Below are positions 1 to 64,000 of a stretch of 64,000 bases of DNA, piece by piece (the stretch's first letter is position 1; the number at the start of each line of letters is the position of its first letter). The notes under the pieces are model-generated. The model was not told the origin of the DNA. It was given only the letters and a program-made list of their open reading frames with translations, and ran no database searches. Made by a program: the position numbers and the translations under genes. Location: contig NZ_CP026121.1 in assembly GCF_003330845.1 (NCBI RefSeq), positions 6,553,501 to 6,617,500 on the forward strand, in the 5' to 3' direction. This DNA is from Streptomyces sp. Go-475 (GTDB taxonomy: Bacteria; Actinomycetota; Actinomycetes; Streptomycetales; Streptomycetaceae).

Positions 1-1
1 G

Positions 2-139
2 CTGGGTTTCGACGCCGCCGCGACCTGGCGGCCGTGGGCCGGTGACCTCCGGCACTTCACCACCCGGGCGGGCCACTTCATGGCCGAGGAAGCTCCGGAG
101 GACATCGGCGCCCTGATCCTCGACCTGGTGCAGCGATGA
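2..139 (+). CDS. Alpha/beta hydrolase, C-terminal end only
   Basis: The reading frame is open from the left edge and ends at the TGA at 137-139, so only the last 45 residues are present. The motif GHFMAEEAPEDI near the end is the usual C-terminal 'histidine plus cap helix' signature of haloalkane dehalogenase/epoxide-hydrolase type alpha/beta hydrolases: the His is the catalytic base and the following helix closes the fold. Substrate cannot be judged from this piece. It may be co-transcribed with the damaged monooxygenase that follows 80 bases later. Confidence 0.6.
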   Translation: MGFDAAATWRPWAGDLRHFTTRAGHFMAEEAPEDIGALILDLVQR

Positions 140-164
140 CCGTGACCTGGTGCAGCGATGACCG
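122..164. repeat. 21-bp tandem duplication over a stop codon
   Basis: The 21-base unit beginning GACCTGGTGCAGCGATGACC occurs at 122-142 and again at 144-164 without mismatch (period 22). It duplicates the last codons and TGA of the upstream hydrolase gene. It looks like a simple slippage duplication. Confidence 0.8.
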
Positions 165-219
165 CCCGGGGTCGAAGGCGACCACCCGCTACCGACACTG
201 AGGAAACAGAGGAGAGTTC

Positions 220-1645
220 ATGACGAAGCATGTCCTGGTGCTGGGGGCCGGGCCGACGGGCCTGGTGGCCGCGATGCTGCTGGCCGCCGAGGGCTTGCGG
301 GTCACCGTGCTCGACCGTGACCCCGGTCCGCCGGACGGCGACGGAGAAGCCGTCTGGCGGGACTGGCGGCGGCCGGCGGTCGGACAGTTCCGGCACAGCC
401 ACTGCGTGCTGCCCGGAGGAACGAGCCTGCTGGCCGCCGAACTCCCCGGCGCGGTGGACCGCGTCCTCGCCCTGGGAGGGCGTCCGCACCACAACATGAT
501 CGCCGGGGCGTGGGACAAGGCGGCCACCGGGCCGAGGCAGCCGGGGGACGCCCGGTTCGGAGACGATCGCCATGCGGCGGCCGCTGCTGGACGCGGCCCT
601 GCTGGCTCAGGCGCGGCAGACGCCCGGCGTCACCGTGCGGCACGGCGTCCGGGTCACCGGACTGCTGACCGGGGAGGTCCGGTCGGCGGCACCCCCGCAC
701 GTGACCGGCGCGCTCGCCCAGGACGGCGAGCGGTGGGCGGCGGACCTCGTGGTCGACGCGGGCGGCCGCAACTCCCCGGTGGCCGGGATGCTGGCGGGGA
801 TCGGCGCGGAACCCGAGGAGCACCGCGTCGGGACGGGCTTCCGCTACTACACCCGGTACTTCCGCTCACCCGACGGCGCCCTGCCCCGGCAGGCGCCGTG
901 GCCGCTGTGCCACCACGACAGCGTCAGCGTCCTCTCCGTGCCCGGCGACCGCGGCACCTGGGGCGTGTCGCTGGTGACGTCCGGACGGGATCAGGAACTG
1001 CGCGCCCTGGCGGACGCCGACGCGTGGCACCGGGCCCTGAGCCTGTACCCGTGGTTCGCGCACCTGGGCGAGGGGGAGCCGGTCACGGGCGTGACCGCCA
1101 TCGGCGGGACCGACAGCCGGCGCCGCCGCCTCGTGGTGGACGGCCGTCCGCTGGTCACCGGGATCGTGCAGATCGGCGACGCCTGGGGCACGGTCGACCC
1201 GCAGTTCGGCACGGGCATCACGATGGGCTGGCGGCATGCCGCGGCCCTGCGCGACGTCCTGCGCCTGGCCGGGAGCGACGACCCCCTGCGGCAGTCCCTG
1301 CTGCTCGACACGTTCGCCGAGGAGAACCTCACGCCCGTGTGGGAGGGTTTCGCCGCCTGGGACCGGAACCGGCTGGCCGAGATCGACGCCGAGATCCAGG
1401 GCGGTGTCCGCACCACCGACGACGCCGACTGGAACCTCCAGATCGCCCTGGGATCCGCTCGCTGGAAGGACCCCGAGATCCTGCGCGGCCTCGCCGACGT
1501 GGGCTGTCTCCTCGCCGGCCCGCAGGAGGCCCTGGTGAAGCCCGGACTGGCGGCGAGGGCCGTCGAACTGGCCGCCGGTGAACCGCGCTACGCCGAGCCC
1601 GGCCCGACTCGCGGGGAACTGCTCACCGCCGTGCGAGGGACCTGA
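220..1645 (+). pseudogene. FAD-dependent monooxygenase/oxidoreductase, single-base frameshift
   Basis: The N-terminal part in frame 1 (from ATG 220, with GGAG just upstream) has the FAD-binding beta-alpha-beta motif LGAGPTGLVAAMLLAAEG. The rest continues in frame 2, with a GD-type flavin motif (GDAWGTVDPQFGTG) and an intact C-terminus ending at 1645. Translation passes smoothly from one frame to the other if one G near 559 is ignored (PGDARF, then ETIAMRRPLLDA). Repaired length is about 474 aa, normal for a single-component flavoprotein monooxygenase of the FAD_binding_3/geranylgeranyl-reductase-like group. As written the protein would be truncated after the Rossmann segment or run on in a meaningless Arg/Pro-rich frame. 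This is either a real recent mutation or a sequencing error in a G run. Confidence 0.8.
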
Positions 1646-1686
1646 GACGGCCGCGGACGCCTGCACAGTCATGGACGCCGTAGGGC

Positions 1687-1719
1687 GGCCCCCGGCTCAC
1701 CAGCCGGTGATCCGGGGCC
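1687..1719. terminator. GC-rich hairpin between convergent genes
   Basis: GGCCCCCGG at 1687-1695 pairs with CCGGGGCC at 1712-1719, with one bulged C. The hairpin overlaps the last codons of the reverse-strand PLP enzyme and sits 40 bases after the monooxygenase stop, so it could end transcription from either side. There is no U tract, as is usual in Streptomyces. Confidence 0.4.
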
Positions 1720-2881
1720 AGTACGCCTGGATCGCGGGGGCGGGGCCGGCTGTCCGGCCGCTGTCGATGACGTGGTAGCCGTGGTGCTGGGCCGCGGTGG
1801 CGCAGGCGTGGTTGGGCAGGACGCGCAGGCGGGTGCCCACCGGCAGGTCGGGCAGGGGAGCGCCGTCGCGGGCGGTGAGGGTGCCGTGCTCCTGGCTGGC
1901 GGCCGTCATGACCAGGCCGGGGAGGAGGGTGCCGTCCAGGTCGGTGACCAGGCCGTAGCCCTGGTCCTGGGCCTGGGCGGCGGTGCCGCGGTCGCGGGAC
2001 ATGGCCATCCAGCCGCCGTCGGTGAGGATCCACCCGTGCTCGGGGCGGTGGCCGATGACGGTCACGACGACCGAGAGGGCGAGGTCGTCGAGGTCGCAGA
2101 CGCCGAGACCGGACATCACCAGGTCGAAGAAGACGTAGTTGCCGGCGCGCAGTTCGGTGACTCCGGTGAGGTCCTCGGCGGCGTGGGCCGTGGGGGTCGA
2201 GCCGACGCTGACGGTGTGCACGGGGAGGCCGGCCGCGCGCAGGCGTCCGGCCGCGGCGACGGCGGTGTCGCGTTCGTTCCGCGCGGCCAGGCGCCGGTCC
2301 TCTGCGGTGTAAGCGACGTAGGACTCGCCCGCGTGGGTCAGGACGCCGTCCAGGCAGCCCGAGTGGTGCAGGATGCGGCCGATCTCGGGGAGTGCGGAGT
2401 CGTCGGGCCTGAGGCCGCCGCGGTGGCCGTCGCAGTCGATCTCGATCTGGGCGGGGACGGGAACGCCGGCCCGGCGGGACGCCTCACCGACGAACGACGC
2501 CTGCTCGACGCTGTCCAGCAGCACGCGCAGGCGCACCCCGCGGCGCAACAGCGCGATGACGCGGGGGAGTTTGTGCGGGGCGATGCCGACGGCGTACGTG
2601 AGGTCGGTGTAGCCGCCGTCGGCGAACGCCTCGGCCTCGGCGAGGGTGGAGACGGTGACCGGGCAGGGCGGCGCGCCCTCGTGGAGGAGGGCCGCGGCGT
2701 CGAGGCTCTTGGCGGTCTTGACGTGCGGGCGCAGGGCGACCCCGAGGCGGGCGGCCCTGTCCCGCAGGCGGGCGATGTTGCGCAGGGTCCGGTGGACGTC
2801 GACGACGGCGAACGGGGTGTCCGGGTCGGCCAAGGTCCGTGCGGTGGCGGTGCTCGCGGAACTGTTCACAGGGAAGTCCAT
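1697..2881 (-). CDS. D-serine dehydratase / D-threonine aldolase-like PLP-zinc enzyme
   Basis: This 394-aa protein has the fold-type III (alanine racemase-like) barrel of the DSD1/D-threonine aldolase family. RPHVKTAKS (around residues 52-60) carries the Lys that forms the PLP Schiff base, GSTPT is the phosphate-binding region, and NHACAT near residue 367 supplies the His-x-Cys zinc ligands. The family cleaves or deaminates D-hydroxy amino acids (D-Ser to pyruvate and ammonia, or D-Thr to Gly and acetaldehyde); the exact substrate cannot be fixed here. It is cytosolic, with no signal peptide. No clear ribosome-binding site precedes ATG 2881. It is convergent with the broken monooxygenase and stands 230 bases from the divergent MFS gene. 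Confidence 0.85.
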   Translation of the reverse strand: MDFPVNSSASTATARTLADPDTPFAVVDVHRTLRNIARLRDRAARLGVALRPHVKTAKSLDAAALLHEGAPPCPVTVSTLAEAEAFADGGYTDLTYAVGIAPHKLPRVIALLRRGVRLRVLLDSVEQASFVGEASRRAGVPVPAQIEIDCDGHRGGLRPDDSALPEIGRILHHSGCLDGVLTHAGESYVAYTAEDRRLAARNERDTAVAAAGRLRAAGLPVHTVSVGSTPTAHAAEDLTGVTELRAGNYVFFDLVMSGLGVCDLDDLALSVVVTVIGHRPEHGWILTDGGWMAMSRDRGTAAQAQDQGYGLVTDLDGTLLPGLVMTAASQEHGTLTARDGAPLPDLPVGTRLRVLPNHACATAAQHHGYHVIDSGRTAGPAPAIQAYWPRITGW

Positions 2882-3010
2882 GTTCTTCGGGAGGGGCGGG
2901 CCAGAGGTGCCGCTCTTCGCTCCGGCGGGCGCGGGCCCTTGCGTCCGGCGTGGTCGTGGACGGTCATCCGGCGTAGCTGCCCGGCGGCCTCGTCGTCCAT
3001 CAGCCCACTT

Positions 3011-3044
3011 TAGATCGTCTGTCTATTTCTGGACTGGAAGTCTA
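3011..3044. promoter_or_regulatory. Degenerate inverted repeat, possible operator
   Basis: The segment starts TAGATCGTCTG and ends CAGTCTA-like on the other arm (TAGA...TCTA, about 9 of 15 positions symmetrical). It is AT-richer than its surroundings and lies between the divergent D-serine dehydratase-like and MFS genes. It could be an operator or promoter for the reverse-strand gene; no regulator can be assigned. Confidence 0.3.
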
Positions 3045-3079
3045 AGCAGTGGTCGCCCGGCTGTCCAGGGAAAAGGAGT

Positions 3080-3108
3080 GTACGTTCGTACGCTCCTGCC
3101 GATAGGCT
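3080..3108 (+). promoter_or_regulatory. Operator and leaderless promoter of the MFS gene
   Basis: GTACGTTCGTAC (3080-3091) is a perfect inverted repeat, GTACG-TT-CGTAC. A -10-like TAGGCT follows at 3103-3108, with exactly 7 bases before ATG 3116, so the mRNA would start at or next to the start codon (leaderless). The operator covers the -35 position. The same arrangement precedes the acetyltransferase/TetR unit at 4376, so the TetR protein encoded at 5004 is the likely repressor of both. Confidence 0.7.
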
Positions 3109-3115
3109 CCGCCGC

Positions 3116-4327
3116 ATGACTGTCGACGTACGCGAGCGGCCCACCCGGACCGACCGGCAGGCCCGCGCGGCCGTCGCCGTGCTGTTCCTCACCAACGGCG
3201 CGCTCTTCGCCAACCTGCTGCCGCGGTTCCCGCAGATCAAGGCCGACCTCGGCATCGGCAACGCCGCCTACGGCCTGGCCGTCGCGGCGTTCCCGGCCGG
3301 TGCCGTCGCCGCCGGACCGGCGGCCGGGCTGGTCGTCCGCCGGCTGGGATCGGCACGGGTCGCGGTGGCCTGCACCCTGCTGACGGGGGCGGGGGTCCTC
3401 GCCGCCGGGCTGGCCGGGTCCGTGGTGGTGTTCGCGGGAGCGCTGTTCCTGGCCGGGGTCATGGACGCGCTCGTGGATGTCGCGCAGAACGCCCACGCCC
3501 TGCGGGTGCAGCGCCGCTACGGACGCTCCGTCATCAACTCCTTCCACGCCATCTGGTCCGTCGGCGCCGTCACCGGGGGAGCCATGGCCGCCGGCGCGAT
3601 CGCGCTGGAGCTGTCGCGCGGGCTGCATCTGCTCGTCTCGGGGGTGCTGTTCGGGATCGCCGCCTGCGTCGCCCTGCGCTACTGCCTGCCCGGACCCGAC
3701 ACCGAACCGGTCGCGGACGAGGCGGGCCCCGCCGGCCCCGGCCCGCGCACGGAGCGGAACGCGGCGGCACCCCCGCGCACCGCCTGGATGCTGGCCGCCC
3801 TCGTCCTCATCGCCACCGCCGGCATCCTCGTCGAGGACGCGGGCAACTCCTGGGCCGCGCTCTACCTCTCCGGCTCCCTGCACGCGTCGGTGACGGTGGC
3901 CGCCTCCGGCTACATCGCCCTGGTCGGCGCCCAGTTCGTCGGCCGCCTGATCGGCGACCGGCTCGTCGACCGGTTCGGCCAGCGAGGGGTGGCCCGCACC
4001 GGCGGGCTCGTCGCCGCGGCCGGCATGGGCCTGGCCCTGGCCGTGCCCACGGTGCCCGGCACGATCGCCGGGTTCGCCGCGGCCGGGTTCGGCGTGGCGA
4101 CCCTCGTGCCCGCGGCGATGCACGAAGCCGACGAACTGCCCGGCCTCAAGCCCGGGTCGGGGCTCACGATCGTCTCCTGGCTCATGCGCCTGGGCTTCCT
4201 GCTCTCCCCGCCGGTCGTCGGGCTCGTCGCCGACGCGGCCGGCCTGCGCACGGGCCTGCTGGTGGTGCCGCTCGCCGGGGTGCTCGTCCTCCTGCTCGCC
4301 GGAGTGCTGCGACCCCGGCGGGACTGA
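3116..4327 (+). CDS. MFS transporter, putative drug/metabolite exporter
   Basis: A 403-aa membrane protein with about twelve hydrophobic segments in two halves separated by a charged loop near residues 195-225 (GPGPRTERN), as in the major facilitator superfamily. The N-terminal half has the motif-A-like stretch around VVRRLGSARVAVA. It is most like single-component exporters of actinobacteria, often annotated as ynfM/bicyclomycin-type; substrate unknown. Its start codon appears to be the 5' end of a leaderless transcript, with a TetR-type operator on the promoter. A paired regulator and acetyltransferase downstream suggest an inducible detoxification unit in which a compound may be either exported or acetylated. 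Confidence 0.85.
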   Translation: MTVDVRERPTRTDRQARAAVAVLFLTNGALFANLLPRFPQIKADLGIGNAAYGLAVAAFPAGAVAAGPAAGLVVRRLGSARVAVACTLLTGAGVLAAGLAGSVVVFAGALFLAGVMDALVDVAQNAHALRVQRRYGRSVINSFHAIWSVGAVTGGAMAAGAIALELSRGLHLLVSGVLFGIAACVALRYCLPGPDTEPVADEAGPAGPGPRTERNAAAPPRTAWMLAALVLIATAGILVEDAGNSWAALYLSGSLHASVTVAASGYIALVGAQFVGRLIGDRLVDRFGQRGVARTGGLVAAAGMGLALAVPTVPGTIAGFAAAGFGVATLVPAAMHEADELPGLKPGSGLTIVSWLMRLGFLLSPPVVGLVADAAGLRTGLLVVPLAGVLVLLLAGVLRPRRD

Positions 4328-4375
4328 ACGACCGCGGCCGCGCCGGGCGGTCCGGGGTGTCACCCGGCCCCTGGC

Positions 4376-4404
4376 GTACGTTCGTACGCTCCTCGGGGTA
4401 CGCT
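4376..4404 (+). promoter_or_regulatory. Second copy of the operator/leaderless promoter
   Basis: GTACGTTCGTAC at 4376-4387 is identical to the operator at 3080, and the identity extends over TACGTTCGTACGCTCCT (17 bases). A TACGCT -10-like element at 4399-4404 is followed by 7 bases and ATG 4412. Operator centre to -10 distance (17.5 bases) is the same at both sites, which argues for one regulator acting on both promoters. Confidence 0.75.
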
Positions 4405-4411
4405 CGCGCGC

Positions 4412-4993
4412 ATGCCGACGGACCACTTCGCGGGCGACCCGCGCAGCAACCTCGAGCGCATGCGCGCGGGCGACCTCTACATCGCCGACGACCCCGAGAT
4501 CGCCCGGCGCCTGCAGCGGGCCGTCCGCCTGGCCGCCCGCTACCAGGCCGCCTACGCGGAGGACGCCGACGCCGCCCGGCCGCTCCTCGCCGAACTGCTC
4601 GGCTCGCTGGGGGACGAGGCGCACGTCCGGCCGCCGCTGTACGTCGACTACGGCAGCAACATCACGATCGGCGCGCGCACCTTCGTCAACTACCACCTCA
4701 CCGCGCTGGACGTCGCGGCCATCACCATCGGCGAGGACTGCCAGATCGGCCCCAACGTCCAACTGCTCACCCCCACCCACCCCTTGGAGCCGCAGCCGCG
4801 CCGGGACAAGCTGGAGGCCGCCAGGCCGATCACCATCGGCGACAACGTCTGGCTCGGCGGCGGCGCCATCGTCCTGCCCGGTGTGACCATCGGCGACAAC
4901 TCCGTCATCGGCGCGGGCGCCGTCGTCACCAAGGACGTGCCCGCCGACGTCGTCGCGGTCGGTCATCCGGCCCGCCCGGTGCGGAGCCTGTAG
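4412..4993 (+). CDS. Maltose/galactoside O-acetyltransferase family (left-handed beta-helix)
   Basis: 193 aa, the usual length of the Maa/LacA/NodL family. An N-terminal helical maltose-acetyltransferase domain (MRAGDLYIADDPEIARR, residues about 10-60) is followed by hexapeptide repeats (ITIGARTF, ITIGEDCQIGPNVQ, VTIGDNSVIGAGAVV) that build the trimeric left-handed beta-helix. THPLE near residue 126 holds the catalytic His. It transfers acetyl from acetyl-CoA to a hydroxyl of a sugar or related acceptor in the cytosol. It is expressed from the operator-bearing leaderless promoter and is followed after 10 bases by its likely regulator gene. The true acceptor may be the ligand or substrate of the linked exporter. 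Confidence 0.9.
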   Translation: MPTDHFAGDPRSNLERMRAGDLYIADDPEIARRLQRAVRLAARYQAAYAEDADAARPLLAELLGSLGDEAHVRPPLYVDYGSNITIGARTFVNYHLTALDVAAITIGEDCQIGPNVQLLTPTHPLEPQPRRDKLEAARPITIGDNVWLGGGAIVLPGVTIGDNSVIGAGAVVTKDVPADVVAVGHPARPVRSL

Positions 4994-5003
4994 ACCTGCT
5001 GCC

Positions 5004-5555
5004 ATGGCCACCGGACACACCGACCCCCAGCGCCGTGCGCGCATCGTCGCCGCCACGCTCGACCTCATCGCCGAGGACGGCGTCGCGGGCGTCTCCCACC
5101 GCAAGATCGCCGCGCGGGCCGGGGTGCCTCTGGGGTCGATGACCTACCACTTCAGCGGTATCGACGAGCTGCTCGGCGAGGCGTTCCGCAGCTTCACCGA
5201 CCACATCGTCGCGCTGTTCGACGCGCACCTCGCGCCCCCGGCCGACCGGGACGAGGCCAGAGCGGCCGTGGCCGACCTCATCCACGCGCTGTCCGAGGGC
5301 AGCCAGCGCGACCTCGTCCTCACCCAGGAGCTGTACACCCTCGCGGCGCGCCGGCCCGCCTACCGGGAACTCACCCGGGAATGGATGGCCCGCAGCCGTG
5401 CGCACCTGGAGAAGCACTTCGACCCCGGCACGGCACGTCAGCTGGACGCCCTCGTCGAGGGCCTGACCCTGCATCGGGCCCTGTCGCCCGCGCCCCACGA
5501 CCGGGCCCTCACCCTGGAGGCCGTCACCCGCATCACGGCGACGGACCGTCCATGA
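5004..5555 (+). CDS. TetR-family transcriptional regulator
   Basis: 183 aa. Residues about 8-55 form a TetR helix-turn-helix: RRARIVAATLDLIAEDGVAG, then VSHRKIAARAGVPLGSMTYHF, the characteristic recognition helix ending in YHF. The C-terminal two thirds is the variable ligand/dimer domain. It is co-transcribed with the acetyltransferase (10-base gap), and the GTACG-TT-CGTAC operator occurs in front of both this operon and the MFS gene, so autorepression plus repression of the exporter is the simplest model. Its stop codon overlaps the ATG of the decayed lipase gene (ATGA), which shows that the lipase was once the last gene of this operon. Confidence 0.88.
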   Translation: MATGHTDPQRRARIVAATLDLIAEDGVAGVSHRKIAARAGVPLGSMTYHFSGIDELLGEAFRSFTDHIVALFDAHLAPPADRDEARAAVADLIHALSEGSQRDLVLTQELYTLAARRPAYRELTREWMARSRAHLEKHFDPGTARQLDALVEGLTLHRALSPAPHDRALTLEAVTRITATDRP

Positions 5556-6088
5556 CCGTACGGATGAATAACCCTCGACCACCGCGTCTCCGGCGACAAC
5601 CTGCGGCACGCCTACTGTCTCGCCCGGGTGTGCGCGCTGGCGTACGAGGACCGGGCCACCATCGAGCAGCAGGCGAACAAGTGGGGCTTCGGCCGTGTGC
5701 GCCACCACGAGACGCGGTGGACTGGCTGACCGACGGCACGGCACCGCCGCGGCGCGGCCCGGACGGGGTGTACACCTTCGGCCAGCCCCGCACCTGCGAC
5801 CCCGCTCTCGCCGCCGCGTACGACAAGGGCTACGAGAACCGCATGTACCGCTTCGTCAACGACAACGACATCGTGCCGCAGCTCCCGCCGGAGCCCTTCC
5901 ACACGCATGTGAGCGCCCTGCGGTGCATCGACTCCCGCGGCCGGATCCGCGAGTCCGTGCCGCTGGTCGGCGGGCTGGCCGACCGGGTGAGGGGGCTGAC
6001 CGCGGACCTCTTCGCGCCGGCCAGTGACGGCGTGCGGGACCACTTCATCGACAGCCGGCTGAAGGTTCTGGAGAGGAACCTGGACTGA
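5552..6088 (+). pseudogene. Class-3 lipase remnant with deletions and frameshifts
   Basis: Fragments of one protein are spread over two frames. MTVRMN starts at 5552. LDHRVSGDNLRHAYC and the region through GFGRVRHHET follow after a frameshift near 5573. VDWLTDGTAPPRRGPDG comes next after another shift near 5702. From VYTFGQPRTCDPALAAAYD the frame stays open to the stop at 6088 (MYRFVNDNDIVPQLPPEP is the usual Asp region of fungal-type lipases). The segment that should hold the nucleophile elbow GHSLGG, between GPDG and VYTFGQPR, is missing, as is the stretch before DWLTD. The gene therefore has at least two internal deletions and cannot encode an active lipase. It was translationally coupled to the TetR gene. 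Confidence 0.75.
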
Positions 6089-6342
6089 GGCGCCGCGCCC
6101 CCTGCGGGCGGCACGGGAACGGCCGGCCGCTGCCCTCCGTGGTGCGGCAGCGTCGTAATCCCGCCGAATTCGCGGACGTGGCGTACGGCCAGGTGAGCGA
6201 CGGGGCGAGCGGCGCGAGAATGGTGGTGGCCTGGCGAGGTGCACGCGGCACATTCGGGCGAAACGATCCGCCAGGCAGGCTCCGCAGTTGCGACCGCTGT
6301 CTCCACCACCGGCACGTGCGCGCCGAAACGGAGGACCGACGC

Positions 6343-7404
6343 ATGGCCACACCGCTCACCGCCGCCCGGCTCGTCGCCGCGTTGCGGGCCGAGGGCTGCG
6401 CCGTTCACGAGGTCAGTGGCTGGCGCACCAACAACCGCAACCACAAGGGCCCTTGGGGGCCCGTCCACGGCGTGATGATCCACCACACCGTCACCGGGCC
6501 CGGCACGGACGTCGTCGGGCTCATCTACCACGGCCACAGCGCCCTGCCCGGCCCGCTCGCCACCGGCTGCATCACCAAGGACGGCGTCGTCCACCTGACC
6601 GGCAACGGCCGCGCCAACCACGCCGGAGGCGGCGACGGCGACGTACTGAACGCCGTCATCGGCGAGTCGTACGGCGCCTACCCGCCCCCGACGCACGAGC
6701 ACGACGGCTCGGGCGGCGCGGTCGACGGCAACGCCCGTTTCTACGGCTGGGAGTGCGAGAACAAGGGCGACGGCAGGGACCCCTGGCCGCCCGCGCAGTA
6801 CCTCGCCATGGTCAAGGCCACCGCCGCGGTCTGCCGCGCGCACGGCTGGGGCCACAAGAGCGCGATCGGCCACCTGGAATGGAGCGACTGGAAGGTCGAT
6901 CCGCGCGGATTCGACATGGCCGGCTTCCGCCGTGACGTGGCCGACGCCCTGGCCCTCCCGGCGGGCCTGTGGGAAGGAGAGGACCCCATGCCCCAGTACG
7001 TCAACCTCGGTGTCGCCGAGCGGTACCGACTCGCGCCCGGCGCCTGGGACTCGGTGGAGTTCGCCACGGAGTGGACCGACGAGACCGGCGACCACGCCAC
7101 CGGCGGGAGCGTCTTCGCCCGGGGACCGGCCCGGTTCAGCGGGACCGTCAGTCTCCACCTCGACGGACTGCCGGCGGGTGCGGTCGTCCAGGCGCGCATG
7201 TCGGAGTACCAGGGCGACCAGCACCGCGCGGACCACCCGATCCACGAGATCGTGGGGACCGGCGGCGGCACCTTCGCCGTCCTGCCCGTGACGAAGCGCA
7301 TCGCGTCGGGGCGCGGCATGCGCGTGCGGCTGCTGAACCAGGCCGCCGTCCCGGTCACCGTCGCGAGCGCCGTGCTGACGGTGCTGGTGTGGAAGGAGAC
7401 CTGA
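6343..7404 (+). CDS. N-acetylmuramoyl-L-alanine amidase (amidase_2, endolysin-like)
   Basis: 353 aa from ATG 6343, with GGAGG 9 bases upstream. Residues about 35-210 are an amidase_2/PGRP domain: MIHHTVTGPG (first zinc His), GRANHAGGG (second His region), and HLEWSDWKVDPRGFD, with the Lys/Asp pair seen in T7-lysozyme-type amidases. It cleaves the amide between MurNAc and L-Ala of peptidoglycan. The C-terminal 130 residues form a beta-rich domain without a recognised cell-wall repeat, resembling tails of actinophage endolysins. There is no signal peptide, which also fits a phage lysin. No holin or other phage genes are near, so it may be a domesticated or stranded phage gene. The 254 bases upstream hold nothing else I can recognise. 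Confidence 0.85.
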   Translation: MATPLTAARLVAALRAEGCAVHEVSGWRTNNRNHKGPWGPVHGVMIHHTVTGPGTDVVGLIYHGHSALPGPLATGCITKDGVVHLTGNGRANHAGGGDGDVLNAVIGESYGAYPPPTHEHDGSGGAVDGNARFYGWECENKGDGRDPWPPAQYLAMVKATAAVCRAHGWGHKSAIGHLEWSDWKVDPRGFDMAGFRRDVADALALPAGLWEGEDPMPQYVNLGVAERYRLAPGAWDSVEFATEWTDETGDHATGGSVFARGPARFSGTVSLHLDGLPAGAVVQARMSEYQGDQHRADHPIHEIVGTGGGTFAVLPVTKRIASGRGMRVRLLNQAAVPVTVASAVLTVLVWKET

Positions 7405-7414
7405 GCAGTCGAAG

Positions 7415-8896
7415 TCACTCCGGGGCCGGAAGTCCGGGGCCCGGGCAGCGTACGTTCGCCGCGGGCACCGTTCCGTCCACCAGGTAGGCCGCCGCGGTGC
7501 CGTCCACGCAGGCGTTGCCGCGGCTCGCGAACACGCCGTGGGAGTAGTCGTCGTCGAGGGTGACCAGCGCTGAGCCGGGGAGCAGCCGCTGCATCGCGCG
7601 GGCTCCCTCGACCGTCGTCACGGCGTCGTGCGCGGACGCGACCAGGAGGACCGGCGGCGCCGCCGGGCTGCCGAGCGGGGTGCGGTGGCCGGGGCGGTGG
7701 TGCCAGTAGGCGCAGGTGCTCGCCTCCATGCCGGTCAGCACCGGTTGCGGGTCGGCCCGACGGGTGCGGCGGATGTCGGCGACGATCTCGCGGGGGCTCG
7801 GGCCCGGCCCGTCGGCGCACTTGACGACGCGGTTGGCCGCCTCGTACGTGCGGGATTCCGGGCCGTCGAAGGCGGCGGCCGGGCGCAGCGCGTCGACGCC
7901 GCCGTCGGCCAGGTAGCCGCGCAGCCCGCCGGCCAGCCCCGCCCACCGCTCGGTGCGGCCCAGGGCGCGGTACACCGCCCGGTCGAACTCCGCCGGGCCG
8001 AAACCGGCCACCGGCCGCGCGGCGAGCCCGCGGCGCACGCGCAGGTACGAGGCGCGCACCTCGGCCGGTGTCTCTCCCAGCCCGAAGTGCCCGGCGGCCC
8101 AGGCGAAGAAGGTGTCGCGCTGGCGCAGCAGCGCCCGGCTCTGCCGGACGTCGAAGTCGTACCAGTCCCACGGGCCGACGACGCTGTCCAGCACCATCCG
8201 GCCCACGCGGTGCGGGAACCGGGCGGTGTAGGCGGCGCCCAGGTAGGTGCCGTAGGAGACGCCGAGGAAGCTCGTCCTCGGTTCGCCGAGGGCCGCGCGT
8301 ATCGCGTCCATGTCGTACGCCGTCTGCTCGGTGGACAGATACGGCAGCAGACGGCCCGCGTGCGCGGCGCAGTCGTCCGCCATGGCCCGCAGGGACCTCA
8401 GGTACGTCCGCTCCGCCGCGGGTCCCACCGGCACCGGGTCGCCGCCCGGGCTGTCGAAGAGGCCGCCCATCGGGCCGCAGGAGACGGGGGTGCTCCGTCC
8501 GGTACCGCGCGGGTCGAAGCCGATCACGTCGTACGCGCGCCGCACGCTCTCGGGGAGTTTCGCCCGCTTGGTGACCGCGTAGGGGAGTCCGGAGCCGCCC
8601 GGGCCGCCCGGGTTGACCAGCAGGATGCCGCGCCGTTCGGCGGGCGTGCCCGAGGCGCGGACCCGGGAGACCGCCACCTCGACGCGCGGCCCCCCGGGCT
8701 GCCGCCAGTCGAGCGGCACGGTGAGCCGCCCGCACTCCACGCGCTCCGGAGCGGCCGGCCGGGGGACGGAGTCCGGGCAGGCGGTGAAGCGCAGGGGCGA
8801 GTGTGGCTCCGCCGCCTGGACGGGGGCGGCCGGGAGCAGGGTGGTGGCGGCCGTGAGGGCGCACAGCAGTGCGGCGCGGCGTGCGGAACGGGTCAA
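7415..8896 (-). CDS. Secreted tripeptidyl aminopeptidase-like alpha/beta hydrolase
   Basis: 493 aa with a Sec signal peptide (twin basic start MTRSARR, hydrophobic core, PVQAAEP cleavage region near residue 28). NPGGPGGSG near residue 95 is the oxyanion loop, GFDPRGTGRS follows, and GVSYGTYLG carries the nucleophile Ser214. The C-terminal TAP-like domain includes the late Asp and His (SAHDAVTT; SHGVFASRGNACVD). This is the Streptomyces tripeptidyl aminopeptidase/SlpD-SlpE group, which removes N-terminal tripeptides from secreted proteins. It is divergent from the ATP-grasp operon, and a Fur-family box lies in the 149-base gap, so metal control of both directions is possible. Confidence 0.88.
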   Translation of the reverse strand: MTRSARRAALLCALTAATTLLPAAPVQAAEPHSPLRFTACPDSVPRPAAPERVECGRLTVPLDWRQPGGPRVEVAVSRVRASGTPAERRGILLVNPGGPGGSGLPYAVTKRAKLPESVRRAYDVIGFDPRGTGRSTPVSCGPMGGLFDSPGGDPVPVGPAAERTYLRSLRAMADDCAAHAGRLLPYLSTEQTAYDMDAIRAALGEPRTSFLGVSYGTYLGAAYTARFPHRVGRMVLDSVVGPWDWYDFDVRQSRALLRQRDTFFAWAAGHFGLGETPAEVRASYLRVRRGLAARPVAGFGPAEFDRAVYRALGRTERWAGLAGGLRGYLADGGVDALRPAAAFDGPESRTYEAANRVVKCADGPGPSPREIVADIRRTRRADPQPVLTGMEASTCAYWHHRPGHRTPLGSPAAPPVLLVASAHDAVTTVEGARAMQRLLPGSALVTLDDDYSHGVFASRGNACVDGTAAAYLVDGTVPAANVRCPGPGLPAPE

Positions 8897-8931
8897 GGGG
8901 GTCTCTCCAGAAGATCTTCGCCCAACCAGGT

Positions 8932-8950
8932 GACAATGAAAATGATTATC
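8932..8950. promoter_or_regulatory. Fur-family (Zur-like) operator
   Basis: Read on the reverse strand this 19-mer is GATAATCATTTTCATTGTC, which matches the classical Fur-box 19-mer at 16 positions; TGAAAATGATTATC on the forward strand fits the AAAAT-n-ATTTTC type sites of actinobacterial Zur. A perfect TTATCGATAA palindrome overlaps its end (8946-8955). It lies between the divergent aminopeptidase and the ATP-grasp/ABC operon. In Streptomyces iron control mostly uses DmdR (different box), so Zur is the best candidate; Nur or FurA cannot be excluded. Confidence 0.65.
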
Positions 8951-9045
8951 GATAACGTCTCCGGCGGCAACACCCGGCGCCCTCCCCCCGGAGGGTTCGC
9001 CGGGCTGCCCGCACGCCTCGAACTCATCGTGGAAAAGGGGGAGTT

Positions 9046-10302
9046 GTGGCTCATCTGTTGGTGGTCGAGAGCTGGGTAGGCTCCATGAGCAGACTGCTGC
9101 CGCGGGCGATCCGGGAGAACGGGCACACGTTCACCTTCCTCACCCGCGACCTGCACCACTACCTGCGCTCGGCACCGGAGGGGACCGCCCACCCGCTGCT
9201 CGGCGCCCGCAACGTCATCACCGCCGACACCAACGACATCGAGGCACTGCTGCCCGAGGTCGAGCGGCTGCACGAGGTGCTCGGCTTCGACGGGGTCGTC
9301 ACGTCCTGCGACTACTACCTGCCCGCGGTGGCCCGGATCGCGGGCCGTCTCGGACTGCCCGGCCCCGGCCCGGAGGCGGTGGAGAACGCCTGCCGCAAGG
9401 ACGCCACCCGCCGCGTCCTCGACGACGCCGGAGTCCCGGGCCCGCGCTTCGCCGTGCGCGAGGAGTGGGCGGACCTCGCGCGCGCGGCGCGGGAGATCGG
9501 CTACCCGCTCGTCGTCAAGCCCGTCGACCTGTGCGCCGGCATGTACGTGCGCCGGGTCGACGACGAGGCACAGCTCGCCGCCGCCTACCGGGCCCTGGCC
9601 GACTTCCCGGTCAACGCCCGCGGACAGCGGCGCACACCCGCGGTGCTGCTCGAAGAGCTGCTGGACGGCCCCGAGGTGAGCGTCGAGACGGTGTCGTACG
9701 CGGGCGCCGTCCAGGTGGTGGGCGTGACCGACAAGAGCGTCGGCGGGGCGCCCGCCTTCGTCGAGACGGGCCACATGTTCCCGGCCGCCCTGGCACCCGC
9801 CGACGCCGAGGCCGCCGAACAGACCGCCCTGGCCGCGCTCAAGGCCCTCGGCCTGACCGACGGGGTCGTCGCCCACACGGAGATCAAGCTGACCTCCGCC
9901 GGGCCGCGCGTGGTCGAGGTCAACCCCCGGCCCGCCGGCAACCGCATCACCGAGCTCATACGCCACGTCACCGGCATCGACCTGGCCGCCGCCTTCGTCG
10001 ACGTCGCCCTGGGCCGCGCACCCGACCTGCGGCACACCGACACCGGGCTGCGCAGCGCCGCCATCGGCTTCCTGGTGCCGGAGACCTCGGGCACCCTCGA
10101 AGCCCTGGACGGCAGCGGGCTGCGCGACCTGCCCGGGGTGCTGGAGGTCCAACTCGCCGAGCCCGGCCGGGCGGTGAAGGCGGCCGGCAGCAACAACGAG
10201 TACCTCGGGCACGTCATGGCCGGCGACGCCGACGGGCCCGGGGCCCGCGCACGCGTCGAAGCCCTGCTGGACGGGCTCCGCCCGGGGCTGGTGATCCGAT
10301 GA
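9046..10302 (+). CDS. ATP-grasp amide ligase (dipeptide-ligase-like)
   Basis: 418 aa from GTG 9046 just after a GGGGGAG. The N-terminal pre-ATP-grasp domain (HLLVVESWVGSM) is followed by the ATP-grasp fold: YPLVVKPVDLCAGMYVRRV (ATP-binding Lys and loop), VLLEELLDGPEVSVE (the adenine-contacting segment), and EIKLTSAGPRVVEVNPRPAG with the Glu and Asn magnesium ligands. Such proteins activate a carboxylate as acyl-phosphate and join it to an amine. The closest types by pattern are BacD/carnosine-synthase-like L-amino-acid ligases. As first gene of the operon it is the probable bond-forming step of the product. The next ORF overlaps its stop (ATGA). Confidence 0.85.
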   Translation: MAHLLVVESWVGSMSRLLPRAIRENGHTFTFLTRDLHHYLRSAPEGTAHPLLGARNVITADTNDIEALLPEVERLHEVLGFDGVVTSCDYYLPAVARIAGRLGLPGPGPEAVENACRKDATRRVLDDAGVPGPRFAVREEWADLARAAREIGYPLVVKPVDLCAGMYVRRVDDEAQLAAAYRALADFPVNARGQRRTPAVLLEELLDGPEVSVETVSYAGAVQVVGVTDKSVGGAPAFVETGHMFPAALAPADAEAAEQTALAALKALGLTDGVVAHTEIKLTSAGPRVVEVNPRPAGNRITELIRHVTGIDLAAAFVDVALGRAPDLRHTDTGLRSAAIGFLVPETSGTLEALDGSGLRDLPGVLEVQLAEPGRAVKAAGSNNEYLGHVMAGDADGPGARARVEALLDGLRPGLVIR

Positions 10303-11135
10303 CCACCGCCCTCACCGGCACGCCCTACGACGACCTCGTGACGCGGGTGCGCGACGGGGCCCTCGGGCCCGACCCGGCCGCCCTGCGCGTCTCCGTCGCC
10401 TTCACCACCCGGCAGGCCGTCCGGCACGCCGGGCGCGGCACCGGCTACCGCAACGAGGTCCTCAGCCTGCGCCTCGCCGAAGCCGTCGGCTCCTGCGCGG
10501 TCGAGCCCGGGGCACTGCCGGACAGCGCCGTCGAGGACTGTGTCGGCGCGGACGTGGCCTCGCTGCTGGAGCACCCGCTGCCGCCGGTGCGCGTGGCGGC
10601 CCTCGACGCCTACCTGATGCACGTCCTGCCGCACACCCCGGACCAGGGGGCCGCGCCCGTGCCGCTGCCCGCCGGGTCGTCGCTGGAGAAGTCCCGGGCC
10701 CGGGCCGAGGCCGTCGTCGAGCTGCTCGACCTGCCGCCCGGCGGCACCGTGCTCGTGGTGGGGGTCGTCAACTCCCTGCTGGAAGCGCTGCGTTCGCGCG
10801 GCCTGCGCTACGTCCCCTGCGACCTCAAGGGCGGCGCGACCGAGTGGGGCGAGCCGGTGGCCACCGACGCGCTCGCCGCGGCCGACGGGTGCGAGGCGCT
10901 GCTCGTCTCCGGCATGACCCTGGGCAACGGCACCTTCGAACCGCTGCGGCGGCACGCCCAGGCACACGGCAAGCAGCTCGTGATGTTCGCCCAGACCGGC
11001 AGCGCCGTACTGCCCCGCCTCCTCGGCCAGGGGGTGAGCGCGGTGTGCGCGGAGCCCTACCCGTTCTTCTGGCTCGACGGCGGCCCCGGGGTCGTCCACC
11101 GCTACCGCGGCTCCTGTCCCGGAGGCGGCCGATGA
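10299..11135 (+). CDS. DUF364-like protein (putative heavy-metal chelation domain)
   Basis: 278 aa, starting at ATG 10299 in a 4-base overlap with the ligase. The N-terminal region (RVSVAFTTRQAVRHAGRGTG) and the Rossmann-like C-terminal half (TVLVVGVVNSLLEALRSRG, LLVSGMTLGNGTFEPLRRHA, VMFAQTGSAVLPRLLGQGVS) match the pattern of DUF364/DUF4213 proteins, whose Pfam name 'putative heavy-metal chelation' is itself a guess. There is no biochemically settled function. Tight coupling to ligase and PLP genes suggests a catalytic or metal-handling role in the same pathway. The family assignment is from memory of the motif pattern and is moderately sure. Confidence 0.6.
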   Translation: MTTALTGTPYDDLVTRVRDGALGPDPAALRVSVAFTTRQAVRHAGRGTGYRNEVLSLRLAEAVGSCAVEPGALPDSAVEDCVGADVASLLEHPLPPVRVAALDAYLMHVLPHTPDQGAAPVPLPAGSSLEKSRARAEAVVELLDLPPGGTVLVVGVVNSLLEALRSRGLRYVPCDLKGGATEWGEPVATDALAAADGCEALLVSGMTLGNGTFEPLRRHAQAHGKQLVMFAQTGSAVLPRLLGQGVSAVCAEPYPFFWLDGGPGVVHRYRGSCPGGGR

Positions 11136-12220
11136 CCACCACCGCACTCCGGCCGCAGGCCCGCCGGGAACTGCTCTCCCTGCTCGGCCGCACCCCGCTG
11201 GCCCGCGTCACCGCCGACCTGCCCGGCCCCCACCCCGGCTTCTGGGCCAAGCTCGAAGGGCTCGCGGCGGGCGGCATGAAGGCACGGGCCGCCGTGTCGA
11301 TGCTGCTCGGCGCCCGCGAGCGCGGCGAACTCCAACCCGGCGCCCCGGTCGTGGAGTCCACCTCCGGCACCCTCGGCATCGGACTCGCCTTCGCCGGACA
11401 GGCCCTCGGCCATCCGATCGTCCTGGTCGGCGACCGCGAACTGGAGCCGTCCATGCGGCAGTTGCTGCGCTCCCACGGCGTGCGGCTGGAGATCGCCGAC
11501 CGCCCGGCCGAGCAGGGCGGCTGGCAGGCCGCCCGCCTCGCCCTGCTGCGCGACCTGCTCGCCGAACTGCCCGGCGCCTACTGGCCCGACCAGTACAACA
11601 ACCCCGACAACACCGCCGGCTACGCCTCCCTGGCCGCCGAACTCGCCGTGCAGCTCGACCACCTCGACATCCTGGTGTGCAGCGTGGGCACCGGCGGCCA
11701 CAGCGCCGGCATCATCGGCCCGCTGCGCCGCCACTGGCCCGCCCTGCGGCTCATCGGCGTCGACGCCACCGGCTCCACCATCTTCGGCCAGCCCGCCCGG
11801 CCCCGCCTGATGCGCGGCCTCGGCAGCAGCATCCACCCGCGCAACGTCGCCTACGACGCCTTCGACGAGGTGCACTGGGTCGGCCCCGCCGAGGCCGTCG
11901 ACAGCTGCCGCCGCCTCGCCCGGGGCGCGTTCGTCAGCGGCGGCTGGAGCACCGGCGCCGCCGCCCGGGTCGCCGCCTGGGCCGCCCGCGTCCACCCCGG
12001 GGCGGTCGTCGCCACCGTCTTCCCCGACGGCCCGCACCGCTACCTCTCCACGGTCTACGACGACGACTTCACCACCGCCCACGGCCTGGACCCCGCCACC
12101 GCCGCCACCCGGCCCGTCGAGATCCCGCACCCCTACGCGGCGGAGGCCGCCGGCTGGGTCCGCTGCACCCGCGTCAGCGACCCCCTCGCCGCCCCCGCCC
12201 TCCGGAAAGAGAGCCCGTGA
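11132..12220 (+). CDS. Cysteine-synthase-family PLP enzyme
   Basis: 362 aa, ATG overlapping the previous stop. This is a fold-type II PLP enzyme: LGRTPLARV at the start, GGMKARAA in the position of the GSVKDR Schiff-base Lys motif, STSGTLGIGLA in place of the usual TSGNTGIGLA substrate loop, VGTGGHSAG for the PLP phosphate, and FPDGPHRYLSTVY near the end. Cysteine synthase itself carries Asn in the loop; here it is Thr-Leu. That change, and the operon, argue for a dedicated beta-replacement reaction (for example making a 2,3-diaminopropionate- or cysteine-type building block, as SbnA does for staphyloferrin B) rather than housekeeping cysteine synthesis. The exact reaction is inferred. Confidence 0.85.
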   Translation: MTTTALRPQARRELLSLLGRTPLARVTADLPGPHPGFWAKLEGLAAGGMKARAAVSMLLGARERGELQPGAPVVESTSGTLGIGLAFAGQALGHPIVLVGDRELEPSMRQLLRSHGVRLEIADRPAEQGGWQAARLALLRDLLAELPGAYWPDQYNNPDNTAGYASLAAELAVQLDHLDILVCSVGTGGHSAGIIGPLRRHWPALRLIGVDATGSTIFGQPARPRLMRGLGSSIHPRNVAYDAFDEVHWVGPAEAVDSCRRLARGAFVSGGWSTGAAARVAAWAARVHPGAVVATVFPDGPHRYLSTVYDDDFTTAHGLDPATAATRPVEIPHPYAAEAAGWVRCTRVSDPLAAPALRKESP

Positions 12221-13269
12221 AGTCCAGCCTGCGCACCGTACGCCTCGCCCTCGCCGAGCCGCTGCGCATCTCCCGTTCCACCATGGCCGCACGCGACGCC
12301 GTGTGGCTGACCGTCGAGCACGACGGACTGCGCGGTCACGGCGAGGCCGTCACCAGCGTGTACTACGGACTCGGTACCGAGACGCTGGTCCGGCTCCTCA
12401 CGGCCGTGGACCTGAGCCGTTTCGCCGACCCCGAGAGCGCCCTGGAGGCCCTGCGCGCGGGGGAGCTGCCCGGCGGCGACACCCCGCCCGCGGTCACCGC
12501 CGCCGTCGAGTCGGCGCTGCTCGACCTGGCCGGCAAGCGCGCGGGCCTGCCCGTGCACCGCCTCCTCGGCGCCGCCGCGCCGCCCGTCGCCGCGACCGCC
12601 CGCACCATCGGCATCACGGCCCCGGTCCACGCCGCGGCGCAGGCCCGCGGCCTCGCCGCGCGCGGCTTCGAGGTCATCAAGGTCAAGGCGGGCGCCCCCG
12701 ACCCCGAGGACGACATCGAGCGCGTCCGCGTCATCCGCGACGCCGCCCCCAGAGCCCGGCTGCTCCTCGACCCCAACGGCGCCTGGACCCCGGCGCAGGC
12801 CGACGCCCTGCTGCCGCGCTTCGCCGACCTCGGCGTGGAGGCCGTCGAGCAGCCCCTCGCCCCCGGCGACCCGGAGGCCCTGGCCGCCCTCGCGCGGCGC
12901 GCACCGCTGCCCGTCATCGCCGACGAGGACGCTGTGAACCTGGAGGACGTCCGCCGCCTCGCCGGACGCGTCCACGGCGTCAACGTCAAACTCGCCAAAT
13001 GCGGCGGGGTGCACGCCGCCCTGCGCATCGCCCAGTTGACCGAGGGCAGCGGCACCGCGCTGATGCTCGGCTGCCTCACCGCCAGCACCCTCGGACTGGC
13101 CCCGGCCGTCCACCTCGCCGACCGGGCCCGCTGGACCGACCTCGACGGGCACCTGCTGCTCGCCCACGACCCGTGGACCGGGATCGGCGGCACCGACGGC
13201 ACCGTACGCACCAGCGGCCTTCCCGGACTGGGCGTCGAGGAGGTGGCGGCGCGTGAAGACGTGGCATGA
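12217..13269 (+). CDS. Enolase-superfamily racemase, dipeptide-epimerase-like
   Basis: 350 aa from GTG 12217 (GTGA overlap). N-terminal capping domain, then a barrel with FEVIKVKAG (KxK catalytic lysine motif), LLLDPNGAW (first metal Asp), VEAVEQPL (second ligand Glu), PVIADED (third ligand Asp) and NVKLAKCGG (the opposite catalytic Lys). This is the layout of L-Ala-D/L-Glu epimerase and related dipeptide epimerases and N-succinylamino acid racemases. Next to an amide ligase it could invert an alpha-carbon in the ligated product or provide a D-amino acid. It overlaps the next gene by 17 bases. Confidence 0.85.
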   Translation: MKSSLRTVRLALAEPLRISRSTMAARDAVWLTVEHDGLRGHGEAVTSVYYGLGTETLVRLLTAVDLSRFADPESALEALRAGELPGGDTPPAVTAAVESALLDLAGKRAGLPVHRLLGAAAPPVAATARTIGITAPVHAAAQARGLAARGFEVIKVKAGAPDPEDDIERVRVIRDAAPRARLLLDPNGAWTPAQADALLPRFADLGVEAVEQPLAPGDPEALAALARRAPLPVIADEDAVNLEDVRRLAGRVHGVNVKLAKCGGVHAALRIAQLTEGSGTALMLGCLTASTLGLAPAVHLADRARWTDLDGHLLLAHDPWTGIGGTDGTVRTSGLPGLGVEEVAAREDVA

Positions 13270-14488
13270 GATGAAGCGCTTCCCGCTCGCCGTACGGCTG
13301 CTGCTGGTCAACCAGCTCGGCGTCAACACCGGCTTCTACCTGCTCATCCCCTACCTCGCCACCCACCTCACCGAGAACCTCGGCCTGTCGGCGGCCGTCG
13401 TCGGTGTCGTCCTCGGTGTGCGCAACCTCAGCCAGCAGGGCCTGTTCATCATCGGCGGCTCCGCCTCCGACCGGCTCGGCGCGCGCGGCGTCATCATCGC
13501 CGGCTGCGCCCTGCGCACCCTCGGCTTCGCGCTGTTCGCGCTCGGCGACGGGCTGGCCGTGCTGCTCGCCGCCTCCGTGCTCAGCGGCGTCGCCGGGGCC
13601 CTGTTCAACCCGGCCGTGCGGGCCTACCTCGCGCAGGAGGCGGGCGAGCGCAGGGCGGAGGCCTTCGCGCTGTTCAACGTCTTCGCCACGACCGGCGCAC
13701 TCGTCGGGCCGCTGCTGGGCAGCGTGCTGCTCCTCGTCGACTTCCGCACGTCCGCGCTGACCGCGGCCGGCATCTTCGCGGTGCTCACCGTCGCGCAGGC
13801 CCTCGTCCTGCCCGCGCGCAGGGCCGAACCCAGCGGCGGCAGCGTCCTCGGGGACTGGCGGGAGGTGCTCGGCAACCGCGCGTTCCTGGCCTTCGCGCTC
13901 GCCATGGTCGGCATGTTCACCCTGGAGAACCAGCTGTACCTGCTGCTGCCGGCCGGGGCGAGGGAAGCCACCGGCTGGGACGGCGCGGCGGGCATCGTCT
14001 TCCTCGTCGGCACGGTGGCCAACCTGGCGCTCCAGCTGCGGATCACAAGGAGCCTCAAAACCCGGGGCAGCAGGGGCCGTTGGATCGCCGCCGGCCTCAC
14101 GGTGATGGGACTGGGCTTCCTGCCGCCGGCCTTCCTGCCGGGCGTCGTACCCGTCCTGGCCGGCGCCCTGCTCCTCTACATCGGCGTCATGATCGCCCAG
14201 CCGTTCGTGATGGAACTGATCCCCGGCTTCGGCCGCCCCGAACTGACCGGCACCTACTTCGGGATCTTCTACGTCGTCTCCGGCGTCGCCGCGGCCCTCG
14301 GCAACACCGCCGTCGGCTGGGCCATGGACACCGGTGAGCAGGGCGCCGCCTGGCTGCCCTGGGTGTGCTGCGCCTGCTTCGGTCTCGCCTCCGCGCTCGG
14401 CGTGGCCTGGCTGCGCCGGCTCGGCGCCCTGCCCGCGAGCCCGGCCCCGGAGGTCCCCGCCCCGGCGGGGGAGAGGAGCAAGGCGTGA
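13253..14488 (+). CDS. MFS transporter, probable product exporter
   Basis: 411 aa from GTG 13253 with twelve predicted membrane segments. The motif after TM2 is ASDRLGARGVIIAG (motif A) and the N-terminus reads FPLAVRLLLVNQLGVNTG. It belongs to the MdtH/YebQ-like drug:H+ antiporter group. Its position inside the biosynthetic genes and before an ABC importer suggests it secretes the finished molecule, as in staphylopine- and siderophore-type loci. Confidence 0.83.
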   Translation: MKTWHEMKRFPLAVRLLLVNQLGVNTGFYLLIPYLATHLTENLGLSAAVVGVVLGVRNLSQQGLFIIGGSASDRLGARGVIIAGCALRTLGFALFALGDGLAVLLAASVLSGVAGALFNPAVRAYLAQEAGERRAEAFALFNVFATTGALVGPLLGSVLLLVDFRTSALTAAGIFAVLTVAQALVLPARRAEPSGGSVLGDWREVLGNRAFLAFALAMVGMFTLENQLYLLLPAGAREATGWDGAAGIVFLVGTVANLALQLRITRSLKTRGSRGRWIAAGLTVMGLGFLPPAFLPGVVPVLAGALLLYIGVMIAQPFVMELIPGFGRPELTGTYFGIFYVVSGVAAALGNTAVGWAMDTGEQGAAWLPWVCCACFGLASALGVAWLRRLGALPASPAPEVPAPAGERSKA

Positions 14489-15279
14489 CCGGAGGTGCCG
14501 AGAGCGGCAACCTGCTCACCGACAACCCGGCGCTGTACGAGGCCCGCTTCCCCGACGCCGAGCGGCTGGCCGCCCGGTGGACGGAGGACTGCCTGCGCCG
14601 CCACGGCGCCGGGCCGCGCGTGCTGGACATGGGCTGCGGCACCGGCCGCGACGCCGCCGGGCTGCACCGGGCCGGCCGCACGGTGACCGGCGCCGACCTC
14701 TCCGAGGCGATGCTCGCCCACGCCCGCACGCACCATCCCGGCCCCGCGTACGTCCGGGCCGACCTGCACGGCTTCGACCTCGGCACCTTCGACGCCGTCG
14801 TCTGCCTGGACAGCTCCCTGCTGTACTGCCACACCAACGACCAGCTCGACGGCTTCCTCACCTCCTGCCACAAGGCCCTCGCACCGGGCGGCCTGCTCGT
14901 CGCCGAGATGCGCAACGGCGCCTACTTCCTCGGCCGGACCGACCTGCTCGACCGGCCCGCGGTCAACGAGTTCACCTGGCAGGGCACGGCCTACCGGTCC
15001 ACCACCACGCTCACGGTGGACCGCACGGCCCAGCTCCTGCGCCGCACCCGCGTCTGGACCACCGACGACGGAGCAGCGCCCGTCACCCAGCACTCCGCCT
15101 GGCGGCTGCTCTTCCCGCAGGAGCTGCGGCACCTCCTCGCCGCGCACGGATTCGAGGTGCTGGAACTCCACGACGGCCCCGGCCCCCGCACCGAACCCCC
15201 CTGGACCGAGGGCGAGATGCCCGGCCGGAAGACCGACGCGGACCGGCTGCACCTCGTCGCGCGCACGCTCACCCACTGA
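14485..15279 (+). CDS. SAM-dependent class I methyltransferase
   Basis: 264 aa from GTG 14485, 4-base overlap with the MFS gene. Motif I is VLDMGCGTGRDAAGLHRAG, motif II region TVTGADLSEAMLAHAR, and FDAVVCLDSSLLY takes the motif IV position. No target domain is visible. It is probably a tailoring N- or O-methyltransferase for the operon product. It is followed by the transporter genes after 15 bases. Confidence 0.83.
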   Translation: MTGGAESGNLLTDNPALYEARFPDAERLAARWTEDCLRRHGAGPRVLDMGCGTGRDAAGLHRAGRTVTGADLSEAMLAHARTHHPGPAYVRADLHGFDLGTFDAVVCLDSSLLYCHTNDQLDGFLTSCHKALAPGGLLVAEMRNGAYFLGRTDLLDRPAVNEFTWQGTAYRSTTTLTVDRTAQLLRRTRVWTTDDGAAPVTQHSAWRLLFPQELRHLLAAHGFEVLELHDGPGPRTEPPWTEGEMPGRKTDADRLHLVARTLTH

Positions 15280-15294
15280 CCCGAAGGACCAGAC

Positions 15295-16860
15295 ATGTAC
15301 GACGAACGCTTCCCCGGCCTGCGCCGCCGCGGCTTCCTCGCCGCCACCACCGGCGCCGCCGCACTCACCCTCGTCGGCTGCGGCGGCGGCACGGACGACA
15401 AGGCCGGCACCGGCGGCGGCACACCGAAGCGCGGCGGACGCCTGCGCGCCGCCTTCGCCGGCGGCGGCGCCAGCGAGACCCTCGACCCGCACCTGGCCAA
15501 CCTGTTCGCCGACGTCGCCCGCGCCAAGGCCCTCTACGACAAACTCGCCGACTACGGCGCCGACCTCTCCGCCCAGCCCCGCCTCGCCGAGAAGTGGCAG
15601 TCCAACAAGACCCTCGACCGCTGGCAGGTCACCCTGCGCGAGGCCACCTTCCACGACGGCAAGCCGGTCACCGCCCAGGACGTCCTGCACAGCTACCGCC
15701 GCATCGCCGACCCGAAGCAGGCGTTCCGCGCCAAGGCGTCCCTGGAACCCATCGACCTCGACGCCAGCCGCGCCACGAACGCCCGGACCGTCGAGTTCGT
15801 CCTCAAGCGCCCCACGGCCGAATTCCCCAACGTCCTGGCCGCGTTCGGCGCGTACATCATCCCCGAGCACGCCGGCGACTTCGACAAGAAGCCGATCGGC
15901 TCCGGCCCCTTCCGGTTCGTGTCCTTCACACCCGGCCGCTCCGCCGTCTTCCGCCGCAACGAGGACTACTGGGACGGCGCCCCGCACCTCGACGAGATCG
16001 AGTTCGTCGTCGCCAACGAGGAGTCCGCCCGCGTCAACGCCCTCCTCGCGGGCCAGGTCGAGTACGCCCACGAACTCAACCCCACCACCGCCCGCGCCCA
16101 CGAGGGCCGGGGCCAGATCGAGATCGTGCGGCTGCGCAACAGCGCCATGCAGGCGTTCTGCATGAAGACCGACCGGCCGCCCTTCGACGACAAGCGCGTC
16201 CGGGAGGCGTTCTTCCTCATCGCCGACCGCGGGGAACTCGTCGCCGGCGCCCTGTCCGGCGCGGGCGAGGTCGGCAACGACCTCTTCGGCAAGGGCTACG
16301 AGTACTACGCCGCCGGACTGCCCCAGCGCGAGCAGGACCTCGACCGCGCCCGCGCCCTGCTCAAGCAGGCCGGTGCCGAGAAGCTCAAGGTCACCCTGGA
16401 CACCTCGGCCGTCGCCGCCGGCTTCACCGAGGCCGCGAGCATCTTCCGCGACCAGGCCGCCAAGGCGGGCGTCACGATCGACGTGAAGACGGGCAGCAAG
16501 GACTCCTACTGGAGCGACATCCTCGACGGCGGCACCCTGTGCTGCTACCGCTCCGGCGCCATGCCCATCGAGGCCCACATCTCCCAGCGCCTCCTCACCG
16601 ACTCCACCACCAACGCCACCCAGTGGCGGCACAAGGACTTCGACGCCCTCTACCAGCAGGCGCAGTCCACCCGCGACAAGACCGAACGGGCCGCCGTCTA
16701 CGAGCGGATGCAGCGCCGCCTCTACACCGAGGGCGGCTTCCTGATCTGGGGCTTCGCCGACTGGATCCTCGGCACGTCCCGCAAGGTGAGGGGAGTGGAG
16801 ACCAAGGCCCCGGCCAACACCCTCGACTGGGCGCGCTTCGACAAGGTATGGCTGGCGTGA
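15295..16860 (+). CDS. ABC importer substrate-binding lipoprotein (family 5, peptide/nickel type)
   Basis: 521 aa with a RRRGFLAATTGAAALTLVGC leader: a twin-arginine-like start and a lipobox with the lipidated Cys at residue 29. The mature part is an SBP_bac_5 protein (RLRAAF start, FHDGKPVTAQDVLHSYRRI, IGSGPFRFVSF, FRRNEDYWDGAPHLDEIEF). The family binds oligopeptides, nickel or metallophores (DppA, NikA, CntA). As part of an operon with ligase, exporter and Fur-family box, it is likely the receptor for the returning metal complex. It ends with TGA at 16858-16860, overlapped by the GTG of the permease. Confidence 0.88.
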   Translation: MYDERFPGLRRRGFLAATTGAAALTLVGCGGGTDDKAGTGGGTPKRGGRLRAAFAGGGASETLDPHLANLFADVARAKALYDKLADYGADLSAQPRLAEKWQSNKTLDRWQVTLREATFHDGKPVTAQDVLHSYRRIADPKQAFRAKASLEPIDLDASRATNARTVEFVLKRPTAEFPNVLAAFGAYIIPEHAGDFDKKPIGSGPFRFVSFTPGRSAVFRRNEDYWDGAPHLDEIEFVVANEESARVNALLAGQVEYAHELNPTTARAHEGRGQIEIVRLRNSAMQAFCMKTDRPPFDDKRVREAFFLIADRGELVAGALSGAGEVGNDLFGKGYEYYAAGLPQREQDLDRARALLKQAGAEKLKVTLDTSAVAAGFTEAASIFRDQAAKAGVTIDVKTGSKDSYWSDILDGGTLCCYRSGAMPIEAHISQRLLTDSTTNATQWRHKDFDALYQQAQSTRDKTERAAVYERMQRRLYTEGGFLIWGFADWILGTSRKVRGVETKAPANTLDWARFDKVWLA

Positions 16861-17897
16861 GCAGCGCCCCAAAGGGGCGCGGGGAACCGCGTGACAAGCC
16901 ACGACGGCGCCGCGGATACGTGAGAGCCCATCGCGGCACGTCGAGCGGCGCTCTCCGCTCCTTCATCGCCCGGCGCCTCCTCCTCGGCCTGGTCCAGACC
17001 ATCGCCGTCGTCCTCCTGGTCTTCGCCCTCACCGAGGCCCTCCCGGGCGACGCCGCCGTCGCCCTGGCGGGCGACCAGCCCGACCCCGCCCGCATCGCCG
17101 CGATCCGCGAGGCCATGGACCTCGACCGGCCCGCGCACGAACGCCTGGCGGACTGGGCCGCAGGCCTGCTGCGGGGCGACCTCGGCACGTCCCTCACCTC
17201 CGGGCGCCCAGTGGCCCAGTACATCGCCGACGGCTTCGGCCCGAGCCTGCTGCTGGCCACGCTCACCCTCGCCCTGCTCGTCCCGCTCGGCTTCGGCCTC
17301 GGCGTGCTCGCCGCCCGGCACGAGGGGCGGCTGATCGACCGGCTGGTCAGCTCCGTGACGCTCGCCGTGTACGCCGTACCCGAGTTCGCCCTGGGCGTGC
17401 TGCTGGTGACGGTGTTCGCGCTGAAACTGGCCTGGCTGCCGCCCACGGCGGTGGGCTACGGCACCGACCTCGTCGGCCACCCGGCGGTGCTCGTCCTGCC
17501 CGTGCTGGTCCTGCTCTCCCGCCCCGTGTGCTCCCTGTCCCGCCTCGTCCGGGCCGGCATGGTCGACGCGCTCGCCTCGCCGTACGCGGCCCACGCCCGC
17601 CGCTACGGCGTCCCCGGCGCCCGCGTCCACTACGCCCACGCCCTGCCCAACGCCCTGGCCCCGGCCGCGCAGCAGCTCGCCCGCACCATCGACTGGCTGC
17701 TGTGCGGCGTCATCGTCGTGGAGGCGTTGTTCGTGATCCCCGGCCTCGGGACCGTCCTCCTCAACGCCGTCGCCGAACGGGACGTGCCGGTGGTGCAGGG
17801 GCTCGCCGTGGTGTTCGGCGTGCTGACCGTCGTCCTGAACCTGGCCGCGGACGTGGTGGCGTACCGGCTGACGCCCCGGGCGGGGGTGGCGGCATGA
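16857..17897 (+). CDS. ABC permease (DppB/OppB type)
   Basis: About six membrane segments, with the conserved N-terminal FIARRLLLGLVQTIAVVLL and the EAA-like loop HYAHALPNALAPAAQQ. GTG 16857 gives 346 aa and a 4-base overlap with the previous stop. However, its first 16-17 codons are read through a dispersed repeat (16864-16905), and a second in-frame GTG at 16920 would give 325 aa, the usual family length. I report the coupled start because all other junctions in this operon overlap, but the real start may be 16920. Confidence 0.82.
   Translation: MSSAPKGRGEPRDKPRRRRGYVRAHRGTSSGALRSFIARRLLLGLVQTIAVVLLVFALTEALPGDAAVALAGDQPDPARIAAIREAMDLDRPAHERLADWAAGLLRGDLGTSLTSGRPVAQYIADGFGPSLLLATLTLALLVPLGFGLGVLAARHEGRLIDRLVSSVTLAVYAVPEFALGVLLVTVFALKLAWLPPTAVGYGTDLVGHPAVLVLPVLVLLSRPVCSLSRLVRAGMVDALASPYAAHARRYGVPGARVHYAHALPNALAPAAQQLARTIDWLLCGVIVVEALFVIPGLGTVLLNAVAERDVPVVQGLAVVFGVLTVVLNLAADVVAYRLTPRAGVAA
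16864..16905 (+). repeat. Dispersed Streptomyces repeat, copy 1
   Basis: GCGCCCC-AAA-GGGGCGC forms a perfect 7-bp hairpin (16864-16880), followed by a tail ending GTGACAAGCCACGAC. The 33 bases at 16873-16905 match the copy at 63568-63600 at 30 positions. It sits at the junction of the substrate-binding and permease genes, normally the place of an intergenic processing or attenuation site. Confidence 0.75.
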
Positions 17898-18700
17898 CGG
17901 CCCCGCGCCGGCTGCTCCTCGGCACTGCGGTCGTCGCCGTGCCGCTGCTCCTCGCCCTCCTCGGGCCCCTGTTCGCCGGTGCACCCGGCCCGCGCGCCGC
18001 CTCCTTCACCCTCGGCGGCGGCCACTGGCTCGGCACCGACTTCGTGGGCCGGGACGTCTGGCGGCAGGTGCTGCACGGCGGCCGCACGGTCGTGCTGACC
18101 GCGCTCGCCGCGACGGCCCTCGCCTACCTCGTCGCCCTCCCGGTCGGACTCGTCAGCGCGGTCACCCACGCACGGCGGCTGGAGGAGCTGCTGATGCGGC
18201 CGCTGGACGTGCTGCTCGCCGTACCGTCGCTGCTGCTCGTGCTGCTGGTGGCGTCCGTGTTCTCGCCGGGGGCCGTGGGGCTCGCGCTGCTCGTCGCGCT
18301 GGTGAACGTGCCCGACGCCGCCCGGATCGTCCGGGCCGCGGCGGCCGAGGCGGCGGCCCGGCCCGCCGTGGAGGCACTGCGCATGCAGGGCGAGTCGTGG
18401 TGGCGCGTCGCCGTCGGCTACGTCGGCCGCTCGGCCCTGCGCACCCTGGCCGCCGACGCCGGCATCCGCCTGACCGGTGTGCTGTACCTGGTGTCGACGG
18501 CCGCGTTCCTCGGGGTGGGGGTCGCCCCGGACGCCGCCGACTGGGCGGTCATGGTCGACCGCAACCGCACGGGCCTCTTCGTCCAGCCCTGGGCCGTGGT
18601 CGTGCCCGCCCTGCTGATCGTCGCCCTGACGACGGGCACCAACCTGCTCTTCGACGCCGCCCTGGAGAAGAGCCCGAGAAGGAAGGGACGGCGGCCGTGA
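17894..18700 (+). CDS. ABC permease (DppC/OppC type)
   Basis: 268 aa from ATG 17894 (4-base overlap). N-terminal membrane segment, then GGGHWLGTDFVGRDVWRQVL, the signature of the second permease of peptide/nickel importers (usually LGTDxxGRDxxSR), further segments, and an EAA loop AVEALRMQGESWWRVAVGYV. It pairs with the preceding permease to form the membrane channel. Confidence 0.88.
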   Translation: MTAPRRLLLGTAVVAVPLLLALLGPLFAGAPGPRAASFTLGGGHWLGTDFVGRDVWRQVLHGGRTVVLTALAATALAYLVALPVGLVSAVTHARRLEELLMRPLDVLLAVPSLLLVLLVASVFSPGAVGLALLVALVNVPDAARIVRAAAAEAAARPAVEALRMQGESWWRVAVGYVGRSALRTLAADAGIRLTGVLYLVSTAAFLGVGVAPDAADWAVMVDRNRTGLFVQPWAVVVPALLIVALTTGTNLLFDAALEKSPRRKGRRP

Positions 18701-20262
18701 ACGACGAGACGGACCCGACCACCCCGCCGGAGCCGGTCGCCGCGCTCCACGGCCTCCGCGTCGAGATCGACGGCCGGCCGATCGTCGACGGGGTGGACCT
18801 GCGCGTGCTCCCCGGCACGGTGACCGCCCTGGTCGGCGCCTCCGGCAGCGGCAAGACCACCACCGGCCTGGCGCTGCTGGGGGAGTACCCGCCCGGCGCC
18901 CGGGTCACGGGCGAGGTGCGCCGGCCCGCCGACGGCCGGGTGGGCTACGTGCCCCAGCACCCGGCAGCCGTCCTCAACCCGGCCCGCCGCGTCAGCGCCC
19001 TCCTCGACGACCTCGCCCGTCCCCGGGTACGCCACCTGCCCCGGTCCGAACGCCGCGCGGCGGCCCGGGAACTGGTCCTGCGGGCCCTGTCCGACGCCCG
19101 GCTCCCGGACGCCGAACCGCTGCTGCGCCGCTACCCGCACCAGCTCTCCGGCGGCCAGCAGCAACGCGTCGTCCTGGCCCAGGCCCTCCTCCTCGGCGCC
19201 CGGGTCGTCGTCGCCGACGAACCCACCACCGGCCAGGACCCGGTCACCAAGAGCGGCATCGTCGACCAGCTCGCGGCGCTCGCGGCCCGCGGCATCGCGG
19301 TCGTGCTGCTCAGCCACGACCTCGACGTGGTCCGGGACCTCGCCGACGAGGTCCTCGTCCTGCGCGCGGGACGGGTCGTCGAGTCGGGCCCCGTGGCACG
19401 GCTGTGGGAGGCACCCCGCCACGAGTGGACCCGCCGGCTGCTCGCCGAACAGCCCGCGGCGCCGCGGGAAGAGGCACCCGCCGACACCGGCCGACCCACC
19501 CTGGAGGTACAGCACCTGACCGCCGTGCACGACCGCCGGACCACGGTCCTGCGCGTCCCGCACCTGGCGCTCCACCCCGGCGAGTGCCTGGCCGTGGTCG
19601 GCCGCTCCGGCAGCGGCAAGACCACCCTCGGCCGCTGCCTCGCCGGCCTGCACCGCCACCACGACGGCGAGATCCTCCTCGACGGCACGCCCCTGCCGCG
19701 CAGCCTGCGCCACCGCGGCCGGGACCGACTGGCCGCCGTGCAGTACGTCTTCCAGGACGCCCGCGCCGCCTTCGACGAGCACCGGCCCGTCCTGCACCAG
19801 GTGGCCCGCACGGCGGTACGGCTGCGGGGCACCGAGGAGCGGGCGGCGACGGACGAGGCGTCGGCCACCCTCGCCCGGCTCGGCCTGCCGGAGGAACTGG
19901 CCCGGCGGCGCCCCGGCCAGCTCTCCGGCGGCGAACTCCAGCGCGCCGCCCTCGCCCGCGCCCTCCTCGCCCACCCCCGGGTCCTGGTCTGCGACGAGAT
20001 CACCTCCGGCCTCGACACCGTCACCCGCCGCGGCATCCTCGACCTGCTCGCCGCCCTGGTCCGCGACCGCGGCGACCTCGCCCTGGTCCTCATCACCCAC
20101 GACCCGGCCACGGCGGCCCTCGCCCACCGCATCGCCGTCCTGGACGGCGGCGAAATCGTCGAACAGGGCCCGGCCCGGCGGGTCCTGACCGAGCCGCGGC
20201 ACCCCTTCACGCTCGCCCTCCGGGAGACGATCGACCGCCTCGGCACGTATACCCGGGCATGA
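18697..20262 (+). CDS. ABC ATPase, two fused nucleotide-binding domains (DppD-DppF type)
   Basis: 521 aa from GTG 18697 (GTGA overlap). First domain: Walker A GASGSGKTT, signature LSGGQQQR, Walker B VVVADEP. Linker near residue 255. Second domain: Walker A GRSGSGKTT, signature LSGGELQR, Walker B VLVCDEI. The second Walker B has Ile after DE, a mild change. One chain replaces the separate D and F ATPases of oligopeptide/nickel importers and completes the importer. It is the last gene of the operon; the next gene starts 141 bases later. Confidence 0.9.
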   Translation: MNDETDPTTPPEPVAALHGLRVEIDGRPIVDGVDLRVLPGTVTALVGASGSGKTTTGLALLGEYPPGARVTGEVRRPADGRVGYVPQHPAAVLNPARRVSALLDDLARPRVRHLPRSERRAAARELVLRALSDARLPDAEPLLRRYPHQLSGGQQQRVVLAQALLLGARVVVADEPTTGQDPVTKSGIVDQLAALAARGIAVVLLSHDLDVVRDLADEVLVLRAGRVVESGPVARLWEAPRHEWTRRLLAEQPAAPREEAPADTGRPTLEVQHLTAVHDRRTTVLRVPHLALHPGECLAVVGRSGSGKTTLGRCLAGLHRHHDGEILLDGTPLPRSLRHRGRDRLAAVQYVFQDARAAFDEHRPVLHQVARTAVRLRGTEERAATDEASATLARLGLPEELARRRPGQLSGGELQRAALARALLAHPRVLVCDEITSGLDTVTRRGILDLLAALVRDRGDLALVLITHDPATAALAHRIAVLDGGEIVEQGPARRVLTEPRHPFTLALRETIDRLGTYTRA

Positions 20263-20289
20263 CCCGAAGCCGGTCCCGTCCCTTACGAG

Positions 20290-20320
20290 TTGAACCAGGG
20301 CGTCGCCCTGTGATTAGGGT
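20290..20320 (+). promoter_or_regulatory. Possible promoter of the acyltransferase gene
   Basis: TTGAAC at 20290-20295 and TAGGGT at 20315-20320 are spaced 19 bases, a loose housekeeping-type promoter in the 141-base gap after the ABC operon. It would separate the acyltransferase from metal control. Confidence 0.35.
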
Positions 20321-20403
20321 GCGGGCGATGTTCTGCGCAGACGCCACCCCCTTACCCCAGGCCGGACGAGGCACAGCCGCTTCGAGGACCCCCGGGAGGG
20401 CCC

Positions 20404-21495
20404 GTGAGTGACACGGTGGCCACGGCCCGCCCGGCGGCCGGAGCGGCCCGGGCGCCGCGGACCGGGGAGCGGGACGCACCGGGCCGCCCGCCCCGGCAGC
20501 GGGACGCCTTCTTCGACAACGCCAAGTACCTGGCGATCGTGCTGGTGGCCGTCGGGCACGCCTGGGAGCCGCTGCGAGCGGGCAACAGGACCGTCACGGC
20601 CCTCTACATGCTCGTCTACGCCTTCCACATGCCGGCGTTCATCATCATCTCCGGCTACTTCTCGCGCACCTTCGACGGCAGCCCCGCACGGCTGAGACGC
20701 CTGGTCACCGGCGTCGTCGTCCCGTACGTGGTGTTCGAGACGGCGTACTCCCTGTTCACCCGGTGGACCAGCCAGGACCCCGACCGGCCGGTCAGCCTGC
20801 TGGACCCGCTGTACCTGACCTGGTTCCTGGCGGCGCTGTTCGTCTGGCGGCTGACGACGCCGGTGTGGCGGCTCGTGCGGTGGCCGCTGCCGGTCGCCCT
20901 CGGTATCGCGGCGCTGGCGACGCTCACGCCGTCCCTCGGCCCCGACCTCGACCTGCAGCGCACCCTGCAGTTCCTGCCGTACTTCGTGCTCGGCCTGCTG
21001 CTGCGGCCCGAGCACTTCCGGCTGGTGAGACAGCGCACCGCACGGATCCTCGCCGTGCCGGTGGCCCTCTGCGCGCTGGGCGTGGCGTACTGGGCCGTGC
21101 CGCGGATGGACTACGCCTGGTTCTTCCACGCGAACAGCGCCCGGGAGCTGGCCGCCCCCTCCTGGTACGGGCCCCTGATGACGCTGGCCGCCTTCGGCTG
21201 CTCGGCGGTCCTGGTGGCCTGCTTCCTCGCCTGGGTGCCGGGGCGCCGGACGTGGTTCACCGCCCTGGGCGCGGGCACGCTGTACGGCTATCTGCTGCAC
21301 GGCTTCGTCGCCCAGGCCGCCAAGCACTGGGGCTGGTACGAGCCGGCCTGGGTCGGCCGGCCCGCCGGTGTGCTCCTCGTCACCGCCGTGGCCGCCGGGG
21401 TGATGACCGCGCTGTGCACGCCGTCCGTACGGCGGGTGTTCCGCTGCGTGACGGAACCGGCGATGCCGTGGGCCTTCGCGGAGGGAAGGCGGTGA
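20404..21495 (+). CDS. Acyltransferase-3 family membrane protein
   Basis: 363 aa from GTG 20404. After a 30-residue polar start, DAFFDNAKYLAIVLVAVGHAWEP has the family's key His (VGHAWEP) in the first membrane segment. MLVYAFHMPAFIIISGYFSR is the second hallmark, and about ten hydrophobic segments follow. These integral-membrane enzymes O-acetylate sugars or cell-surface polymers (fucose 4-O-acetylase-like). No glycan genes are adjacent, so the acceptor is unknown. Confidence 0.85.
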   Translation: MSDTVATARPAAGAARAPRTGERDAPGRPPRQRDAFFDNAKYLAIVLVAVGHAWEPLRAGNRTVTALYMLVYAFHMPAFIIISGYFSRTFDGSPARLRRLVTGVVVPYVVFETAYSLFTRWTSQDPDRPVSLLDPLYLTWFLAALFVWRLTTPVWRLVRWPLPVALGIAALATLTPSLGPDLDLQRTLQFLPYFVLGLLLRPEHFRLVRQRTARILAVPVALCALGVAYWAVPRMDYAWFFHANSARELAAPSWYGPLMTLAAFGCSAVLVACFLAWVPGRRTWFTALGAGTLYGYLLHGFVAQAAKHWGWYEPAWVGRPAGVLLVTAVAAGVMTALCTPSVRRVFRCVTEPAMPWAFAEGRR

Positions 21496-21514
21496 GGCGG
21501 AGCGAGCGCCGGGG

Positions 21515-21685
21515 TCAGTGGGCCTCGGGCTCGCTCGGCGGCGCGACGTGCCCGTTCAGGGCCTGGGTCATCTGGTGCTGCGTCTCTTCGGCCACCACAC
21601 GGGCCTCCTCCACGACGTCACCGCGTTCACGGATGAGGCTCTCGTAGATCGGCAGTTCTTCGTTCCGGGTCACGTCGGGTTTCAC
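21515..21685 (-). CDS. Small hydrophilic protein, 56 aa, unknown
   Basis: On the reverse strand, GTG 21685 preceded by ATAGGACC gives a 56-aa acidic helical protein beginning VKPDVTRNEELPIYE, with RERGDVVEEARVVAEETQ in the middle, ending SEPEAH. Charge pattern and codon use look coding. I do not recognise a family. It is convergent with the acyltransferase gene and lies downstream of the double-glycine peptide gene in the same orientation, but a strong terminator separates them. Confidence 0.55.
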   Translation of the reverse strand: MKPDVTRNEELPIYESLIRERGDVVEEARVVAEETQHQMTQALNGHVAPPSEPEAH

Positions 21686-21844
21686 AGGGTTGGTCCTATC
21701 GCTTCACAGCAGGGGTCTGGGGGGCCCGTGTAAGTCTGCGCCATGCCCTGCCGTGGTGTTACCCGCCCCCGTGGTGTCCAGAATTCCGTCACGTGCTTCG
21801 CGAATTCCCCCTATTGCGACCGCGGGGAGGACGAACGGCCAACG

Positions 21845-21877
21845 CGAAGGGCCCCGGGGAATTCCCGGGGCCCTTCG
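21845..21877. terminator. Strong intrinsic hairpin after the leader-peptide gene
   Basis: CGAAGGGCCCCGGG (21845-21858) and CCCGGGGCCCTTCG (21864-21877) form a perfect 14-bp stem with a 5-base loop, 10 bases beyond the stop codon of the peptide gene at 21888. It is a clear terminator without a U tract. Confidence 0.8.
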
Positions 21878-21887
21878 GGACGACGTC

Positions 21888-22115
21888 TCAGAGGGAGGTC
21901 GTGTGAACGCCGGCGCTCCCGCTCGCCGCCGCGCCCGCCGGCGACAGAACCGCCTGGAGGTCGGCGCAGGCCTCGGCCGTCAGCGGCTCGACCAGGCCGG
22001 CGGACAGGCCGCCCACCAGGTTCGCGGAGGCGCCGACGCCCGCGTTGCCGCCGGAGACGAGCTCCAGGTCGGCGTCGGACAGCTCGGCGGTGTCGACCCG
22101 AGGGGTGAGGTTCAT
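21888..22115 (-). CDS. Double-glycine-leader peptide, putative RiPP/bacteriocin precursor
   Basis: 75 aa from the reverse-strand ATG at 22115, with GAAGGGAAA upstream. The start MNLTPRVDTAELSDADLELV is followed by SGG: an ELSDADLELVSGG segment is the hallmark of double-glycine leaders of class II lanthipeptides and related peptides cut by C39-type ABC transporters. The predicted core after GG is Gly/Ala/Ser/Leu-rich with a single Cys (EACADLQ) and ends HTTSL, so classical multi-ring lanthionine formation is unlikely. No LanM, radical SAM, cyclodehydratase or C39 transporter gene is in the window, so it is an orphan precursor or a member of the plain GG-leader peptide families. Confidence 0.65.
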   Translation of the reverse strand: MNLTPRVDTAELSDADLELVSGGNAGVGASANLVGGLSAGLVEPLTAEACADLQAVLSPAGAAASGSAGVHTTSL

Positions 22116-22585
22116 GGGGGTGTTTCCCTTCACGTGAATATCTCGCAAGAGCGGCGAGCGTGGGGGGTCGCCGGATTGCAGAACCGGGATTCCGCACCGG
22201 CGGCTCCGCCGTGCGCAAGATCAAAGCACTTACCCGGGAAGACGGCCAGCCGCGTTCCGGCCGCGCACGGTGCCTTTCCGGGAATGCCTTCACCTCTGTG
22301 ACCACGAGGTCACGCGCCACCCCGATTTCTTCACACGGCCCGTCGTCCGGCCGCACGCCGGACTCTTGCGCTCCGTTTCAGGAAGCGGGCACTTCGGCGC
22401 CAACTCCCCGCACCGCGCGGGGAACGGAGCGGCGGATCTGTTCCGCCCACCGCCCGCCGACCCGCGCTGTGCAGATGTGCTGGATGTTGGATGCCGCCGC
22501 GCCGCCCCGCCCGGCCGCCCCGTGGGGATGCCCGGCCGGACCGTAGGGACCCGGCCGGGCCGTCCCGTAGGCGTGCCCTGCCCGG
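22116..22585. other. Intergenic region between peptide and CBS-protein genes
   Basis: About 470 bases. They hold the promoter region of the reverse-strand peptide gene (a lower-GC stretch around 22150-22350) and a terminator-like hairpin near the right end. I see no convincing coding frame; the small open frames here have no ribosome-binding site or family motif. Confidence 0.5.
22530..22560. terminator. Hairpin downstream of the CBS-protein operon
   Basis: GCCCGGCCGG (22530-22539) pairs perfectly with CCGGCCGGGC (22551-22560), loop 11 bases, 26 bases past the stop of the reverse-strand CBS gene. Confidence 0.6.
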
Positions 22586-23608
22586 TCAGGTCGTCGCGGA
22601 CGGCTGTAGCAGGCGCGCCAGCAGGTCGTCCAGGGTGACCAGGCCGGTGAGGCGGCCGGCGCTGTCGCGGACGACGGCCAGGGAGGACCGGCGTCGGCGC
22701 AGCACCTCGATGGCGTCGGCGACGGTGGTGTCCTCCGTCAGCGCGGGCACGGGCCGGGCCAGTTCCCGCGCGGTCCCGGCACGCCCCCGGGCCCGGGCGA
22801 CCAGGGCGTCCCGGGCGTGGACCGAGCCGAGGACGACGCCGTTCTCCCGGACGAGCAGCCGGGTGCGGTCGTGCGCGGCGGCCGTCCGCAGCAGCGCCTC
22901 GATGTCCGAGCCGCCCTCCACCCAGGTGATCTCGCCGGCCGGGATCCGCAGCGCGGCCACCGGTGTCTCCGGCTCGGTCAGCGAGCGGGTCAGCAGCTCC
23001 GAGTCGGTCGCGCTGATCAGGCCCAGCCGCTCCGACTCCTCCACCAGGTGCGTCAGCTGCTCCCGGTTGTGCACCGAGGCCAGTTCGTCGCGCGGGGCCA
23101 CCCGGCACAGCCGTACCAGCGCGTTGCTCACCGCGTTGAGCAGCCGGATCAGCGGCCGCACGGCCCGCACCACCGCCCGGAACGGCGGGGACAGCAGCAT
23201 CGCCGAGCGCTCGGGGTGGGCGATGGCCCAGGACTTGGGGGCCATCTCGCCGACCACCATGTGCAGGAACACCACCACGACCATCGCCACGGCGAACGCG
23301 ACGCCGTAGGACACGGCGGCGGGCAGGCCCAGCTTGTGCAGCAGCGGGTCGAGTTCGTGCGAGATGGCCGGCTTGGACACCGAGCCGAGGCCCAGCGTGC
23401 ACACGGTGATGCCGAGCTGGGCGCCGGCCAGCATCAGCGACAGCTCGCGCATGCCGGCCAGGGCCGCGCCGGCGCCGCGCCGCCCCTCGGCCGCCGCCTT
23501 CTCCATGCGGTGCCGCTTGGCGGCGACGAGCGCGAACTCGGCCGCCACGAAGAAGCCGCTGCCGATGAGCAGCAGCACGGTCACGAAGACCGCCGTCGGG
23601 AAACTCAC
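22586..23608 (-). CDS. CNNM/hemolysin-type membrane protein with CBS pair, short form
   Basis: 340 aa from GTG 23608. Residues 1-190 are a DUF21 (CNNM) membrane domain: FVTVLLLIGSGFFVAAEFA with the typical SGFF.AAEFA start, LGITVCTLGLG, MVVGEMAPKSWAIAHPE. Two CBS motifs follow (residues about 210-335). The C-terminal CorC_HlyC domain present in the neighbour is absent. The family is linked to magnesium/cobalt efflux or resistance; 'hemolysin' is a historical name. It overlaps the upstream paralogue by 4 bases, so the two may form one complex. Confidence 0.87.
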   Translation of the reverse strand: MSFPTAVFVTVLLLIGSGFFVAAEFALVAAKRHRMEKAAAEGRRGAGAALAGMRELSLMLAGAQLGITVCTLGLGSVSKPAISHELDPLLHKLGLPAAVSYGVAFAVAMVVVVFLHMVVGEMAPKSWAIAHPERSAMLLSPPFRAVVRAVRPLIRLLNAVSNALVRLCRVAPRDELASVHNREQLTHLVEESERLGLISATDSELLTRSLTEPETPVAALRIPAGEITWVEGGSDIEALLRTAAAHDRTRLLVRENGVVLGSVHARDALVARARGRAGTARELARPVPALTEDTTVADAIEVLRRRRSSLAVVRDSAGRLTGLVTLDDLLARLLQPSATT

Positions 23609-24945
23609 GCCATCTCCTCGGCTTCGGCGTCCGCGAGCACGGCGACGCGGACGCGGTCGGCCACGTGCCGGTCGAGCGTGCGCACGTCGATCACGGCCCG
23701 GCCGCCCTCGGGCAGGCCGACCGTGACCCGGTCGCCGACCGTCGGGAAGCGGCCGAGCCGGTCCACGACCAGTCCGGCCACGGTGTCGTAGTCGTCATCC
23801 TCCGGCAGCCGGACCCCGGTGGCCTCGGCCACCTCGTCCAGCCGGCGGCCGGCGTCCACCAGCCAGCCGTCGCCGTCCGCGACGGCGAGCACGGTGACCG
23901 TGTCGGACTCGTCCGCGATGTCGCCGACCAGCTCCTCGGCGATGTCCTCGTAGGTGACGATGCCGGCGACGCCGCCGTGCTCGTCGAGGACGACCGCGAA
24001 CTCGTCGTCGTGCTCCCGCATTCGCGTCACCGCGTCGGGCAGCGCGAGCGTGTCCGGCAGGAGCAGCGGACGGCGGGCCACCTCGCCCGCTGTGGCGCCG
24101 GCGAGCCGCGCGGCGGGCAGCGCCGTCAGCTCGCGCACGCCCAGCACGCCCGCGATGTCGTCCGGGTGGTCGCCGAGGACGGGGTAGTTGGAGTGGCCGT
24201 GCCGGGCGATCAGGCCGATCGCCTCCTCGGCGTCCGCGTCCCTGCGGACGAAGACGGCGTCGGCGCGCGGCACCATCACCTCGTCGAGGGTGCGCTCGGA
24301 GAACTCCAGCGCGTGGTCCAGCAGCGCGGCGGTGTCCTCGGGCAGCGCGCCCTGCTCGTGGGACTCGCCGATCAGATGGCCCAGCTCCTCCAGCGTGGCG
24401 CCGTGGTGCAGCTCCTCGACCGGCTCGATCCCGACCCTGCGCAGCAGCTTGTTCGCCGCGCTGTCGAAAACGTGCACGACGGGGCCGACGACCTTCAGAT
24501 ACGCCAGCGTGGACGGGGCCAGGGCCTTCGCCAGCCGCTCGGGCACGGCGATGGCGAGGTTCTTCGGCGCCAGCTCGCCCAGCACCATCTGCACGACCGT
24601 GGCCAGCACGAAGGCCAGCACCACGGACACGCCGCTGACGGCCGCGTCGGGCAGGCCGATCCCGGACAGGGCGGGCCGCAGCAGCGCGGACACCGACGGC
24701 TCGGCGATGAAGCCGACGACCAGCCCGGTGACGGTGATGCCGAGCTGCGCGCCCGACAGCATGAACGACAGCCGCTCCAGCACCCTGAGGGCACGGGCGG
24801 CTCTGCGGTCCCCGGCCTCGGCCTCGCGCGCGAGGGTGAGCCGGTCCGCGGAGACGTAGGCGAACTCCTGGGCGACGAAGTAGCCGGTGCCAGCGGTCAG
24901 CACGAACACGGCGAGCAGGCCCAACAGGGCTTCGGCGGCACTCAT
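23605..24945 (-). CDS. CNNM/CorC-type membrane protein (DUF21-CBS-CorC_HlyC)
   Basis: 446 aa. The start GLLAVFVLTAGTGYFVAQEF is the DUF21 signature, then LSFMLSGAQLGITVTGLVVG and VLGELAPKNLAIAVPERL. Two CBS domains lie at about 220-335 (VMVPRADAVFVRRDADAEEA; VLDEHGGVAGIVTYEDIAEE), and a C-terminal CorC_HlyC domain at about 350-430. It is the full-length member of the tandem pair and is translated just ahead of the short paralogue. It probably acts in divalent-cation homeostasis at the membrane. The 199 bases upstream are its promoter region. Confidence 0.9.
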   Translation of the reverse strand: MSAAEALLGLLAVFVLTAGTGYFVAQEFAYVSADRLTLAREAEAGDRRAARALRVLERLSFMLSGAQLGITVTGLVVGFIAEPSVSALLRPALSGIGLPDAAVSGVSVVLAFVLATVVQMVLGELAPKNLAIAVPERLAKALAPSTLAYLKVVGPVVHVFDSAANKLLRRVGIEPVEELHHGATLEELGHLIGESHEQGALPEDTAALLDHALEFSERTLDEVMVPRADAVFVRRDADAEEAIGLIARHGHSNYPVLGDHPDDIAGVLGVRELTALPAARLAGATAGEVARRPLLLPDTLALPDAVTRMREHDDEFAVVLDEHGGVAGIVTYEDIAEELVGDIADESDTVTVLAVADGDGWLVDAGRRLDEVAEATGVRLPEDDDYDTVAGLVVDRLGRFPTVGDRVTVGLPEGGRAVIDVRTLDRHVADRVRVAVLADAEAEEMA

Positions 24946-25144
24946 CCGACACCACCCCGCCGTGTGCCGCGATCACTGGTGCCGTGGCGAGGTGGTCCGG
25001 GACTGTGCCCCGGGGGGTCCGTCGATCTGGCGGACAAGAAGTGGCTCCTTATGCGTGGGTGTGTCTCCGGGTCAACGCTCGGCGTCGCGCCCGTGTTCCC
25101 GGATTCTACGACGGTGTAGAGAACGCCGCCCGGCGCGTGGCGGC

Positions 25145-28100
25145 TCAGCGGCGCAGCCCCCGCACCAGCCCGGCGGCGGCACCCGCGGCGGCCACCCCGG
25201 CCCCGGCGAGCGCGAGGCCCCGGCCCAGCCGCCCGGGGGACGCGGGGCGGGCGTCCGGCGCGACGCCGTACGCGCTGCCCGGGGCGCCGGGGAGCGCGGC
25301 GGCCAGCAGTTCCGCGAGGTGCACGCCCTCGTGTCCGCCGCTGTCGAGCTCGTGGATCTGCGTACGGCAGCTGAAGCCGTCGGCGAGGACGACCGTCTCC
25401 GGGTCCTCGGCGCGCAGCCGCGGCAGCAGCACCTGTTCCGCGCACGCCTCGCTGACGTCGAGGTGGCCGCGTTGGAAGCCGAAGTCGCCGGCCAGCCCGC
25501 AGCAGCCCGACTCCAGCCGCTCCGCGTCGACCCCGGCCCGCCGCAGCAGCTCCCGGTCGGCGTCCCAGCCCAGTACGGCGTGCTGGTGGCAGTGCACCTG
25601 CGCCAGCGCCCGCGCGGACCGGTCGGGCACCCGCGGGGGCTCGTAGCCGGGGGAGTGCTCGGTGAGCAGTTCGGCGAGCGTCACCGTCTGCTCACGCAGC
25701 CGCCGTACGTCCCGGTCGCCCGGGAACAGCTCGGCCGCGTCGGAGCGGAACACGGCCGTGCAGCTCGGCTCCAGCGCGACCACGAGACCCCCCGGCCGGA
25801 CGTGCCCGGCGAGCCTGCGCACGGTCCGGGTGAGGACGCGTTCGGCGGTGCCGAGCTGCCCGGTGGAGATCCAGGTCAGGCCGCAGCACAGCGGCTCGGC
25901 GGGCAGCTCGACCCGCCAGCCCGCGTGCTCCAGCAGGGCGACGGCGGCCCGGCCGATGTGCGGGTGGAAGTGGTTGGTGAAGGTGTCCGGCCACAGCAGG
26001 ACCGTCCCGCGCCGCCCGTCGCCCGAGGGCTCGTGCTTCCGGAACCACTGCTGGAGCGTCTGCCCGGCGAACAGGGGCACTTCCCGGTCCGCCACGCCCG
26101 CGACGGCGACCGCCGCCTTCGACAGGGGCGGGGTGTGGGTGAGCGCGTTGACGGCGGGGCCGAGCCGGGTGCGCCCGACCGCCTGGGCGAGGGCGGGCAG
26201 CCAGCCCATCGACAGGTCGGAGCGGGGACGGCGCCAGGGCCGGCCCGCGTAGTGGTGGGACAGGAACTCCGCCTTGTAGGTGGCCATGTCGACATCGGCC
26301 GGGCAGTCCTTCTTGCAGCCCTTGCACGCGAGGCACAGGTCGAGGGCGTCCTTGACCTCCTCGGAGCGCCAGCCGTCGCGGATCGCGCTGTCGCCGTGCC
26401 CGTCGAGCATCTCGAACAGCAGCCGGGCGCGTCCGCGCGTGGAGTGCTCCTCCTCCCGTGTCACCTGGTACGAGGGGCACATCACCGAGCCGCCCTCGTG
26501 GGTGAGCTGCCGGCACTTGCCGACACCGACGCAGCGGTTCGCCGCCTCGGCGAAGGAGCCGCCGTCGTACGGGAAGCGGAAGTGCGTGTCGCGCCCGTCC
26601 CGCCGCGGCGCCCAGTCGCCGCCCAGGCGCAGGTTCTCGTCCAGCCCGTACGGCGCCACGACCTTCCCGGGGTTCATCCGGTTCAGCGGGTCGAAGACGG
26701 CCTTCAGCCGTCCGAACGCCGTCACCAGTTCCTCGCCGAACATCCGGGGCAGCAGTTCGCCCCGGCTCTGCCCGTCGCCGTGCTCCCCGGAGAACGAGCC
26801 GCCGAACTCGGCGACCAGATCGGCCGCCCGCTCCATGAACCGCCGGTAGGCGGCCACCCCGTCGGCGGTGTACAGGTCGAAGGGGATCCGGGTGTGCACG
26901 CAGCCCTGCCCGAAGTGGCCGTACAGGCTGGGCCCGGTGTCGCTGAGGTAGCCGAACTCCTCGTACAGCCCGCGCAGCCGGCGCAGGTACTCACCGAGCC
27001 GCTCCGGGGGCACGGCCGAGTCCTCCCAGCCCTCGAAGGTGTCGGGGCGGTGCGGCACGTGCGCGGTGGCGCCGAGGCCGGACTCCCTCACCTGCCACAG
27101 CTCCCGCTCGTGGACGGGGTCGTCGAGGAACGCCACCTCGGGGGCGTGCTCGGTCTCGTGCAGCGCGTCCAGCATCCGGTGGGCCCGCTCGTCCGCCTCC
27201 TCGACGGTGTCGGCGCCGAACTGCACCATCAGGAAGGCCCGCCCGTCGGGGAGTTCGCCGAGGGCCTCGGGGTTGAGGTGCTTGAGCCGCTGGTCGTGGA
27301 TCAGCCGGTCGTCGACGCCCTCCAGGGCGATCGGCTCGTGCGGCAGGATGTCCGGCACGGCCTCGGCGGCCCGGTCGATCCGCGGGAACCCCAGCACCAC
27401 GAGGGTGCGTTCCCGCACGACCGGCACGAGTTCCAGCTCGGCCCGCAGCACGGTGACGAGCGTCGACTCGCTGCCCACCAGCAGCCCGGCCACGTCGAAG
27501 TGGTGTTCCGGCAGCAGGGAGTCGAGGTTGTAGCCGGAGACCCGGCGCGGGATGCGGGGGAAGCGCCGGCGGATCTCGTCGCCGTAGGTGTCCCGCAGTT
27601 CCCGCAACTGCCGGTACACGGCCGCCCGCAGGTCCCCCTGCCGCTCGATCCGGGCGTACTCCTCGTCGCTGGTCTCGCCGCACCAGAAGCGGGTGCCGTC
27701 GTAGAGCAGCACCTCCAGGCGGGCGATGTTGTCGACGACCTTGCCGTGCGCCTGGGCGGTGGCGCCGCAGGAGTTGTTGCCGATCATGCCGCCGATCGTG
27801 CAGTTGGGGTGGGTGGCGGGCTCGGGGCCGTAGCGCAGCCCGGTCGGCGCGAGCTGCCGGTTGAGTTCGTCCAGGACGATGCCGGGCTGCACGACGCAGG
27901 TGCGGCGTTCGGTGTCGACGGACTCCAGCCGGTGGCAGTACTTCGACCAGTCGATCACCACGGCCGTGTTGGCGCACTGCCCGGCCAGGCTCGTCCCGCC
28001 GCCGCGGGACAGCACCGGCGCCCCGTGCTCCCGCGCCACGGCCACCGCCTCGGCCGCGGCCTCGGGCGTACGCGGCAGCACCACGCCGATCGGCGTCTGG

Positions 28101-28264
28101 CGGAAGTTGGAGGCGTCCGTCGCGTACGCGGCCCGGCTCCCGGCGTCGAACCGCACCTCGCCGTCGACCCGTTCGCGCAGCGCCTGCGCGAGTGCCCCGG
28201 GGTCGGCGGGCGGTCCGCCCAGCGGGTGACGTACGACGGGGTCGGGCAGGTCGGACGCGACCAT
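25145..28264 (-). CDS. FAD/4Fe-4S oxidoreductase, D-lactate dehydrogenase (Dld-II/GlpC-fused) type
   Basis: 1039 aa with AGGAGG before ATG 28264. N-terminal FAD_binding_4 domain (PVLSRGGGTSLAGQCANTAV; IGGMIGNNSCGATAQAHGKV), FAD-oxidase C-terminal domain with SGEHGDGQSRGELLPRMFG, then an iron-sulfur domain (VGVGKCRQL; CLACKGCKKDCPADVDM) and two CCG domains (PLCCGLTWIS; SGCCGLAGDFGFQRGH). This is the single-chain form of D-lactate/glycolate dehydrogenases that pass electrons to the quinone pool. A hydrophobic Ala-rich tail (residues about 1010-1035) could touch the membrane. It lies 70 bases after the MarR gene in the same orientation and is probably in its operon. Confidence 0.9.
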   Translation of the reverse strand: MVASDLPDPVVRHPLGGPPADPGALAQALRERVDGEVRFDAGSRAAYATDASNFRQTPIGVVLPRTPEAAAEAVAVAREHGAPVLSRGGGTSLAGQCANTAVVIDWSKYCHRLESVDTERRTCVVQPGIVLDELNRQLAPTGLRYGPEPATHPNCTIGGMIGNNSCGATAQAHGKVVDNIARLEVLLYDGTRFWCGETSDEEYARIERQGDLRAAVYRQLRELRDTYGDEIRRRFPRIPRRVSGYNLDSLLPEHHFDVAGLLVGSESTLVTVLRAELELVPVVRERTLVVLGFPRIDRAAEAVPDILPHEPIALEGVDDRLIHDQRLKHLNPEALGELPDGRAFLMVQFGADTVEEADERAHRMLDALHETEHAPEVAFLDDPVHERELWQVRESGLGATAHVPHRPDTFEGWEDSAVPPERLGEYLRRLRGLYEEFGYLSDTGPSLYGHFGQGCVHTRIPFDLYTADGVAAYRRFMERAADLVAEFGGSFSGEHGDGQSRGELLPRMFGEELVTAFGRLKAVFDPLNRMNPGKVVAPYGLDENLRLGGDWAPRRDGRDTHFRFPYDGGSFAEAANRCVGVGKCRQLTHEGGSVMCPSYQVTREEEHSTRGRARLLFEMLDGHGDSAIRDGWRSEEVKDALDLCLACKGCKKDCPADVDMATYKAEFLSHHYAGRPWRRPRSDLSMGWLPALAQAVGRTRLGPAVNALTHTPPLSKAAVAVAGVADREVPLFAGQTLQQWFRKHEPSGDGRRGTVLLWPDTFTNHFHPHIGRAAVALLEHAGWRVELPAEPLCCGLTWISTGQLGTAERVLTRTVRRLAGHVRPGGLVVALEPSCTAVFRSDAAELFPGDRDVRRLREQTVTLAELLTEHSPGYEPPRVPDRSARALAQVHCHQHAVLGWDADRELLRRAGVDAERLESGCCGLAGDFGFQRGHLDVSEACAEQVLLPRLRAEDPETVVLADGFSCRTQIHELDSGGHEGVHLAELLAAALPGAPGSAYGVAPDARPASPGRLGRGLALAGAGVAAAGAAAGLVRGLRR

Positions 28265-28333
28265 GGAGGCCTCCTGCTGTGGGGGGACGAGCAGGCGCCG
28301 GGTACCCCCGGCGGCGTTCCGGCGAACCCGGCC

Positions 28334-28834
28334 TCAGTCCTTGCGGGACTCCTCCGCCAGGTCCGGTACCAGTCCGAACAGGGCCGCGCGCTGGTCCGGC
28401 CCCATGAAGCAGGGAAGGGCCTGCGTGACCGTCTCGGCGAGCGGGCCGGAGGCCTCGGTGAGCAGGCGGCGGGCCTTGTCCGTGAGGGCGACCTCCACGC
28501 CGCGCTTGTCCCCGCACACCGACCGGCGGGTGACGAGGCCGGCGTGCTGGAGGCAGGCGATCTGGTAGGTGAGGCGGGTCTTCGGGCGGCCCAGCAGCTC
28601 CGCGACGCGCGTCATGCGCAGACCGCCCTCGGGCTGCTCCGCGAGCAGGCACAGGACCAGGAACTCGTCGTGCGAGACGTCCAGCGTCTCCTTCACGACC
28701 GCGCGCAGCCGCTGCTCCACGGCCCCGGTCGCGGCGAGCAGCAGCATCCAGGCGCGCAGCTCGGCGGGCAGCAGCCCGCCGCCTCCCGAGGGGCATTCGG
28801 GCTGGTCGGCTGGGTGTTCCGGAGAGGCGGCCAT
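28334..28834 (-). CDS. MarR-family transcriptional regulator
   Basis: 166 aa from ATG 28834. Winged helix: EQPEGGLRMTRVAELLGRPK then TRLTYQIACLQHAGLVTRRS and DKRGVEVALTDKARRLL (the wing), with dimerisation helices at both ends. A -10-like TACGCT on the reverse strand (28847-28842) is followed by 7 bases and the ATG, so the gene appears leaderless. A TCCAAATTTG-type operator lies just upstream. Divergence from the YceI gene and the shared operators suggest autorepression and control of yceI and the FAD/FeS gene. Confidence 0.88.
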   Translation of the reverse strand: MAASPEHPADQPECPSGGGGLLPAELRAWMLLLAATGAVEQRLRAVVKETLDVSHDEFLVLCLLAEQPEGGLRMTRVAELLGRPKTRLTYQIACLQHAGLVTRRSVCGDKRGVEVALTDKARRLLTEASGPLAETVTQALPCFMGPDQRAALFGLVPDLAEESRKD

Positions 28835-28854
28835 GTGCTCAAGCGTACCCGTTG

Positions 28855-28935
28855 TCCAAATTTGAAGAAGGGGGTTGTCCAATTTTGGACGAGCGGCTAG
28901 CGTGCGGTCATCCGAAACAGTCATCCAAATTTGGA
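28855..28935. promoter_or_regulatory. Three MarR-type operators and the YceI promoter
   Basis: TCCAAATTTGGA (28924-28935) is a perfect 12-bp palindrome. GTCCAATTTTGGAC (28877-28890) and TCCAAATTTGAA (28855-28866) are close variants. For yceI, -35 TTGTCC (28875-28880) and -10 TAGCGT (28898-28903) are 17 bases apart; the middle operator covers this -35, and the right operator lies in the 5' leader. The left one covers the promoter of the MarR gene. Confidence 0.75.
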
Positions 28936-28958
28936 CGACAGATGAGTGGGAGAAGACC

Positions 28959-29474
28959 ATGACCGTCGCCGTGGAAACCGGACTGTGGCAGCTCGACGCG
29001 ACCGCCTCGACCGTCGGCGTCCAGCACAGGACCATGTGGGGCCTCGTCAACGTCAAAGGCACCTTCGGCGCGCTCGGCGGCACCGGCGAGGTCCGGCCCG
29101 ACGGGTCCGCCGTCGGCACCCTGACCTTCGAGGTCGCCTCCCTCGACACCGGCAACGCCAAGCGCGACACCCACCTGAGGGGCGCCGACTTCTTCGACGC
29201 CGACCACCACCCCCGGATCACCTTCGCGGCCCGCAGCGCCGAGCTCCGCGACGGCGACCAGGTGCACGTCGTCGGCCAGCTGACCGTGCGCGGCATCAGC
29301 AGGCCGCTGTCCCTGACCGCCCGCCTGACGGACTCGGACGCCACCGGCCTCACCCTGGACACCGAGTTCAGCGTGGACCGGGATCAGTTCGGCATGGGCT
29401 GGAACCAGCTGGGCATGATCCGCGGCCGGACCACGGTCACCGCCACCCTCCGCTTCACCCGGGCCACGGCCTGA
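28959..29474 (+). CDS. YceI-family lipocalin-like protein
   Basis: 171 aa from ATG 28959, GGGAGAAG upstream. Typical YceI start and features: GLWQLDATASTVGVQHRTMWG, VKGTFGALGGTGEV, a domain of antiparallel strands with DTGNAKRDTHLRGADFFDA (the HLRxxDFFd signature) and QLTVRGISRPLSL. There is no signal peptide, so it is cytoplasmic, unlike the periplasmic E. coli protein. The fold binds isoprenoid-like ligands in characterised members. It is divergent from and probably repressed by the MarR protein, a common pairing in actinobacteria linked to stress or electrophile response. Confidence 0.9.
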   Translation: MTVAVETGLWQLDATASTVGVQHRTMWGLVNVKGTFGALGGTGEVRPDGSAVGTLTFEVASLDTGNAKRDTHLRGADFFDADHHPRITFAARSAELRDGDQVHVVGQLTVRGISRPLSLTARLTDSDATGLTLDTEFSVDRDQFGMGWNQLGMIRGRTTVTATLRFTRATA

Positions 29475-29479
29475 CCCCC

Positions 29480-31214
29480 TCAGCCCGGCCGGCGCACCTC
29501 CCCCTGCACATCCGCGCTCGACAGCGTCTGCGGCGAGGCCGTGAACGCCCGCAGGCGGATCCGGGCATGCGGCCCGGGCAGCCGGAACCGTCCCGAGGGC
29601 GGCCGGAGTTCGTACCGGGCGGTGCTGTGCGCGGGCAGGGTGCGCGGACCCCGGACGATCCGCCAGTACGGGTCCATGCCCTGGCCCAGGGTCAGGGTGA
29701 AGTGCGGGGCGAGGGCCGTGCCGGCCGTGTTGGTCACCTGGAGGGTGAGCCGGGAGACCGTCCCCGGGGTGGGGTGCCGGGCCGCCGTGACCTGCATGCG
29801 CAGGGGCGGTGTGCCCGTCGCCGCCACCACCGCGCAGGTCAGGGCGGGCGCCAGCAGCAGCGCCGCCGCGGCGAAACGGGCCGGACGGCGCCGCTGCCCC
29901 GACAGCGGACGCGGGCGCGGCTGCCACGCCCGGGCGAACGCCGACGCCGGAGCGGTCACCGCCGCCGCCAGCCACAGCGGCGTCATCATCAGGTAGTAGC
30001 CGTCCTGCGACCGGGTCGCCAGGTAGAAGGCGCACCAGGGCAGGACCGTCGCGGCCGGGCCCAGCCGCCGTACGAACAGCACGAACAGCGCGAGCAGACC
30101 GGCGAACAGCAGCAGGCTCGCGCGGGAGTACCAGTCGAGCCGGTCGCTGCCGTTCGTCAGGTACAGCGAGACGTCGACCACGCCCTGGCCGTGCAGCACC
30201 GCGCCCTGCGTCAGCGGCAGGGCGATCCCCCTCAGCCAGGTGCCCGGCTCGCTCACGAGGAAGTACGCGTTGATCAGCAGCCACACCGTCGCCGCGGCAC
30301 CGGCGAACCGCAGCACCACCAGCGCCGCCGCCCGCCCGCCCAGTTCACCGCGCCGCACGGCGTAGATCCCGGCCAGCAGGAACGGCGCCAGGAACCAGGC
30401 GCAGCTGCTGCGCCGCGCACGCCGCCCCCAGGCACGCGGCCCGGGCCAGACCCGCCGCCCCGAGCCCGCCTCCCTCACCCGTCCGCGGCCAGCGCACCAC
30501 CACCGGCACCAGCAGGGCCAGCGCCACGATCGCCGGGTAGCCGAGCCGCCCGTACGACGGCAGCATCCCGAAGCCCAGGCACACCATGGTCGCCGCCGAC
30601 CGCCACGGCGCCGGCAGCATCCGCCACAGCACGACCGTCCCGGTGATCAGCGCGCCCGTGCTCACCGCCGTCGCCGGAGTCCCTCCGTGACCCAGCCACA
30701 GCAGTGGCGCGGCCAGCAGCGGCGCCAGCGGCGGATAGCCGTAGGTGAGGTCGTAGCCGCCGGTCACCGTCGGGGTCAGGGCCACGCCGTGGCCGAAGAG
30801 CCAGGGCCAGGGCTGCCCGTACACCGGGCGTCCCGCGGCCAGTTCGCGTGCCGCCTGGGTGGTCAGCAGGGCCTCGTCGGAGCCGTTGTGCAGCATCACC
30901 CACGCGCACAGGACGAGCGTCACGCCCGTCACCAGCACGCACAGGTCCACCCGGGCCAGCGACCGGGCCCGGCGGACGACCAGGGCCAGCACCCCGCACG
31001 CCAGGATCGACGCGTAGCACACCGAGATCACCGCGGCCACGGCCGGCCGGTGACTGGCCGCCGACGTCCACACCGAGCGCGTACCGATCAGCAGACTGAT
31101 GTCGGCGAGCAGGGTCAGGACACGGTGCCACTGGGCCGGGGGAGGCGGCGCCGCGGACACCGCCGACTGCGTGCGCGGGCCGGGCACCACCAGTGTCGTT
31201 TCTGCCGAGTACAC
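29480..31214 (-). pseudogene. Glycosyltransferase-87-like polytopic membrane protein, frameshifted
   Basis: The first 255 or so residues (start MYSAETTLVVPGP at 31214) run in one frame with several membrane segments and ARELAAGRPVYGQPWPWLFG, typical of GT-C mannosyltransferases of the GT87/DUF2029 group. Near 30400 the frame breaks: LGAACAAQQL should continue AWFLAPFLLAGIYAVRRGEL, which is found in the next frame and runs to the stop at 29480. One extra base between 30400 and 30402 explains this. Repaired length is about 577 aa, and the C-terminal 130 residues form a beta-rich extracellular domain. It is either a real null mutation or a sequencing error. Confidence 0.75.
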
Positions 31215-31325
31215 GCCGCAGGACGCTAATCGCCGCCGGTGAGCGGGGCCCGGACGGAGGTGAAGAGTCCGGTGTGAGGCCAGTAAAGGACCCGGTGGCC
31301 TCGGTGGCCCGGGCGGCCCCGGTGG

Positions 31326-34300
31326 TCAGTACACGTCCCGCAGGTACCGCTTGTCCGCCGCGAGTTGCTTCACGTACGCGGCGGCCTCCGCCTCGCTCAT
31401 CCCGCCGTGCGCCACCGCGATGTCCCGCAGCGCCCGGTCCACGTCCTTGGCCATGCGGGAGGCGTCACCGCAGACGTAGAAGCGGGCCCCGTCGCGCAGC
31501 CAGTGCCACAGTTCCGGCCCGTGCTCGCGCATCCGGTCCTGCACGTACACCTTGTTGCGCTGGTCGCGGGAGAAGGCGGTGTCCAGCCGGGTCAGGACGC
31601 CCTCGTCGAGCAGGGCGGTCAGCTCGTCCTCGTAGTAGAAGTCCGTCGCGCGGTGCTGTTCGCCGAAGAACAGCCAGTTGGGGGCCCGGTGCCCGAGCGC
31701 CCGCCGCTCCTGGAGGAAGCCGACGAAGGGCGCGACGCCGGTGCCGGGCCCGACCATGACCATCGGCGTGGAGGCGTCGCCCGGGGGCCGGAAGTGCGGC
31801 GAGCGCTGCACGAACACCGGCACCTCCGTGTCCGGCTCGGCGTCGGCGAGGAACGGCGAGCAGACCCCGCCGCGCATCCGCCCGCGCAGGTTCTCGTACC
31901 GCACCACGGACACCGTCAGGGACACCAGCCGCGGGTCCACCAGCGGGCTGGACGAGATGGAGTACAGCCGCGGCTGGAGCTTCCTGAGCACCCCGGCCCA
32001 CTCCGCCGCGCCCGCCCGCACCGCGTACTCGGCGACCACGTCCACGGCCTGCCGCCCCCAGCTCCACTGCGCCAGGCCGTCCTTGTTGTCGGGCCGCAGC
32101 AGCCTGCGCAGCTCATGGTCGTCCCGGGCGCGCTCGGCGACGAAGCGGAGCAGGTCGGGGGTGATCCGCGTGATGTCCAGGTGCCGGTGCAGGGCCTCGC
32201 CGAACGGGACGTCGCCGACTCCGTCCACCGGCACGGCCGTCGAGGCGTCCAGGCCCGTCACCGCGAGCCACTCCTCCACCAGCGCGGGCGCGTTGACCGG
32301 CCGCACGCCGAGCGCGTCCCCGGCCTCGTACGTCAGGTCCGTGCCGCTCGTGTCGAGGGTGAACCGCCGCACCTCCTTGCCCGCGCCCGGCTTGCTGAGC
32401 AGCCGGTTGCCGACGAGCCGGGCCGTGCCGACCGGGGGTTTGGCCCGGCCCGCCGGCTCCGGCTTCCGGGTGGCGGTGCCGCCCAGCGCCGACAGCACCT
32501 GGTCGAGCCACTGCTTGGCGGAGGGCTCGTAGTCCGGCTCGCAGTCCGTGCGCGGGGCCAGCCGCACCCCGCCCAGCTCGTCGAGCCGCGCGTCCAGCCG
32601 CCGCCCGTGCCCGCAGAAGTCGTCGTACGAGGAGTCGCCGAAGGCGAGCACCGCGTACCGCACCCCGTCCAGCCGCGGGGCCCGGTCGCCGGAGAGCGCG
32701 TCCCAGAAGCCCGAGCCGTTGTCGGGCGCGTCGCCGTCGCCGAAGGTGCTGGTGATGAAGATCAGGTCCGCCGTGCGGGGGAGCTTCCCGACATCGGCCT
32801 CGTCCATGCCGATCAGGGTCGTACGGTGCCCGGTCGCGGCCAGCCGCTCGGCGGTGGCGGCGGCGAACTCCTCGGCGGTGCCCGTCTGCGAGGCCCACAG
32901 CACGACGACCTCACGGCCGGCGGCCTCCTTCGCGGGGGCGGCGGGCGGCGCCGAGCGCGAGTACATGCCGGCGAGGACGCCGTTCACCCACAGGGCGTGC
33001 TCGGGCGAGAAGGGCGCGTCCGGCGGGAGCACCGGAACGCCCGGCGCGCCCGAGCCGAGCCCGGCGAGGAAACCGGTGAGGTACTGGCGCTCCTGGGCGG
33101 ACAGCACCGGGGGAGGGGACGGTTCGAGACCGAAGGGGTCGGGGCCACCGGGCGTGACGGCCGTCGGCGTCAGCGCCTCCACCGTGTCCTCGCGCACGGC
33201 CTCCGCCGGGTCGTCGCGCACGGGCGTCGCCACCTTCGCCAGCGACACGGCGCACACCTTGAACTCCGGCTGGAACGACAGCGGATCCACCGCGTCACTG
33301 GTCACCGCGTTGATGCTCAGGTACTCGCCGAACAGGTCGTTCCAGTGGAACGGCGCGAAGCAGCACCCCGGCCGCACCCGGTCCGTCACCACCGCCGGCA
33401 GCACGGCCCGCCCGCGCCGCGAGGCGACCTCGACGAGATCGCCCCCGTCGACACCGAGCCCCGAGGCGTCCTCGGGATGCAGCTCCACGAACGGCCCGGA
33501 GTTCAGCTTGTTGAGCTTGGCGACCCTCCCGGTCTTCGTCAGCGTGTGCCACTGGTGCTGCACCCGGCCGGTGTTCAGCACGAACGGATAGTCGTCGTCC
33601 GGCAGCTCGGCGGCGGGCAGGTGCGGGCGCGCGAAGAAGGCCGCCCGCCCGGAGGCCGTCGGGAAGCGCAGCCCGTCCTCGCCGACGTACCGGATCGGGT
33701 TGCGCGCGGGCCCGTCCGTCCGCGCGGCCGGCCACTGCACGGGCGTCTCGCGCAGCCGCTCGTAGGACACCCCGCTCAGGTCCCACCCGGTCTTCGGGTT
33801 CCGGAACCGGCGGATCTCCTCGAAGACCTGCTCGGCACTGTCGTACGAGAAGCCCTTCTCGTACCCCATCGCGCACGCGATCTCCGCGATGATCCGCCAG
33901 TCGGCCATCGCCTCCCCGGGCGGGTCCGCGGCCGGGGAGGTCAGCGTGAGGTTGCGCTCGCTGTTGACGAAGACGCCCTCCGCCTCGGTCCACATCGCGC
34001 CCGGCAGGACGACATCGGCGTACGCGTTCGTCTCGGTGTCCGCGAACACGTCCTGCGTGACCACGAACTCGGCGGCCTCCAGCCCCTCGATGACCGTACG
34101 GCGGTTGGCGACCGAGGCGACCGGGTTGGTGCAGATGATCCAGCAGGCCTTGATCTCGCCGTCGGCCATCTTCCGGAACATCTCCACGGTGCCCTGGCCG
34201 ACACCGTCGGCCCGCAGCGTCCCGGGCGGCAGCCCCCACACCTCCTCGGTGAACGCCCGCTCCTCGGCCACGAGCACCGACCGCTGCCCCGGCAGACCCG

Positions 34301-35381
34301 GCCCCATGTAGCCCATCTCGCGCCCGCCCATGGCGTTGGGCTGGCCGGTGAGGGAGAACGGCCCGGCGCCCGGACGGCAGATCGCCCCCGTCGCCAGATG
34401 CAGGTTGACCAGGGCGTTCGTGTTCCAGGTGCCGTGCGTGGACTGGTTGAGCCCCATGGTCCAGCAGCTCATCCACCGCCGGCCGGCCGCACCGATCAGC
34501 CGGGCCGCCTCGCGCAGGTCGTCCTCGGCGAGCCCGGTGATCTCGGCGACCGCCGCCGGGGTGTAGTCGGCGAGGAAGCCGGGCAGGGCCTCCCAGCCCT
34601 CGGTGTGTGCGGCGACGAACTCCTCGTCGGTGTGCCCGTCCGCGTGCAGCAGGTGCAGCAGGCCGTTCAGCAGCGCGAGGTCGGTGCCCGGCCTGACCTG
34701 AAGGAACAGGTCGGCCTTGGCGGCAGTGGCCGTCCGCCGCGGATCGACGACGATCAGCTTGGCGCCCGCCTTGACGCGCTCCATCATCCGCAGGAAGAGG
34801 ATCGGATGGCAGTCGGCCATGTTCGACCCGATGACGAGGAAGAGATCCGCCCGGTCGAAGTCCTCGTACGAGCCGGGCGGACCGTCCGCCCCCAGCGACA
34901 GCTTGTAGCCGGTGCCCGCGCTCGCCATGCACAGCCGCGAGTTCGACTCGATCTGGTTCGTCCGCACGAACCCCTTGGCCAACTTGTTCGCGAGGTACTG
35001 CGCCTCCAGGCTCATCTGCCCGGACACGTAGAAGGCGACCGCGTCCGGCCCGTGCTCGTCGACGATCGACCGCAGCCGCGCGGCCGTCTCGGCGATCGCG
35101 TCGGCCACCGGCGCCGGGACCGCCTCCTCGCCCCGGTCGTCCCGCACCAGCGCGGAGGTCAGCCGCCCCGGCGCGGCGAGCATGTGGGCCGTGGTCGCGC
35201 CCTTGGTGCACAGCCGGCCCGCGTTCGCCGGGTGCGCCTTGTCGCCGGACGCCTTCAGCACCGTGCGCCGCCCGTCCGGTCCCGTCCCGACGTCGAGCAC
35301 GAGGCCGCAGCCCACACCGCAGTACGAGCAGACGGTGCGCACCTGCCGCGTCTCCTGCCGGGTTCCGTGGGTCGTGGTCAT
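31326..35381 (-). CDS. nasA: Assimilatory nitrate reductase fused to a CysJ-type flavoprotein reductase
   Basis: 1351 aa. Residues about 10-700 are a molybdopterin oxidoreductase: [13 protein letters not shown] is the 4Fe-4S ligand start, and [19 protein letters not shown] and the C-terminal molydop-binding region ([18 protein letters not shown]) follow. From about 825 there is a flavodoxin domain ([30 protein letters not shown]), then FAD- and NADPH-binding domains ([40 protein letters not shown]). The fused chain can feed NADPH electrons directly to nitrate. It reduces nitrate to nitrite in the cytosol; no nitrite reductase gene is in the window. GlnR-like sites lie 24-71 bases upstream of the ATG. 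Confidence 0.9.
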
Positions 35382-35404
35382 GCCTTCGACGGTACGGACC
35401 GCCC

Positions 35405-35452
35405 GTTACACCGTTGTCACTTCGCCGGATCTTGAGGGGTTACGCCCGTCAC
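35405..35452 (-). promoter_or_regulatory. GlnR-like binding sites upstream of nasA
   Basis: Read toward nasA, GTGAC-n6-GTAAC (35420-35405) fits the GlnR a/b half-site pair (GTnAC-n6-GAAAC-like). A second pair, GTGAC-n4-GTAAC (35452-35439), stands 18 bases further upstream with a shortened spacer. GlnR activates nitrate assimilation in Streptomyces, so the position is meaningful. The second site is less certain. Confidence 0.5.
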
Positions 35453-35575
35453 ACAGCAACGTTCCGGCCGTTGTGAGGTGCATCGAGGTCGCGGAGCGTG
35501 TCGCTGTTGGGCCGAACGGGTGACTCTGCGCAAGAATTGGCCGATGCAGACAGCCAGTGCGAGCCAGGACGGAGC

Positions 35576-35971
35576 ATGCCGGTGAACAGCCACGATGTCA
35601 CCGACGAACAGTGGGAGGGGCTCGCCCAGGTCGTGCCGCTGCGGGGCCGGGACGCCTGGCCGTCCTCCGTCGACCACCGTTCCATACCCGAGGCCGAGAC
35701 GGAGGCGCGGCGCCGCTTCGTCGTCCTGCGCGTGAACGTCTTCGCCGACGCGCGCGACGTCGCCGAGACCCTGATGGCGGGCGTCCCGGTCCTGCTCGAC
35801 CTGACCGGCGCGGAGACGGAGGTCGCCAAGCGGGTCCTCGACTTCAGCACGGGCGTGGTCTTCGGCCTGGCGAGCGGCATGCACCGAGTGGACCGCAACG
35901 TGTTCCTGCTGACCCCGGCCGGGACCGAGGTGACGGGGCTGATGGAGGGGGTCGGGGTGCCCGGGGTCTGA
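35576..35971 (+). CDS. SepF-like cell division protein paralogue
   Basis: 131 aa from ATG 35576, GGACGGAGC just upstream. The C-terminal 80 residues (RRFVVLRVNVFADARDVAET, VPVLLDLTGAETEVAKRVLD, FSTGVVFGLASGMHRVDRNV, FLLTP) are the SepF/DUF552 domain that polymerises and binds FtsZ. The N-terminus lacks the clear membrane-binding amphipathic helix of true SepF. Streptomyces carry several SepF paralogues with minor roles; this is one, not the SepF of the division cluster. It is divergent from nasA. Confidence 0.85.
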   Translation: MPVNSHDVTDEQWEGLAQVVPLRGRDAWPSSVDHRSIPEAETEARRRFVVLRVNVFADARDVAETLMAGVPVLLDLTGAETEVAKRVLDFSTGVVFGLASGMHRVDRNVFLLTPAGTEVTGLMEGVGVPGV

Positions 35972-36075
35972 GACGGGCGCCGACGTCAGGCAACCGAGCC
36001 GGAGCGGTCGCTCGATCGTAGGAACGCGGTGGAGACGGAACGGTTCGTCCCGTTTGCGGGTCCTACCGTCCGGAC

Positions 36076-37227
36076 ATGACCGAGCCCTCCGCTCCCGCCG
36101 CCCTCGCGCACCCCGACCGCCCCCGCGTCACGGAACTGCGCCTGGCCGCCTTCGCCGGCCTCCGCCGCGCCGTGCTCCCCCTGGGGCGGCTCACCCTCCT
36201 CGCCGGTCCCAGCGGCTCCGGCAAGACCAGCGCACTGCGGGCGTACGAGGCCCTCGCCCGGCTCGGGGGCGGCGCCGGGCTCGGCGAGGCGTTCCCCGAC
36301 CCCGTCGCCTGCGTGCCGGAGCGGGCCCGGCCCGACGCGCAGCGCCGCCGCGGCTTCCGCATCGGCTGCACGGCGGACGGACCCGCCGGGCCGGTCCGGC
36401 TCGACGTGGCCGTGCAGGCCGAGCCCGAACTGCGCGTGGTGGGCGAGCGGTTGACGACCGGGGGAGTGGTCCTCCTGGAGACCGCCCTGCGCGACCCGGG
36501 GAAGCGCGCCGTGCAGGCCGCCTGGCACACGGCCGGACCCACCCCGGTGACCCGCGGCCCGCTGCCCGACGACCGGCTCGGCACCCCCTTGCTGCCGTTG
36601 CGCGTGGCCGGCCGGACGCCCGGGCAGCGCAGGGTGCTGGCCGCCGCCGAGCAGATGGTCGTCGCCCTGCGCTCCGTCTTCGCCTGCGACCCCGAACCCG
36701 ACCGGATGCGCGGCCCCGTACCGGCGGGCCCCGGCCGCCTGCTCGGCGACTGCGGCAACCTCGCCGAGGTGCTGTGGCGCATCCGCGCCGAGTGCGGCCG
36801 ACGGCACACGCTCTTCGTGACGGCGGTACGGGCGGGCTGCGCCGGGCCGGTGGCGGACGTGCTCGCCGGGGCGGACGGCATCGGTGCCGTCCGGGCGGCG
36901 CTCGACCGCGGTGACGGTGTGCGGACGGACCTGGGGCGGCTGGGTGACGGTGAACTCCGCTATCTCGCGCTGGCCCTGGTCCTGCTCACCGGACCCGGTG
37001 TCCTGGAGGTCGACCCGGCGGGCGAGGTGCCCGCCGCGCTCCAGACGCTCACCGTCCTCGCCGACGGCTTCGACCGCGCACTGGACCCGCGGCAGCGGCG
37101 GGAACTGCTGGGCCTCGCGGCCCGGATGTGCGAGCGGGGGCACATCCGGCTCGTCGGCGCGGTGAGCGACGCCTCCTGGGCCGCCGGGGCCGAGGGAGTC
37201 ACGGTGGTACACCTGAACCGTGACTGA
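36076..37227 (+). CDS. AAA/ABC-like ATP-binding protein of unknown role
   Basis: 383 aa. LTLLAGPSGSGKTSALRAYE (residues about 38-57) is a Walker A in the RecF/OLD-type setting (strand-loop-helix right after an N-terminal sheet). LGDGELRYLALALVLL near residue 295 looks like a degenerate ABC signature helix, and VLEVDPAGEVP takes the Walker B position without the DE pair. This suggests an SMC/OLD-family ATPase whose hydrolysis may be weak. A -10-like TACCGT 6 bases before the ATG suggests a leaderless mRNA. It overlaps the MazG-like gene by 8 bases, so the two are coupled. Confidence 0.7.
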   Translation: MTEPSAPAALAHPDRPRVTELRLAAFAGLRRAVLPLGRLTLLAGPSGSGKTSALRAYEALARLGGGAGLGEAFPDPVACVPERARPDAQRRRGFRIGCTADGPAGPVRLDVAVQAEPELRVVGERLTTGGVVLLETALRDPGKRAVQAAWHTAGPTPVTRGPLPDDRLGTPLLPLRVAGRTPGQRRVLAAAEQMVVALRSVFACDPEPDRMRGPVPAGPGRLLGDCGNLAEVLWRIRAECGRRHTLFVTAVRAGCAGPVADVLAGADGIGAVRAALDRGDGVRTDLGRLGDGELRYLALALVLLTGPGVLEVDPAGEVPAALQTLTVLADGFDRALDPRQRRELLGLAARMCERGHIRLVGAVSDASWAAGAEGVTVVHLNRD

Positions 37228-37546
37228 TCCCCTGGACGTGGCGAAACTGCAACGCCGGCTGGCCGACTTCGCCGCCGCGCGGAACTGGCAGCAGTACCAC
37301 ACCCCCAAGAACCTGGTCGCCGCCCTCAGTGTGGAGGCGTCCGAACTCGTCGAGATCTTCCAGTGGTTGACGCCCGAGGAGTCGGCCCGGGTCATGTCCG
37401 ACCCGGACACCGCGCACCGCGTCACCGACGAGGTCGCCGACGTGCTCGCGTACCTCCTGCAACTGTGCGAGGTGCTCGGCATCGACCCGCTGGCCGCGCT
37501 GGACGCGAAGATCGACCGGAACGAGCGGAGATTCCCGGCTCCCTAG
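37220..37546 (+). CDS. MazG-like nucleotide pyrophosphohydrolase
   Basis: 108 aa from GTG 37220, overlapping the ATPase gene. It has the all-alpha NTP-PPase pattern: ALSVEASELVEIFQWL (E-x3-E helix) and VTDEVADVLAYLLQLCEVLG (E-x2-D helix), the four acidic metal ligands. WQQYHTPKNLVAAL at the start is typical of the RS21-C6/dCTPase-like subgroup. It cleaves NTPs or modified dCTP to NMP and pyrophosphate (house-cleaning). A hairpin follows the stop. Confidence 0.88.
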   Translation: MTDPLDVAKLQRRLADFAAARNWQQYHTPKNLVAALSVEASELVEIFQWLTPEESARVMSDPDTAHRVTDEVADVLAYLLQLCEVLGIDPLAALDAKIDRNERRFPAP

Positions 37547-37570
37547 CCCGGCGTCCGGCCGTCGGGAGCC
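37537..37570. terminator. Hairpin at the end of the ATPase-MazG operon
   Basis: GGCTCCC (37537-37543) pairs with GGGAGCC (37564-37570), with a smaller GC hairpin possible inside the 20-base loop. It overlaps the stop codon region of the MazG-like gene. Confidence 0.5.
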
Positions 37571-37743
37571 GCAAAGTCCACTTGTACGCTGCGTAACCAA
37601 AACGCGGCCCGAATCCGAATTGTTGTCCGCTAATTTCCGTCTTCCTCTGGCTTTTCGTCTCACAGTCCTTCACTCTGGGTAGTGAACAAGGGAGTTCGGG
37701 CAGGCGGACGCGCGGGGCGCGTCGGACAAGACGGGGGCAGCGC

Positions 37744-38214
37744 ATGGACGCGGTGCGGCTCATCGTGACGAGCAGGCGGTCCCTGGCCGCGGGCGGCGAG
37801 GTGCGGGAGGTCATGGCCGAGGTGTGGCAGGCACAGGCCCTCGCGCAGGCGATAGGAAGTCGCCTCGCGGTCGCCGGCCCGCCCGAACTGCGCGGCGAGG
37901 CGCTGGGGTTGACGGAGCTGGCGGGCCGGGGCTGCGGTGTCCTCGACCCGCCCGAACTGGCCCCCGGTGAGCTGCGGGCGGGCCAGCTCACGGAGTTGGG
38001 CGACGCCCGCCACACGCTGATGTACCTCGGCGGACTCCTCGGCGAGGTCGGCATCGCCCTCGTCGGCCTGGCCTGCGCCGCGGCCGACGAGGGCACGTAC
38101 TGGCAGTGCATGGAGGCCATCGACGCGGCGGACGAGTCCCGTGACCGCGTGCTGGAGATGCTCCGCAGACTCGCCGACCGGGAGCAGGCGTTACCGGAGC
38201 GGGAGGCGGGATGA
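37744..38214 (+). CDS. Conserved Streptomyces hypothetical protein (possibly DUF6099)
   Basis: 156 aa, mostly alpha-helical. It starts MDAVRLIVTSRRSLAAGGEV, with a central LGEVGIALVGLACAAADEGT stretch and a charged C-terminus ending PEREAG. There are no catalytic motifs, membrane segments or signal peptide. I recall similar proteins as a Streptomyces-restricted family (DUF6099), but that is memory and not demonstrable here. The 197-base gap upstream has a lower-GC promoter-like region (around 37600-37660). Confidence 0.65.
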   Translation: MDAVRLIVTSRRSLAAGGEVREVMAEVWQAQALAQAIGSRLAVAGPPELRGEALGLTELAGRGCGVLDPPELAPGELRAGQLTELGDARHTLMYLGGLLGEVGIALVGLACAAADEGTYWQCMEAIDAADESRDRVLEMLRRLADREQALPEREAG

Positions 38215-38270
38215 CGGATCCCTTCGCTTGTCAGCTACGGCGGTCTCAGGCCCGCCCTGTCGGCGTGCGG

Positions 38271-38438
38271 CTACTCCGGCCCGGGCTGATCCGCCCTGCA
38301 TTCCGCGGGAGGAAAACCCGCTTCCGACTGAAGGTCGGAGAGATCCGCGTTCAACGCCGCCATCAGCTCCTCCATCTGCTGCAACAGCCCTTTCGGCTGC
38401 CCGGTCCCGCCCTGCTGCGGCACGGTCTCTTCGGACAT
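38271..38438 (-). CDS. Small acidic protein, 55 aa, unknown
   Basis: Reverse strand, ATG 38438, with GAGGAGG ideally placed 6 bases upstream. Sequence MSEETVPQQGGTGQPKGLLQ, then a helix LQQMEELMAALNADLSDLQS, and a short tail with one Cys. The strong Shine-Dalgarno and acidic helical character support translation; function unknown. It is convergent with the helical hypothetical gene. Confidence 0.55.
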   Translation of the reverse strand: MSEETVPQQGGTGQPKGLLQQMEELMAALNADLSDLQSEAGFPPAECRADQPGPE

Positions 38439-38676
38439 GACGGCCTCCTCGGCCCCTGGCCCCCCGGGGAGGCCGACGCGGGTGACGCTCCGGCGGTCAG
38501 GGCCGGTGCGGAAGCCGGGGGCTCCGGCTCCGCCCGAGCCAACGATCACCACCGGGGCCGGTCACTGGCCCGGTCACGCGGGACGCGCGGTATTGACGTA
38601 ATTTCACCCGACCGGAGACAGGGTGGGACGGGGGACCGATCTCGTCGTGCCGGGGTCCGGCGTGCAGGATGGAACC

Positions 38677-39597
38677 ATGGATCTTCGCATCTTCACCGAG
38701 CCCCAGCAGGGCGCCACCTACGACACCCTGCTCACCGTGGCCAAGGCCACCGAAGACCTCGGATTCGACGCATTCTTCCGCTCTGACCACTATCTCCGCA
38801 TGGGCAACGTGGACGGCCTGCCCGGCCCCACCGACGCCTGGATCACCCTGGCCGGCCTCGCCCGCGAGACCAAGCGCATCCGCCTCGGCACCCTGATGAC
38901 CGCCGGCACCTTCCGGCTGCCCGGCGTGCTCGCCATCCAGGTCGCCCAGGTCGACCAGATGTCCGGCGGCCGCGTCGAGCTCGGTCTCGGCGCCGGCTGG
39001 TTCGAGGAGGAGCACAAGGCCTACGGCATCCCCTTCCCCAAGGAGAAGTTCGCCCGGCTCGAGGAGCAGCTGGAGATCGTCACCGGCCTGTGGGCGACGG
39101 AAGCCGGCAAGACCTTCGACTTCCACGGCACCTACTACGACCTCACGGACTCGCCCGCGCTGCCCAAGCCCGCGCAGGCGAAGATCCCCGTCCTCGTCGG
39201 CGGCCACGGCCCGACCCGCACGCCGCGCCTCGCCGCGCGGTACGCCGACGAGTTCAACATGCCGTTCGCCTCCGTCGAGGACAGCGAGCGCCAGTTCGGC
39301 CGGGTGCGCGCCGCCGCCGAGGAGGCGGGCCGCGGCGACGAGCTGACGTACTCCAACGCCCTCGTCGTCTGCGTCGGCCGCGATGATGCGGAGGTCGCCC
39401 GCCGGGCCGACGCGATCGGCCGCCAGGTCGACGAGCTGAAGCTCAACGGCCTGGCCGGCTCCCCGGTCGAGGTCGTCGACAAGATCGGCCGCTACGCCGA
39501 GATCGGCTCCGGCCGCATCTACCTCCAGGTCCTCGACCTCGACGACCTGGACCACCTGGAGCTGATCTCCTCCCAGGTGCAGTCGCAGCTGTCGTGA
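38677..39597 (+). CDS. LLM-class F420-dependent oxidoreductase
   Basis: 306 aa from ATG 38677. Luciferase-like barrel: MDLRIFTEPQQGATYDTLL, DAFFRSDHYLRMG (the substrate/F420 His region), RIRLGTLMTAGTFRLPGVLA, GRVELGLGAGWFEEEHKAYG, and KIPVLVGGHGPTRTPRLAAR. The length and these motifs match the TIGR03560-type F420 subgroup common in actinobacteria. It uses reduced F420 (or FMN) to reduce or oxidise an unknown substrate. It is monocistronic, followed by a bidirectional terminator. Confidence 0.88.
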   Translation: MDLRIFTEPQQGATYDTLLTVAKATEDLGFDAFFRSDHYLRMGNVDGLPGPTDAWITLAGLARETKRIRLGTLMTAGTFRLPGVLAIQVAQVDQMSGGRVELGLGAGWFEEEHKAYGIPFPKEKFARLEEQLEIVTGLWATEAGKTFDFHGTYYDLTDSPALPKPAQAKIPVLVGGHGPTRTPRLAARYADEFNMPFASVEDSERQFGRVRAAAEEAGRGDELTYSNALVVCVGRDDAEVARRADAIGRQVDELKLNGLAGSPVEVVDKIGRYAEIGSGRIYLQVLDLDDLDHLELISSQVQSQLS

Positions 39598-39648
39598 CGG
39601 CCGGGGCCGACCGCTGAACCCTGACGGCCGCAGCCGCGTGACACGACC

Positions 39649-39687
39649 GTCCGGCGGATCGGGCCCCGGAGCCCCGATCCGCCGGAC
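39649..39687. terminator. Bidirectional terminator, 15-bp perfect stem
   Basis: GTCCGGCGGATCGGG (39649-39663) and CCCGATCCGCCGGAC (39673-39687), loop 9 bases, between the convergent oxidoreductase and DUF574 methyltransferase genes. It is one of the strongest hairpins in the window. Confidence 0.85.
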
Positions 39688-39698
39688 CGGACCGGCCG

Positions 39699-40517
39699 TC
39701 ACGGCTTGCGGCCGACCGCCACGTAGAGGGGCATCTCCTCGTCCTGGCCGTCGCCCCCGCCCTCCCGCCCATCGCCGAGCTCGGGGTGCCACCGTGCGGC
39801 CGGCACCACGCCGGGCTCCACCAGTTCGAGACCCGTGAAGAACTCGGTGAACTCGGCGCGGCTGCGCACCTGCGCCGCCGTCCCGCCCTTGCGGTAGACC
39901 TCGACGACACGCTCCCAGGTCTCCGGATCGAAGTCGCCCGTCGCGTGGGACAGCGTCAAGTAGCTGCCGGACGGCAGGGTTTCGAGGAGCTCGCGGACGA
40001 TCCGGCGGGGCTCGTCCTCGTCCCCGATCAGGTGCAGCAGGGCCACGAGGGACAGCGCGATCGGCCGAGTGAAGTCGAGGGTCTCCCGTGCCGCCGCGAT
40101 GATCTCGCCGGGTTCCCGCACGTCGCCGTGGACGTAGGCGGTCTTTCCCTCCGGCGCGCTGTGCAGCAGGGCCTGGGCGTGCCGGAGGACGATCGGATCG
40201 TTGTCGGCGTACACCACCCGGGCCTGCGGGGCGACCGCCTGGACGATCTGGTGGAGGTTCGGCTCGGTCGGTATGCCGGTGCCGATGTCGAGGAACTGCC
40301 GGACGCCCCGCTCGGCCAGCAGCCGGGAGGCGCGGTGCATGAACAGGCGGTTGGTCCGCGCCATCTCCCGGGCGGCGGGGAAGAGGGATATCACTTGCTC
40401 GGCCGCCTCCGCGTCGACCGGGTAGTTGTCCTTCCCGCCCAGGTAGTAGTCGTACATGCGTGCCGAATGGGGCTTGCCGGTGTCGATGTGTCCCGCGCTG
40501 GTCCCGGCGTCTGTCAC
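39699..40517 (-). CDS. DUF574 S-adenosyl-methionine methyltransferase
   Basis: 272 aa. I chose GTG 40517 because GGAGG lies 7 bases before it; ATG 40532 would add 5 residues and has no ribosome-binding site. SARMYDYYLGGKDNYPVDAE is the hallmark start of the PF04672 family, with RQFLDIGTGIPTEPNLH (motif I), VVYADNDPIVLRHAQALL (motif II) and ALSLVALLHLIGDED. Streptomyces carry dozens of these, mostly of unknown substrate and often linked to BldB/Whi-like regulators. No partner is next to this copy. Confidence 0.88.
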   Translation of the reverse strand: MTDAGTSAGHIDTGKPHSARMYDYYLGGKDNYPVDAEAAEQVISLFPAAREMARTNRLFMHRASRLLAERGVRQFLDIGTGIPTEPNLHQIVQAVAPQARVVYADNDPIVLRHAQALLHSAPEGKTAYVHGDVREPGEIIAAARETLDFTRPIALSLVALLHLIGDEDEPRRIVRELLETLPSGSYLTLSHATGDFDPETWERVVEVYRKGGTAAQVRSRAEFTEFFTGLELVEPGVVPAARWHPELGDGREGGGDGQDEEMPLYVAVGRKP

Positions 40518-40677
40518 GTGAGGCCTCCGCATCTGTGCCCGCGTGGGCGCTCATCCGAATCCCCCTCGAACGCCCGGTCGATCGGGAGGCTAGCGAAAAT
40601 TCCCGGGTGCTGTCGGTGCCCGCTCGGTACGGTGGGCCGTATCCGCAGTTCAGACCACTGATCGAGGTCGACCCACC

Positions 40678-42141
40678 GTGTTCCTGACCCTCACCACCAC
40701 CGGCACCCCAGAGCGCCCCGCGACCGACCTCGGCTACCTGCTGCACAAGCATCCCGACAAGGCCCAGGCGTTCTCCACCTCCTACGGCACGGCCCACGTC
40801 CTCTACCCCGAGGCGGACGCCGGGCGCTGCACGGCGGCGCTGCTGCTGGAGGTGGACGCGGTGGCACTGGTGCGGCGCGGCAAGGGCAAGGGGCGCGGCG
40901 GCGCCCCGGACGCGGCCCTGGCGCAGTACGTCAACGACCGCCCGTACGCGGCCTCCTCCCTGCTCGCCGTGGCGCTGAGCACCGTCTTCTCCAGCGCGAT
41001 GAAGGGCGTCTGCAACGCCCGGCCGGAACTGCCCGGCCAGGCCAGGCCCCTGCGGATCGAGGTGCCCGCGCTGCCCGCCCGCGGCGGCCCCGACCTCGTC
41101 CGGAAGCTGTTCGAGCCGCTCGGCTGGGCGGTCACCGCGGAACCCGTCCCGCTGGACACCGAGTTCCCCGAGTGGGGCGACTCGCGGTACGTGCGCCTCG
41201 TCCTCGAGTCCGGCGCGCTCACCCTCGCCGAGGCGCTGCGCCACCTGTACGTCCTCCTGCCGGTCCTGGACGACGCCAAGCACTACTGGGTCGCCCCCGA
41301 CGAGGTCGACAAGCTGCTGCGCGCCGGTGAGGGCTGGCTGCCCGGCCACCCGGAGCAGAAGCTCATCACCAGCCGCTACCTCGCGCGCCGCTGGTCGCTG
41401 ACCCGCGCGGCGACGGAACGCCTGGAGCTGGTGCGGCTCGCCGAGGCCGACGACAGCGAGGTCGAGGAGATCGACAACGCGGTCGAGGCGGAGACCGAGA
41501 CCGAGGAGAAGCCCACCCCGCTGGCCGTGCGACGCCGCGAGGCGATCGTCACCGCGCTGCGGCGGTCCGGAGCCGCCCGGGTGCTCGACCTCGGCTGCGG
41601 CCAGGGCCAGTTGGTGCAGACGCTGCTCAAGGACCCGGCGTTCACCGAGATCGTCGGCGTCGACGTGTCGATGCGCGCGCTCACCATCGCCTCCCGGCGG
41701 CTCAAGCTGGACCGCATGGGCGAGCGGCAGGCCTCCCGCGTCACGCTCTTCCAGGGCTCGCTCGCGTACACCGACGGCCGGCTCAAGGGCTACGACGCCG
41801 CCGTGCTGAGCGAGGTCATCGAGCACCTCGACCTGCCCCGGCTGCCCGCCCTGGAGTACGCCGTGTTCGGCTCGGCCCGCCCGCGCACGGTCCTCGTGAC
41901 GACCCCGAACGTCGAGTACAACGTGCGCTGGGAGAGCCTCCCGGCCGGCCACGTCCGGCACGGCGACCACCGCTTCGAATGGACCCGCGCCGAATTCCGG
42001 ACCTGGGCCCGGGCGGTGGCCGAACGCCACGGCTACACGGTCGCGTTCGAGCCCGTGGGACCCGACGACCCCGAGGTGGGACCGCCCACCCAGATGGCCG
42101 TGTTCACGATCACCACCCCGAAGGAGGCGAAGGCGGCATGA
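40678..42141 (+). CDS. hen1: Bacterial Hen1, RNA 3'-terminal ribose 2'-O-methyltransferase
   Basis: 487 aa from GTG 40678. Residues 1-245 are the bacterial Hen1 N-terminal domain that contacts and activates Pnkp (start FLTLTTTGTPERPATDLGYL). Residues about 265-480 are the methyltransferase: VLDLGCGQGQLVQTLL (motif I) and AVLSEVIEHLDLPRLP (the Glu/Glu/His metal site that replaces the usual carboxylates and positions the 2'-OH), then VLVTTPNVEYN. It methylates the 3' end of cleaved RNA before ligation so that the repaired RNA resists the same ribotoxin. It overlaps pnkp by 4 bases. Confidence 0.93.
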   Translation: MFLTLTTTGTPERPATDLGYLLHKHPDKAQAFSTSYGTAHVLYPEADAGRCTAALLLEVDAVALVRRGKGKGRGGAPDAALAQYVNDRPYAASSLLAVALSTVFSSAMKGVCNARPELPGQARPLRIEVPALPARGGPDLVRKLFEPLGWAVTAEPVPLDTEFPEWGDSRYVRLVLESGALTLAEALRHLYVLLPVLDDAKHYWVAPDEVDKLLRAGEGWLPGHPEQKLITSRYLARRWSLTRAATERLELVRLAEADDSEVEEIDNAVEAETETEEKPTPLAVRRREAIVTALRRSGAARVLDLGCGQGQLVQTLLKDPAFTEIVGVDVSMRALTIASRRLKLDRMGERQASRVTLFQGSLAYTDGRLKGYDAAVLSEVIEHLDLPRLPALEYAVFGSARPRTVLVTTPNVEYNVRWESLPAGHVRHGDHRFEWTRAEFRTWARAVAERHGYTVAFEPVGPDDPEVGPPTQMAVFTITTPKEAKAA

Positions 42142-44702
42142 CCGACGAGACGCAGGGGCGCGTGCTGCCCGTCACCGACCTGTCCCTGGTGGTGCTGATC
42201 GGCGCCTCCGGCTCCGGCAAGTCCACCTTCGCCCGCCGGCACTTCAAGCCCACCGAGGTCATCTCCTCCGACTTCTGCCGCGGCCTGGTCTCGGACGACG
42301 AGAACGACCAGGGCGCCACCAAGGACGCCTTCGACGTCCTGCACTACATAGCGGGCAAGCGCCTGGCCGCCGGCCGCCGCACGGTCGTGGACGCGACCAG
42401 CGTGCAGTCCGAGGCCCGCCGCCAGCTGATCGACCTGGCCCGGCGGTACGACGTGCTGCCCATCGCCATCGTGCTCGACGTGCCCGAGGAGGTGTGCGCC
42501 GAGCGCAACGCGGCCCGCACCGACCGAGCCGACATGCCCCGCCGGGTCATCCAGCGCCACACCCGCGAACTCCGCCGCTCCCTGAGGCACCTGGAGCGCG
42601 AGGGCTTCCGCAAGGTGCACGTCCTGCGCGGCGTCGAGCAGGTCGAGCAGGCCACGGTCGTCACCGAGAAGCGCTTCAACGACCTGACCCACCTCACCGG
42701 CCCGTTCGACATCATCGGCGACATCCACGGCTGCGCCGCCGAACTGGAGGCCCTGCTCGGCAAGCTGGGCTACACCGACGGCGTCCACCCCGAGGGCCGC
42801 ACGGCCGTCTTCGTCGGCGACCTCGTCGACCGCGGCCCCGACAGCCCGGGCGTGCTGCGCCGCGTGATGTCCATGGTGAAGTCCGGCAACGCCCTGTGCG
42901 TGCCCGGCAACCACGAGAACAAGTACGGCCGCTACCTGCGCGGCCGCAAGGTCCAGCACACCCACGGCCTCGCGGAGACCATCGAGCAGATGGCGGGCGA
43001 GAGCGAGGAGTTCCACGCCGAGGTGCGGGAGTTCCTCGACGGGCTCGTCAGCCACTACGTCCTGGACGGCGGCCGGCTGGTCGTCTGCCACGCCGGTCTG
43101 CCCGAGAAGTACCACGGCCGCACCTCCGGCCGCGTCCGCAGCCACGCCCTCTACGGCGACACGACCGGCGAGACCGACGAGTTCGGCCTGCCCGTGCGCT
43201 ACCCGTGGGCGGAGGAGTACCGCGGCCGGGCGGCGGTCGTCTACGGCCACACCCCGGTCCCGGAGGCCACCTGGCTCAACAACACCATCTGCCTGGACAC
43301 CGGTGCCGTCTTCGGCGGCAAGCTCACCGCGCTGCGCTGGCCGGAGCGCGAGCTGGTCGACGTACCGGCCGAGCGGGTCTGGTACGAGCCGCTGAAGCCG
43401 CTGCGCAGCGAGGCACCCGGCGGGCAGGACGGCCGCCCGCTGGACCTGGCCGACGTGCGGGGCCGCCGGGTCGTGGAGACCCGGCACCAGGGCCGGATCT
43501 CGATCCGCGAGGAGAACGCGGCGGCGGCCCTGGAGGTCATGAGCCGCTTCGCGGTCGACCCGCGGCTGCTGCCGTACCTCCCGCCGACCATGGCCCCGAC
43601 CGCCACGAGTCACGTCGACGCCCGCGGCGGAGCCGCTGATGAACACTTCCTGGAGCACCCGGCCGAGGCCTTCGCCCAGTACGCGGCGGACGGTGTCGCG
43701 CGGGTCGTGTGCGAGGAGAAGCACATGGGCTCGCGGGCGGTGGCCCTGGTGTGCCGCGACGCCGAGGCGGCCCGCAAGCGCTTCGGCGTGGACGGACCCA
43801 CGGGCTCCCTCTACACCCGTACCGGCCGCCCGTTCCTCGACGACGACGCCCTCACCGAGGAGATCCTCGACCGGGTGCGCACGGCGATCGGCGAGGCCGG
43901 CCTGTGGGACGAGCTGGAGACGGACTGGCTGCTGCTGGACGCCGAGCTGATGCCCTGGTCCCTGAAGGCGTCCGGGCTGCTGCGCTCCCAGTACGCCGCC
44001 GTGGGCGCCGCGTCCGGCGCGGTGCTCCCGGAGGCGCTGGCCGCCCTGCGGGGCGCGGCGGACCGGGGCGTGGACGTGTCCGGCCTGCTGGCCCGCACCG
44101 GCGAACGCGCGGCCGACGCCGCCGCGTTCACCGACGCCTACCGCCGCTACTGCTGGACCACCGACGGCCTGGACGGCGTCCGCCTGGCGCCGTTCCAGAT
44201 CCTCGCGGTCCAGGGCCGCAGCCTGGCCGGCCTGCCGCACGACGAGCAGCTCGCCCTGCTCGACCGGCTCGTCGAGCACGACGGCAGCGGCCTGCTCCAG
44301 ACCACCCGCCGCCTCTACGTCGACACCGCCGACCCCGAGTCGGTCCGCTCCGGCGTCGACTGGTGGCTGGAGATGACCGGCCGCGGCGGCGAGGGCATGG
44401 TCGTCAAACCGGTCGGCGCGCTCGTCCGCGACGGCCAGGGCCGCCTGGTCCAGCCGGGCATCAAGTGCCGCGGCCGGGAGTACCTGCGGATCATCTACGG
44501 CCCCGAGTACACCCGCCCGGAGAACCTCGCCCGCCTGCGCTCCCGGTTCCTCAACCACAAGCGGTCCCTGGCGATCCGCGAGTACGCGCTCGGCCTGGAG
44601 GCCCTGGACCGACTGGCCGAGGGCGAGCCGCTGTGGCGGGTGCACGAGGCGGTGTTCGGAGTACTGGCCCTGGAATCGGAGCCGGTGGACCCGCGGCTGT
44701 GA
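42138..44702 (+). CDS. pnkp: Polynucleotide kinase-phosphatase-ligase Pnkp
   Basis: 854 aa from ATG 42138, overlapping hen1 (ATGA). Three domains: kinase (residues about 1-170, P-loop GASGSGKST, ISSDFCR), metallophosphoesterase 2',3'-phosphatase (about 190-420; DIHGCAAELEAL, GDLVDRGPDS, GNHENKYG, CHAGLPEKYHG) and ligase/adenylyltransferase (about 480-854; EEKHMGSRA with the adenylated Lys). With Hen1 it heals and seals RNA broken by ribonuclease toxins such as colicin-like tRNases. It directly precedes the EAD/VMAP locus (137-base gap). Confidence 0.94.
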   Translation: MTDETQGRVLPVTDLSLVVLIGASGSGKSTFARRHFKPTEVISSDFCRGLVSDDENDQGATKDAFDVLHYIAGKRLAAGRRTVVDATSVQSEARRQLIDLARRYDVLPIAIVLDVPEEVCAERNAARTDRADMPRRVIQRHTRELRRSLRHLEREGFRKVHVLRGVEQVEQATVVTEKRFNDLTHLTGPFDIIGDIHGCAAELEALLGKLGYTDGVHPEGRTAVFVGDLVDRGPDSPGVLRRVMSMVKSGNALCVPGNHENKYGRYLRGRKVQHTHGLAETIEQMAGESEEFHAEVREFLDGLVSHYVLDGGRLVVCHAGLPEKYHGRTSGRVRSHALYGDTTGETDEFGLPVRYPWAEEYRGRAAVVYGHTPVPEATWLNNTICLDTGAVFGGKLTALRWPERELVDVPAERVWYEPLKPLRSEAPGGQDGRPLDLADVRGRRVVETRHQGRISIREENAAAALEVMSRFAVDPRLLPYLPPTMAPTATSHVDARGGAADEHFLEHPAEAFAQYAADGVARVVCEEKHMGSRAVALVCRDAEAARKRFGVDGPTGSLYTRTGRPFLDDDALTEEILDRVRTAIGEAGLWDELETDWLLLDAELMPWSLKASGLLRSQYAAVGAASGAVLPEALAALRGAADRGVDVSGLLARTGERAADAAAFTDAYRRYCWTTDGLDGVRLAPFQILAVQGRSLAGLPHDEQLALLDRLVEHDGSGLLQTTRRLYVDTADPESVRSGVDWWLEMTGRGGEGMVVKPVGALVRDGQGRLVQPGIKCRGREYLRIIYGPEYTRPENLARLRSRFLNHKRSLAIREYALGLEALDRLAEGEPLWRVHEAVFGVLALESEPVDPRL

Positions 44703-44839
44703 GCCCCGGCCCGCACCGCCGGGTCTAGGACGTGTGTACCACCATGTCGCCCGATCTCATTCGTCCCTGGTTAACCGCTGGTTGCCGTGCTAACTTCGCT
44801 GGTCGGTCAGGCAGGTGTACCGGCTCAGGGGGAAAGTCG

Positions 44840-46393
44840 GTGGAGACACACGTGGGGTTCGGTGAACCCCGGAGCGGGTCCGGGCGCGGGGACGGCTTAC
44901 GGCTGCTGTTGGGGCGGCTGACCAACGCCCTGTGCGATCTGGGCTGCATGGAGGACGCGCACGGGCGGCTGCACTTCGGTGCCGTCCTGGGCGACCTGCT
45001 GGGCCGTCAGGTCGACTTGCGCGGCGTGAAGTTGCGCGAGGACGTGGTGCTGCTGGTGCGGGCGGCGCTGAACATGCCGGGCGGCGAGCGCGTACTGGTC
45101 GAGGTGGTGCGGATCCTCGAAGGGGACATGGCGGGCGACGAACTCGACCGGCTGCTCGACCAGTGGCTCGCGCCCGCCCCGCCGCCCGCCCTGGAGGGCC
45201 CTCTCTCCCGCGGCGACGAGACCGGCGCCCGCGCCGTCCTCGCCCAGGGCGAACTCCCGGCGGCCCGGCTGCGTGACGCCCTGGTGGAGGAACTCAACGG
45301 CCTCGACCTGCCCACCGGACTCACCCCGGAGCAACTCCTCGCCCACCTCCTGGACCGGAACGCGCAGCCGGACGGACTTCCCCCCGCCGTCCTGCTGATC
45401 GACCACGCCGCCCGGCTCGCCGCCGCCCCGGGGCACCGCGCCGCCCTGTCCGGCTGGGTCGACGACTGGGCCCGCCGCGCGGGGCTGACCGCGCCCCTGG
45501 AGGAACGCCGGCGGGCGCGCGGCGCGGTGACGAGCGATCCGGACATCCCGCGCTGCCTGGTCGTCGCCGTCGAACCCGCCCGCGACGGCACCGGCGAGAT
45601 CGTCGTCCGCCCCTGGCTCAACACCGTCCCCGGCCGCTGGGACCCCCAGCCCGGCGAGCCCGCCACGACCACCCTCGACGAACTCGGCACGGCCGTGCAG
45701 GGCGCGTTACGGCAGGGCGCCCGCCTCTGGTCGGCGCCCCTCGACCCCGACACGAGTGGACGCAGCCAGCCACCGCCGTACATCGAGTTCATCCTTCCGT
45801 ACGACCTCCTCAACCACGATGTGGCGGGCCTGACCTTCCGCATCGGCGACGGACAGCCACTGCCGCTCAGCCTGAAGTACGGGGTGCACCTGCGCAGTCT
45901 GGAGCGGATGCGCACGGACGACGCCCTGGTCCGGGACCAGTGGCGGGAGCGCTGGCGCACCCTGCGCGAACACGGCGTACTGGTGCACGGCTGGCGCGAA
46001 CCGGACGGCGTCCGGCTCGGCGCGTGGCAGGCCGGGCTCGCCGGGGAACCCAGACACACGGCGGTGGTGCTCGACGCCCCGACCGACGTTCTGGCACTGG
46101 AGGCCCTCAAGGCCGCCATAGCGGAAGGGATAGGGCTCGCCATCTGGGACCGCAGAGGTGTCTTCCGCGAGGAGCGCCGCGAAGTGGTGACCGCCCTGTT
46201 CGCCGCGGCGCCCACACCGGCGAGGATCCCGGTCGCCGTCCACCTGCTGCGCAGGAACGCCGAGAGCGAGGGCCGGGGGCCCGGCGAACTCCTCGGCAGA
46301 CACATCGGTTTTTTCTGGGACGATCCGACGCGTCCCGTCGACTTCCAGCCCACCGACCCAGGCGATCTCGCCAGCGAGGAGGCACCGGCATGA
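44840..46393 (+). CDS. EAD-VMAP-C protein (vWA-MoxR-associated)
   Basis: 517 aa from GTG 44840, with GGGGGA 9 bases upstream; longer starts are possible but lack a ribosome-binding site. Residues about 15-110 are a helical effector-associated domain: LRLLLGRLTNALCDLGCMED, DVVLLVRAALNMPGG, then VRILEGDMAGDELDRLLDQW. Residues about 230-510 resemble the VMAP-C domain (CLVVAVEPARDGTGEIVVRP, YIEFILPYDLLNHDVAGLTF, VLDAPTDVLALEALKAAIAE, GIGLAIWDRRG). In described vWA-MoxR-VMAP ternary systems the VMAP protein links the chaperone-like ATPase to an effector through its EAD. The ATG of the MoxR gene overlaps the stop. A matching EAD is present in the caspase-like protein at 54817. Confidence 0.8.
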   Translation: METHVGFGEPRSGSGRGDGLRLLLGRLTNALCDLGCMEDAHGRLHFGAVLGDLLGRQVDLRGVKLREDVVLLVRAALNMPGGERVLVEVVRILEGDMAGDELDRLLDQWLAPAPPPALEGPLSRGDETGARAVLAQGELPAARLRDALVEELNGLDLPTGLTPEQLLAHLLDRNAQPDGLPPAVLLIDHAARLAAAPGHRAALSGWVDDWARRAGLTAPLEERRRARGAVTSDPDIPRCLVVAVEPARDGTGEIVVRPWLNTVPGRWDPQPGEPATTTLDELGTAVQGALRQGARLWSAPLDPDTSGRSQPPPYIEFILPYDLLNHDVAGLTFRIGDGQPLPLSLKYGVHLRSLERMRTDDALVRDQWRERWRTLREHGVLVHGWREPDGVRLGAWQAGLAGEPRHTAVVLDAPTDVLALEALKAAIAEGIGLAIWDRRGVFREERREVVTALFAAAPTPARIPVAVHLLRRNAESEGRGPGELLGRHIGFFWDDPTRPVDFQPTDPGDLASEEAPA

Positions 46394-47532
46394 GCGCGCA
46401 GGAGCAGACGGCCCCGAACGGCTGGCGGATCTTCCACGGCACGGGCAGCGCCCCCGCCGTCCCGCCCGCACTGCCCGCCCCGCCGCCCTGGCGCATGTTC
46501 CGCGGCGACCCGCCCCGGCCCGTGCCGCCGGCCGACCCCCAGGCCGCGCTGCGCCGCCTGGGCCCCGGCGACGTGACCCCGCAGCTGGGCGAGGAAGAGA
46601 TCGACGTCGTCAACGCCGCGCTGCTGCTGCGCCGCCCCCTGCTGATCACGGGTCCGCCCGGCGTCGGCAAGTCCACCCTGGCCTACCTCATCTCCCGCGA
46701 GCTCGGCCTGGGCCGGGTCCTCGAATGGAACATCGTCAGCCGCACCACCCTGCGCGACGGCCTCTACGCCCACGACGCGATGGGCCGGGCCCAGGCCATC
46801 GCCGCGTGGCGGGCCGGGCTGCGCCAGGCGGAGGCCTGGGAGCCGGAGCCGGGCGAGGCGGTGCCGGACGACGCGGAGCCGGGCGACGCCGTGCCGGACG
46901 ATGCCGTGCCCGCCGAGGGCGTCAACATGGCGCTACCTCAAAATCCTCGTCAACTTCCCCCGGTTCTGGGCGACTTCATCACACTGGGCCCCCTGGGGAC
47001 GGCGCTGCTGCCCTACGATCGTCCCCGTGTGCTTCTCGTCGACGAGCTCGACAAGAGCGACATCGACCTGCCGAACGACCTGCTGCACGTCCTGGAGAAC
47101 GGAAGCTATGACGTCCCGGAGCTGGTGCGCGACGCCGCGGACACCGCGCGCGTCCACACCAGCGACCCCGGGGGCCGCGCCGAGGTGCGCGACGGGCGGG
47201 TCGAGTGCCGGGAGTTCCCGGTCGTGGTGATCACCAGCAACGGAGAGCGCGAGTTCCCCGCGGCCTTCCGCCGGCGCTGCCTGCCGCTGGAGATGCGCAC
47301 GCCCACCCGGGAGCAACTCCTGGCCATGGTCGAGGGGCACCTCGGAACCCGCCCGCGGGGCACGGAAGACCTGGTCGACCTGTTCGTCCAGCGCGTCCAG
47401 GCCGGCGGCACCCACTCCCTGGACCAGTTGCTGAACGCGGTCCAGATGACTACCGCGGGTGGTTTCCAGGCGGATGGTGACGGGCGTAAGCTCGTGGAAA
47501 TGCTCCTACGCGACCTCGCGAAGGGCCGCTGA
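46390..47532 (+). CDS. MoxR-family AAA+ ATPase
   Basis: 380 aa. A Pro-rich N-terminus is followed by the AAA+ core: LLITGPPGVGKSTLAYLIS (Walker A), VLEWNIVSRTTLRDGLYAHD, PRVLLVDELDKSDIDLPNDL (Walker B), VVVITSNGEREFPAAFRRRC (sensor 1 and arginine finger) and a C-terminal lid. Between residues about 150 and 185 is a low-complexity acidic insert of repeated PDDA/PGDA units. MoxR ATPases act with vWA proteins to remodel clients. This one sits between the VMAP gene (4-base overlap) and the vWA-STAND gene (adjacent), completing the ternary set. Confidence 0.9.
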   Translation: MSAQEQTAPNGWRIFHGTGSAPAVPPALPAPPPWRMFRGDPPRPVPPADPQAALRRLGPGDVTPQLGEEEIDVVNAALLLRRPLLITGPPGVGKSTLAYLISRELGLGRVLEWNIVSRTTLRDGLYAHDAMGRAQAIAAWRAGLRQAEAWEPEPGEAVPDDAEPGDAVPDDAVPAEGVNMALPQNPRQLPPVLGDFITLGPLGTALLPYDRPRVLLVDELDKSDIDLPNDLLHVLENGSYDVPELVRDAADTARVHTSDPGGRAEVRDGRVECREFPVVVITSNGEREFPAAFRRRCLPLEMRTPTREQLLAMVEGHLGTRPRGTEDLVDLFVQRVQAGGTHSLDQLLNAVQMTTAGGFQADGDGRKLVEMLLRDLAKGR

Positions 47533-50500
47533 ATGAAGGGCTATCCCAGGGAGCACGCATCCGGGCTCGGCGACGGATTCCCCGTTTCGGGGTCGTCGCC
47601 CCCTTCGGCGTTCCCCGAGTCCGCCGACCAGGCGGCAGAGCACGGAGCAACGGTCCCGGGCGCCCTGGAACAGCCCGTCCCGCGCTGGCAGGACGTCGCC
47701 GACGCGGTCTGGCTCGCCGCGTACTGGAACCGCCACGGCGGCCCGGCCGCACCCGGCCAGGACCGCGCGCCCGCCCTGACGGCCGAGCGCCCGGCCCCGA
47801 CTCCCGTACGCCCACCGGGCGTCCAGGACGCCAACCCGGCGGACCCGGCGGATCCGGCGGACCCACCGGACACGCCCCCGGCCGGCAGGCCCGGCCCCGC
47901 CGACAACGCCCCCGACGCCGTACACCTCCCGCAGCCGCCCGCCACGCCCGGCACCCCGGCCCCGCCGGAGGGCGCCGACGACCGGCCGCGGCAGTGGGCG
48001 GCCCCCGCGCTGCCCGGCGAAGCCGCCGCCGCGGCCCGCCTGTTACCCGACGCCGAAGGCCGTTTCACCCTGCGCCTCGGACAGCCGCTGCTGCCCGCCG
48101 ACGACCGCCCGCGGCAGGCCCCGGCCCGCACCACCGCCCTGTTCGCCCGCGCCCTGCACCAGCTGGCCCGGCGCGTGCCCTCCCGCGACACCCTGGAACT
48201 GGACGAGGAGACCACCGCCGAACAGGGAGTCGTGGACGGCATGTGGATGCCCTTCCTGCGGCCCGCCCGCACCGCCGCCTTCGACCTGGTCCTGCTCGTC
48301 GACGACGCCCCCACCCTGCGCATCTGGGACGAGTCCACCGCCCGCCTCGCCCAGGCCGCCGAGCACAGCGGCGCCTTCCGTGCCGTGCGCACGGTCCGGG
48401 TCCACGTGCCGCGCACCGGGACCGCCACCCTGCGCTGGACCACCGGCCGGGCCGCCGCCGACCCCGCCGAACTCCTCGACGGCCGCGGCGACCGGGTCTT
48501 CCTCGTCGTCACCGACGGGCTCGCGCACGGCTGGGCCGCGCCCGCCGCCGACGACCTGCTCGGCCGTCTCGCCCACGCCGGCCCCACCGCCCTGGTCCAT
48601 CTGCTGCCGCCGCACCTGCGCCACCGCACCTCGCTCTACCCGTATCCGGCCGTCCTGGAGGCCGGTGGGTTCGGCGCCGCCAACGACGGGCTGGAGCACT
48701 GGGCGCCGCCCGGCGGGCCCGACCCCCTGCGGCCGCTGCCCGACGCGGGCGACGGCTCGGTCCCCGTGCCGGTGCTCTCCCTGAAGCCCGGCTCCCTCGC
48801 GGCCTGGGCGGATCTGGTCACCGGGGAGCGCGGTGTGCGCCGCGCCCTGCCGGTCGTCCTGGCCGGCACCCTCACCAAGGGCTCTCCCGCGCCCGGCCTG
48901 CGCGCCCCGCGCTTCCCGCGCGCCGCCAAGGCCGCCGTGCGCCGCTTCTTCACGCTCGCCACCCCGGCCGCGCGCCGGCTCGCCACCCAACTGGCCGCCA
49001 TCCCCTTCGAGTTCGACCTCGTCGAGCAGCTGCGCCGGCGCACGATGCCGGAGACCGGCCCGGACCACCTCGCCGAGATCCTGATGGGCGGGCTGATCGA
49101 CTGGGACAGCGGCGGCGAGGGGCACCCCGAGTTCGCCGACGGAGTCCGCGAGGAACTGCTCGCCACCACCACCCGCAGCCAACTCGCCCACACCGTCAGC
49201 CTGGTGGGTGAGCTGCCCGCCGCGGGCGCCCGGGGGGTCGCGCTGCGCGCCGCCCTGCGCGACCCCCTGGGCGCGACGCTGCCCGACCCCTCCGAGCGGG
49301 GCTGGGTGCGCAGCGAGCTGGCCGTGATGCGGGCGCTCTCGGGGCCGTACTCCGAGCGGGCCCGCCGGATCGAGCCCGGACTCTCCCGGGCCCGCGGGCC
49401 CGGTGCCGCCGAACGAGTGAGTTCGGGAATGTCCGGAGCTGCACCCTCTGAGGTGAACCGCGCGGCTCCTTGGGGATTGTCCGACGGAACGGGAAGTCTG
49501 CCTCCGTCGAACGGACCCGAAGAACCTGGAGAACCACCCGTGCCACCCCTGGTAACCGACGCCGTCCCACAAGATCCCTCGGAGGCTGAGCCCCTCATGC
49601 CGAGCACCACGACCGCAACGCCCGCCCTCCTGGTGAACGTGCCCCTGCGGAACACCTCGTTCGTCGGCCGGCAGGCGCTGCTGAGTGCCGTGGAGGAGCA
49701 GCTGGGGGCCCAGGACACGGCGGCGGTGCTGCCCAACGCCCTGCACGGCCTCGGCGGCGTCGGCAAGTCTCAGCTGGCACTGGAGTACGTCTACACCCAC
49801 CAGCACGACTACCGGGTGATCTGCTGGATCCCCGCCGAGCGCGAGAGCCTCATCCTCGCCGCCCTGGCCCAGCTGGCGGCACAGCTGGGCGTCGCCCCGA
49901 CCGGACAGGACAGCCTCGGCGCACCCGCCGCCAACACGGCCGTCCCGGCCGTCCTGGAGGCCCTGCGCACCGGAACGCCGTACGACAACTGGCTGCTGGT
50001 GTTCGACAACGCGGAGGACGTCGAAGCGGTGCGCCAGTACTTCCCGACGAACGGACCGGGCAAGGTCATCGTCACCTCCCGGAACCGCGCCTGGGAGCGG
50101 GTGGCCACGTCGTTGCCCGTCAACGTGTTCGAGCGCGAGGAGTCGATCGAGCTCCTCCAGAAGCGGTCGCCCGACCTGTCCACCGAGGACGCCGACCGGC
50201 TGGCCGAGGCGCTGGGCGACCTGCCGCTCGCGGTGGAGCAGGCGGGCGCCTGGCGGGCGGTCACCGGCATGCAGGTCGACGAGTACCTCGATCTGCTGGC
50301 GCAGCGCAGCCCCGAGATCCTGGAACTCGACCCGGCTCCCGACTACCCGGTCTCCGTCGCCGCCGCCTGGGACATCTCGCTGGAGCGGATCCAGCAGAAC
50401 AACCCCGGCGCCCGGCAGCTGCTCGACATCTGCGCCAGCATGGCCCCCGAGCCCATTCCCCGGGCGATGCTGCGCGGCAGCCGCGGGGTCAACGTCACGC

Positions 50501-52119
50501 CCGAGGTCGACCCGCTGCTGCGCGAGTCGATCAAACTGAACCGCGCCGTCCGCGATCTCAGCCAGTTCTCCCTGGTCAAGGTCGACCCGCGGTCCGACAC
50601 CCTCCAGATGCACCGTCTGCTCCAGACCGTGCTCCTGGCCAAGCTGAGCGCCGAAGAGCGGGAGCGGATGCGGGACGCCGCCCACCAGCTGCTGTCGGCC
50701 GCGAAGCCCGGCCCCTACGGCTCGTCGCTGGAATGGCGGGCCTACCAGGCGCTGCTGCCGCACGTGCTCACCTCCCAGGCCGTGAGCAGCACCGACACCT
50801 ATGTGCGGGAGCTGGTCTTCGACACCGTGTGGTTCCTCTACTACTGGGGAGACCACGTGGGCGCCGCCGACCTGGCCCGCCAGGCCTGGAGCGCCTGGCT
50901 CGCGGCCTCGGGCGAGGAGGACATCCACGTCATCCGGATGATGAAGAGCCTCGGCTTCCTGCTCCGGCAGATCGGCCAGGTCCCCGAGTCCATCCCGCTC
51001 ACCGAGAAGGCCCTGGAGATCTCCCGGCGCACCGACGTCGACCCGGAGAACCTGATCGACTCGCTGTGCGAGATGGCTGACGCCCACGGCTACCAGGGCC
51101 GGTTCGACGAGGCCCGGGCCCTGACCCAGGAGGCCACCGAGCTGGCCCGGTCCCTGTTCGGGCCGGACGATCCGATGACCCTGCGCGCCACCCACTCCTG
51201 GGGCGTCGCCCTGCGGCTGTGCGGCCGGTTCCGGGAGGCCCTGCCGCTCGACCAGGAGAACGCCCAGCAGCGTGAGCTGCTGTTCGGCCCGGCCAGTTTC
51301 TTCACCCTCAACACCCTCAACGCCCTCTCCATCGACATGCGCGAGAGCGGGGACTACCCCGGCGCCCGCGACTTCCAGGAGGACGCGTACCGCCGGGCCC
51401 GCAGTGAACTCGGCGAGGAGCACCCGCTCACGCTGCGCATCGCCCGGAACCTCGCGGTCTGCCGGCGCCGTGACGGGGCGTACACCGAGGCGGCCAAGCT
51501 CTCGGAGGAGACGCTGCGGCGCTTCGTCGCCCGCTACGGCCCGGACCACTTCGACGCCATGTCGTCGGCGACCAACGTGTCCGTCGACCAGCGGCTGGCC
51601 GGCGACCTCGAAAGCTCCCGCCAGCTGGCCGAGGTGACGCTGCGGCGGTTCGAGCAGCGCCTGGGCGAGAACCACGCGTACACGCTGCTGACCAAGGCGA
51701 ACCTGGCCACCACACTGCGTACGCTCGGTGCCCTGGACCAGGCGCAGGAGCTGGAGGACGACGCGGCGAGCCGGCTCGCGGACGGAGTGGGAGCACAGCA
51801 CGTCACCACGCTGACGGTCGCCATCGGCCAGGCCAACACCGCCTACGCGCGGGTCGACTTCGAGCGGGCGCACGAGATCGACCAGGCCAATCTGCCGCTG
51901 CTCGCCGAGGTGGCCGGCGAGGAGCACCCGCTGACGCTCTCCTGCATGGCGAACCTCGGGCTCGACCTGCGGGGCCTGGGGCGCGGGGCGGAGGCCGACG
52001 AGCTCCAGCGCAAGGCGACGGACGGGTTCGCCCGCGTGGTGCGCGCCGACCACCCCTGGCTCCTCGCGGCCCGCCAGCGCCGCCGTATCGAGTGCGACAT
52101 GGCCCCGATGCCGCTGTAG
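47533..52119 (+). CDS. vWA-like (SAV_2336) domain fused to NB-ARC STAND NTPase and TPRs, FxsT-like
   Basis: 1528 aa starting directly after the MoxR stop. Residues 1-165 are Pro/Ala-rich. Residues about 165-640 are the SAV_2336-type region, and its middle (FDLVLLVDDAPTLRIWDEST, VFLVVTDGLAHGWAAPAAD, about 248-340) looks like a vWA fold with a degenerate MIDAS. After a low-complexity linker, an NB-ARC domain starts near 700 (FVGRQALLSAVEEQL; P-loop LHGLGGVGKSQLALEY at about 737; Walker B NWLLVFDNAED at about 819). From about 1150 to 1500 there are TPR repeats (ARALTQEATELARSLFGPDD and similar). This architecture is annotated in databases as the TPR protein of the FxSxx-COOH peptide system (FxsT). 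As a STAND switch it probably senses a trigger through the TPRs. Confidence 0.85.
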   Translation: MKGYPREHASGLGDGFPVSGSSPPSAFPESADQAAEHGATVPGALEQPVPRWQDVADAVWLAAYWNRHGGPAAPGQDRAPALTAERPAPTPVRPPGVQDANPADPADPADPPDTPPAGRPGPADNAPDAVHLPQPPATPGTPAPPEGADDRPRQWAAPALPGEAAAAARLLPDAEGRFTLRLGQPLLPADDRPRQAPARTTALFARALHQLARRVPSRDTLELDEETTAEQGVVDGMWMPFLRPARTAAFDLVLLVDDAPTLRIWDESTARLAQAAEHSGAFRAVRTVRVHVPRTGTATLRWTTGRAAADPAELLDGRGDRVFLVVTDGLAHGWAAPAADDLLGRLAHAGPTALVHLLPPHLRHRTSLYPYPAVLEAGGFGAANDGLEHWAPPGGPDPLRPLPDAGDGSVPVPVLSLKPGSLAAWADLVTGERGVRRALPVVLAGTLTKGSPAPGLRAPRFPRAAKAAVRRFFTLATPAARRLATQLAAIPFEFDLVEQLRRRTMPETGPDHLAEILMGGLIDWDSGGEGHPEFADGVREELLATTTRSQLAHTVSLVGELPAAGARGVALRAALRDPLGATLPDPSERGWVRSELAVMRALSGPYSERARRIEPGLSRARGPGAAERVSSGMSGAAPSEVNRAAPWGLSDGTGSLPPSNGPEEPGEPPVPPLVTDAVPQDPSEAEPLMPSTTTATPALLVNVPLRNTSFVGRQALLSAVEEQLGAQDTAAVLPNALHGLGGVGKSQLALEYVYTHQHDYRVICWIPAERESLILAALAQLAAQLGVAPTGQDSLGAPAANTAVPAVLEALRTGTPYDNWLLVFDNAEDVEAVRQYFPTNGPGKVIVTSRNRAWERVATSLPVNVFEREESIELLQKRSPDLSTEDADRLAEALGDLPLAVEQAGAWRAVTGMQVDEYLDLLAQRSPEILELDPAPDYPVSVAAAWDISLERIQQNNPGARQLLDICASMAPEPIPRAMLRGSRGVNVTPEVDPLLRESIKLNRAVRDLSQFSLVKVDPRSDTLQMHRLLQTVLLAKLSAEERERMRDAAHQLLSAAKPGPYGSSLEWRAYQALLPHVLTSQAVSSTDTYVRELVFDTVWFLYYWGDHVGAADLARQAWSAWLAASGEEDIHVIRMMKSLGFLLRQIGQVPESIPLTEKALEISRRTDVDPENLIDSLCEMADAHGYQGRFDEARALTQEATELARSLFGPDDPMTLRATHSWGVALRLCGRFREALPLDQENAQQRELLFGPASFFTLNTLNALSIDMRESGDYPGARDFQEDAYRRARSELGEEHPLTLRIARNLAVCRRRDGAYTEAAKLSEETLRRFVARYGPDHFDAMSSATNVSVDQRLAGDLESSRQLAEVTLRRFEQRLGENHAYTLLTKANLATTLRTLGALDQAQELEDDAASRLADGVGAQHVTTLTVAIGQANTAYARVDFERAHEIDQANLPLLAEVAGEEHPLTLSCMANLGLDLRGLGRGAEADELQRKATDGFARVVRADHPWLLAARQRRRIECDMAPMPL

Positions 52120-52132
52120 CGGTGGCCCCCGG

Positions 52133-52159
52133 CCGGGGTGGCGCCGTGTGCCACCCCGG
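52133..52159. terminator. Bidirectional hairpin terminator
   Basis: CCGGGGTGGC (52133-52142) and GCCACCCCGG (52150-52159) form a perfect 10-bp stem with a 7-base loop between the convergent STAND-TPR gene and the antiporter gene. It marks the end of the VMAP-MoxR-STAND transcript. Confidence 0.8.
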
Positions 52160-52166
52160 GGGGCGG

Positions 52167-53501
52167 TCAGCCCGCGTCCACCACGGGCGTGGTGGAGGTG
52201 CCGTCGGCCGGTTTCGGGAAGGCCTCCGTAGGGGGCCGGGGCGCGGGAACCTCCTCGGTGCGGCTCGCCTCGCGCGCGGCCGGGCGGCGGACCAGGAGGA
52301 GCAGGGGCTGGGTGAGCAGCGTCGTGGCCAGCGCCATGAAGACCAGCACCGTGTAGAGGGGCTTGCTCACCAGGCCCGCCTGCAGACCCGCGTTGAGGGC
52401 GATCAGCTCCGTCAGGCCGCGGGCGCTCAGCAGGACACCGACGGTCCGCGCGTCGTCGCGGTCCAGCCCGCCCAGCCGGGCCGCGACCGTGCCGCTGGCG
52501 ACCTTCGTGGTGACCGCCAGCACCGTCACCACCAGCAGGGTGAGCCATCCCGTGGCGGTCATGCCGTTCAGCGCGACGGACTGCCCCGAGAAGACGAAGA
52601 AGTAGGGCACCAGGAGCGAGCTGACGACGTGCAGCGGCCGCAGCAGGTCCGGGTCCAGCGTGCCGTTGTCCTCGCGGGGGCAGACGATTCCCGCGAGCAG
52701 CGCCCCGCAGATGGCGTGCAGCCCGAGGAACTGCGTCACGGACGCCGACGCGCAGGCGAAGCCGATGAGCAGCGCCAGCCGCAGGGACGGCTCCATGCGG
52801 GTCCGCCACAGCAGCCTGCGCAGCAGCGGCCGGGCCGCCAACAGCATCACCGCCGCGAAAGCCGCCGCGGCGAGGGCCCGCCACTGCCAGCCCAGCGCGT
52901 CGTGTCCGCTGTCGCTGTCCAGCATCGTCCCGGCCAGCACCGTCCACCCGATCACGTCGAGCAGTCCGGCGGCGGACACCGCGAGGACGCCCGGCACCGA
53001 GTCGGCCAGGCCGTTCTCCCGCACGATGGCCGTCAGCACCGGTACGGCCGTTATCGACAGGGCGACCCCGGCGAACAGCACCATGCCGACCGTGAGCCCG
53101 GGCATGTCCAGCGCCCGCAGCTGCTCCCGGAACAGCAGCGCGCAGCCGCTGCCCACCGCCATCGGGACGACGAACGCCGCCAGCGCCACCGTCACCGCCG
53201 TGCGCGCCCGGTCGCCCAGGATCTTCAGGTCCAGCTCGTAGCCCACCGCGAACAGGAAGACCACCAGGGCGAACTGCGCGAGGCCGGTCAGCGCGGTGTC
53301 GATCTCGTCGGGGAACAGCAGGGCGTAGGCGTCCGGCGCCGTACTGCCGAGCAGCGAGGGGCCCAGGGCGATGCCCGCCGTCAACTGGCCCACGATGTAG
53401 GGCTGCTTCAGCCGCTGGGCCAGCCAGCCGGCGCCATGGCCGACCGCCAGGATCAGGGCCGAGGCGAACAGGAAATGCGTGACCACCGCGTCAGCGCTCA
53501 C
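52167..53501 (-). CDS. CPA2-family cation/proton antiporter
   Basis: 444 aa from GTG 53501, with AGGGGGAC upstream; longer reading-frame starts lack this. About twelve membrane segments, with LKQPYIVGQLTAGIALGPSL (typical KefB/Na+-H+ exchanger start), FLFAVGYELDLKILGD and AFVVPMAVGSGCALLF. It exchanges K+ or Na+ for H+, similar to antiporters near antibiotic and spore-related loci. It interrupts the conflict-system genes on the opposite strand and has a proline-rich C-terminal tail. I see no reason to link it functionally to them. Confidence 0.88.
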   Translation of the reverse strand: MSADAVVTHFLFASALILAVGHGAGWLAQRLKQPYIVGQLTAGIALGPSLLGSTAPDAYALLFPDEIDTALTGLAQFALVVFLFAVGYELDLKILGDRARTAVTVALAAFVVPMAVGSGCALLFREQLRALDMPGLTVGMVLFAGVALSITAVPVLTAIVRENGLADSVPGVLAVSAAGLLDVIGWTVLAGTMLDSDSGHDALGWQWRALAAAAFAAVMLLAARPLLRRLLWRTRMEPSLRLALLIGFACASASVTQFLGLHAICGALLAGIVCPREDNGTLDPDLLRPLHVVSSLLVPYFFVFSGQSVALNGMTATGWLTLLVVTVLAVTTKVASGTVAARLGGLDRDDARTVGVLLSARGLTELIALNAGLQAGLVSKPLYTVLVFMALATTLLTQPLLLLVRRPAAREASRTEEVPAPRPPTEAFPKPADGTSTTPVVDAG

Positions 53502-53599
53502 TGCGTCCCCCTGTGTCCAGTTGTCATGGCCGTCCAGCCGGCCGTCGACGGGTTCTCGCATGTGTGCTCGAACCCCAACCTCCTTATGGTACTGGTAAC

Positions 53600-53626
53600 T
53601 TGACGGTGTATCGGCAGTCGTACACA
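53600..53626 (+). promoter_or_regulatory. Possible promoter of the hydrolase-caspase operon
   Basis: TTGACG at 53600-53605 is a good -35; TACACA at 53621-53626 is a passable -10 with a short 15-base spacer. The transcript would start about 20 bases before the ribosome-binding site of ATG 53654. Confidence 0.4.
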
Positions 53627-53653
53627 ACTCTGTACCGGTGTCACGGGGGGCAC

Positions 53654-54820
53654 ATGGCGACGGTCGTCTTCATCCATGGAACAGGGGTGCGCGAACCAGG
53701 CTTCTCGAAGCTTGCGGGGCGCGTGGCGGCCGGACTGACCGCCCTGCGCGGCGGACTTCGCATCGTGCCGTACTACTGGGGCGGCACGCACGGCGCCACG
53801 CTCGCGGCGGGCGGGGTCAGCCTCCCCGCCGAGCCCGGCGGCACGTCCCGAGCGCTCACCGGGCCCGACGGCGAGGAGGAGACCGCCGCCGCCTGGGCCG
53901 CCCTCTACGCCGACCCGTACGCCGAACTCGCCCTGGCCGCGGCCGGAACGCCGCAGGTCACCGAGCGGGCGCCCGGTTCCCTGCCCCCGGATCAGGCGGT
54001 CCGGGCCCGACTGGCCGCCCTCGCGGCCCAAGGCGACGCCCCCGCCGCCGAGTTGGGCCCCGGGCTGGCCCGCGCCGCCGCGGACCTGGCCGCCCATCCG
54101 CTGCTCGCCCCGGCCGCGGCGGCCCTCGCCCACGACGACCTCGCGGCCCTCGCCGCCCGCAGCCTGACCGCCCGGGTGATCGCCGAGGCCCTGGACTCCG
54201 ACGCCCCGCTCGTCCCGGTCGGCGACAGCCGTGACGCCGTCGCCGACCGGCTCGCCGAGGCACTCGGTGCACCGCCCCGGGGCACGGAACGCGGGGTGCG
54301 CTCCCTGGTGCTGCGTGTGGCGGGTTCCGCGGCATCGCGTGCCGTCGTGCGCCGTCGGCGCGCCCTCACCGAGGCCGCGCACCCCGCCGCCGGCGACATC
54401 CTGCGCTACCTCAGCCGCGGCGAGGCGGCCCGCGCCGGCCTGCGCGACCTGGTGCGCGGCCTGGAGCCGCCCGTCACCCTCGTAGGCCACAGCCTGGGCG
54501 GCATCATCGCCCTGGACACGCTGGTCTCCGCCCCCCTGCCCCAGGTCCGGCTCCTGGTGACGGCGGGCTCCCAGGGCCCCTTCCTCTACGAGTCCGGATC
54601 GCTGCCGTCCCTGGAACACCCCGCCCCGCTCCCGCCGCACGTGCCGGACTGGCTGAACCTGTACGACCGCCGCGACCTGCTCTCCTACCTCGGCGCGGGC
54701 CTGTTCCCCGGGCGCGTCACGGACGTCCCGGTCGACAGCCGCCAGCCCTTCCCGGCCGCCCACAGCGCCTACTGGACGAACCCCGAGGTGTACCGGCACA
54801 TCGTGGAGCGGCTGCCGTGA
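53654..54820 (+). CDS. Alpha/beta-fold serine hydrolase, possible effector
   Basis: 388 aa from ATG 53654 (GGGGGG 4 bases upstream). MATVVFIHGTGVREPGFSKL holds the oxyanion loop, and PPVTLVGHSLGGIIALDTLV has the nucleophile Ser280. LNLYDRRDLLSYLG offers the acidic residue and PAAHSAYWTNPEVYRHI the catalytic His. A 150-residue insertion (about 90-240) is helical and Ala-rich. No signal peptide. Alpha/beta hydrolases of this type occur as esterase/lipase-like effectors beside caspase-like proteases in actinobacterial conflict operons. The next gene is the protease, overlapped by 4 bases, so both are made together. Confidence 0.83.
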   Translation: MATVVFIHGTGVREPGFSKLAGRVAAGLTALRGGLRIVPYYWGGTHGATLAAGGVSLPAEPGGTSRALTGPDGEEETAAAWAALYADPYAELALAAAGTPQVTERAPGSLPPDQAVRARLAALAAQGDAPAAELGPGLARAAADLAAHPLLAPAAAALAHDDLAALAARSLTARVIAEALDSDAPLVPVGDSRDAVADRLAEALGAPPRGTERGVRSLVLRVAGSAASRAVVRRRRALTEAAHPAAGDILRYLSRGEAARAGLRDLVRGLEPPVTLVGHSLGGIIALDTLVSAPLPQVRLLVTAGSQGPFLYESGSLPSLEHPAPLPPHVPDWLNLYDRRDLLSYLGAGLFPGRVTDVPVDSRQPFPAAHSAYWTNPEVYRHIVERLP

Positions 54821-55923
54821 ACCCCGCCCGGGTGCACGCGCTGATCGTCGGCGTCGAGCGGTACGACGCCGGGCCCGGCTGGGACCTGCCCGGCCCGGCC
54901 CGGGACGCCGTCGCCTTCCACCGGTTGCTGCGGGCGGCCGGGGTGCCCGACGCGCAGCTCCGGCTCCACCTCGCCCCGCTCCCGCCGTACGTCCCCGAGG
55001 TCGCCCACCGGCCCGCCGACCACGCCACCCTGCGCCGCGTCCTCGTGCGGGAACTGCCCCTGGAGCAGGGCGACGTCCTCTGGGTGTGGTGGGGCGGACA
55101 CGGCGTCCTCGACCGGGCCGGGCACCTGCGGTTGTTCTGCGCCGACGCCAGTGCCGCCGACAAGCTGGGCATCGACCTGGACTCCGCGCTCGACCGGTAC
55201 GCCGGGGACGCCGTGCCCTCGTTCGGCGAGCAGTTCTGGATCGTGGACGCCTGCGAGACCTTCGAGGAGGACCTCGCCCTGCGGGAGCCGCTGCCGCCGG
55301 ACGCCCTGCCGGCGGGGCGGCGCAACCTCGCCCACCGGCAGACACTGCTGCGGGCGGCCGGGCGGGGGCGGACCGCCGCCAACGACCCCGAGCGCGGTAC
55401 GGGGCTGTTCTCCGAGATCCTGCTCGGGCTGCTCACCGACCGGGCCGCCGTCCTGCCCGCGCCGCCCGATCCGGAGGGACTGTTTCCGGCCGTACGGGCA
55501 CGTATCGCGGCCCTCAGGGAAGCGGGACGTACTCTGCAGTATCCGGAGATTCGGCTGCAGAGCCCCGAGCGCACCGACATCGTGGCGCCGGCGCGGGCGG
55601 ACGCCGGGGCGCGTCCGGCGTCACCGCTGCAGCGGGCCGTGGACGCCCTCCTCGCCTATCCGCTGATGCAGGATCCCGTCGAACGGCAGGCCGTGGTCGC
55701 CTCCTTGGACCCGCGGGTCACTGCCACGCTGTCCCGTCACCCCAAGGCGCGTACGGATGTCGTCGGCATCCTCAACGGGCTCGCCCGGCGTCGGCCGCGG
55801 GCACTGTGGGACCTGTTCGACGCCGTGGTCGCCCTCGACGACGACCCGGACCTCAGGAAGCAACTCAGCGCTGCTCTGGGCGAGTTCGCCGCCTCGCTGC
55901 AACGCCCGGGCGATCAGAAGTGA
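54817..55923 (+). CDS. Caspase-like peptidase with C-terminal effector-associated domain
   Basis: 368 aa from GTG 54817 (GTGA overlap). The start VHALIVGVERYDAGPGWDLP fits the caspase/metacaspase fold, the catalytic dyad is His95 in WWGGHG and Cys146 in IVDACETF. Residues about 270-360 (SPLQRAVDALLAYPLMQDPV, DVVGILNGLARRRPRALWDL) are a helical domain that resembles the N-terminal EAD of the VMAP protein in length, start (L-x2-AL...M-x-D) and the DVV helix. In published analyses of such systems, EADs pair homotypically to bring an effector to its regulator. The substrate is unknown; the linked small peptide or host proteins are candidates. Confidence 0.82.
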   Translation: MNPARVHALIVGVERYDAGPGWDLPGPARDAVAFHRLLRAAGVPDAQLRLHLAPLPPYVPEVAHRPADHATLRRVLVRELPLEQGDVLWVWWGGHGVLDRAGHLRLFCADASAADKLGIDLDSALDRYAGDAVPSFGEQFWIVDACETFEEDLALREPLPPDALPAGRRNLAHRQTLLRAAGRGRTAANDPERGTGLFSEILLGLLTDRAAVLPAPPDPEGLFPAVRARIAALREAGRTLQYPEIRLQSPERTDIVAPARADAGARPASPLQRAVDALLAYPLMQDPVERQAVVASLDPRVTATLSRHPKARTDVVGILNGLARRRPRALWDLFDAVVALDDDPDLRKQLSAALGEFAASLQRPGDQK

Positions 55924-55987
55924 TCGAGTGGCGTGATCGTACGGTTTTCGACCCGGGCAGGAATGGCCATGATGGAAAAGGACACGG

Positions 55988-56013
55988 GCACGGGGCGACG
56001 CGTGCCCCCGTGC
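55988..56013 (+). promoter_or_regulatory. Hairpin in the leader of the small-peptide gene
   Basis: GCACGGGG (55988-55995) pairs perfectly with CCCCGTGC (56006-56013), ending just before the GGGGGAG ribosome-binding site. It could act as attenuator or processing site between the caspase gene and the peptide gene, adjusting peptide to protease ratio. Confidence 0.5.
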
Positions 56014-56029
56014 GAGAAGGGGGAGCATC

Positions 56030-56257
56030 TTGGACCAGCCGCCCGCTCTGTGCCACGCCGGAGCCGCCGTTCGTGAGCAGGCCACCGCTGCGGGTACCGA
56101 CGTCTGGGAGTCGGATCTTGCCGACCTGGCGGGGTTGCCCCTGACCGCGGTGGACGGTCTCGCCCCGCTGCCCCCCTCCGCCCGTCTCCTCGGCGAGGTC
56201 CTGCGCGCACGCGACAGCATAAAGGGGGGCAACGAGGGGACCGCCCGGGCCGAATAG
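56030..56257 (+). CDS. Small leader-like peptide, FxsA-related candidate RiPP precursor
   Basis: 75 aa from TTG 56030 with AAGGGGGAG 4 bases upstream. The middle, ESDLADLAGLPLTAVDGL, followed by LLGEVLRARDSI, has the acidic-Leu pattern I associate with leaders of FxSxx-COOH precursors (FxsA). The expected C-terminal FxSxx is absent: the end is KGGNEGTARAE. It lies directly before an HExxH peptide-hydroxylase-like gene, and an FxsT-type gene is upstream, so a modified-peptide role is plausible. There is no radical SAM (FxsB) gene in the window. Assignment rests on context and pattern. Confidence 0.55.
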   Translation: MDQPPALCHAGAAVREQATAAGTDVWESDLADLAGLPLTAVDGLAPLPPSARLLGEVLRARDSIKGGNEGTARAE

Positions 56258-56346
56258 CCCTCACTCCCCGACGGCAGGCGGGCCTCCCCTGGCCGCGAAG
56301 ACCCGCCGGGGCCCCTTACGCCCGCACCCCCGACCGGAGGTCCCGC

Positions 56347-58044
56347 ATGCCCAGCGAGCCGCGCCCCGCCCCGTTCCGCATGCCCGAGCGGATCTTCGCG
56401 GAACTGGCCGCGGGAGGCGGCTCCGCGGAGGCCGTCGCCTTCCTCGAACGGGCCGAGCGGGCGCGTCGGTTGCTGCTCCTGCGGACCCTGCTGGACGGTC
56501 TCGACGCGCTGCGCACGCCGCTGAGTCCGGCGGCCGACGCCTGGGGTGTCCTCAAGGACGCCGCCGCGGCCGCGCCCGGACCGGTCGACCGGCTGCTGCT
56601 CGCCCCGGCGACCGGCGGCTGGATCGCCCACCTGCTCCGCCGGCTGCACGGCACGGCGTCGGGCCCGCCGCTGTGGGCCGAGGCCGGGCACCTGTGCACC
56701 CTGGCCGTAGCGGCGTCCCTGCACGCCGGCACCCGGGCGGACCTCCGGGTGCCCCTGACCGACGGCGCCCTGCCCTTACCGGGACTGGGACTGGCCCGGC
56801 TCACCGAACCGGCAGCGGGACTGACGACCGGTCGGGCGCGCACCAGGGGCGGTGAACTCACCCTCTCCGGCCCGGGCCGCGACGGCGGCACCGTGTCGGT
56901 GACACTGCGCCCGGCCCCCCACCCCTTGCCGGCACCGGAGGCCCCCACCCCGACGTGGCTGCCCCTGCGCACCCTCACTCACCGGACCCCCACCGGCCCC
57001 GTCGCCATCCCCCTGGACGACCTCGACCCCTACCGCGACCTGGACGATCCGCTCCCGCCCGCACGGCTGGACCAGGCCGAAGCCGAGGCCTGGCAGCGGC
57101 TGTTCGAGGAGGCCGCCGCCCTGCTCGCCGCGCCGGGCGGCGACGGGCCGGGCCGGTTCGACCCCGGCGCCGTCCGGGCCGTGGTGCCCTGGGGCCGCAC
57201 CGGCACCCTGCCGCCCGCCCCGCCCACCGTCCTGGTCTCCGCCTCCAGCGGTGACTCCTTCGGGGCGATGGTGATCGCCCGCCCCTCGTCCGCCCTGGCC
57301 CTCGCCGAGACGCTGGTGCACGAGTTCCAGCACAGCAAGCTCGCCGCCCTCCTCCACCTCTTCCCGCTGCTCGACGACGACCGGCAGGAGCGCTACTACG
57401 CCCCCTGGCGGCCCGACCCCCGGCACCTCACCGGACTGCTGCACGGCGCCTACGCCTTCACCGGCGTCGCGGGCTTCTGGCGGGACCGCCTGGCCGTGGC
57501 GACGGACGAACGGGCGGCCGACACCGCCGGGTACCACTTCGCGCTGCGCCGGCTGCAGAGCCGGCTGGTCGTGCGCACCCTGCTGGCGGAGGGCCGACTC
57601 ACCCCGCAGGGCCGGGCCCTCGTGTCGGGCCTCGCCCGTACCCTCGACGGCTGGCTGCGCGAGCCGGTCCCGCGCCCCGCCCTCGCCCGGGCCCGGGCGG
57701 CGGCCGCGCTGCACCGCACCGAGTGGCGGCTGCGCAACGTCGACCCCGTGGGGGAGTCACCGTCGGACGGCCCCCGCTTCCGCCCCGACCGCGCCTCCTG
57801 GCCCGACGTCCGCACCCACGCCTTCGCCGTCCGGCCCGTCGCCCCGCACACCGCCGACGAGCACCTCGCCGCCGGGGACGCGGCCGCCGCGCTCGCCCGC
57901 TACGCCGGGCAGCTGGCCGCCGACCCGGCCGAGCCGCACGCCCTGGCCGGCTGGATCGTCGCCCGGTCCGTTCTCGCCCCGGGGCGGGAGACGCGGCGCA
58001 TGCTGGCGCGGCCGGAGCTGCTCCAGCCGCTGCCGAGCGGATGA
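56347..58044 (+). CDS. HExxH-motif putative peptide-modifying enzyme (aKG-HExxH hydroxylase-like)
   Basis: 565 aa from ATG 56347, GGAGG 8 bases upstream. TLVHEFQHSKLAALLHLFPL contains H325-E-F-Q-H329, with downstream ERAADTAGYH offering a further acidic/His ligand. The N-terminal half (FAELAAGGGSAEAVAFLERA) and the C-terminal TPR-like end (AARYAGQLAADP region) match the domain found beside FxSxx-COOH peptides and named in databases 'HEXXH motif putative peptide modification' or aKG-HExxH-type peptide beta-hydroxylase. The motif looks like a metalloprotease, but this family is thought to hydroxylate peptide beta-carbons with 2-oxoglutarate. It follows the small peptide gene after 89 bases. Confidence 0.75.
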   Translation: MPSEPRPAPFRMPERIFAELAAGGGSAEAVAFLERAERARRLLLLRTLLDGLDALRTPLSPAADAWGVLKDAAAAAPGPVDRLLLAPATGGWIAHLLRRLHGTASGPPLWAEAGHLCTLAVAASLHAGTRADLRVPLTDGALPLPGLGLARLTEPAAGLTTGRARTRGGELTLSGPGRDGGTVSVTLRPAPHPLPAPEAPTPTWLPLRTLTHRTPTGPVAIPLDDLDPYRDLDDPLPPARLDQAEAEAWQRLFEEAAALLAAPGGDGPGRFDPGAVRAVVPWGRTGTLPPAPPTVLVSASSGDSFGAMVIARPSSALALAETLVHEFQHSKLAALLHLFPLLDDDRQERYYAPWRPDPRHLTGLLHGAYAFTGVAGFWRDRLAVATDERAADTAGYHFALRRLQSRLVVRTLLAEGRLTPQGRALVSGLARTLDGWLREPVPRPALARARAAAALHRTEWRLRNVDPVGESPSDGPRFRPDRASWPDVRTHAFAVRPVAPHTADEHLAAGDAAAALARYAGQLAADPAEPHALAGWIVARSVLAPGRETRRMLARPELLQPLPSG

Positions 58045-58143
58045 CCCGAAAGCGGCCCATTGTCGTCACGCAGACGCGAACAAGAGTCGGCGGAAACGGG
58101 CGACAAGCGAGTCAAGTCGGCCTGCGGTGGTCAGGATGGAGGC

Positions 58144-59367
58144 ATGGCATACCACGTCCACTCCGAGGCCGGGCGGCTGCGCCGTGTCATCCTGCACCGG
58201 CCCGATCTCGAGCTCAAAAGGCTCACCCCCAGCAACAAGACCTCGCTCCTCTTCGACGACGTGCTGTGGGTGCGCAGGGCCCGCGCCGAGCACGACGGGT
58301 TCGCCGACGTGCTGCGCGACCGGGGCGTCACCGTCCACCTCTTCGGTGACCTGCTGGCCGAGACGCTCGAGGTCCCGGCGGCCAGGTCCCTCGTCCTGGA
58401 CCGGGTCTTCGACGAGAAGGAGTACGGCCCCCTCGCCACCGACCACCTCAGAGCCGCCTTCGAGACGCTGCCCGCCCGGGAGCTGGCCGAGGTGCTGGTC
58501 GGCGGCATGACGAAACGCGAGTTCCTGGACGTGCACCCGGAGCCGGCCTCCGTGCGCTTCCACGTCATGGAGCTGGACGACTTCCTGCTGGGACCCCTGC
58601 CCAACCACCTCTTCACCCGCGACACCTCCGCCTGGATCTACGGCGGCGTCTCCATCAACGCCATGCGCTGGCCCGCCCGGCAGCGCGAGACCGTGCACTT
58701 CGAGGCGATCTACCGGCACCACCCGCTGTTCCGGGACGAGGACTTCCACGTCTGGTCCGAGGGGCAGGCCGACTACCCGTCGACCATCGAGGGCGGGGAC
58801 GTGCTGGTCATCGGCAACGGCGCGGTGCTCATCGGCATGAGCGAGCGGACCACGCCCCAGGCCGTCGAGATGCTCGCGCACAAGCTGTTCGCGGCCGGTT
58901 CCGCCGAGACGATCGTGGCCCTGGACATGCCGAAGCGGCGCGCCTTCATGCACCTCGACACCGTGATGACGATGGTCGACGGCGACACCTTCACCCAGTA
59001 CGCGGGCCTCGGCATGCTCCGCTCGTACACCATCGAGCCGGGCGTCGGCGAGAAGGAGCTGAAGGTCACCGACCATCCGCCGGAGCACATGCACCGCGCG
59101 ATCGCCGCCGCGCTCGGCCTGAACGAGATCCGGGTGCTGACCGCCACCCAGGACGTGCACGCGGCCGAGCGCGAGCAGTGGGACGACGGCTGCAACGTCC
59201 TGGCCGTCGAACCGGGCGTCGTGGTCGCCTACGAGCGGAACGCCACCACCAACACCCACCTGCGCAAACAGGGCATCGAAGTGATAGAGATCCCGGGCAG
59301 CGAGCTGGGGCGGGGCAGGGGCGGGCCGCGCTGCATGAGCTGCCCCGTCGAACGGGAGGCGGTATAG
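58144..59367 (+). CDS. arcA: Arginine deiminase
   Basis: 407 aa from ATG 58144 (GGAGG 3 bases upstream). Guanidino-group hydrolase fold: [27 protein letters not shown] (substrate Asp), [21 protein letters not shown] (family motif), [25 protein letters not shown] (catalytic His) and [13 protein letters not shown] with the catalytic Cys. It converts arginine to citrulline and ammonia. It is followed after 85 bases by ornithine carbamoyltransferase, which splits citrulline in the catabolic direction. A carbamate kinase gene, needed to gain ATP, is not in the window. Confidence 0.95.
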
Positions 59368-59384
59368 GTCACCGACCGCGACCC

Positions 59385-59418
59385 CGTATATCCATGCTGA
59401 GTTTCGTATAGTATTCCA
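59385..59418 (+). promoter_or_regulatory. Tandem ArgR-like boxes upstream of the OTC gene
   Basis: GTATATCCATGCT (59386-59398) and GTATAGTATTCCA (59406-59418) each match the half-conserved ARG-box core GnATAWWnATnCA at 11 of 13 positions. They are 20 bases apart, close to the spacing of paired ArgR sites. They lie in the 85-base gap between arcA and the OTC gene. Confidence 0.5.
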
Positions 59419-59452
59419 GGAGTCTGTGTCCCCGTATCCCTGGAGCGCCCCC

Positions 59453-60460
59453 ATGGCGACAGTCCCGACCGCCCTCGCCGGCCGCCACTTCCTCAAGGAG
59501 CTGGACTTCACGCAGGAGGAGTTCCGCGGTCTGGTCGAGCTGGCCGCCGAGCTGAAGGCCGCCAAGAAGGCCGGGACCGAGGAGCAGTGCCTGCGCGGCC
59601 GGAACATCGCCCTGATCTTCGAGAAGACCTCCACCCGCACCCGCTGCGCCTTCGAGGTCGCGGCCGCCGACCAGGGCGCCTCGACGACGTACCTCGACCC
59701 CTCCGGCTCGCAGATCGGCCACAAGGAGTCGGTCAAGGACACCGCGCGGGTGCTGGGCCGGATGTACGACGCGATCGAGTACCGGGGCGACAGCCACCAG
59801 AAGGTCGAGGAGCTGGCGGCGTTCGCCGGGGTCCCCGTCTACAACGGCCTCACCGACGACTGGCACCCCACCCAGATGCTCGCCGACGTGCTCACCATGA
59901 CCGAGCACTGCGCCAAGCCGCTGACGGAGATCTCCTTCGCCTACCTGGGCGACGCCCGCTTCAACATGGGCAACTCCTACCTGGTCACCGGCGCCCTGCT
60001 CGGCATGGACGTCCGTCTCGTCGCCCCGAAGGCCTACTGGCCGGCGGAGGAGGTCGTCGACCGGGCGCGTGCCCTCGCCGAGAGCAGCGGCGCCCGGATC
60101 ACCCTCACCGAGACCCTGGACGAGGGCGTCCGCGGCGCCGACTTCGTCGCCACCGACGTGTGGGTCTCCATGGGCGAGCCGAAGGAGGTCTGGGACGAGC
60201 GCATCACCGCCCTCGCCCCGTACGCCGTGACCATGGACGTCCTGCGCGCCACCGGCAACCCGGACGTGAAGTTCCTGCACTGCCTGCCCGCCTTCCACGA
60301 CCTCGGCACCAAGGTCGGCCGCGAGATCCACGCCTCGCACGGCCTGGAGTACCTGGAGGTCTCCGACGAGGTCTTCGAGTCGGCCCACTCGGTGGTCTTC
60401 GACGAGGCGGAGAACCGCATGCACACCATCAAGGCGATCATGGTGGCGACCCTGGCCTGA
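59453..60460 (+). CDS. argF: Ornithine carbamoyltransferase
   Basis: 335 aa from ATG 59453 (CTGGAG upstream; a GTG at 59426 would add 9 residues). [20 protein letters not shown] has the STRTR carbamoyl-phosphate loop, [15 protein letters not shown] the HPTQ motif, [18 protein letters not shown] the ornithine region, and [10 protein letters not shown] the HCLP catalytic loop. It makes citrulline from ornithine and carbamoyl phosphate, or the reverse. Location next to arcA and an amino-acid permease favours a role in arginine catabolism (ArcB), while the ArgR-like boxes would fit either. Confidence 0.94.
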
Positions 60461-60564
60461 ACAGGCCTTATGCTGACCGGCGGCCCGGAACCACCCCTTC
60501 TCCGCGGCCGCCCGCGCGACGCACCCGTCGCATCCCCGCACCACCAGGAACGAGCACCACCCGC

Positions 60565-61995
60565 ATGCCTCGCTACAAGTCGCCCCAGCTCCTGGTGGCC
60601 GAATCCGGCGCCGACCGTGAGGGCCACGGCCTGAAGCGCACGATGGGCCTCTTCCAGCTCGTCTGCTTCGGCGTCGGCGCGATCGTCGGCACCGGCATCT
60701 TCGTCGGCCTGTCCGACTCGGTCGCCCAGGCCGGTCCGGCCGTCGTCGTCTCCTTCGTCCTGGCCGCGCTCACCTGCGTCCTCACCGCGTTCGCCTTCGC
60801 CGAGCTGGGCGGCGCGATCCCGGTCTCCGGCTCCTCGTACTCCTTCGCCTACGCCGGACTCGGCGAGGGCACGGCCTTCCTCGTCGGCTGGTGCCTGCTG
60901 CTGGAGTACGGCGTGTCGGTGTCGGCCGTGGCGGTCGGCTGGAGCCAGTACGTCGACGAACTGCTCGACAGCCTCGTCGGGCTGCGGCTCCCCGCGGCCC
61001 TGTCGGCCGGTCCGGCCGAGGGCGGGCTGGTCAACCTCCCGGCCGTGATCGTCATCGCCCTGGCCGCCGTGCTCCTGGTGCGCGGGGTGCGCGACAGCGC
61101 CCGGGCCACGGCCGCGATGGCCGTCCTCAAGCTCGCCGTGCTCGTGGCCTTCGTGGCGATCGGCCTCACCGCCTTCGAGGACGGCAACCTCACGCCGTTC
61201 TCGCCGGAGGGCCTGGCCGGCGTCGGCGCGGGCACCACCGCCGCCTTCTTCTCGTACATCGGCTTCGACGCGATCACCACGGCCGGCGAGGAGGCGAAGA
61301 ACCCCCGCCGGGACATCCCCGTCGCGATCCTCGTCTGCATCGGCCTGGTCACGCTGCTCTACTGCGCGGTCGCCCTCGCCGCCATCGGCGCCATCGGCGG
61401 CGACGCCGTCGGCGGCCGGCCCGCTGCCCTCTCCCACGTCGTCAACCAGGTCACCGGCTCGACCGTCGGCGGCGGCGTGATCGCCTTCGGCGCGGTCGTC
61501 GCCATCGCCTCGGTGGTGCTCGCCGTGATGTACGGCCAGACCCGGATCCTCATGTCGATGTCCCGTGACGGGCTCGTCCCGCGCGTCTTCGAGAAGGTCT
61601 CGCCGAGGACCTCGACGCCGGTCGCCGGCACCCTGATCGTGGCGGTCGTCTTCGCGCTCCCCGCGGCGTTCGCGCCGCTGGACGCGGTGGTCAGCCTGTG
61701 CACCATCGGCACGCTCGCCGCCATGGCCGCCGTCAACGTCGCGGTCATCGCCCTGCGCCGCCGCGAACCGGGCCTCGCCCGCACCTTCCGCGTGCCGCTC
61801 TACCCGGTCACCCCGCTGCTCGGCGTCGGCTTCTGCCTGTACCTGATGTACGAGACGGGCGCGGCGGCCTGGCTCCGGTTCGCCGTGTTCCTGGCGGCCG
61901 GCGTCGCGCTGTACCTGCTCTACGGGCGGCGGAACTCCCGGCTCGCCCGCCTCACGCCGACGGACGCCGCTGAGCCGGCACCACAGGCAGTCTGA
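60565..61995 (+). CDS. APC-family amino acid permease
   Basis: 476 aa from ATG 60565. Twelve membrane segments. FQLVCFGVGAIVGTGIFVGL is the conserved first segment (GAIIGTGIF motif), FAFAELGGAIPVSGSSYSFAYA the substrate-contacting second one, and SYIGFDAITTAGEEAKNPRR the sixth. It resembles the cationic amino acid transporter (CAT/YfnA) group. Next to arginine deiminase and OTC, arginine uptake or citrulline/ornithine exchange is a reasonable guess. Its last codons overlap the 3' end of the opposing ATP-binding protein gene (61952-61995). Confidence 0.9.
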   Translation: MPRYKSPQLLVAESGADREGHGLKRTMGLFQLVCFGVGAIVGTGIFVGLSDSVAQAGPAVVVSFVLAALTCVLTAFAFAELGGAIPVSGSSYSFAYAGLGEGTAFLVGWCLLLEYGVSVSAVAVGWSQYVDELLDSLVGLRLPAALSAGPAEGGLVNLPAVIVIALAAVLLVRGVRDSARATAAMAVLKLAVLVAFVAIGLTAFEDGNLTPFSPEGLAGVGAGTTAAFFSYIGFDAITTAGEEAKNPRRDIPVAILVCIGLVTLLYCAVALAAIGAIGGDAVGGRPAALSHVVNQVTGSTVGGGVIAFGAVVAIASVVLAVMYGQTRILMSMSRDGLVPRVFEKVSPRTSTPVAGTLIVAVVFALPAAFAPLDAVVSLCTIGTLAAMAAVNVAVIALRRREPGLARTFRVPLYPVTPLLGVGFCLYLMYETGAAAWLRFAVFLAAGVALYLLYGRRNSRLARLTPTDAAEPAPQAV

Positions 61996-62407
61996 ACCAC
62001 ACGGCCTTGCCGGACTCGGTGGGCCGGTGGCCGCAGGAGGAGCTGAGGGTGCGGATCAGCAGCAGACCGCGCCCGTGCTCCTGCCAGGGGTCGGGCGGCC
62101 CGCCGGCCGGACAGGTGAGGTCGCCGGGCGGCGCCGGGTCGGTGTCGTGCACCTCGACCTGGCAGCCCGACGGCATCAGCTCCACGACCAGCTCTATCGG
62201 CGTCTCGCCCGAGGTGTGCTCCACGGCGTTCGCCACCAGCTCCGCCGTGAGCAGCTCGGCGGTGTCGCAGTCCGCCCCGTGCTCCAACTCGGTCAGCGCC
62301 GTACGGACCAGGGCACGGGCCACCGGCACCGCCGCCGCGGTGTGCGGCAGCGCGATGCGCCAGGAGGCGGGGGCTGAGGGGAGTTCGTACAAGGCGGGTC
62401 CGTTCAT
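61952..62407 (-). CDS. HATPase_c anti-sigma-factor-like ATP-binding protein
   Basis: 151 aa. GHKL ATPase fold: LLTAELVANAVEHTSG (N box), VEVHDTDPAPPG (G1 box) and QEHGRGLLLIRTLSS (G2 box), with the RsbW/SpoIIAB-like compact size. Streptomyces have many such proteins that phosphorylate anti-anti-sigma factors or act alone; no partner gene is adjacent. The coding end overlaps the permease gene on the other strand by 44 bases. Confidence 0.88.
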   Translation of the reverse strand: MNGPALYELPSAPASWRIALPHTAAAVPVARALVRTALTELEHGADCDTAELLTAELVANAVEHTSGETPIELVVELMPSGCQVEVHDTDPAPPGDLTCPAGGPPDPWQEHGRGLLLIRTLSSSCGHRPTESGKAVWFRLPVVPAQRRPSA

Positions 62408-62726
62408 GGAGCAGGACGTCCTGCTTTCAACCTGATGAATGGTACGGCGCCACTCTTCCGAGGCGTCCGAGGGGCACCGTCGGGGGCACCTTCGCCCCTT
62501 GCCGACGGCTTACCCAGGTGAACGCGGTGCCGCGCACAGCTGCTCCCGCCGTTACGCCGATGTGGACGATCTGTGACGGATGTGACCGGCCCGGGTCGCG
62601 CCCGGATCCACACCGGAGTCCTACCCGGACGGCCTATCGCGCACTCATGACGACAGTCACGAATGAGTGATAGCTTCGTGGGGTAGAGCTCAGTGAGGCA
62701 GTGCCCGCCCGAGGAGGCCGCCCGTC
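62408..62726. other. Intergenic region with divergent promoters
   Basis: About 320 bases between the divergent ATP-binding protein and enoyl-CoA hydratase genes. Apart from the inverted repeat at 62642-62669 and a -10-like TAGCTT after it, I see no gene, RNA or repeat. Confidence 0.5.
62642..62676 (+). promoter_or_regulatory. Inverted-repeat operator at the enoyl-CoA hydratase promoter
   Basis: CACTCAT (62642-62648) and ATGAGTG (62663-62669) form a perfect 7-bp inverted repeat with 14 bases between. TAGCTT (62671-62676) follows as a -10-like element and TGACGA (62648-62653) lies 17 bases before it. A dimeric repressor (TetR, PaaX or MarR type) could bind here. The regulator is not in the window. 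Confidence 0.5.
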
Positions 62727-63554
62727 ATGAGTCCCTTCACCGGCTCCGCCGCCCCCACCCCGAGCTGGGAGCATCTGCGCGTCGAGGTCGCCGACGGCGT
62801 CGCGACCGTCACCCTGGCCCGCCCCGCCAAGCTCAACGCCCTCACCTTCGGCGCCTACGCCGACCTGCGCGACCTGCTCGCGGAGCTGTCCCGGGAGCGG
62901 TCCGTACGGGCCCTGGTACTGGCCGGCGAGGGCCGCGGCTTCTGCTCCGGCGGCGACGTCGACGAGATCATCGGCGCCACGCTCGCCATGGACACCGCCC
63001 AGCTCCTCGACTTCAACCGGATGACCGGCCAGGTGGTCCGCGCGCTCCGCGAGTGCCCGTTCCCGGTGATCGCCTCGCTGCACGGCGTGGCGGCCGGCGC
63101 CGGAGCGGTCCTCGCTCTGGCCGCCGACTTCCGCGTCGCCGACCCCACCACCCGCTTCGCCTTCCTCTTCACCCGCGTCGGCCTCTCCGGCGGCGACATG
63201 GGCGCGGCGTACCTGCTGCCCCGGGTCGTCGGCCTGGGCCACGCGACCCGCCTGCTGATGCTGGGCGACCCGGTCCGCGCCCCGGAGGCCGAGCGCATCG
63301 GCCTGATCAGCGAACTGACGGAGGAGGGCCACGCCGACGAGGCAGCACGCCAACTGGCCCACCGCCTGGCCGCGGGCCCGGCCCTGGCCTACGCCCAGAC
63401 GAAGGCCCTCCTCACGGCGGAACTGGACATGCCCCTGGCGGCATCGGTGGAACTGGACGCCTCGACGCAGGCACTGTTGATGAACAGCGCGGACTACGCC
63501 GAGTTCCACGCGGCATTCACAGAAAAGCGCCCTCCGAAGTGGAGCGGACGGTGA
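62727..63554 (+). CDS. Enoyl-CoA hydratase/isomerase family protein
   Basis: 275 aa from ATG 62727, GAGGAGG 9 bases upstream. Crotonase fold: VATVTLARPAKLNALTFGAY, LVLAGEGRGFCSGGDVDEI (first oxyanion-hole Gly), and CPFPVIASLHGVAAGAGAVL followed by FRVADPTTRFAFLFTRVGLS (active-site region; the second Glu position reads GGDMGAAYLLPRVVG). Position ahead of a salicylyl/anthraniloyl-CoA-hydroxylase-like gene, overlapped by 4 bases, suggests a step in aromatic-CoA ring cleavage rather than fatty acid oxidation. Confidence 0.88.
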   Translation: MSPFTGSAAPTPSWEHLRVEVADGVATVTLARPAKLNALTFGAYADLRDLLAELSRERSVRALVLAGEGRGFCSGGDVDEIIGATLAMDTAQLLDFNRMTGQVVRALRECPFPVIASLHGVAAGAGAVLALAADFRVADPTTRFAFLFTRVGLSGGDMGAAYLLPRVVGLGHATRLLMLGDPVRAPEAERIGLISELTEEGHADEAARQLAHRLAAGPALAYAQTKALLTAELDMPLAASVELDASTQALLMNSADYAEFHAAFTEKRPPKWSGR

Positions 63555-64000
63555 GTGCTCGTCCTTCAGGGGCGCGGGGAACTGCGCGACAAGCCACAAC
63601 GCACCCGCAGTCGCCCACCGACAACAGCCACCCCCTACGCGTCGCAATCATCGGCGGAGGCCCCGGCGGCCTCTACGCCGCCGCCCTCCTCAAACGCCTC
63701 GACCCCACCCGCGACATCACCGTCTGGGAACGCAACGCCCCCGACGACACCTTCGGCTTCGGCGTGGTCCTCTCCGACGAGACCCTCGGCGGCATCGAAC
63801 ACGCCGACCCCACGGTCTACGAGGCCCTCCGCAGGGACTTCGTCCGCTGGGACGACATCGACATCGCCCACCGCGGCGTACGCCACACCTCCGGCGGCCA
63901 CGGATTCGCCGCGCTGGGCCGCCACCGCCTGCTGGAGATCCTCCACACCCGCTGCCGGGAACTCGGCGTGGACCTCCGCTTCCGCACCGAGGCCCCCGAC
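63551..64000 (+). CDS. FAD-dependent monooxygenase, salicylyl-CoA 5-hydroxylase-like, partial
   Basis: GTG 63551 with GTGGAG upstream and GTGA overlap with the hydratase stop; the frame is open to the right edge (150 codons). After a 35-residue non-conserved start comes RVAIIGGGPGGLYAAALLKR, the FAD Rossmann motif, then ITVWERNAPDDTFGFGVVLS and GHGFAALGRHRLLEILHTRC. The start and the FGFGVVLSDETLGG motif are characteristic of the flavin part of the large bifunctional salicylyl-CoA or 2-aminobenzoyl-CoA monooxygenases. Part of the N-terminus is read from a dispersed repeat, but no later start exists before the Rossmann fold, so 63551 is likely the true start. Confidence 0.83.
   Translation, partial: MSARPSGARGTARQATTHPQSPTDNSHPLRVAIIGGGPGGLYAAALLKRLDPTRDITVWERNAPDDTFGFGVVLSDETLGGIEHADPTVYEALRRDFVRWDDIDIAHRGVRHTSGGHGFAALGRHRLLEILHTRCRELGVDLRFRTEAPD
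63568..63600 (+). repeat. Dispersed Streptomyces repeat, copy 2
   Basis: This 33-base segment matches 16873-16905 at 30 positions (three transitions). It starts AGGGGCGCGGGGAACTGCGC and ends GACAAGCCACAAC. Like copy 1 it lies right after a GTGA gene overlap, but it is translated in a different frame. The left hairpin arm of copy 1 is not conserved here. Confidence 0.75.

Follow-up and report, generated by a model that had tools for sequence, protein, structure and literature searches.

The ten genes at 9046-20262 of the window, by which we mean the whole analysed stretch of 64,000 nucleotides from Streptomyces sp. Go-475, probably make up an operon that is repressed by Zur and directs the synthesis and uptake of a small zinc metallophore, and its enzymes differ as a set from those of the metal-scavenger pathways compared. 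This reading rests on the rarity of the promoter box, the zinc and metal genes beside its sister sites, the conservation of box and operon, the retention of catalytic residues, and a 37% match between binding proteins. If it is correct, the operon would add one more actinomycete zincophore, a widespread one (69 of 295 sampled Streptomyces genomes carry the operon), and would provide the orphan family DUF364 with a testable pathway. Few actinomycete zinc metallophores are named in the available text of PMC6103462 (coelibactin and EDDS). No description of the present gene set was found in the titles and abstracts searched, a search beyond which lay most subscription papers, the EDDS and EDHA originals included.

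Operon organization and conservation

The genes are collinear and make up a single operon in a source genome of 8.57 Mb. A preliminary description had proposed a tight operon with mostly 4-base overlaps, and an overlap of exactly 4 bases is present at seven of the nine junctions. At the other two, the enolase-family and MFS genes overlap by 17 bases, provided that the MFS start is the GTG at 13253, and the methyltransferase and binding-protein genes are separated by 15 bases. The domain content given there was likewise recovered: ATP-grasp followed by the C-domain of L-amino-acid ligases, DUF364, PALP, MR_MLE, MFS, methyltransferase, SBP_bac_5, two permeases, and a fused double ABC ATPase. The features are as follows.

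8932-8951, + strand: predicted Zur-type operator (19-mer at 8932-8950; core 15-mer TGAAAATGATTATCG at 8937-8951)
9046-10302, + strand: ATP-grasp ligase of L-amino-acid-ligase type (Pfam PF13535, PF18603; nearest solved relatives BL00235 and BacD)
10299-11135, + strand: DUF364 protein (PF04016; predicted structure like solved DUF364 proteins)
11132-12220, + strand: SbnA-like PLP enzyme, putative C-N bond former of diaminopropionate type (PALP domain, NCBIfam, SbnA structure match)
12217-13269, + strand: enolase-superfamily enzyme, dipeptide-epimerase-like (MR_MLE domain, aligned residues)
13253-14488, + strand: MFS transporter, presumed exporter (start at 13253 or 13271; best NCBIfam model MdtH, below cut-off)
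14485-15279, + strand: class I SAM-dependent methyltransferase (domain search)
15295-16860, + strand: family-5 (NikA-type) substrate-binding lipoprotein (RR-x-FLA motif and lipobox-like LVGC, both by eye)
16857-17897, + strand: NikB-type permease (domain and model search)
17894-18700, + strand: NikC-type permease (domain and model search)
18697-20262, + strand: fused NikD/NikE-type double ATPase (domain and model search)
7415-8896, - strand: divergent neighbour, optional; alpha/beta hydrolase of TAP-like peptidase type (Pfam)

The preliminary description suggested searching genomes for the co-occurrence of enzyme set and importer, and all ten genes are found in the same order in 73 of the 74 relatives with enough sequence. 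Carriers extend to a second family of actinobacteria and include a plasmid of Rhodococcus, and the operon is also plasmid-borne in Streptomyces. Within clade A, 18 of 20 loci are complete; a contig end cuts the operon at L066, where eight genes are seen, and L080 is without the methyltransferase and importer. Much of the operon is missing from L227 as well, and this locus and L080 count against the zinc-metallophore reading. An acyltransferase gene was seen 3' of the operon at 1 of 40 loci. The divergent peptidase, which may share the operator with the operon, was considered as a fixed part but has a homologue at just 9 of the 20 clade A loci and 35 of 84 in the wider survey (in which region L173 was wrongly sliced and L111 duplicates L136), and it is therefore left outside the core.

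A Zur-type box at the divergent promoter

The Fur-type 19-mer GACAATGAAAATGATTATC at 8932-8950 had been picked out in the preliminary description, and it agrees at 16 of 19 positions with the Fur consensus. With as many as 3 mismatches allowed, the core 15-mer TGATAATNATTATCA is matched once in the window, and 100 shuffles gave no match. Across the 8.57-Mb genome, eight sites lie within 2 mismatches of TGAWAATSATTWTCA; the operon box is one of them, and six of the other seven adjoin zinc or metal genes. Their neighbours are AztAB, a ZnuA-like gene, the L33/L28/L31B genes, a FecBCD importer beside AztD, a FUR-family gene, and a second NikA operon; the seventh site is unassigned. Because of these neighbours the box is classed, on sequence grounds, as Zur type, which upholds the earlier assignment to the Fur family and narrows it. 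At C1:1124304, the best such site genome-wide, the box precedes not aztD itself but the genes that come directly after it, a FecB-like gene and its FecCD importer. The S. coelicolor Zur targets SCO0472-0476 were considered as a DUF364 cluster and dropped, the start-codon site described there resembling the aztA site here.

The preliminary description had named a lack of Fur-box enrichment ahead of homologous operons as grounds for abandoning the proposal, and the outcome was the opposite. Of 79 upstream regions (those of 83 loci with the required 300 bases), 73 carry the box with no more than 2 mismatches, as do none of 1580 shuffles and none of 1580 windows taken inside the operons. By its retained promoter box the operon is thus a predicted member of the Zur regulon. 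Weaker boxes at L080 (5 mismatches), L083 (4), and the Rhodococcus locus L241 (4) count against the zinc-metallophore reading, as does the failure to find a sigma-70-like promoter around the box. It could be argued that the operon serves ordinary peptide metabolism and that the box is a coincidence or belongs to the divergent peptidase only, as every gene taken singly comes from a common family with catabolic members. This is very improbable: the box is kept at up to 3 mismatches in 9 of the 11 clade A loci where no homologue of the peptidase was found, and a ligase and an MFS exporter fit catabolism poorly.

Putative biosynthetic enzymes

The PLP enzyme had been described as cysteine-synthase-like. 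Membership of the PALP family stands, and a plain cysteine synthase is ruled out because the SbnA model (TIGR03945) scores best at 237 bits, compared with at most 155 bits for cysteine synthase models, and SbnA is the best solved relative; the 237 bits fall below that model's cut-off of 350. The PLP lysine is kept in 103 of 103 homologues. The DUF364 protein is modelled with a pLDDT of 92.7 and matches the solved DUF364 proteins 3l5o and 3npg, and the ligase, judged by its domains and relatives, is of the L-amino-acid-ligase kind. Alignment of the enolase-family enzyme with 3iji, 3jva, and 1jpm places the KxK motif, metal ligands, second lysine, and DxD motif of dipeptide epimerases, whose individual roles are presumed here. 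These residues are kept in 97 to 99 of 99 homologues (DxD in all 99). The rows behind this count and that of the PLP lysine are not all independent, since L085 and L169, on contigs of equal length, are probably one genome.

Domain search of the ten operon proteins found no SbnB-like or decarboxylase gene. SbnB-family (OCD-family) genes exist elsewhere in the genome, so a diaminopropionate route aided from outside the operon is possible, which counts against the zinc-metallophore reading.

Importer and cargo

The importer is clearly similar to the CntABCDF/NikABCDE type and scores best against nickel-type models. Every such model is matched below its curated cut-off, as is the SbnA model, and this counts against the zinc-metallophore reading. 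These scores, together with the five FUR-family genes in the genome, would suit a system with the same logic of synthesis, export, and import whose cargo is nickel, cobalt, or another divalent metal and in which a Fur-family protein would signal starvation in general. Such a cargo is unlikely, as boxes of the same type adjoin AztAB, a ZnuA-like gene, and genes for alternative ribosomal proteins in this genome, and NikA-type proteins also serve metallophore complexes.

Another view is that the ligase makes a dipeptide that is released as an antibiotic or antimetabolite when zinc runs short, with the importer taking up the product or other peptides as nutrients. The kinship of the ligase with the bacilysin ligase BacD fits this, SBP_bac_5 proteins often bind peptides, and some of the relatives have a divergent secreted peptidase next to the operon. 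We nevertheless hold it to be rather improbable: in 73 of 74 loci the operon includes the importer, and DUF364-SbnA is accompanied by a binding protein of 48-49% identity in clusters where no ligase or epimerase homologue was detected.

For the zinc-metallophore reading, we infer Zur binding, the identity of the metal, the transport directions, and each chemical step and its order from sequence. When zinc is plentiful, Zur loaded with the metal would occupy the box at 8932-8951 and keep the operon silent, and scarcity of zinc would allow the operon to be transcribed. The SbnA-like enzyme would couple a three-carbon unit from serine to an amino acid through the amine of the latter, with DUF364 acting on the same intermediate. 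The ATP-grasp ligase may then form an amide bond to a further amino acid, giving a pseudo-dipeptide of which the enolase-family enzyme would invert one stereocentre and which the methyltransferase would cap. The MFS protein would export the ligand, and the NikABCDE-type importer would recover its metal complex.

Comparison with known systems

Staphylopine and other opine zincophores pair a small ligand built from amino acids with inversion of a stereocentre, export by an MFS protein, a CntA/NikA-type importer, and control by zinc. The operon would share the kind of ligand, the inversion, the MFS export, and the zinc control, and its importer resembles the CntA/NikA type, at scores below the model cut-offs. 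The enzymatic contrast drawn in the preliminary description holds as far as it was followed. No nicotianamine synthase (PF03059) was found in the genome, a control genome giving a match, so by gene content the operon is not of the staphylopine type; no opine-dehydrogenase-type protein is among the ten operon proteins, and PF10100 was matched neither in the genome nor in any control genome. Among solved structures, the PLP enzyme comes closest to SbnA of the staphyloferrin B pathway. That pathway uses siderophore synthetases, which the operon lacks along with any SbnB-type protein. BacD of the bacilysin-type L-amino-acid ligases and the L-Ala-D/L-Glu epimerases belong to the same families as the operon ligase and epimerase, which here are joined with SbnA-like and DUF364 proteins, a NikABCDE-type importer, and a Zur-type box.

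A further comparison is with the cluster for EDHA, an aminopolycarboxylate metallophore of S. scabiei (MIBiG BGC0002567, scab_5231-5311), matched to its genomic region by gene content and approximate position rather than annotation. Common to both are the SbnA-like enzyme (35% identity), the family-5 binding protein (37%), a NikBCDE-type importer, and an exporter gene. In S. scabiei the region encodes an ornithine cyclodeaminase (SbnB-type), a PLP decarboxylase, TauD, and a MATE protein, and it lacks a Zur-type box. The window operon has the box, and in place of those genes it carries the ones for DUF364, the ATP-grasp ligase, the epimerase, the methyltransferase, and the MFS protein. S. scabiei also carries a copy of the operon, at 9.09 Mb; it was ruled out as the published EDHA cluster, the presumed region of which lies at about 0.59-0.60 Mb. 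SbnB-type and PLP-decarboxylase genes are present in locus L245.

Available text describes [S,S]-EDDS of Amycolatopsis japonicum as a Zur-controlled aminopolycarboxylate metallophore (PMC6103462, PMC9252823, PMC8914351). Because it has no SbnB-like or decarboxylase gene, the operon is, on gene content and with the S. scabiei region as reference, not of the EDDS/EDHA type. Coelibactin of S. coelicolor is in the available text of PMC6103462 a predicted, Zur-controlled Streptomyces zincophore. It is non-ribosomally made, and the window operon has no NRPS. The enzyme set matches neither of the two compact routes considered here.

It is an even call whether DUF364 and the SbnA-like enzyme are the common core of a zincophore family that actinobacteria keep under Zur control, to which the form in the window would add ligation and epimerisation to give a pseudo-dipeptide chelator. 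Such a chelator would be a zincophore of a new chemical class, and DUF364 would gain its first role in a pathway. The rule offered for genome mining is to look for a DUF364 gene close to an SbnA-like one and accompanied by a Zur-type box; where DUF364-SbnA pairs lie in otherwise different clusters, the box is present in 18 of 20 loci.

Gene content and predicted enzymes

A tight operon with a Fur-type 19-mer at its promoter, as the preliminary description had it, is confirmed here, in a genome made up of one contig of 8.57 Mb (window at G000:C1:6553501-6617500). We consider a zincophore pathway the most likely mechanism: Zur would control the operon, and the ligand would be an SbnA-type amino-acid conjugate that is then ligated, epimerised and methylated. 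The gene set and the type of box are well supported; the product, the metal and the order of steps are what we infer. NikA-type import of small amino-acid metallophores already has precedents.

Features of the operon (domain assignments from Pfam and NCBIfam)
9046-20262, + strand, ten-gene operon, exact 4-base overlap at 7 of 9 junctions
Gene 1, + strand, ATP-grasp protein with L-amino-acid-ligase C-terminal domain
Gene 2, + strand, DUF364 protein
Gene 3, + strand, PALP protein; top NCBIfam model SbnA, 237 bits, under the cut-off of 350
Gene 4, + strand, MR_MLE protein
Gene 5, + strand, MFS protein
Gene 6, + strand, methyltransferase
Gene 7, + strand, SBP_bac_5 binding protein
Genes 8 and 9, + strand, two BPD permeases
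Gene 10, + strand, fused double ABC ATPase

The importer proteins are similar to nickel (Nik/Opp) and staphylopine (Cnt) models, every score lying below the curated cut-off. Alignment of the SbnA-like protein to SbnA covers most of its length, and all 103 homologues examined retain K50, which is aligned to the PLP lysine of SbnA. The epimerase-like protein aligns with 3iji, 3jva and 1jpm; all 99 homologues retain D236, K258 and the two DxD residues, while each of the four remaining catalytic positions is conserved in 97-98 of the 99. The closest solved relatives of the ligase are the L-amino-acid ligases BL00235 and BacD. The predicted model of the DUF364 protein (pLDDT 92.7), whose closest named relative is a Streptomyces olindensis protein (95-96%), has as its top structural matches 3l5o and 3npg (TM 0.48-0.60), solved DUF364 proteins without known function; the remaining matches among the best 50 listed reach TM 0.39 at most. 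All 103 homologues share seven residues (C66, E69, D103, T181, W183, Q232 and E252), which makes an active site in DUF364 likely. Directly 3' of the operon is an Acyl_transf_3 membrane acyltransferase (20404-21495, + strand), which is probably not a member since it is present in 1 of 40 related loci.

The Zur-type box in the genome

The 19-mer at 8932-8950 agrees with the Fur consensus at 16 of 19 positions. The pattern TGATAATNATTATCA has a single match in the window at up to 3 mismatches and none in any of 100 shuffles. Genome-wide, TGAWAATSATTWTCA finds 37 sites at up to 3 mismatches versus 3 for the reversed control pattern; 8 have at most 2 mismatches, among which the window site is joint second.

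Neighbours of the sister Zur-type sites
5' of a FecB-like gene, two FecCD permeases and an ATPase, directly after the zinc chaperone gene aztD
At the 5' end of aztA, which diverges from aztB
At the 5' end of a ZnuA/AdcA-like gene
Between L28 and L33/type-B L31
About 100 bases 5' of a FUR-family match
68 bases 5' of a second NikA-type operon, 2 mismatches
G000:C1:6860846-6860860 (locus L032), 2 mismatches, 5' of a gene weakly matching a zinc-metalloprotease lipoprotein model

The top-scoring FUR-family gene is located 2.8 kb beyond the ZnuA-side box, an arrangement shared by zur in S. coelicolor. Published Zur targets in S. coelicolor include znuABC and alternative ribosomal proteins (PMC6103462). 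Together, these targets and the neighbours of six of the seven sister sites (L032 being left unassigned) mark the operon box as a predicted Zur-type site of this genome. No sigma-70-like promoter was found around the box.

In the zinc locus L031 (G000:C1 ~1118400-1129530), genes for AztA, AztB, a ZnuA-type protein and AztD precede those for a FecB-FecCD-FecCD-ATPase importer and for a protein of ABC exporter type; with 0 mismatches, the box 5' of the FecB-like gene is the best Zur-type box of the genome. The second NikABCDE-type operon, with its own Zur-type box (L152, G000:C1 ~6111850-6116834), has no evident biosynthetic genes adjoining it and might take up a metallophore of foreign or distant origin.

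Conservation of the operon and its box

At E 1e-15 or better, a DUF364 homologue was found in 122 of 295 Streptomyces genomes: by tally, clade A (at least 70% identity) in 69, clade B (38-44%) in 55, and both in two. Eighteen of 20 fetched clade A loci (of 69) have the ten genes in order; one of the others ends at a contig edge and one is without the methyltransferase and importer. Among 84 further loci, which include L136 from another family (51-68% identity), 9.5 kb downstream was present in 74, and 73 of these carry the full ten genes in the same order, L227 having the first four only. One of these loci is on a Rhodococcus plasmid and another on a Streptomyces plasmid. In a phylum-wide draw, ligase homologues at E 1e-30 or better were found in 25 of 396 genomes; in six, the window's own genome among them, identity is at least 62%.

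The earlier metallophore proposal survives a test that it had set itself, Fur-family box enrichment upstream of homologous operons. In 79 regions 5' of the ligase gene, the box has at most 2 mismatches in 73, 3 in four and 4 in two, against none with at most 2 in 1580 shuffles or 1580 operon-internal windows. In the first 20 clade A loci, the box has at most 2 mismatches in 14, 3 in four, 4 in L083 and 5 in L080.

Comparison with known systems

The EDHA cluster of S. scabiei 87-22 (scab_5231-5311, 11 kb) was missed by antiSMASH in the cited study (PMC8914351); antiSMASH 7 has new rules for aminopolycarboxylic and opine-like metallophores (PMC10320115). SbnA homologues in S. scabiei include one at 9.09 Mb (89%), which belongs to its copy of the window operon, and one at 0.598 Mb (35%). 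A third, at 10.01 Mb (56%), forms a stand-alone pair with an adjoining MFS gene (L246:9529-12041; 55-56% and 43% to the window's), and the pair has neither DUF364 nor a Zur-type box. At 0.59-0.60 Mb is a region with SBP_bac_5 and NikBCDE homologues, TauD, a gene of the ornithine-cyclodeaminase (OCD) family, a PLP decarboxylase gene, SbnA and MATE, and with no Zur-type box at 3 mismatches; from its gene content and approximate position we take it to be the EDHA cluster. It shares SbnA and the importer with the window operon, which differs in having neither an SbnB-type nor a decarboxylase gene. Elsewhere, the window's genome has three genes of the OCD family, and a search of that genome for nicotianamine synthase found none.

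The wider DUF364-SbnA family

Each of the 20 fetched clade B loci (out of 56 matches) also contains an SbnA-like match within its stretch, accompanied by other partners. Those viewed closely have a weakly methyltransferase-like protein, an MFS protein, a GHMP kinase in several, and either FecCD-type or NikABCDE-type importers. A box with at most 2 mismatches is present in 14 of the 20 fetched stretches (10-19 kb, long enough to contain one at random; chance expectation ~0.02 per stretch, from eight sites per 8.57 Mb). Four NikABCDE-type loci had been cut short of the promoter; further upstream, a 1-mismatch box was found in all four, 59-101 bases 5' of the estimated start of the binding protein, which raises the total to 18 of 20, with 3 mismatches in each of the remaining two. 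The binding proteins of these four loci are 48-49% identical to the window's, and this, with the box, argues that the SbnA-DUF364 pair, the NikABCDE-type importer and the box are associated also in loci where neither a ligase nor an epimerase homologue was seen.

GHMP-family kinases stand beside the clade B DUF364-SbnA genes in L086, L242 and L244 (by Pfam) and in L094 and L101 (by eye), and may be the source of phosphoserine for the SbnA-like enzyme. In L094 and L148 (G287:C21), the DUF364-SbnA cluster lies beside zinc ABC genes and adjoins a distinct cluster of distant homologues (SBP-NikB-NikC-NikD-NikE-ATP-grasp-MLE-MT-MFS, 24-40% identical to the proteins of the window), so that the parts of the window operon are divided there between two adjacent clusters.
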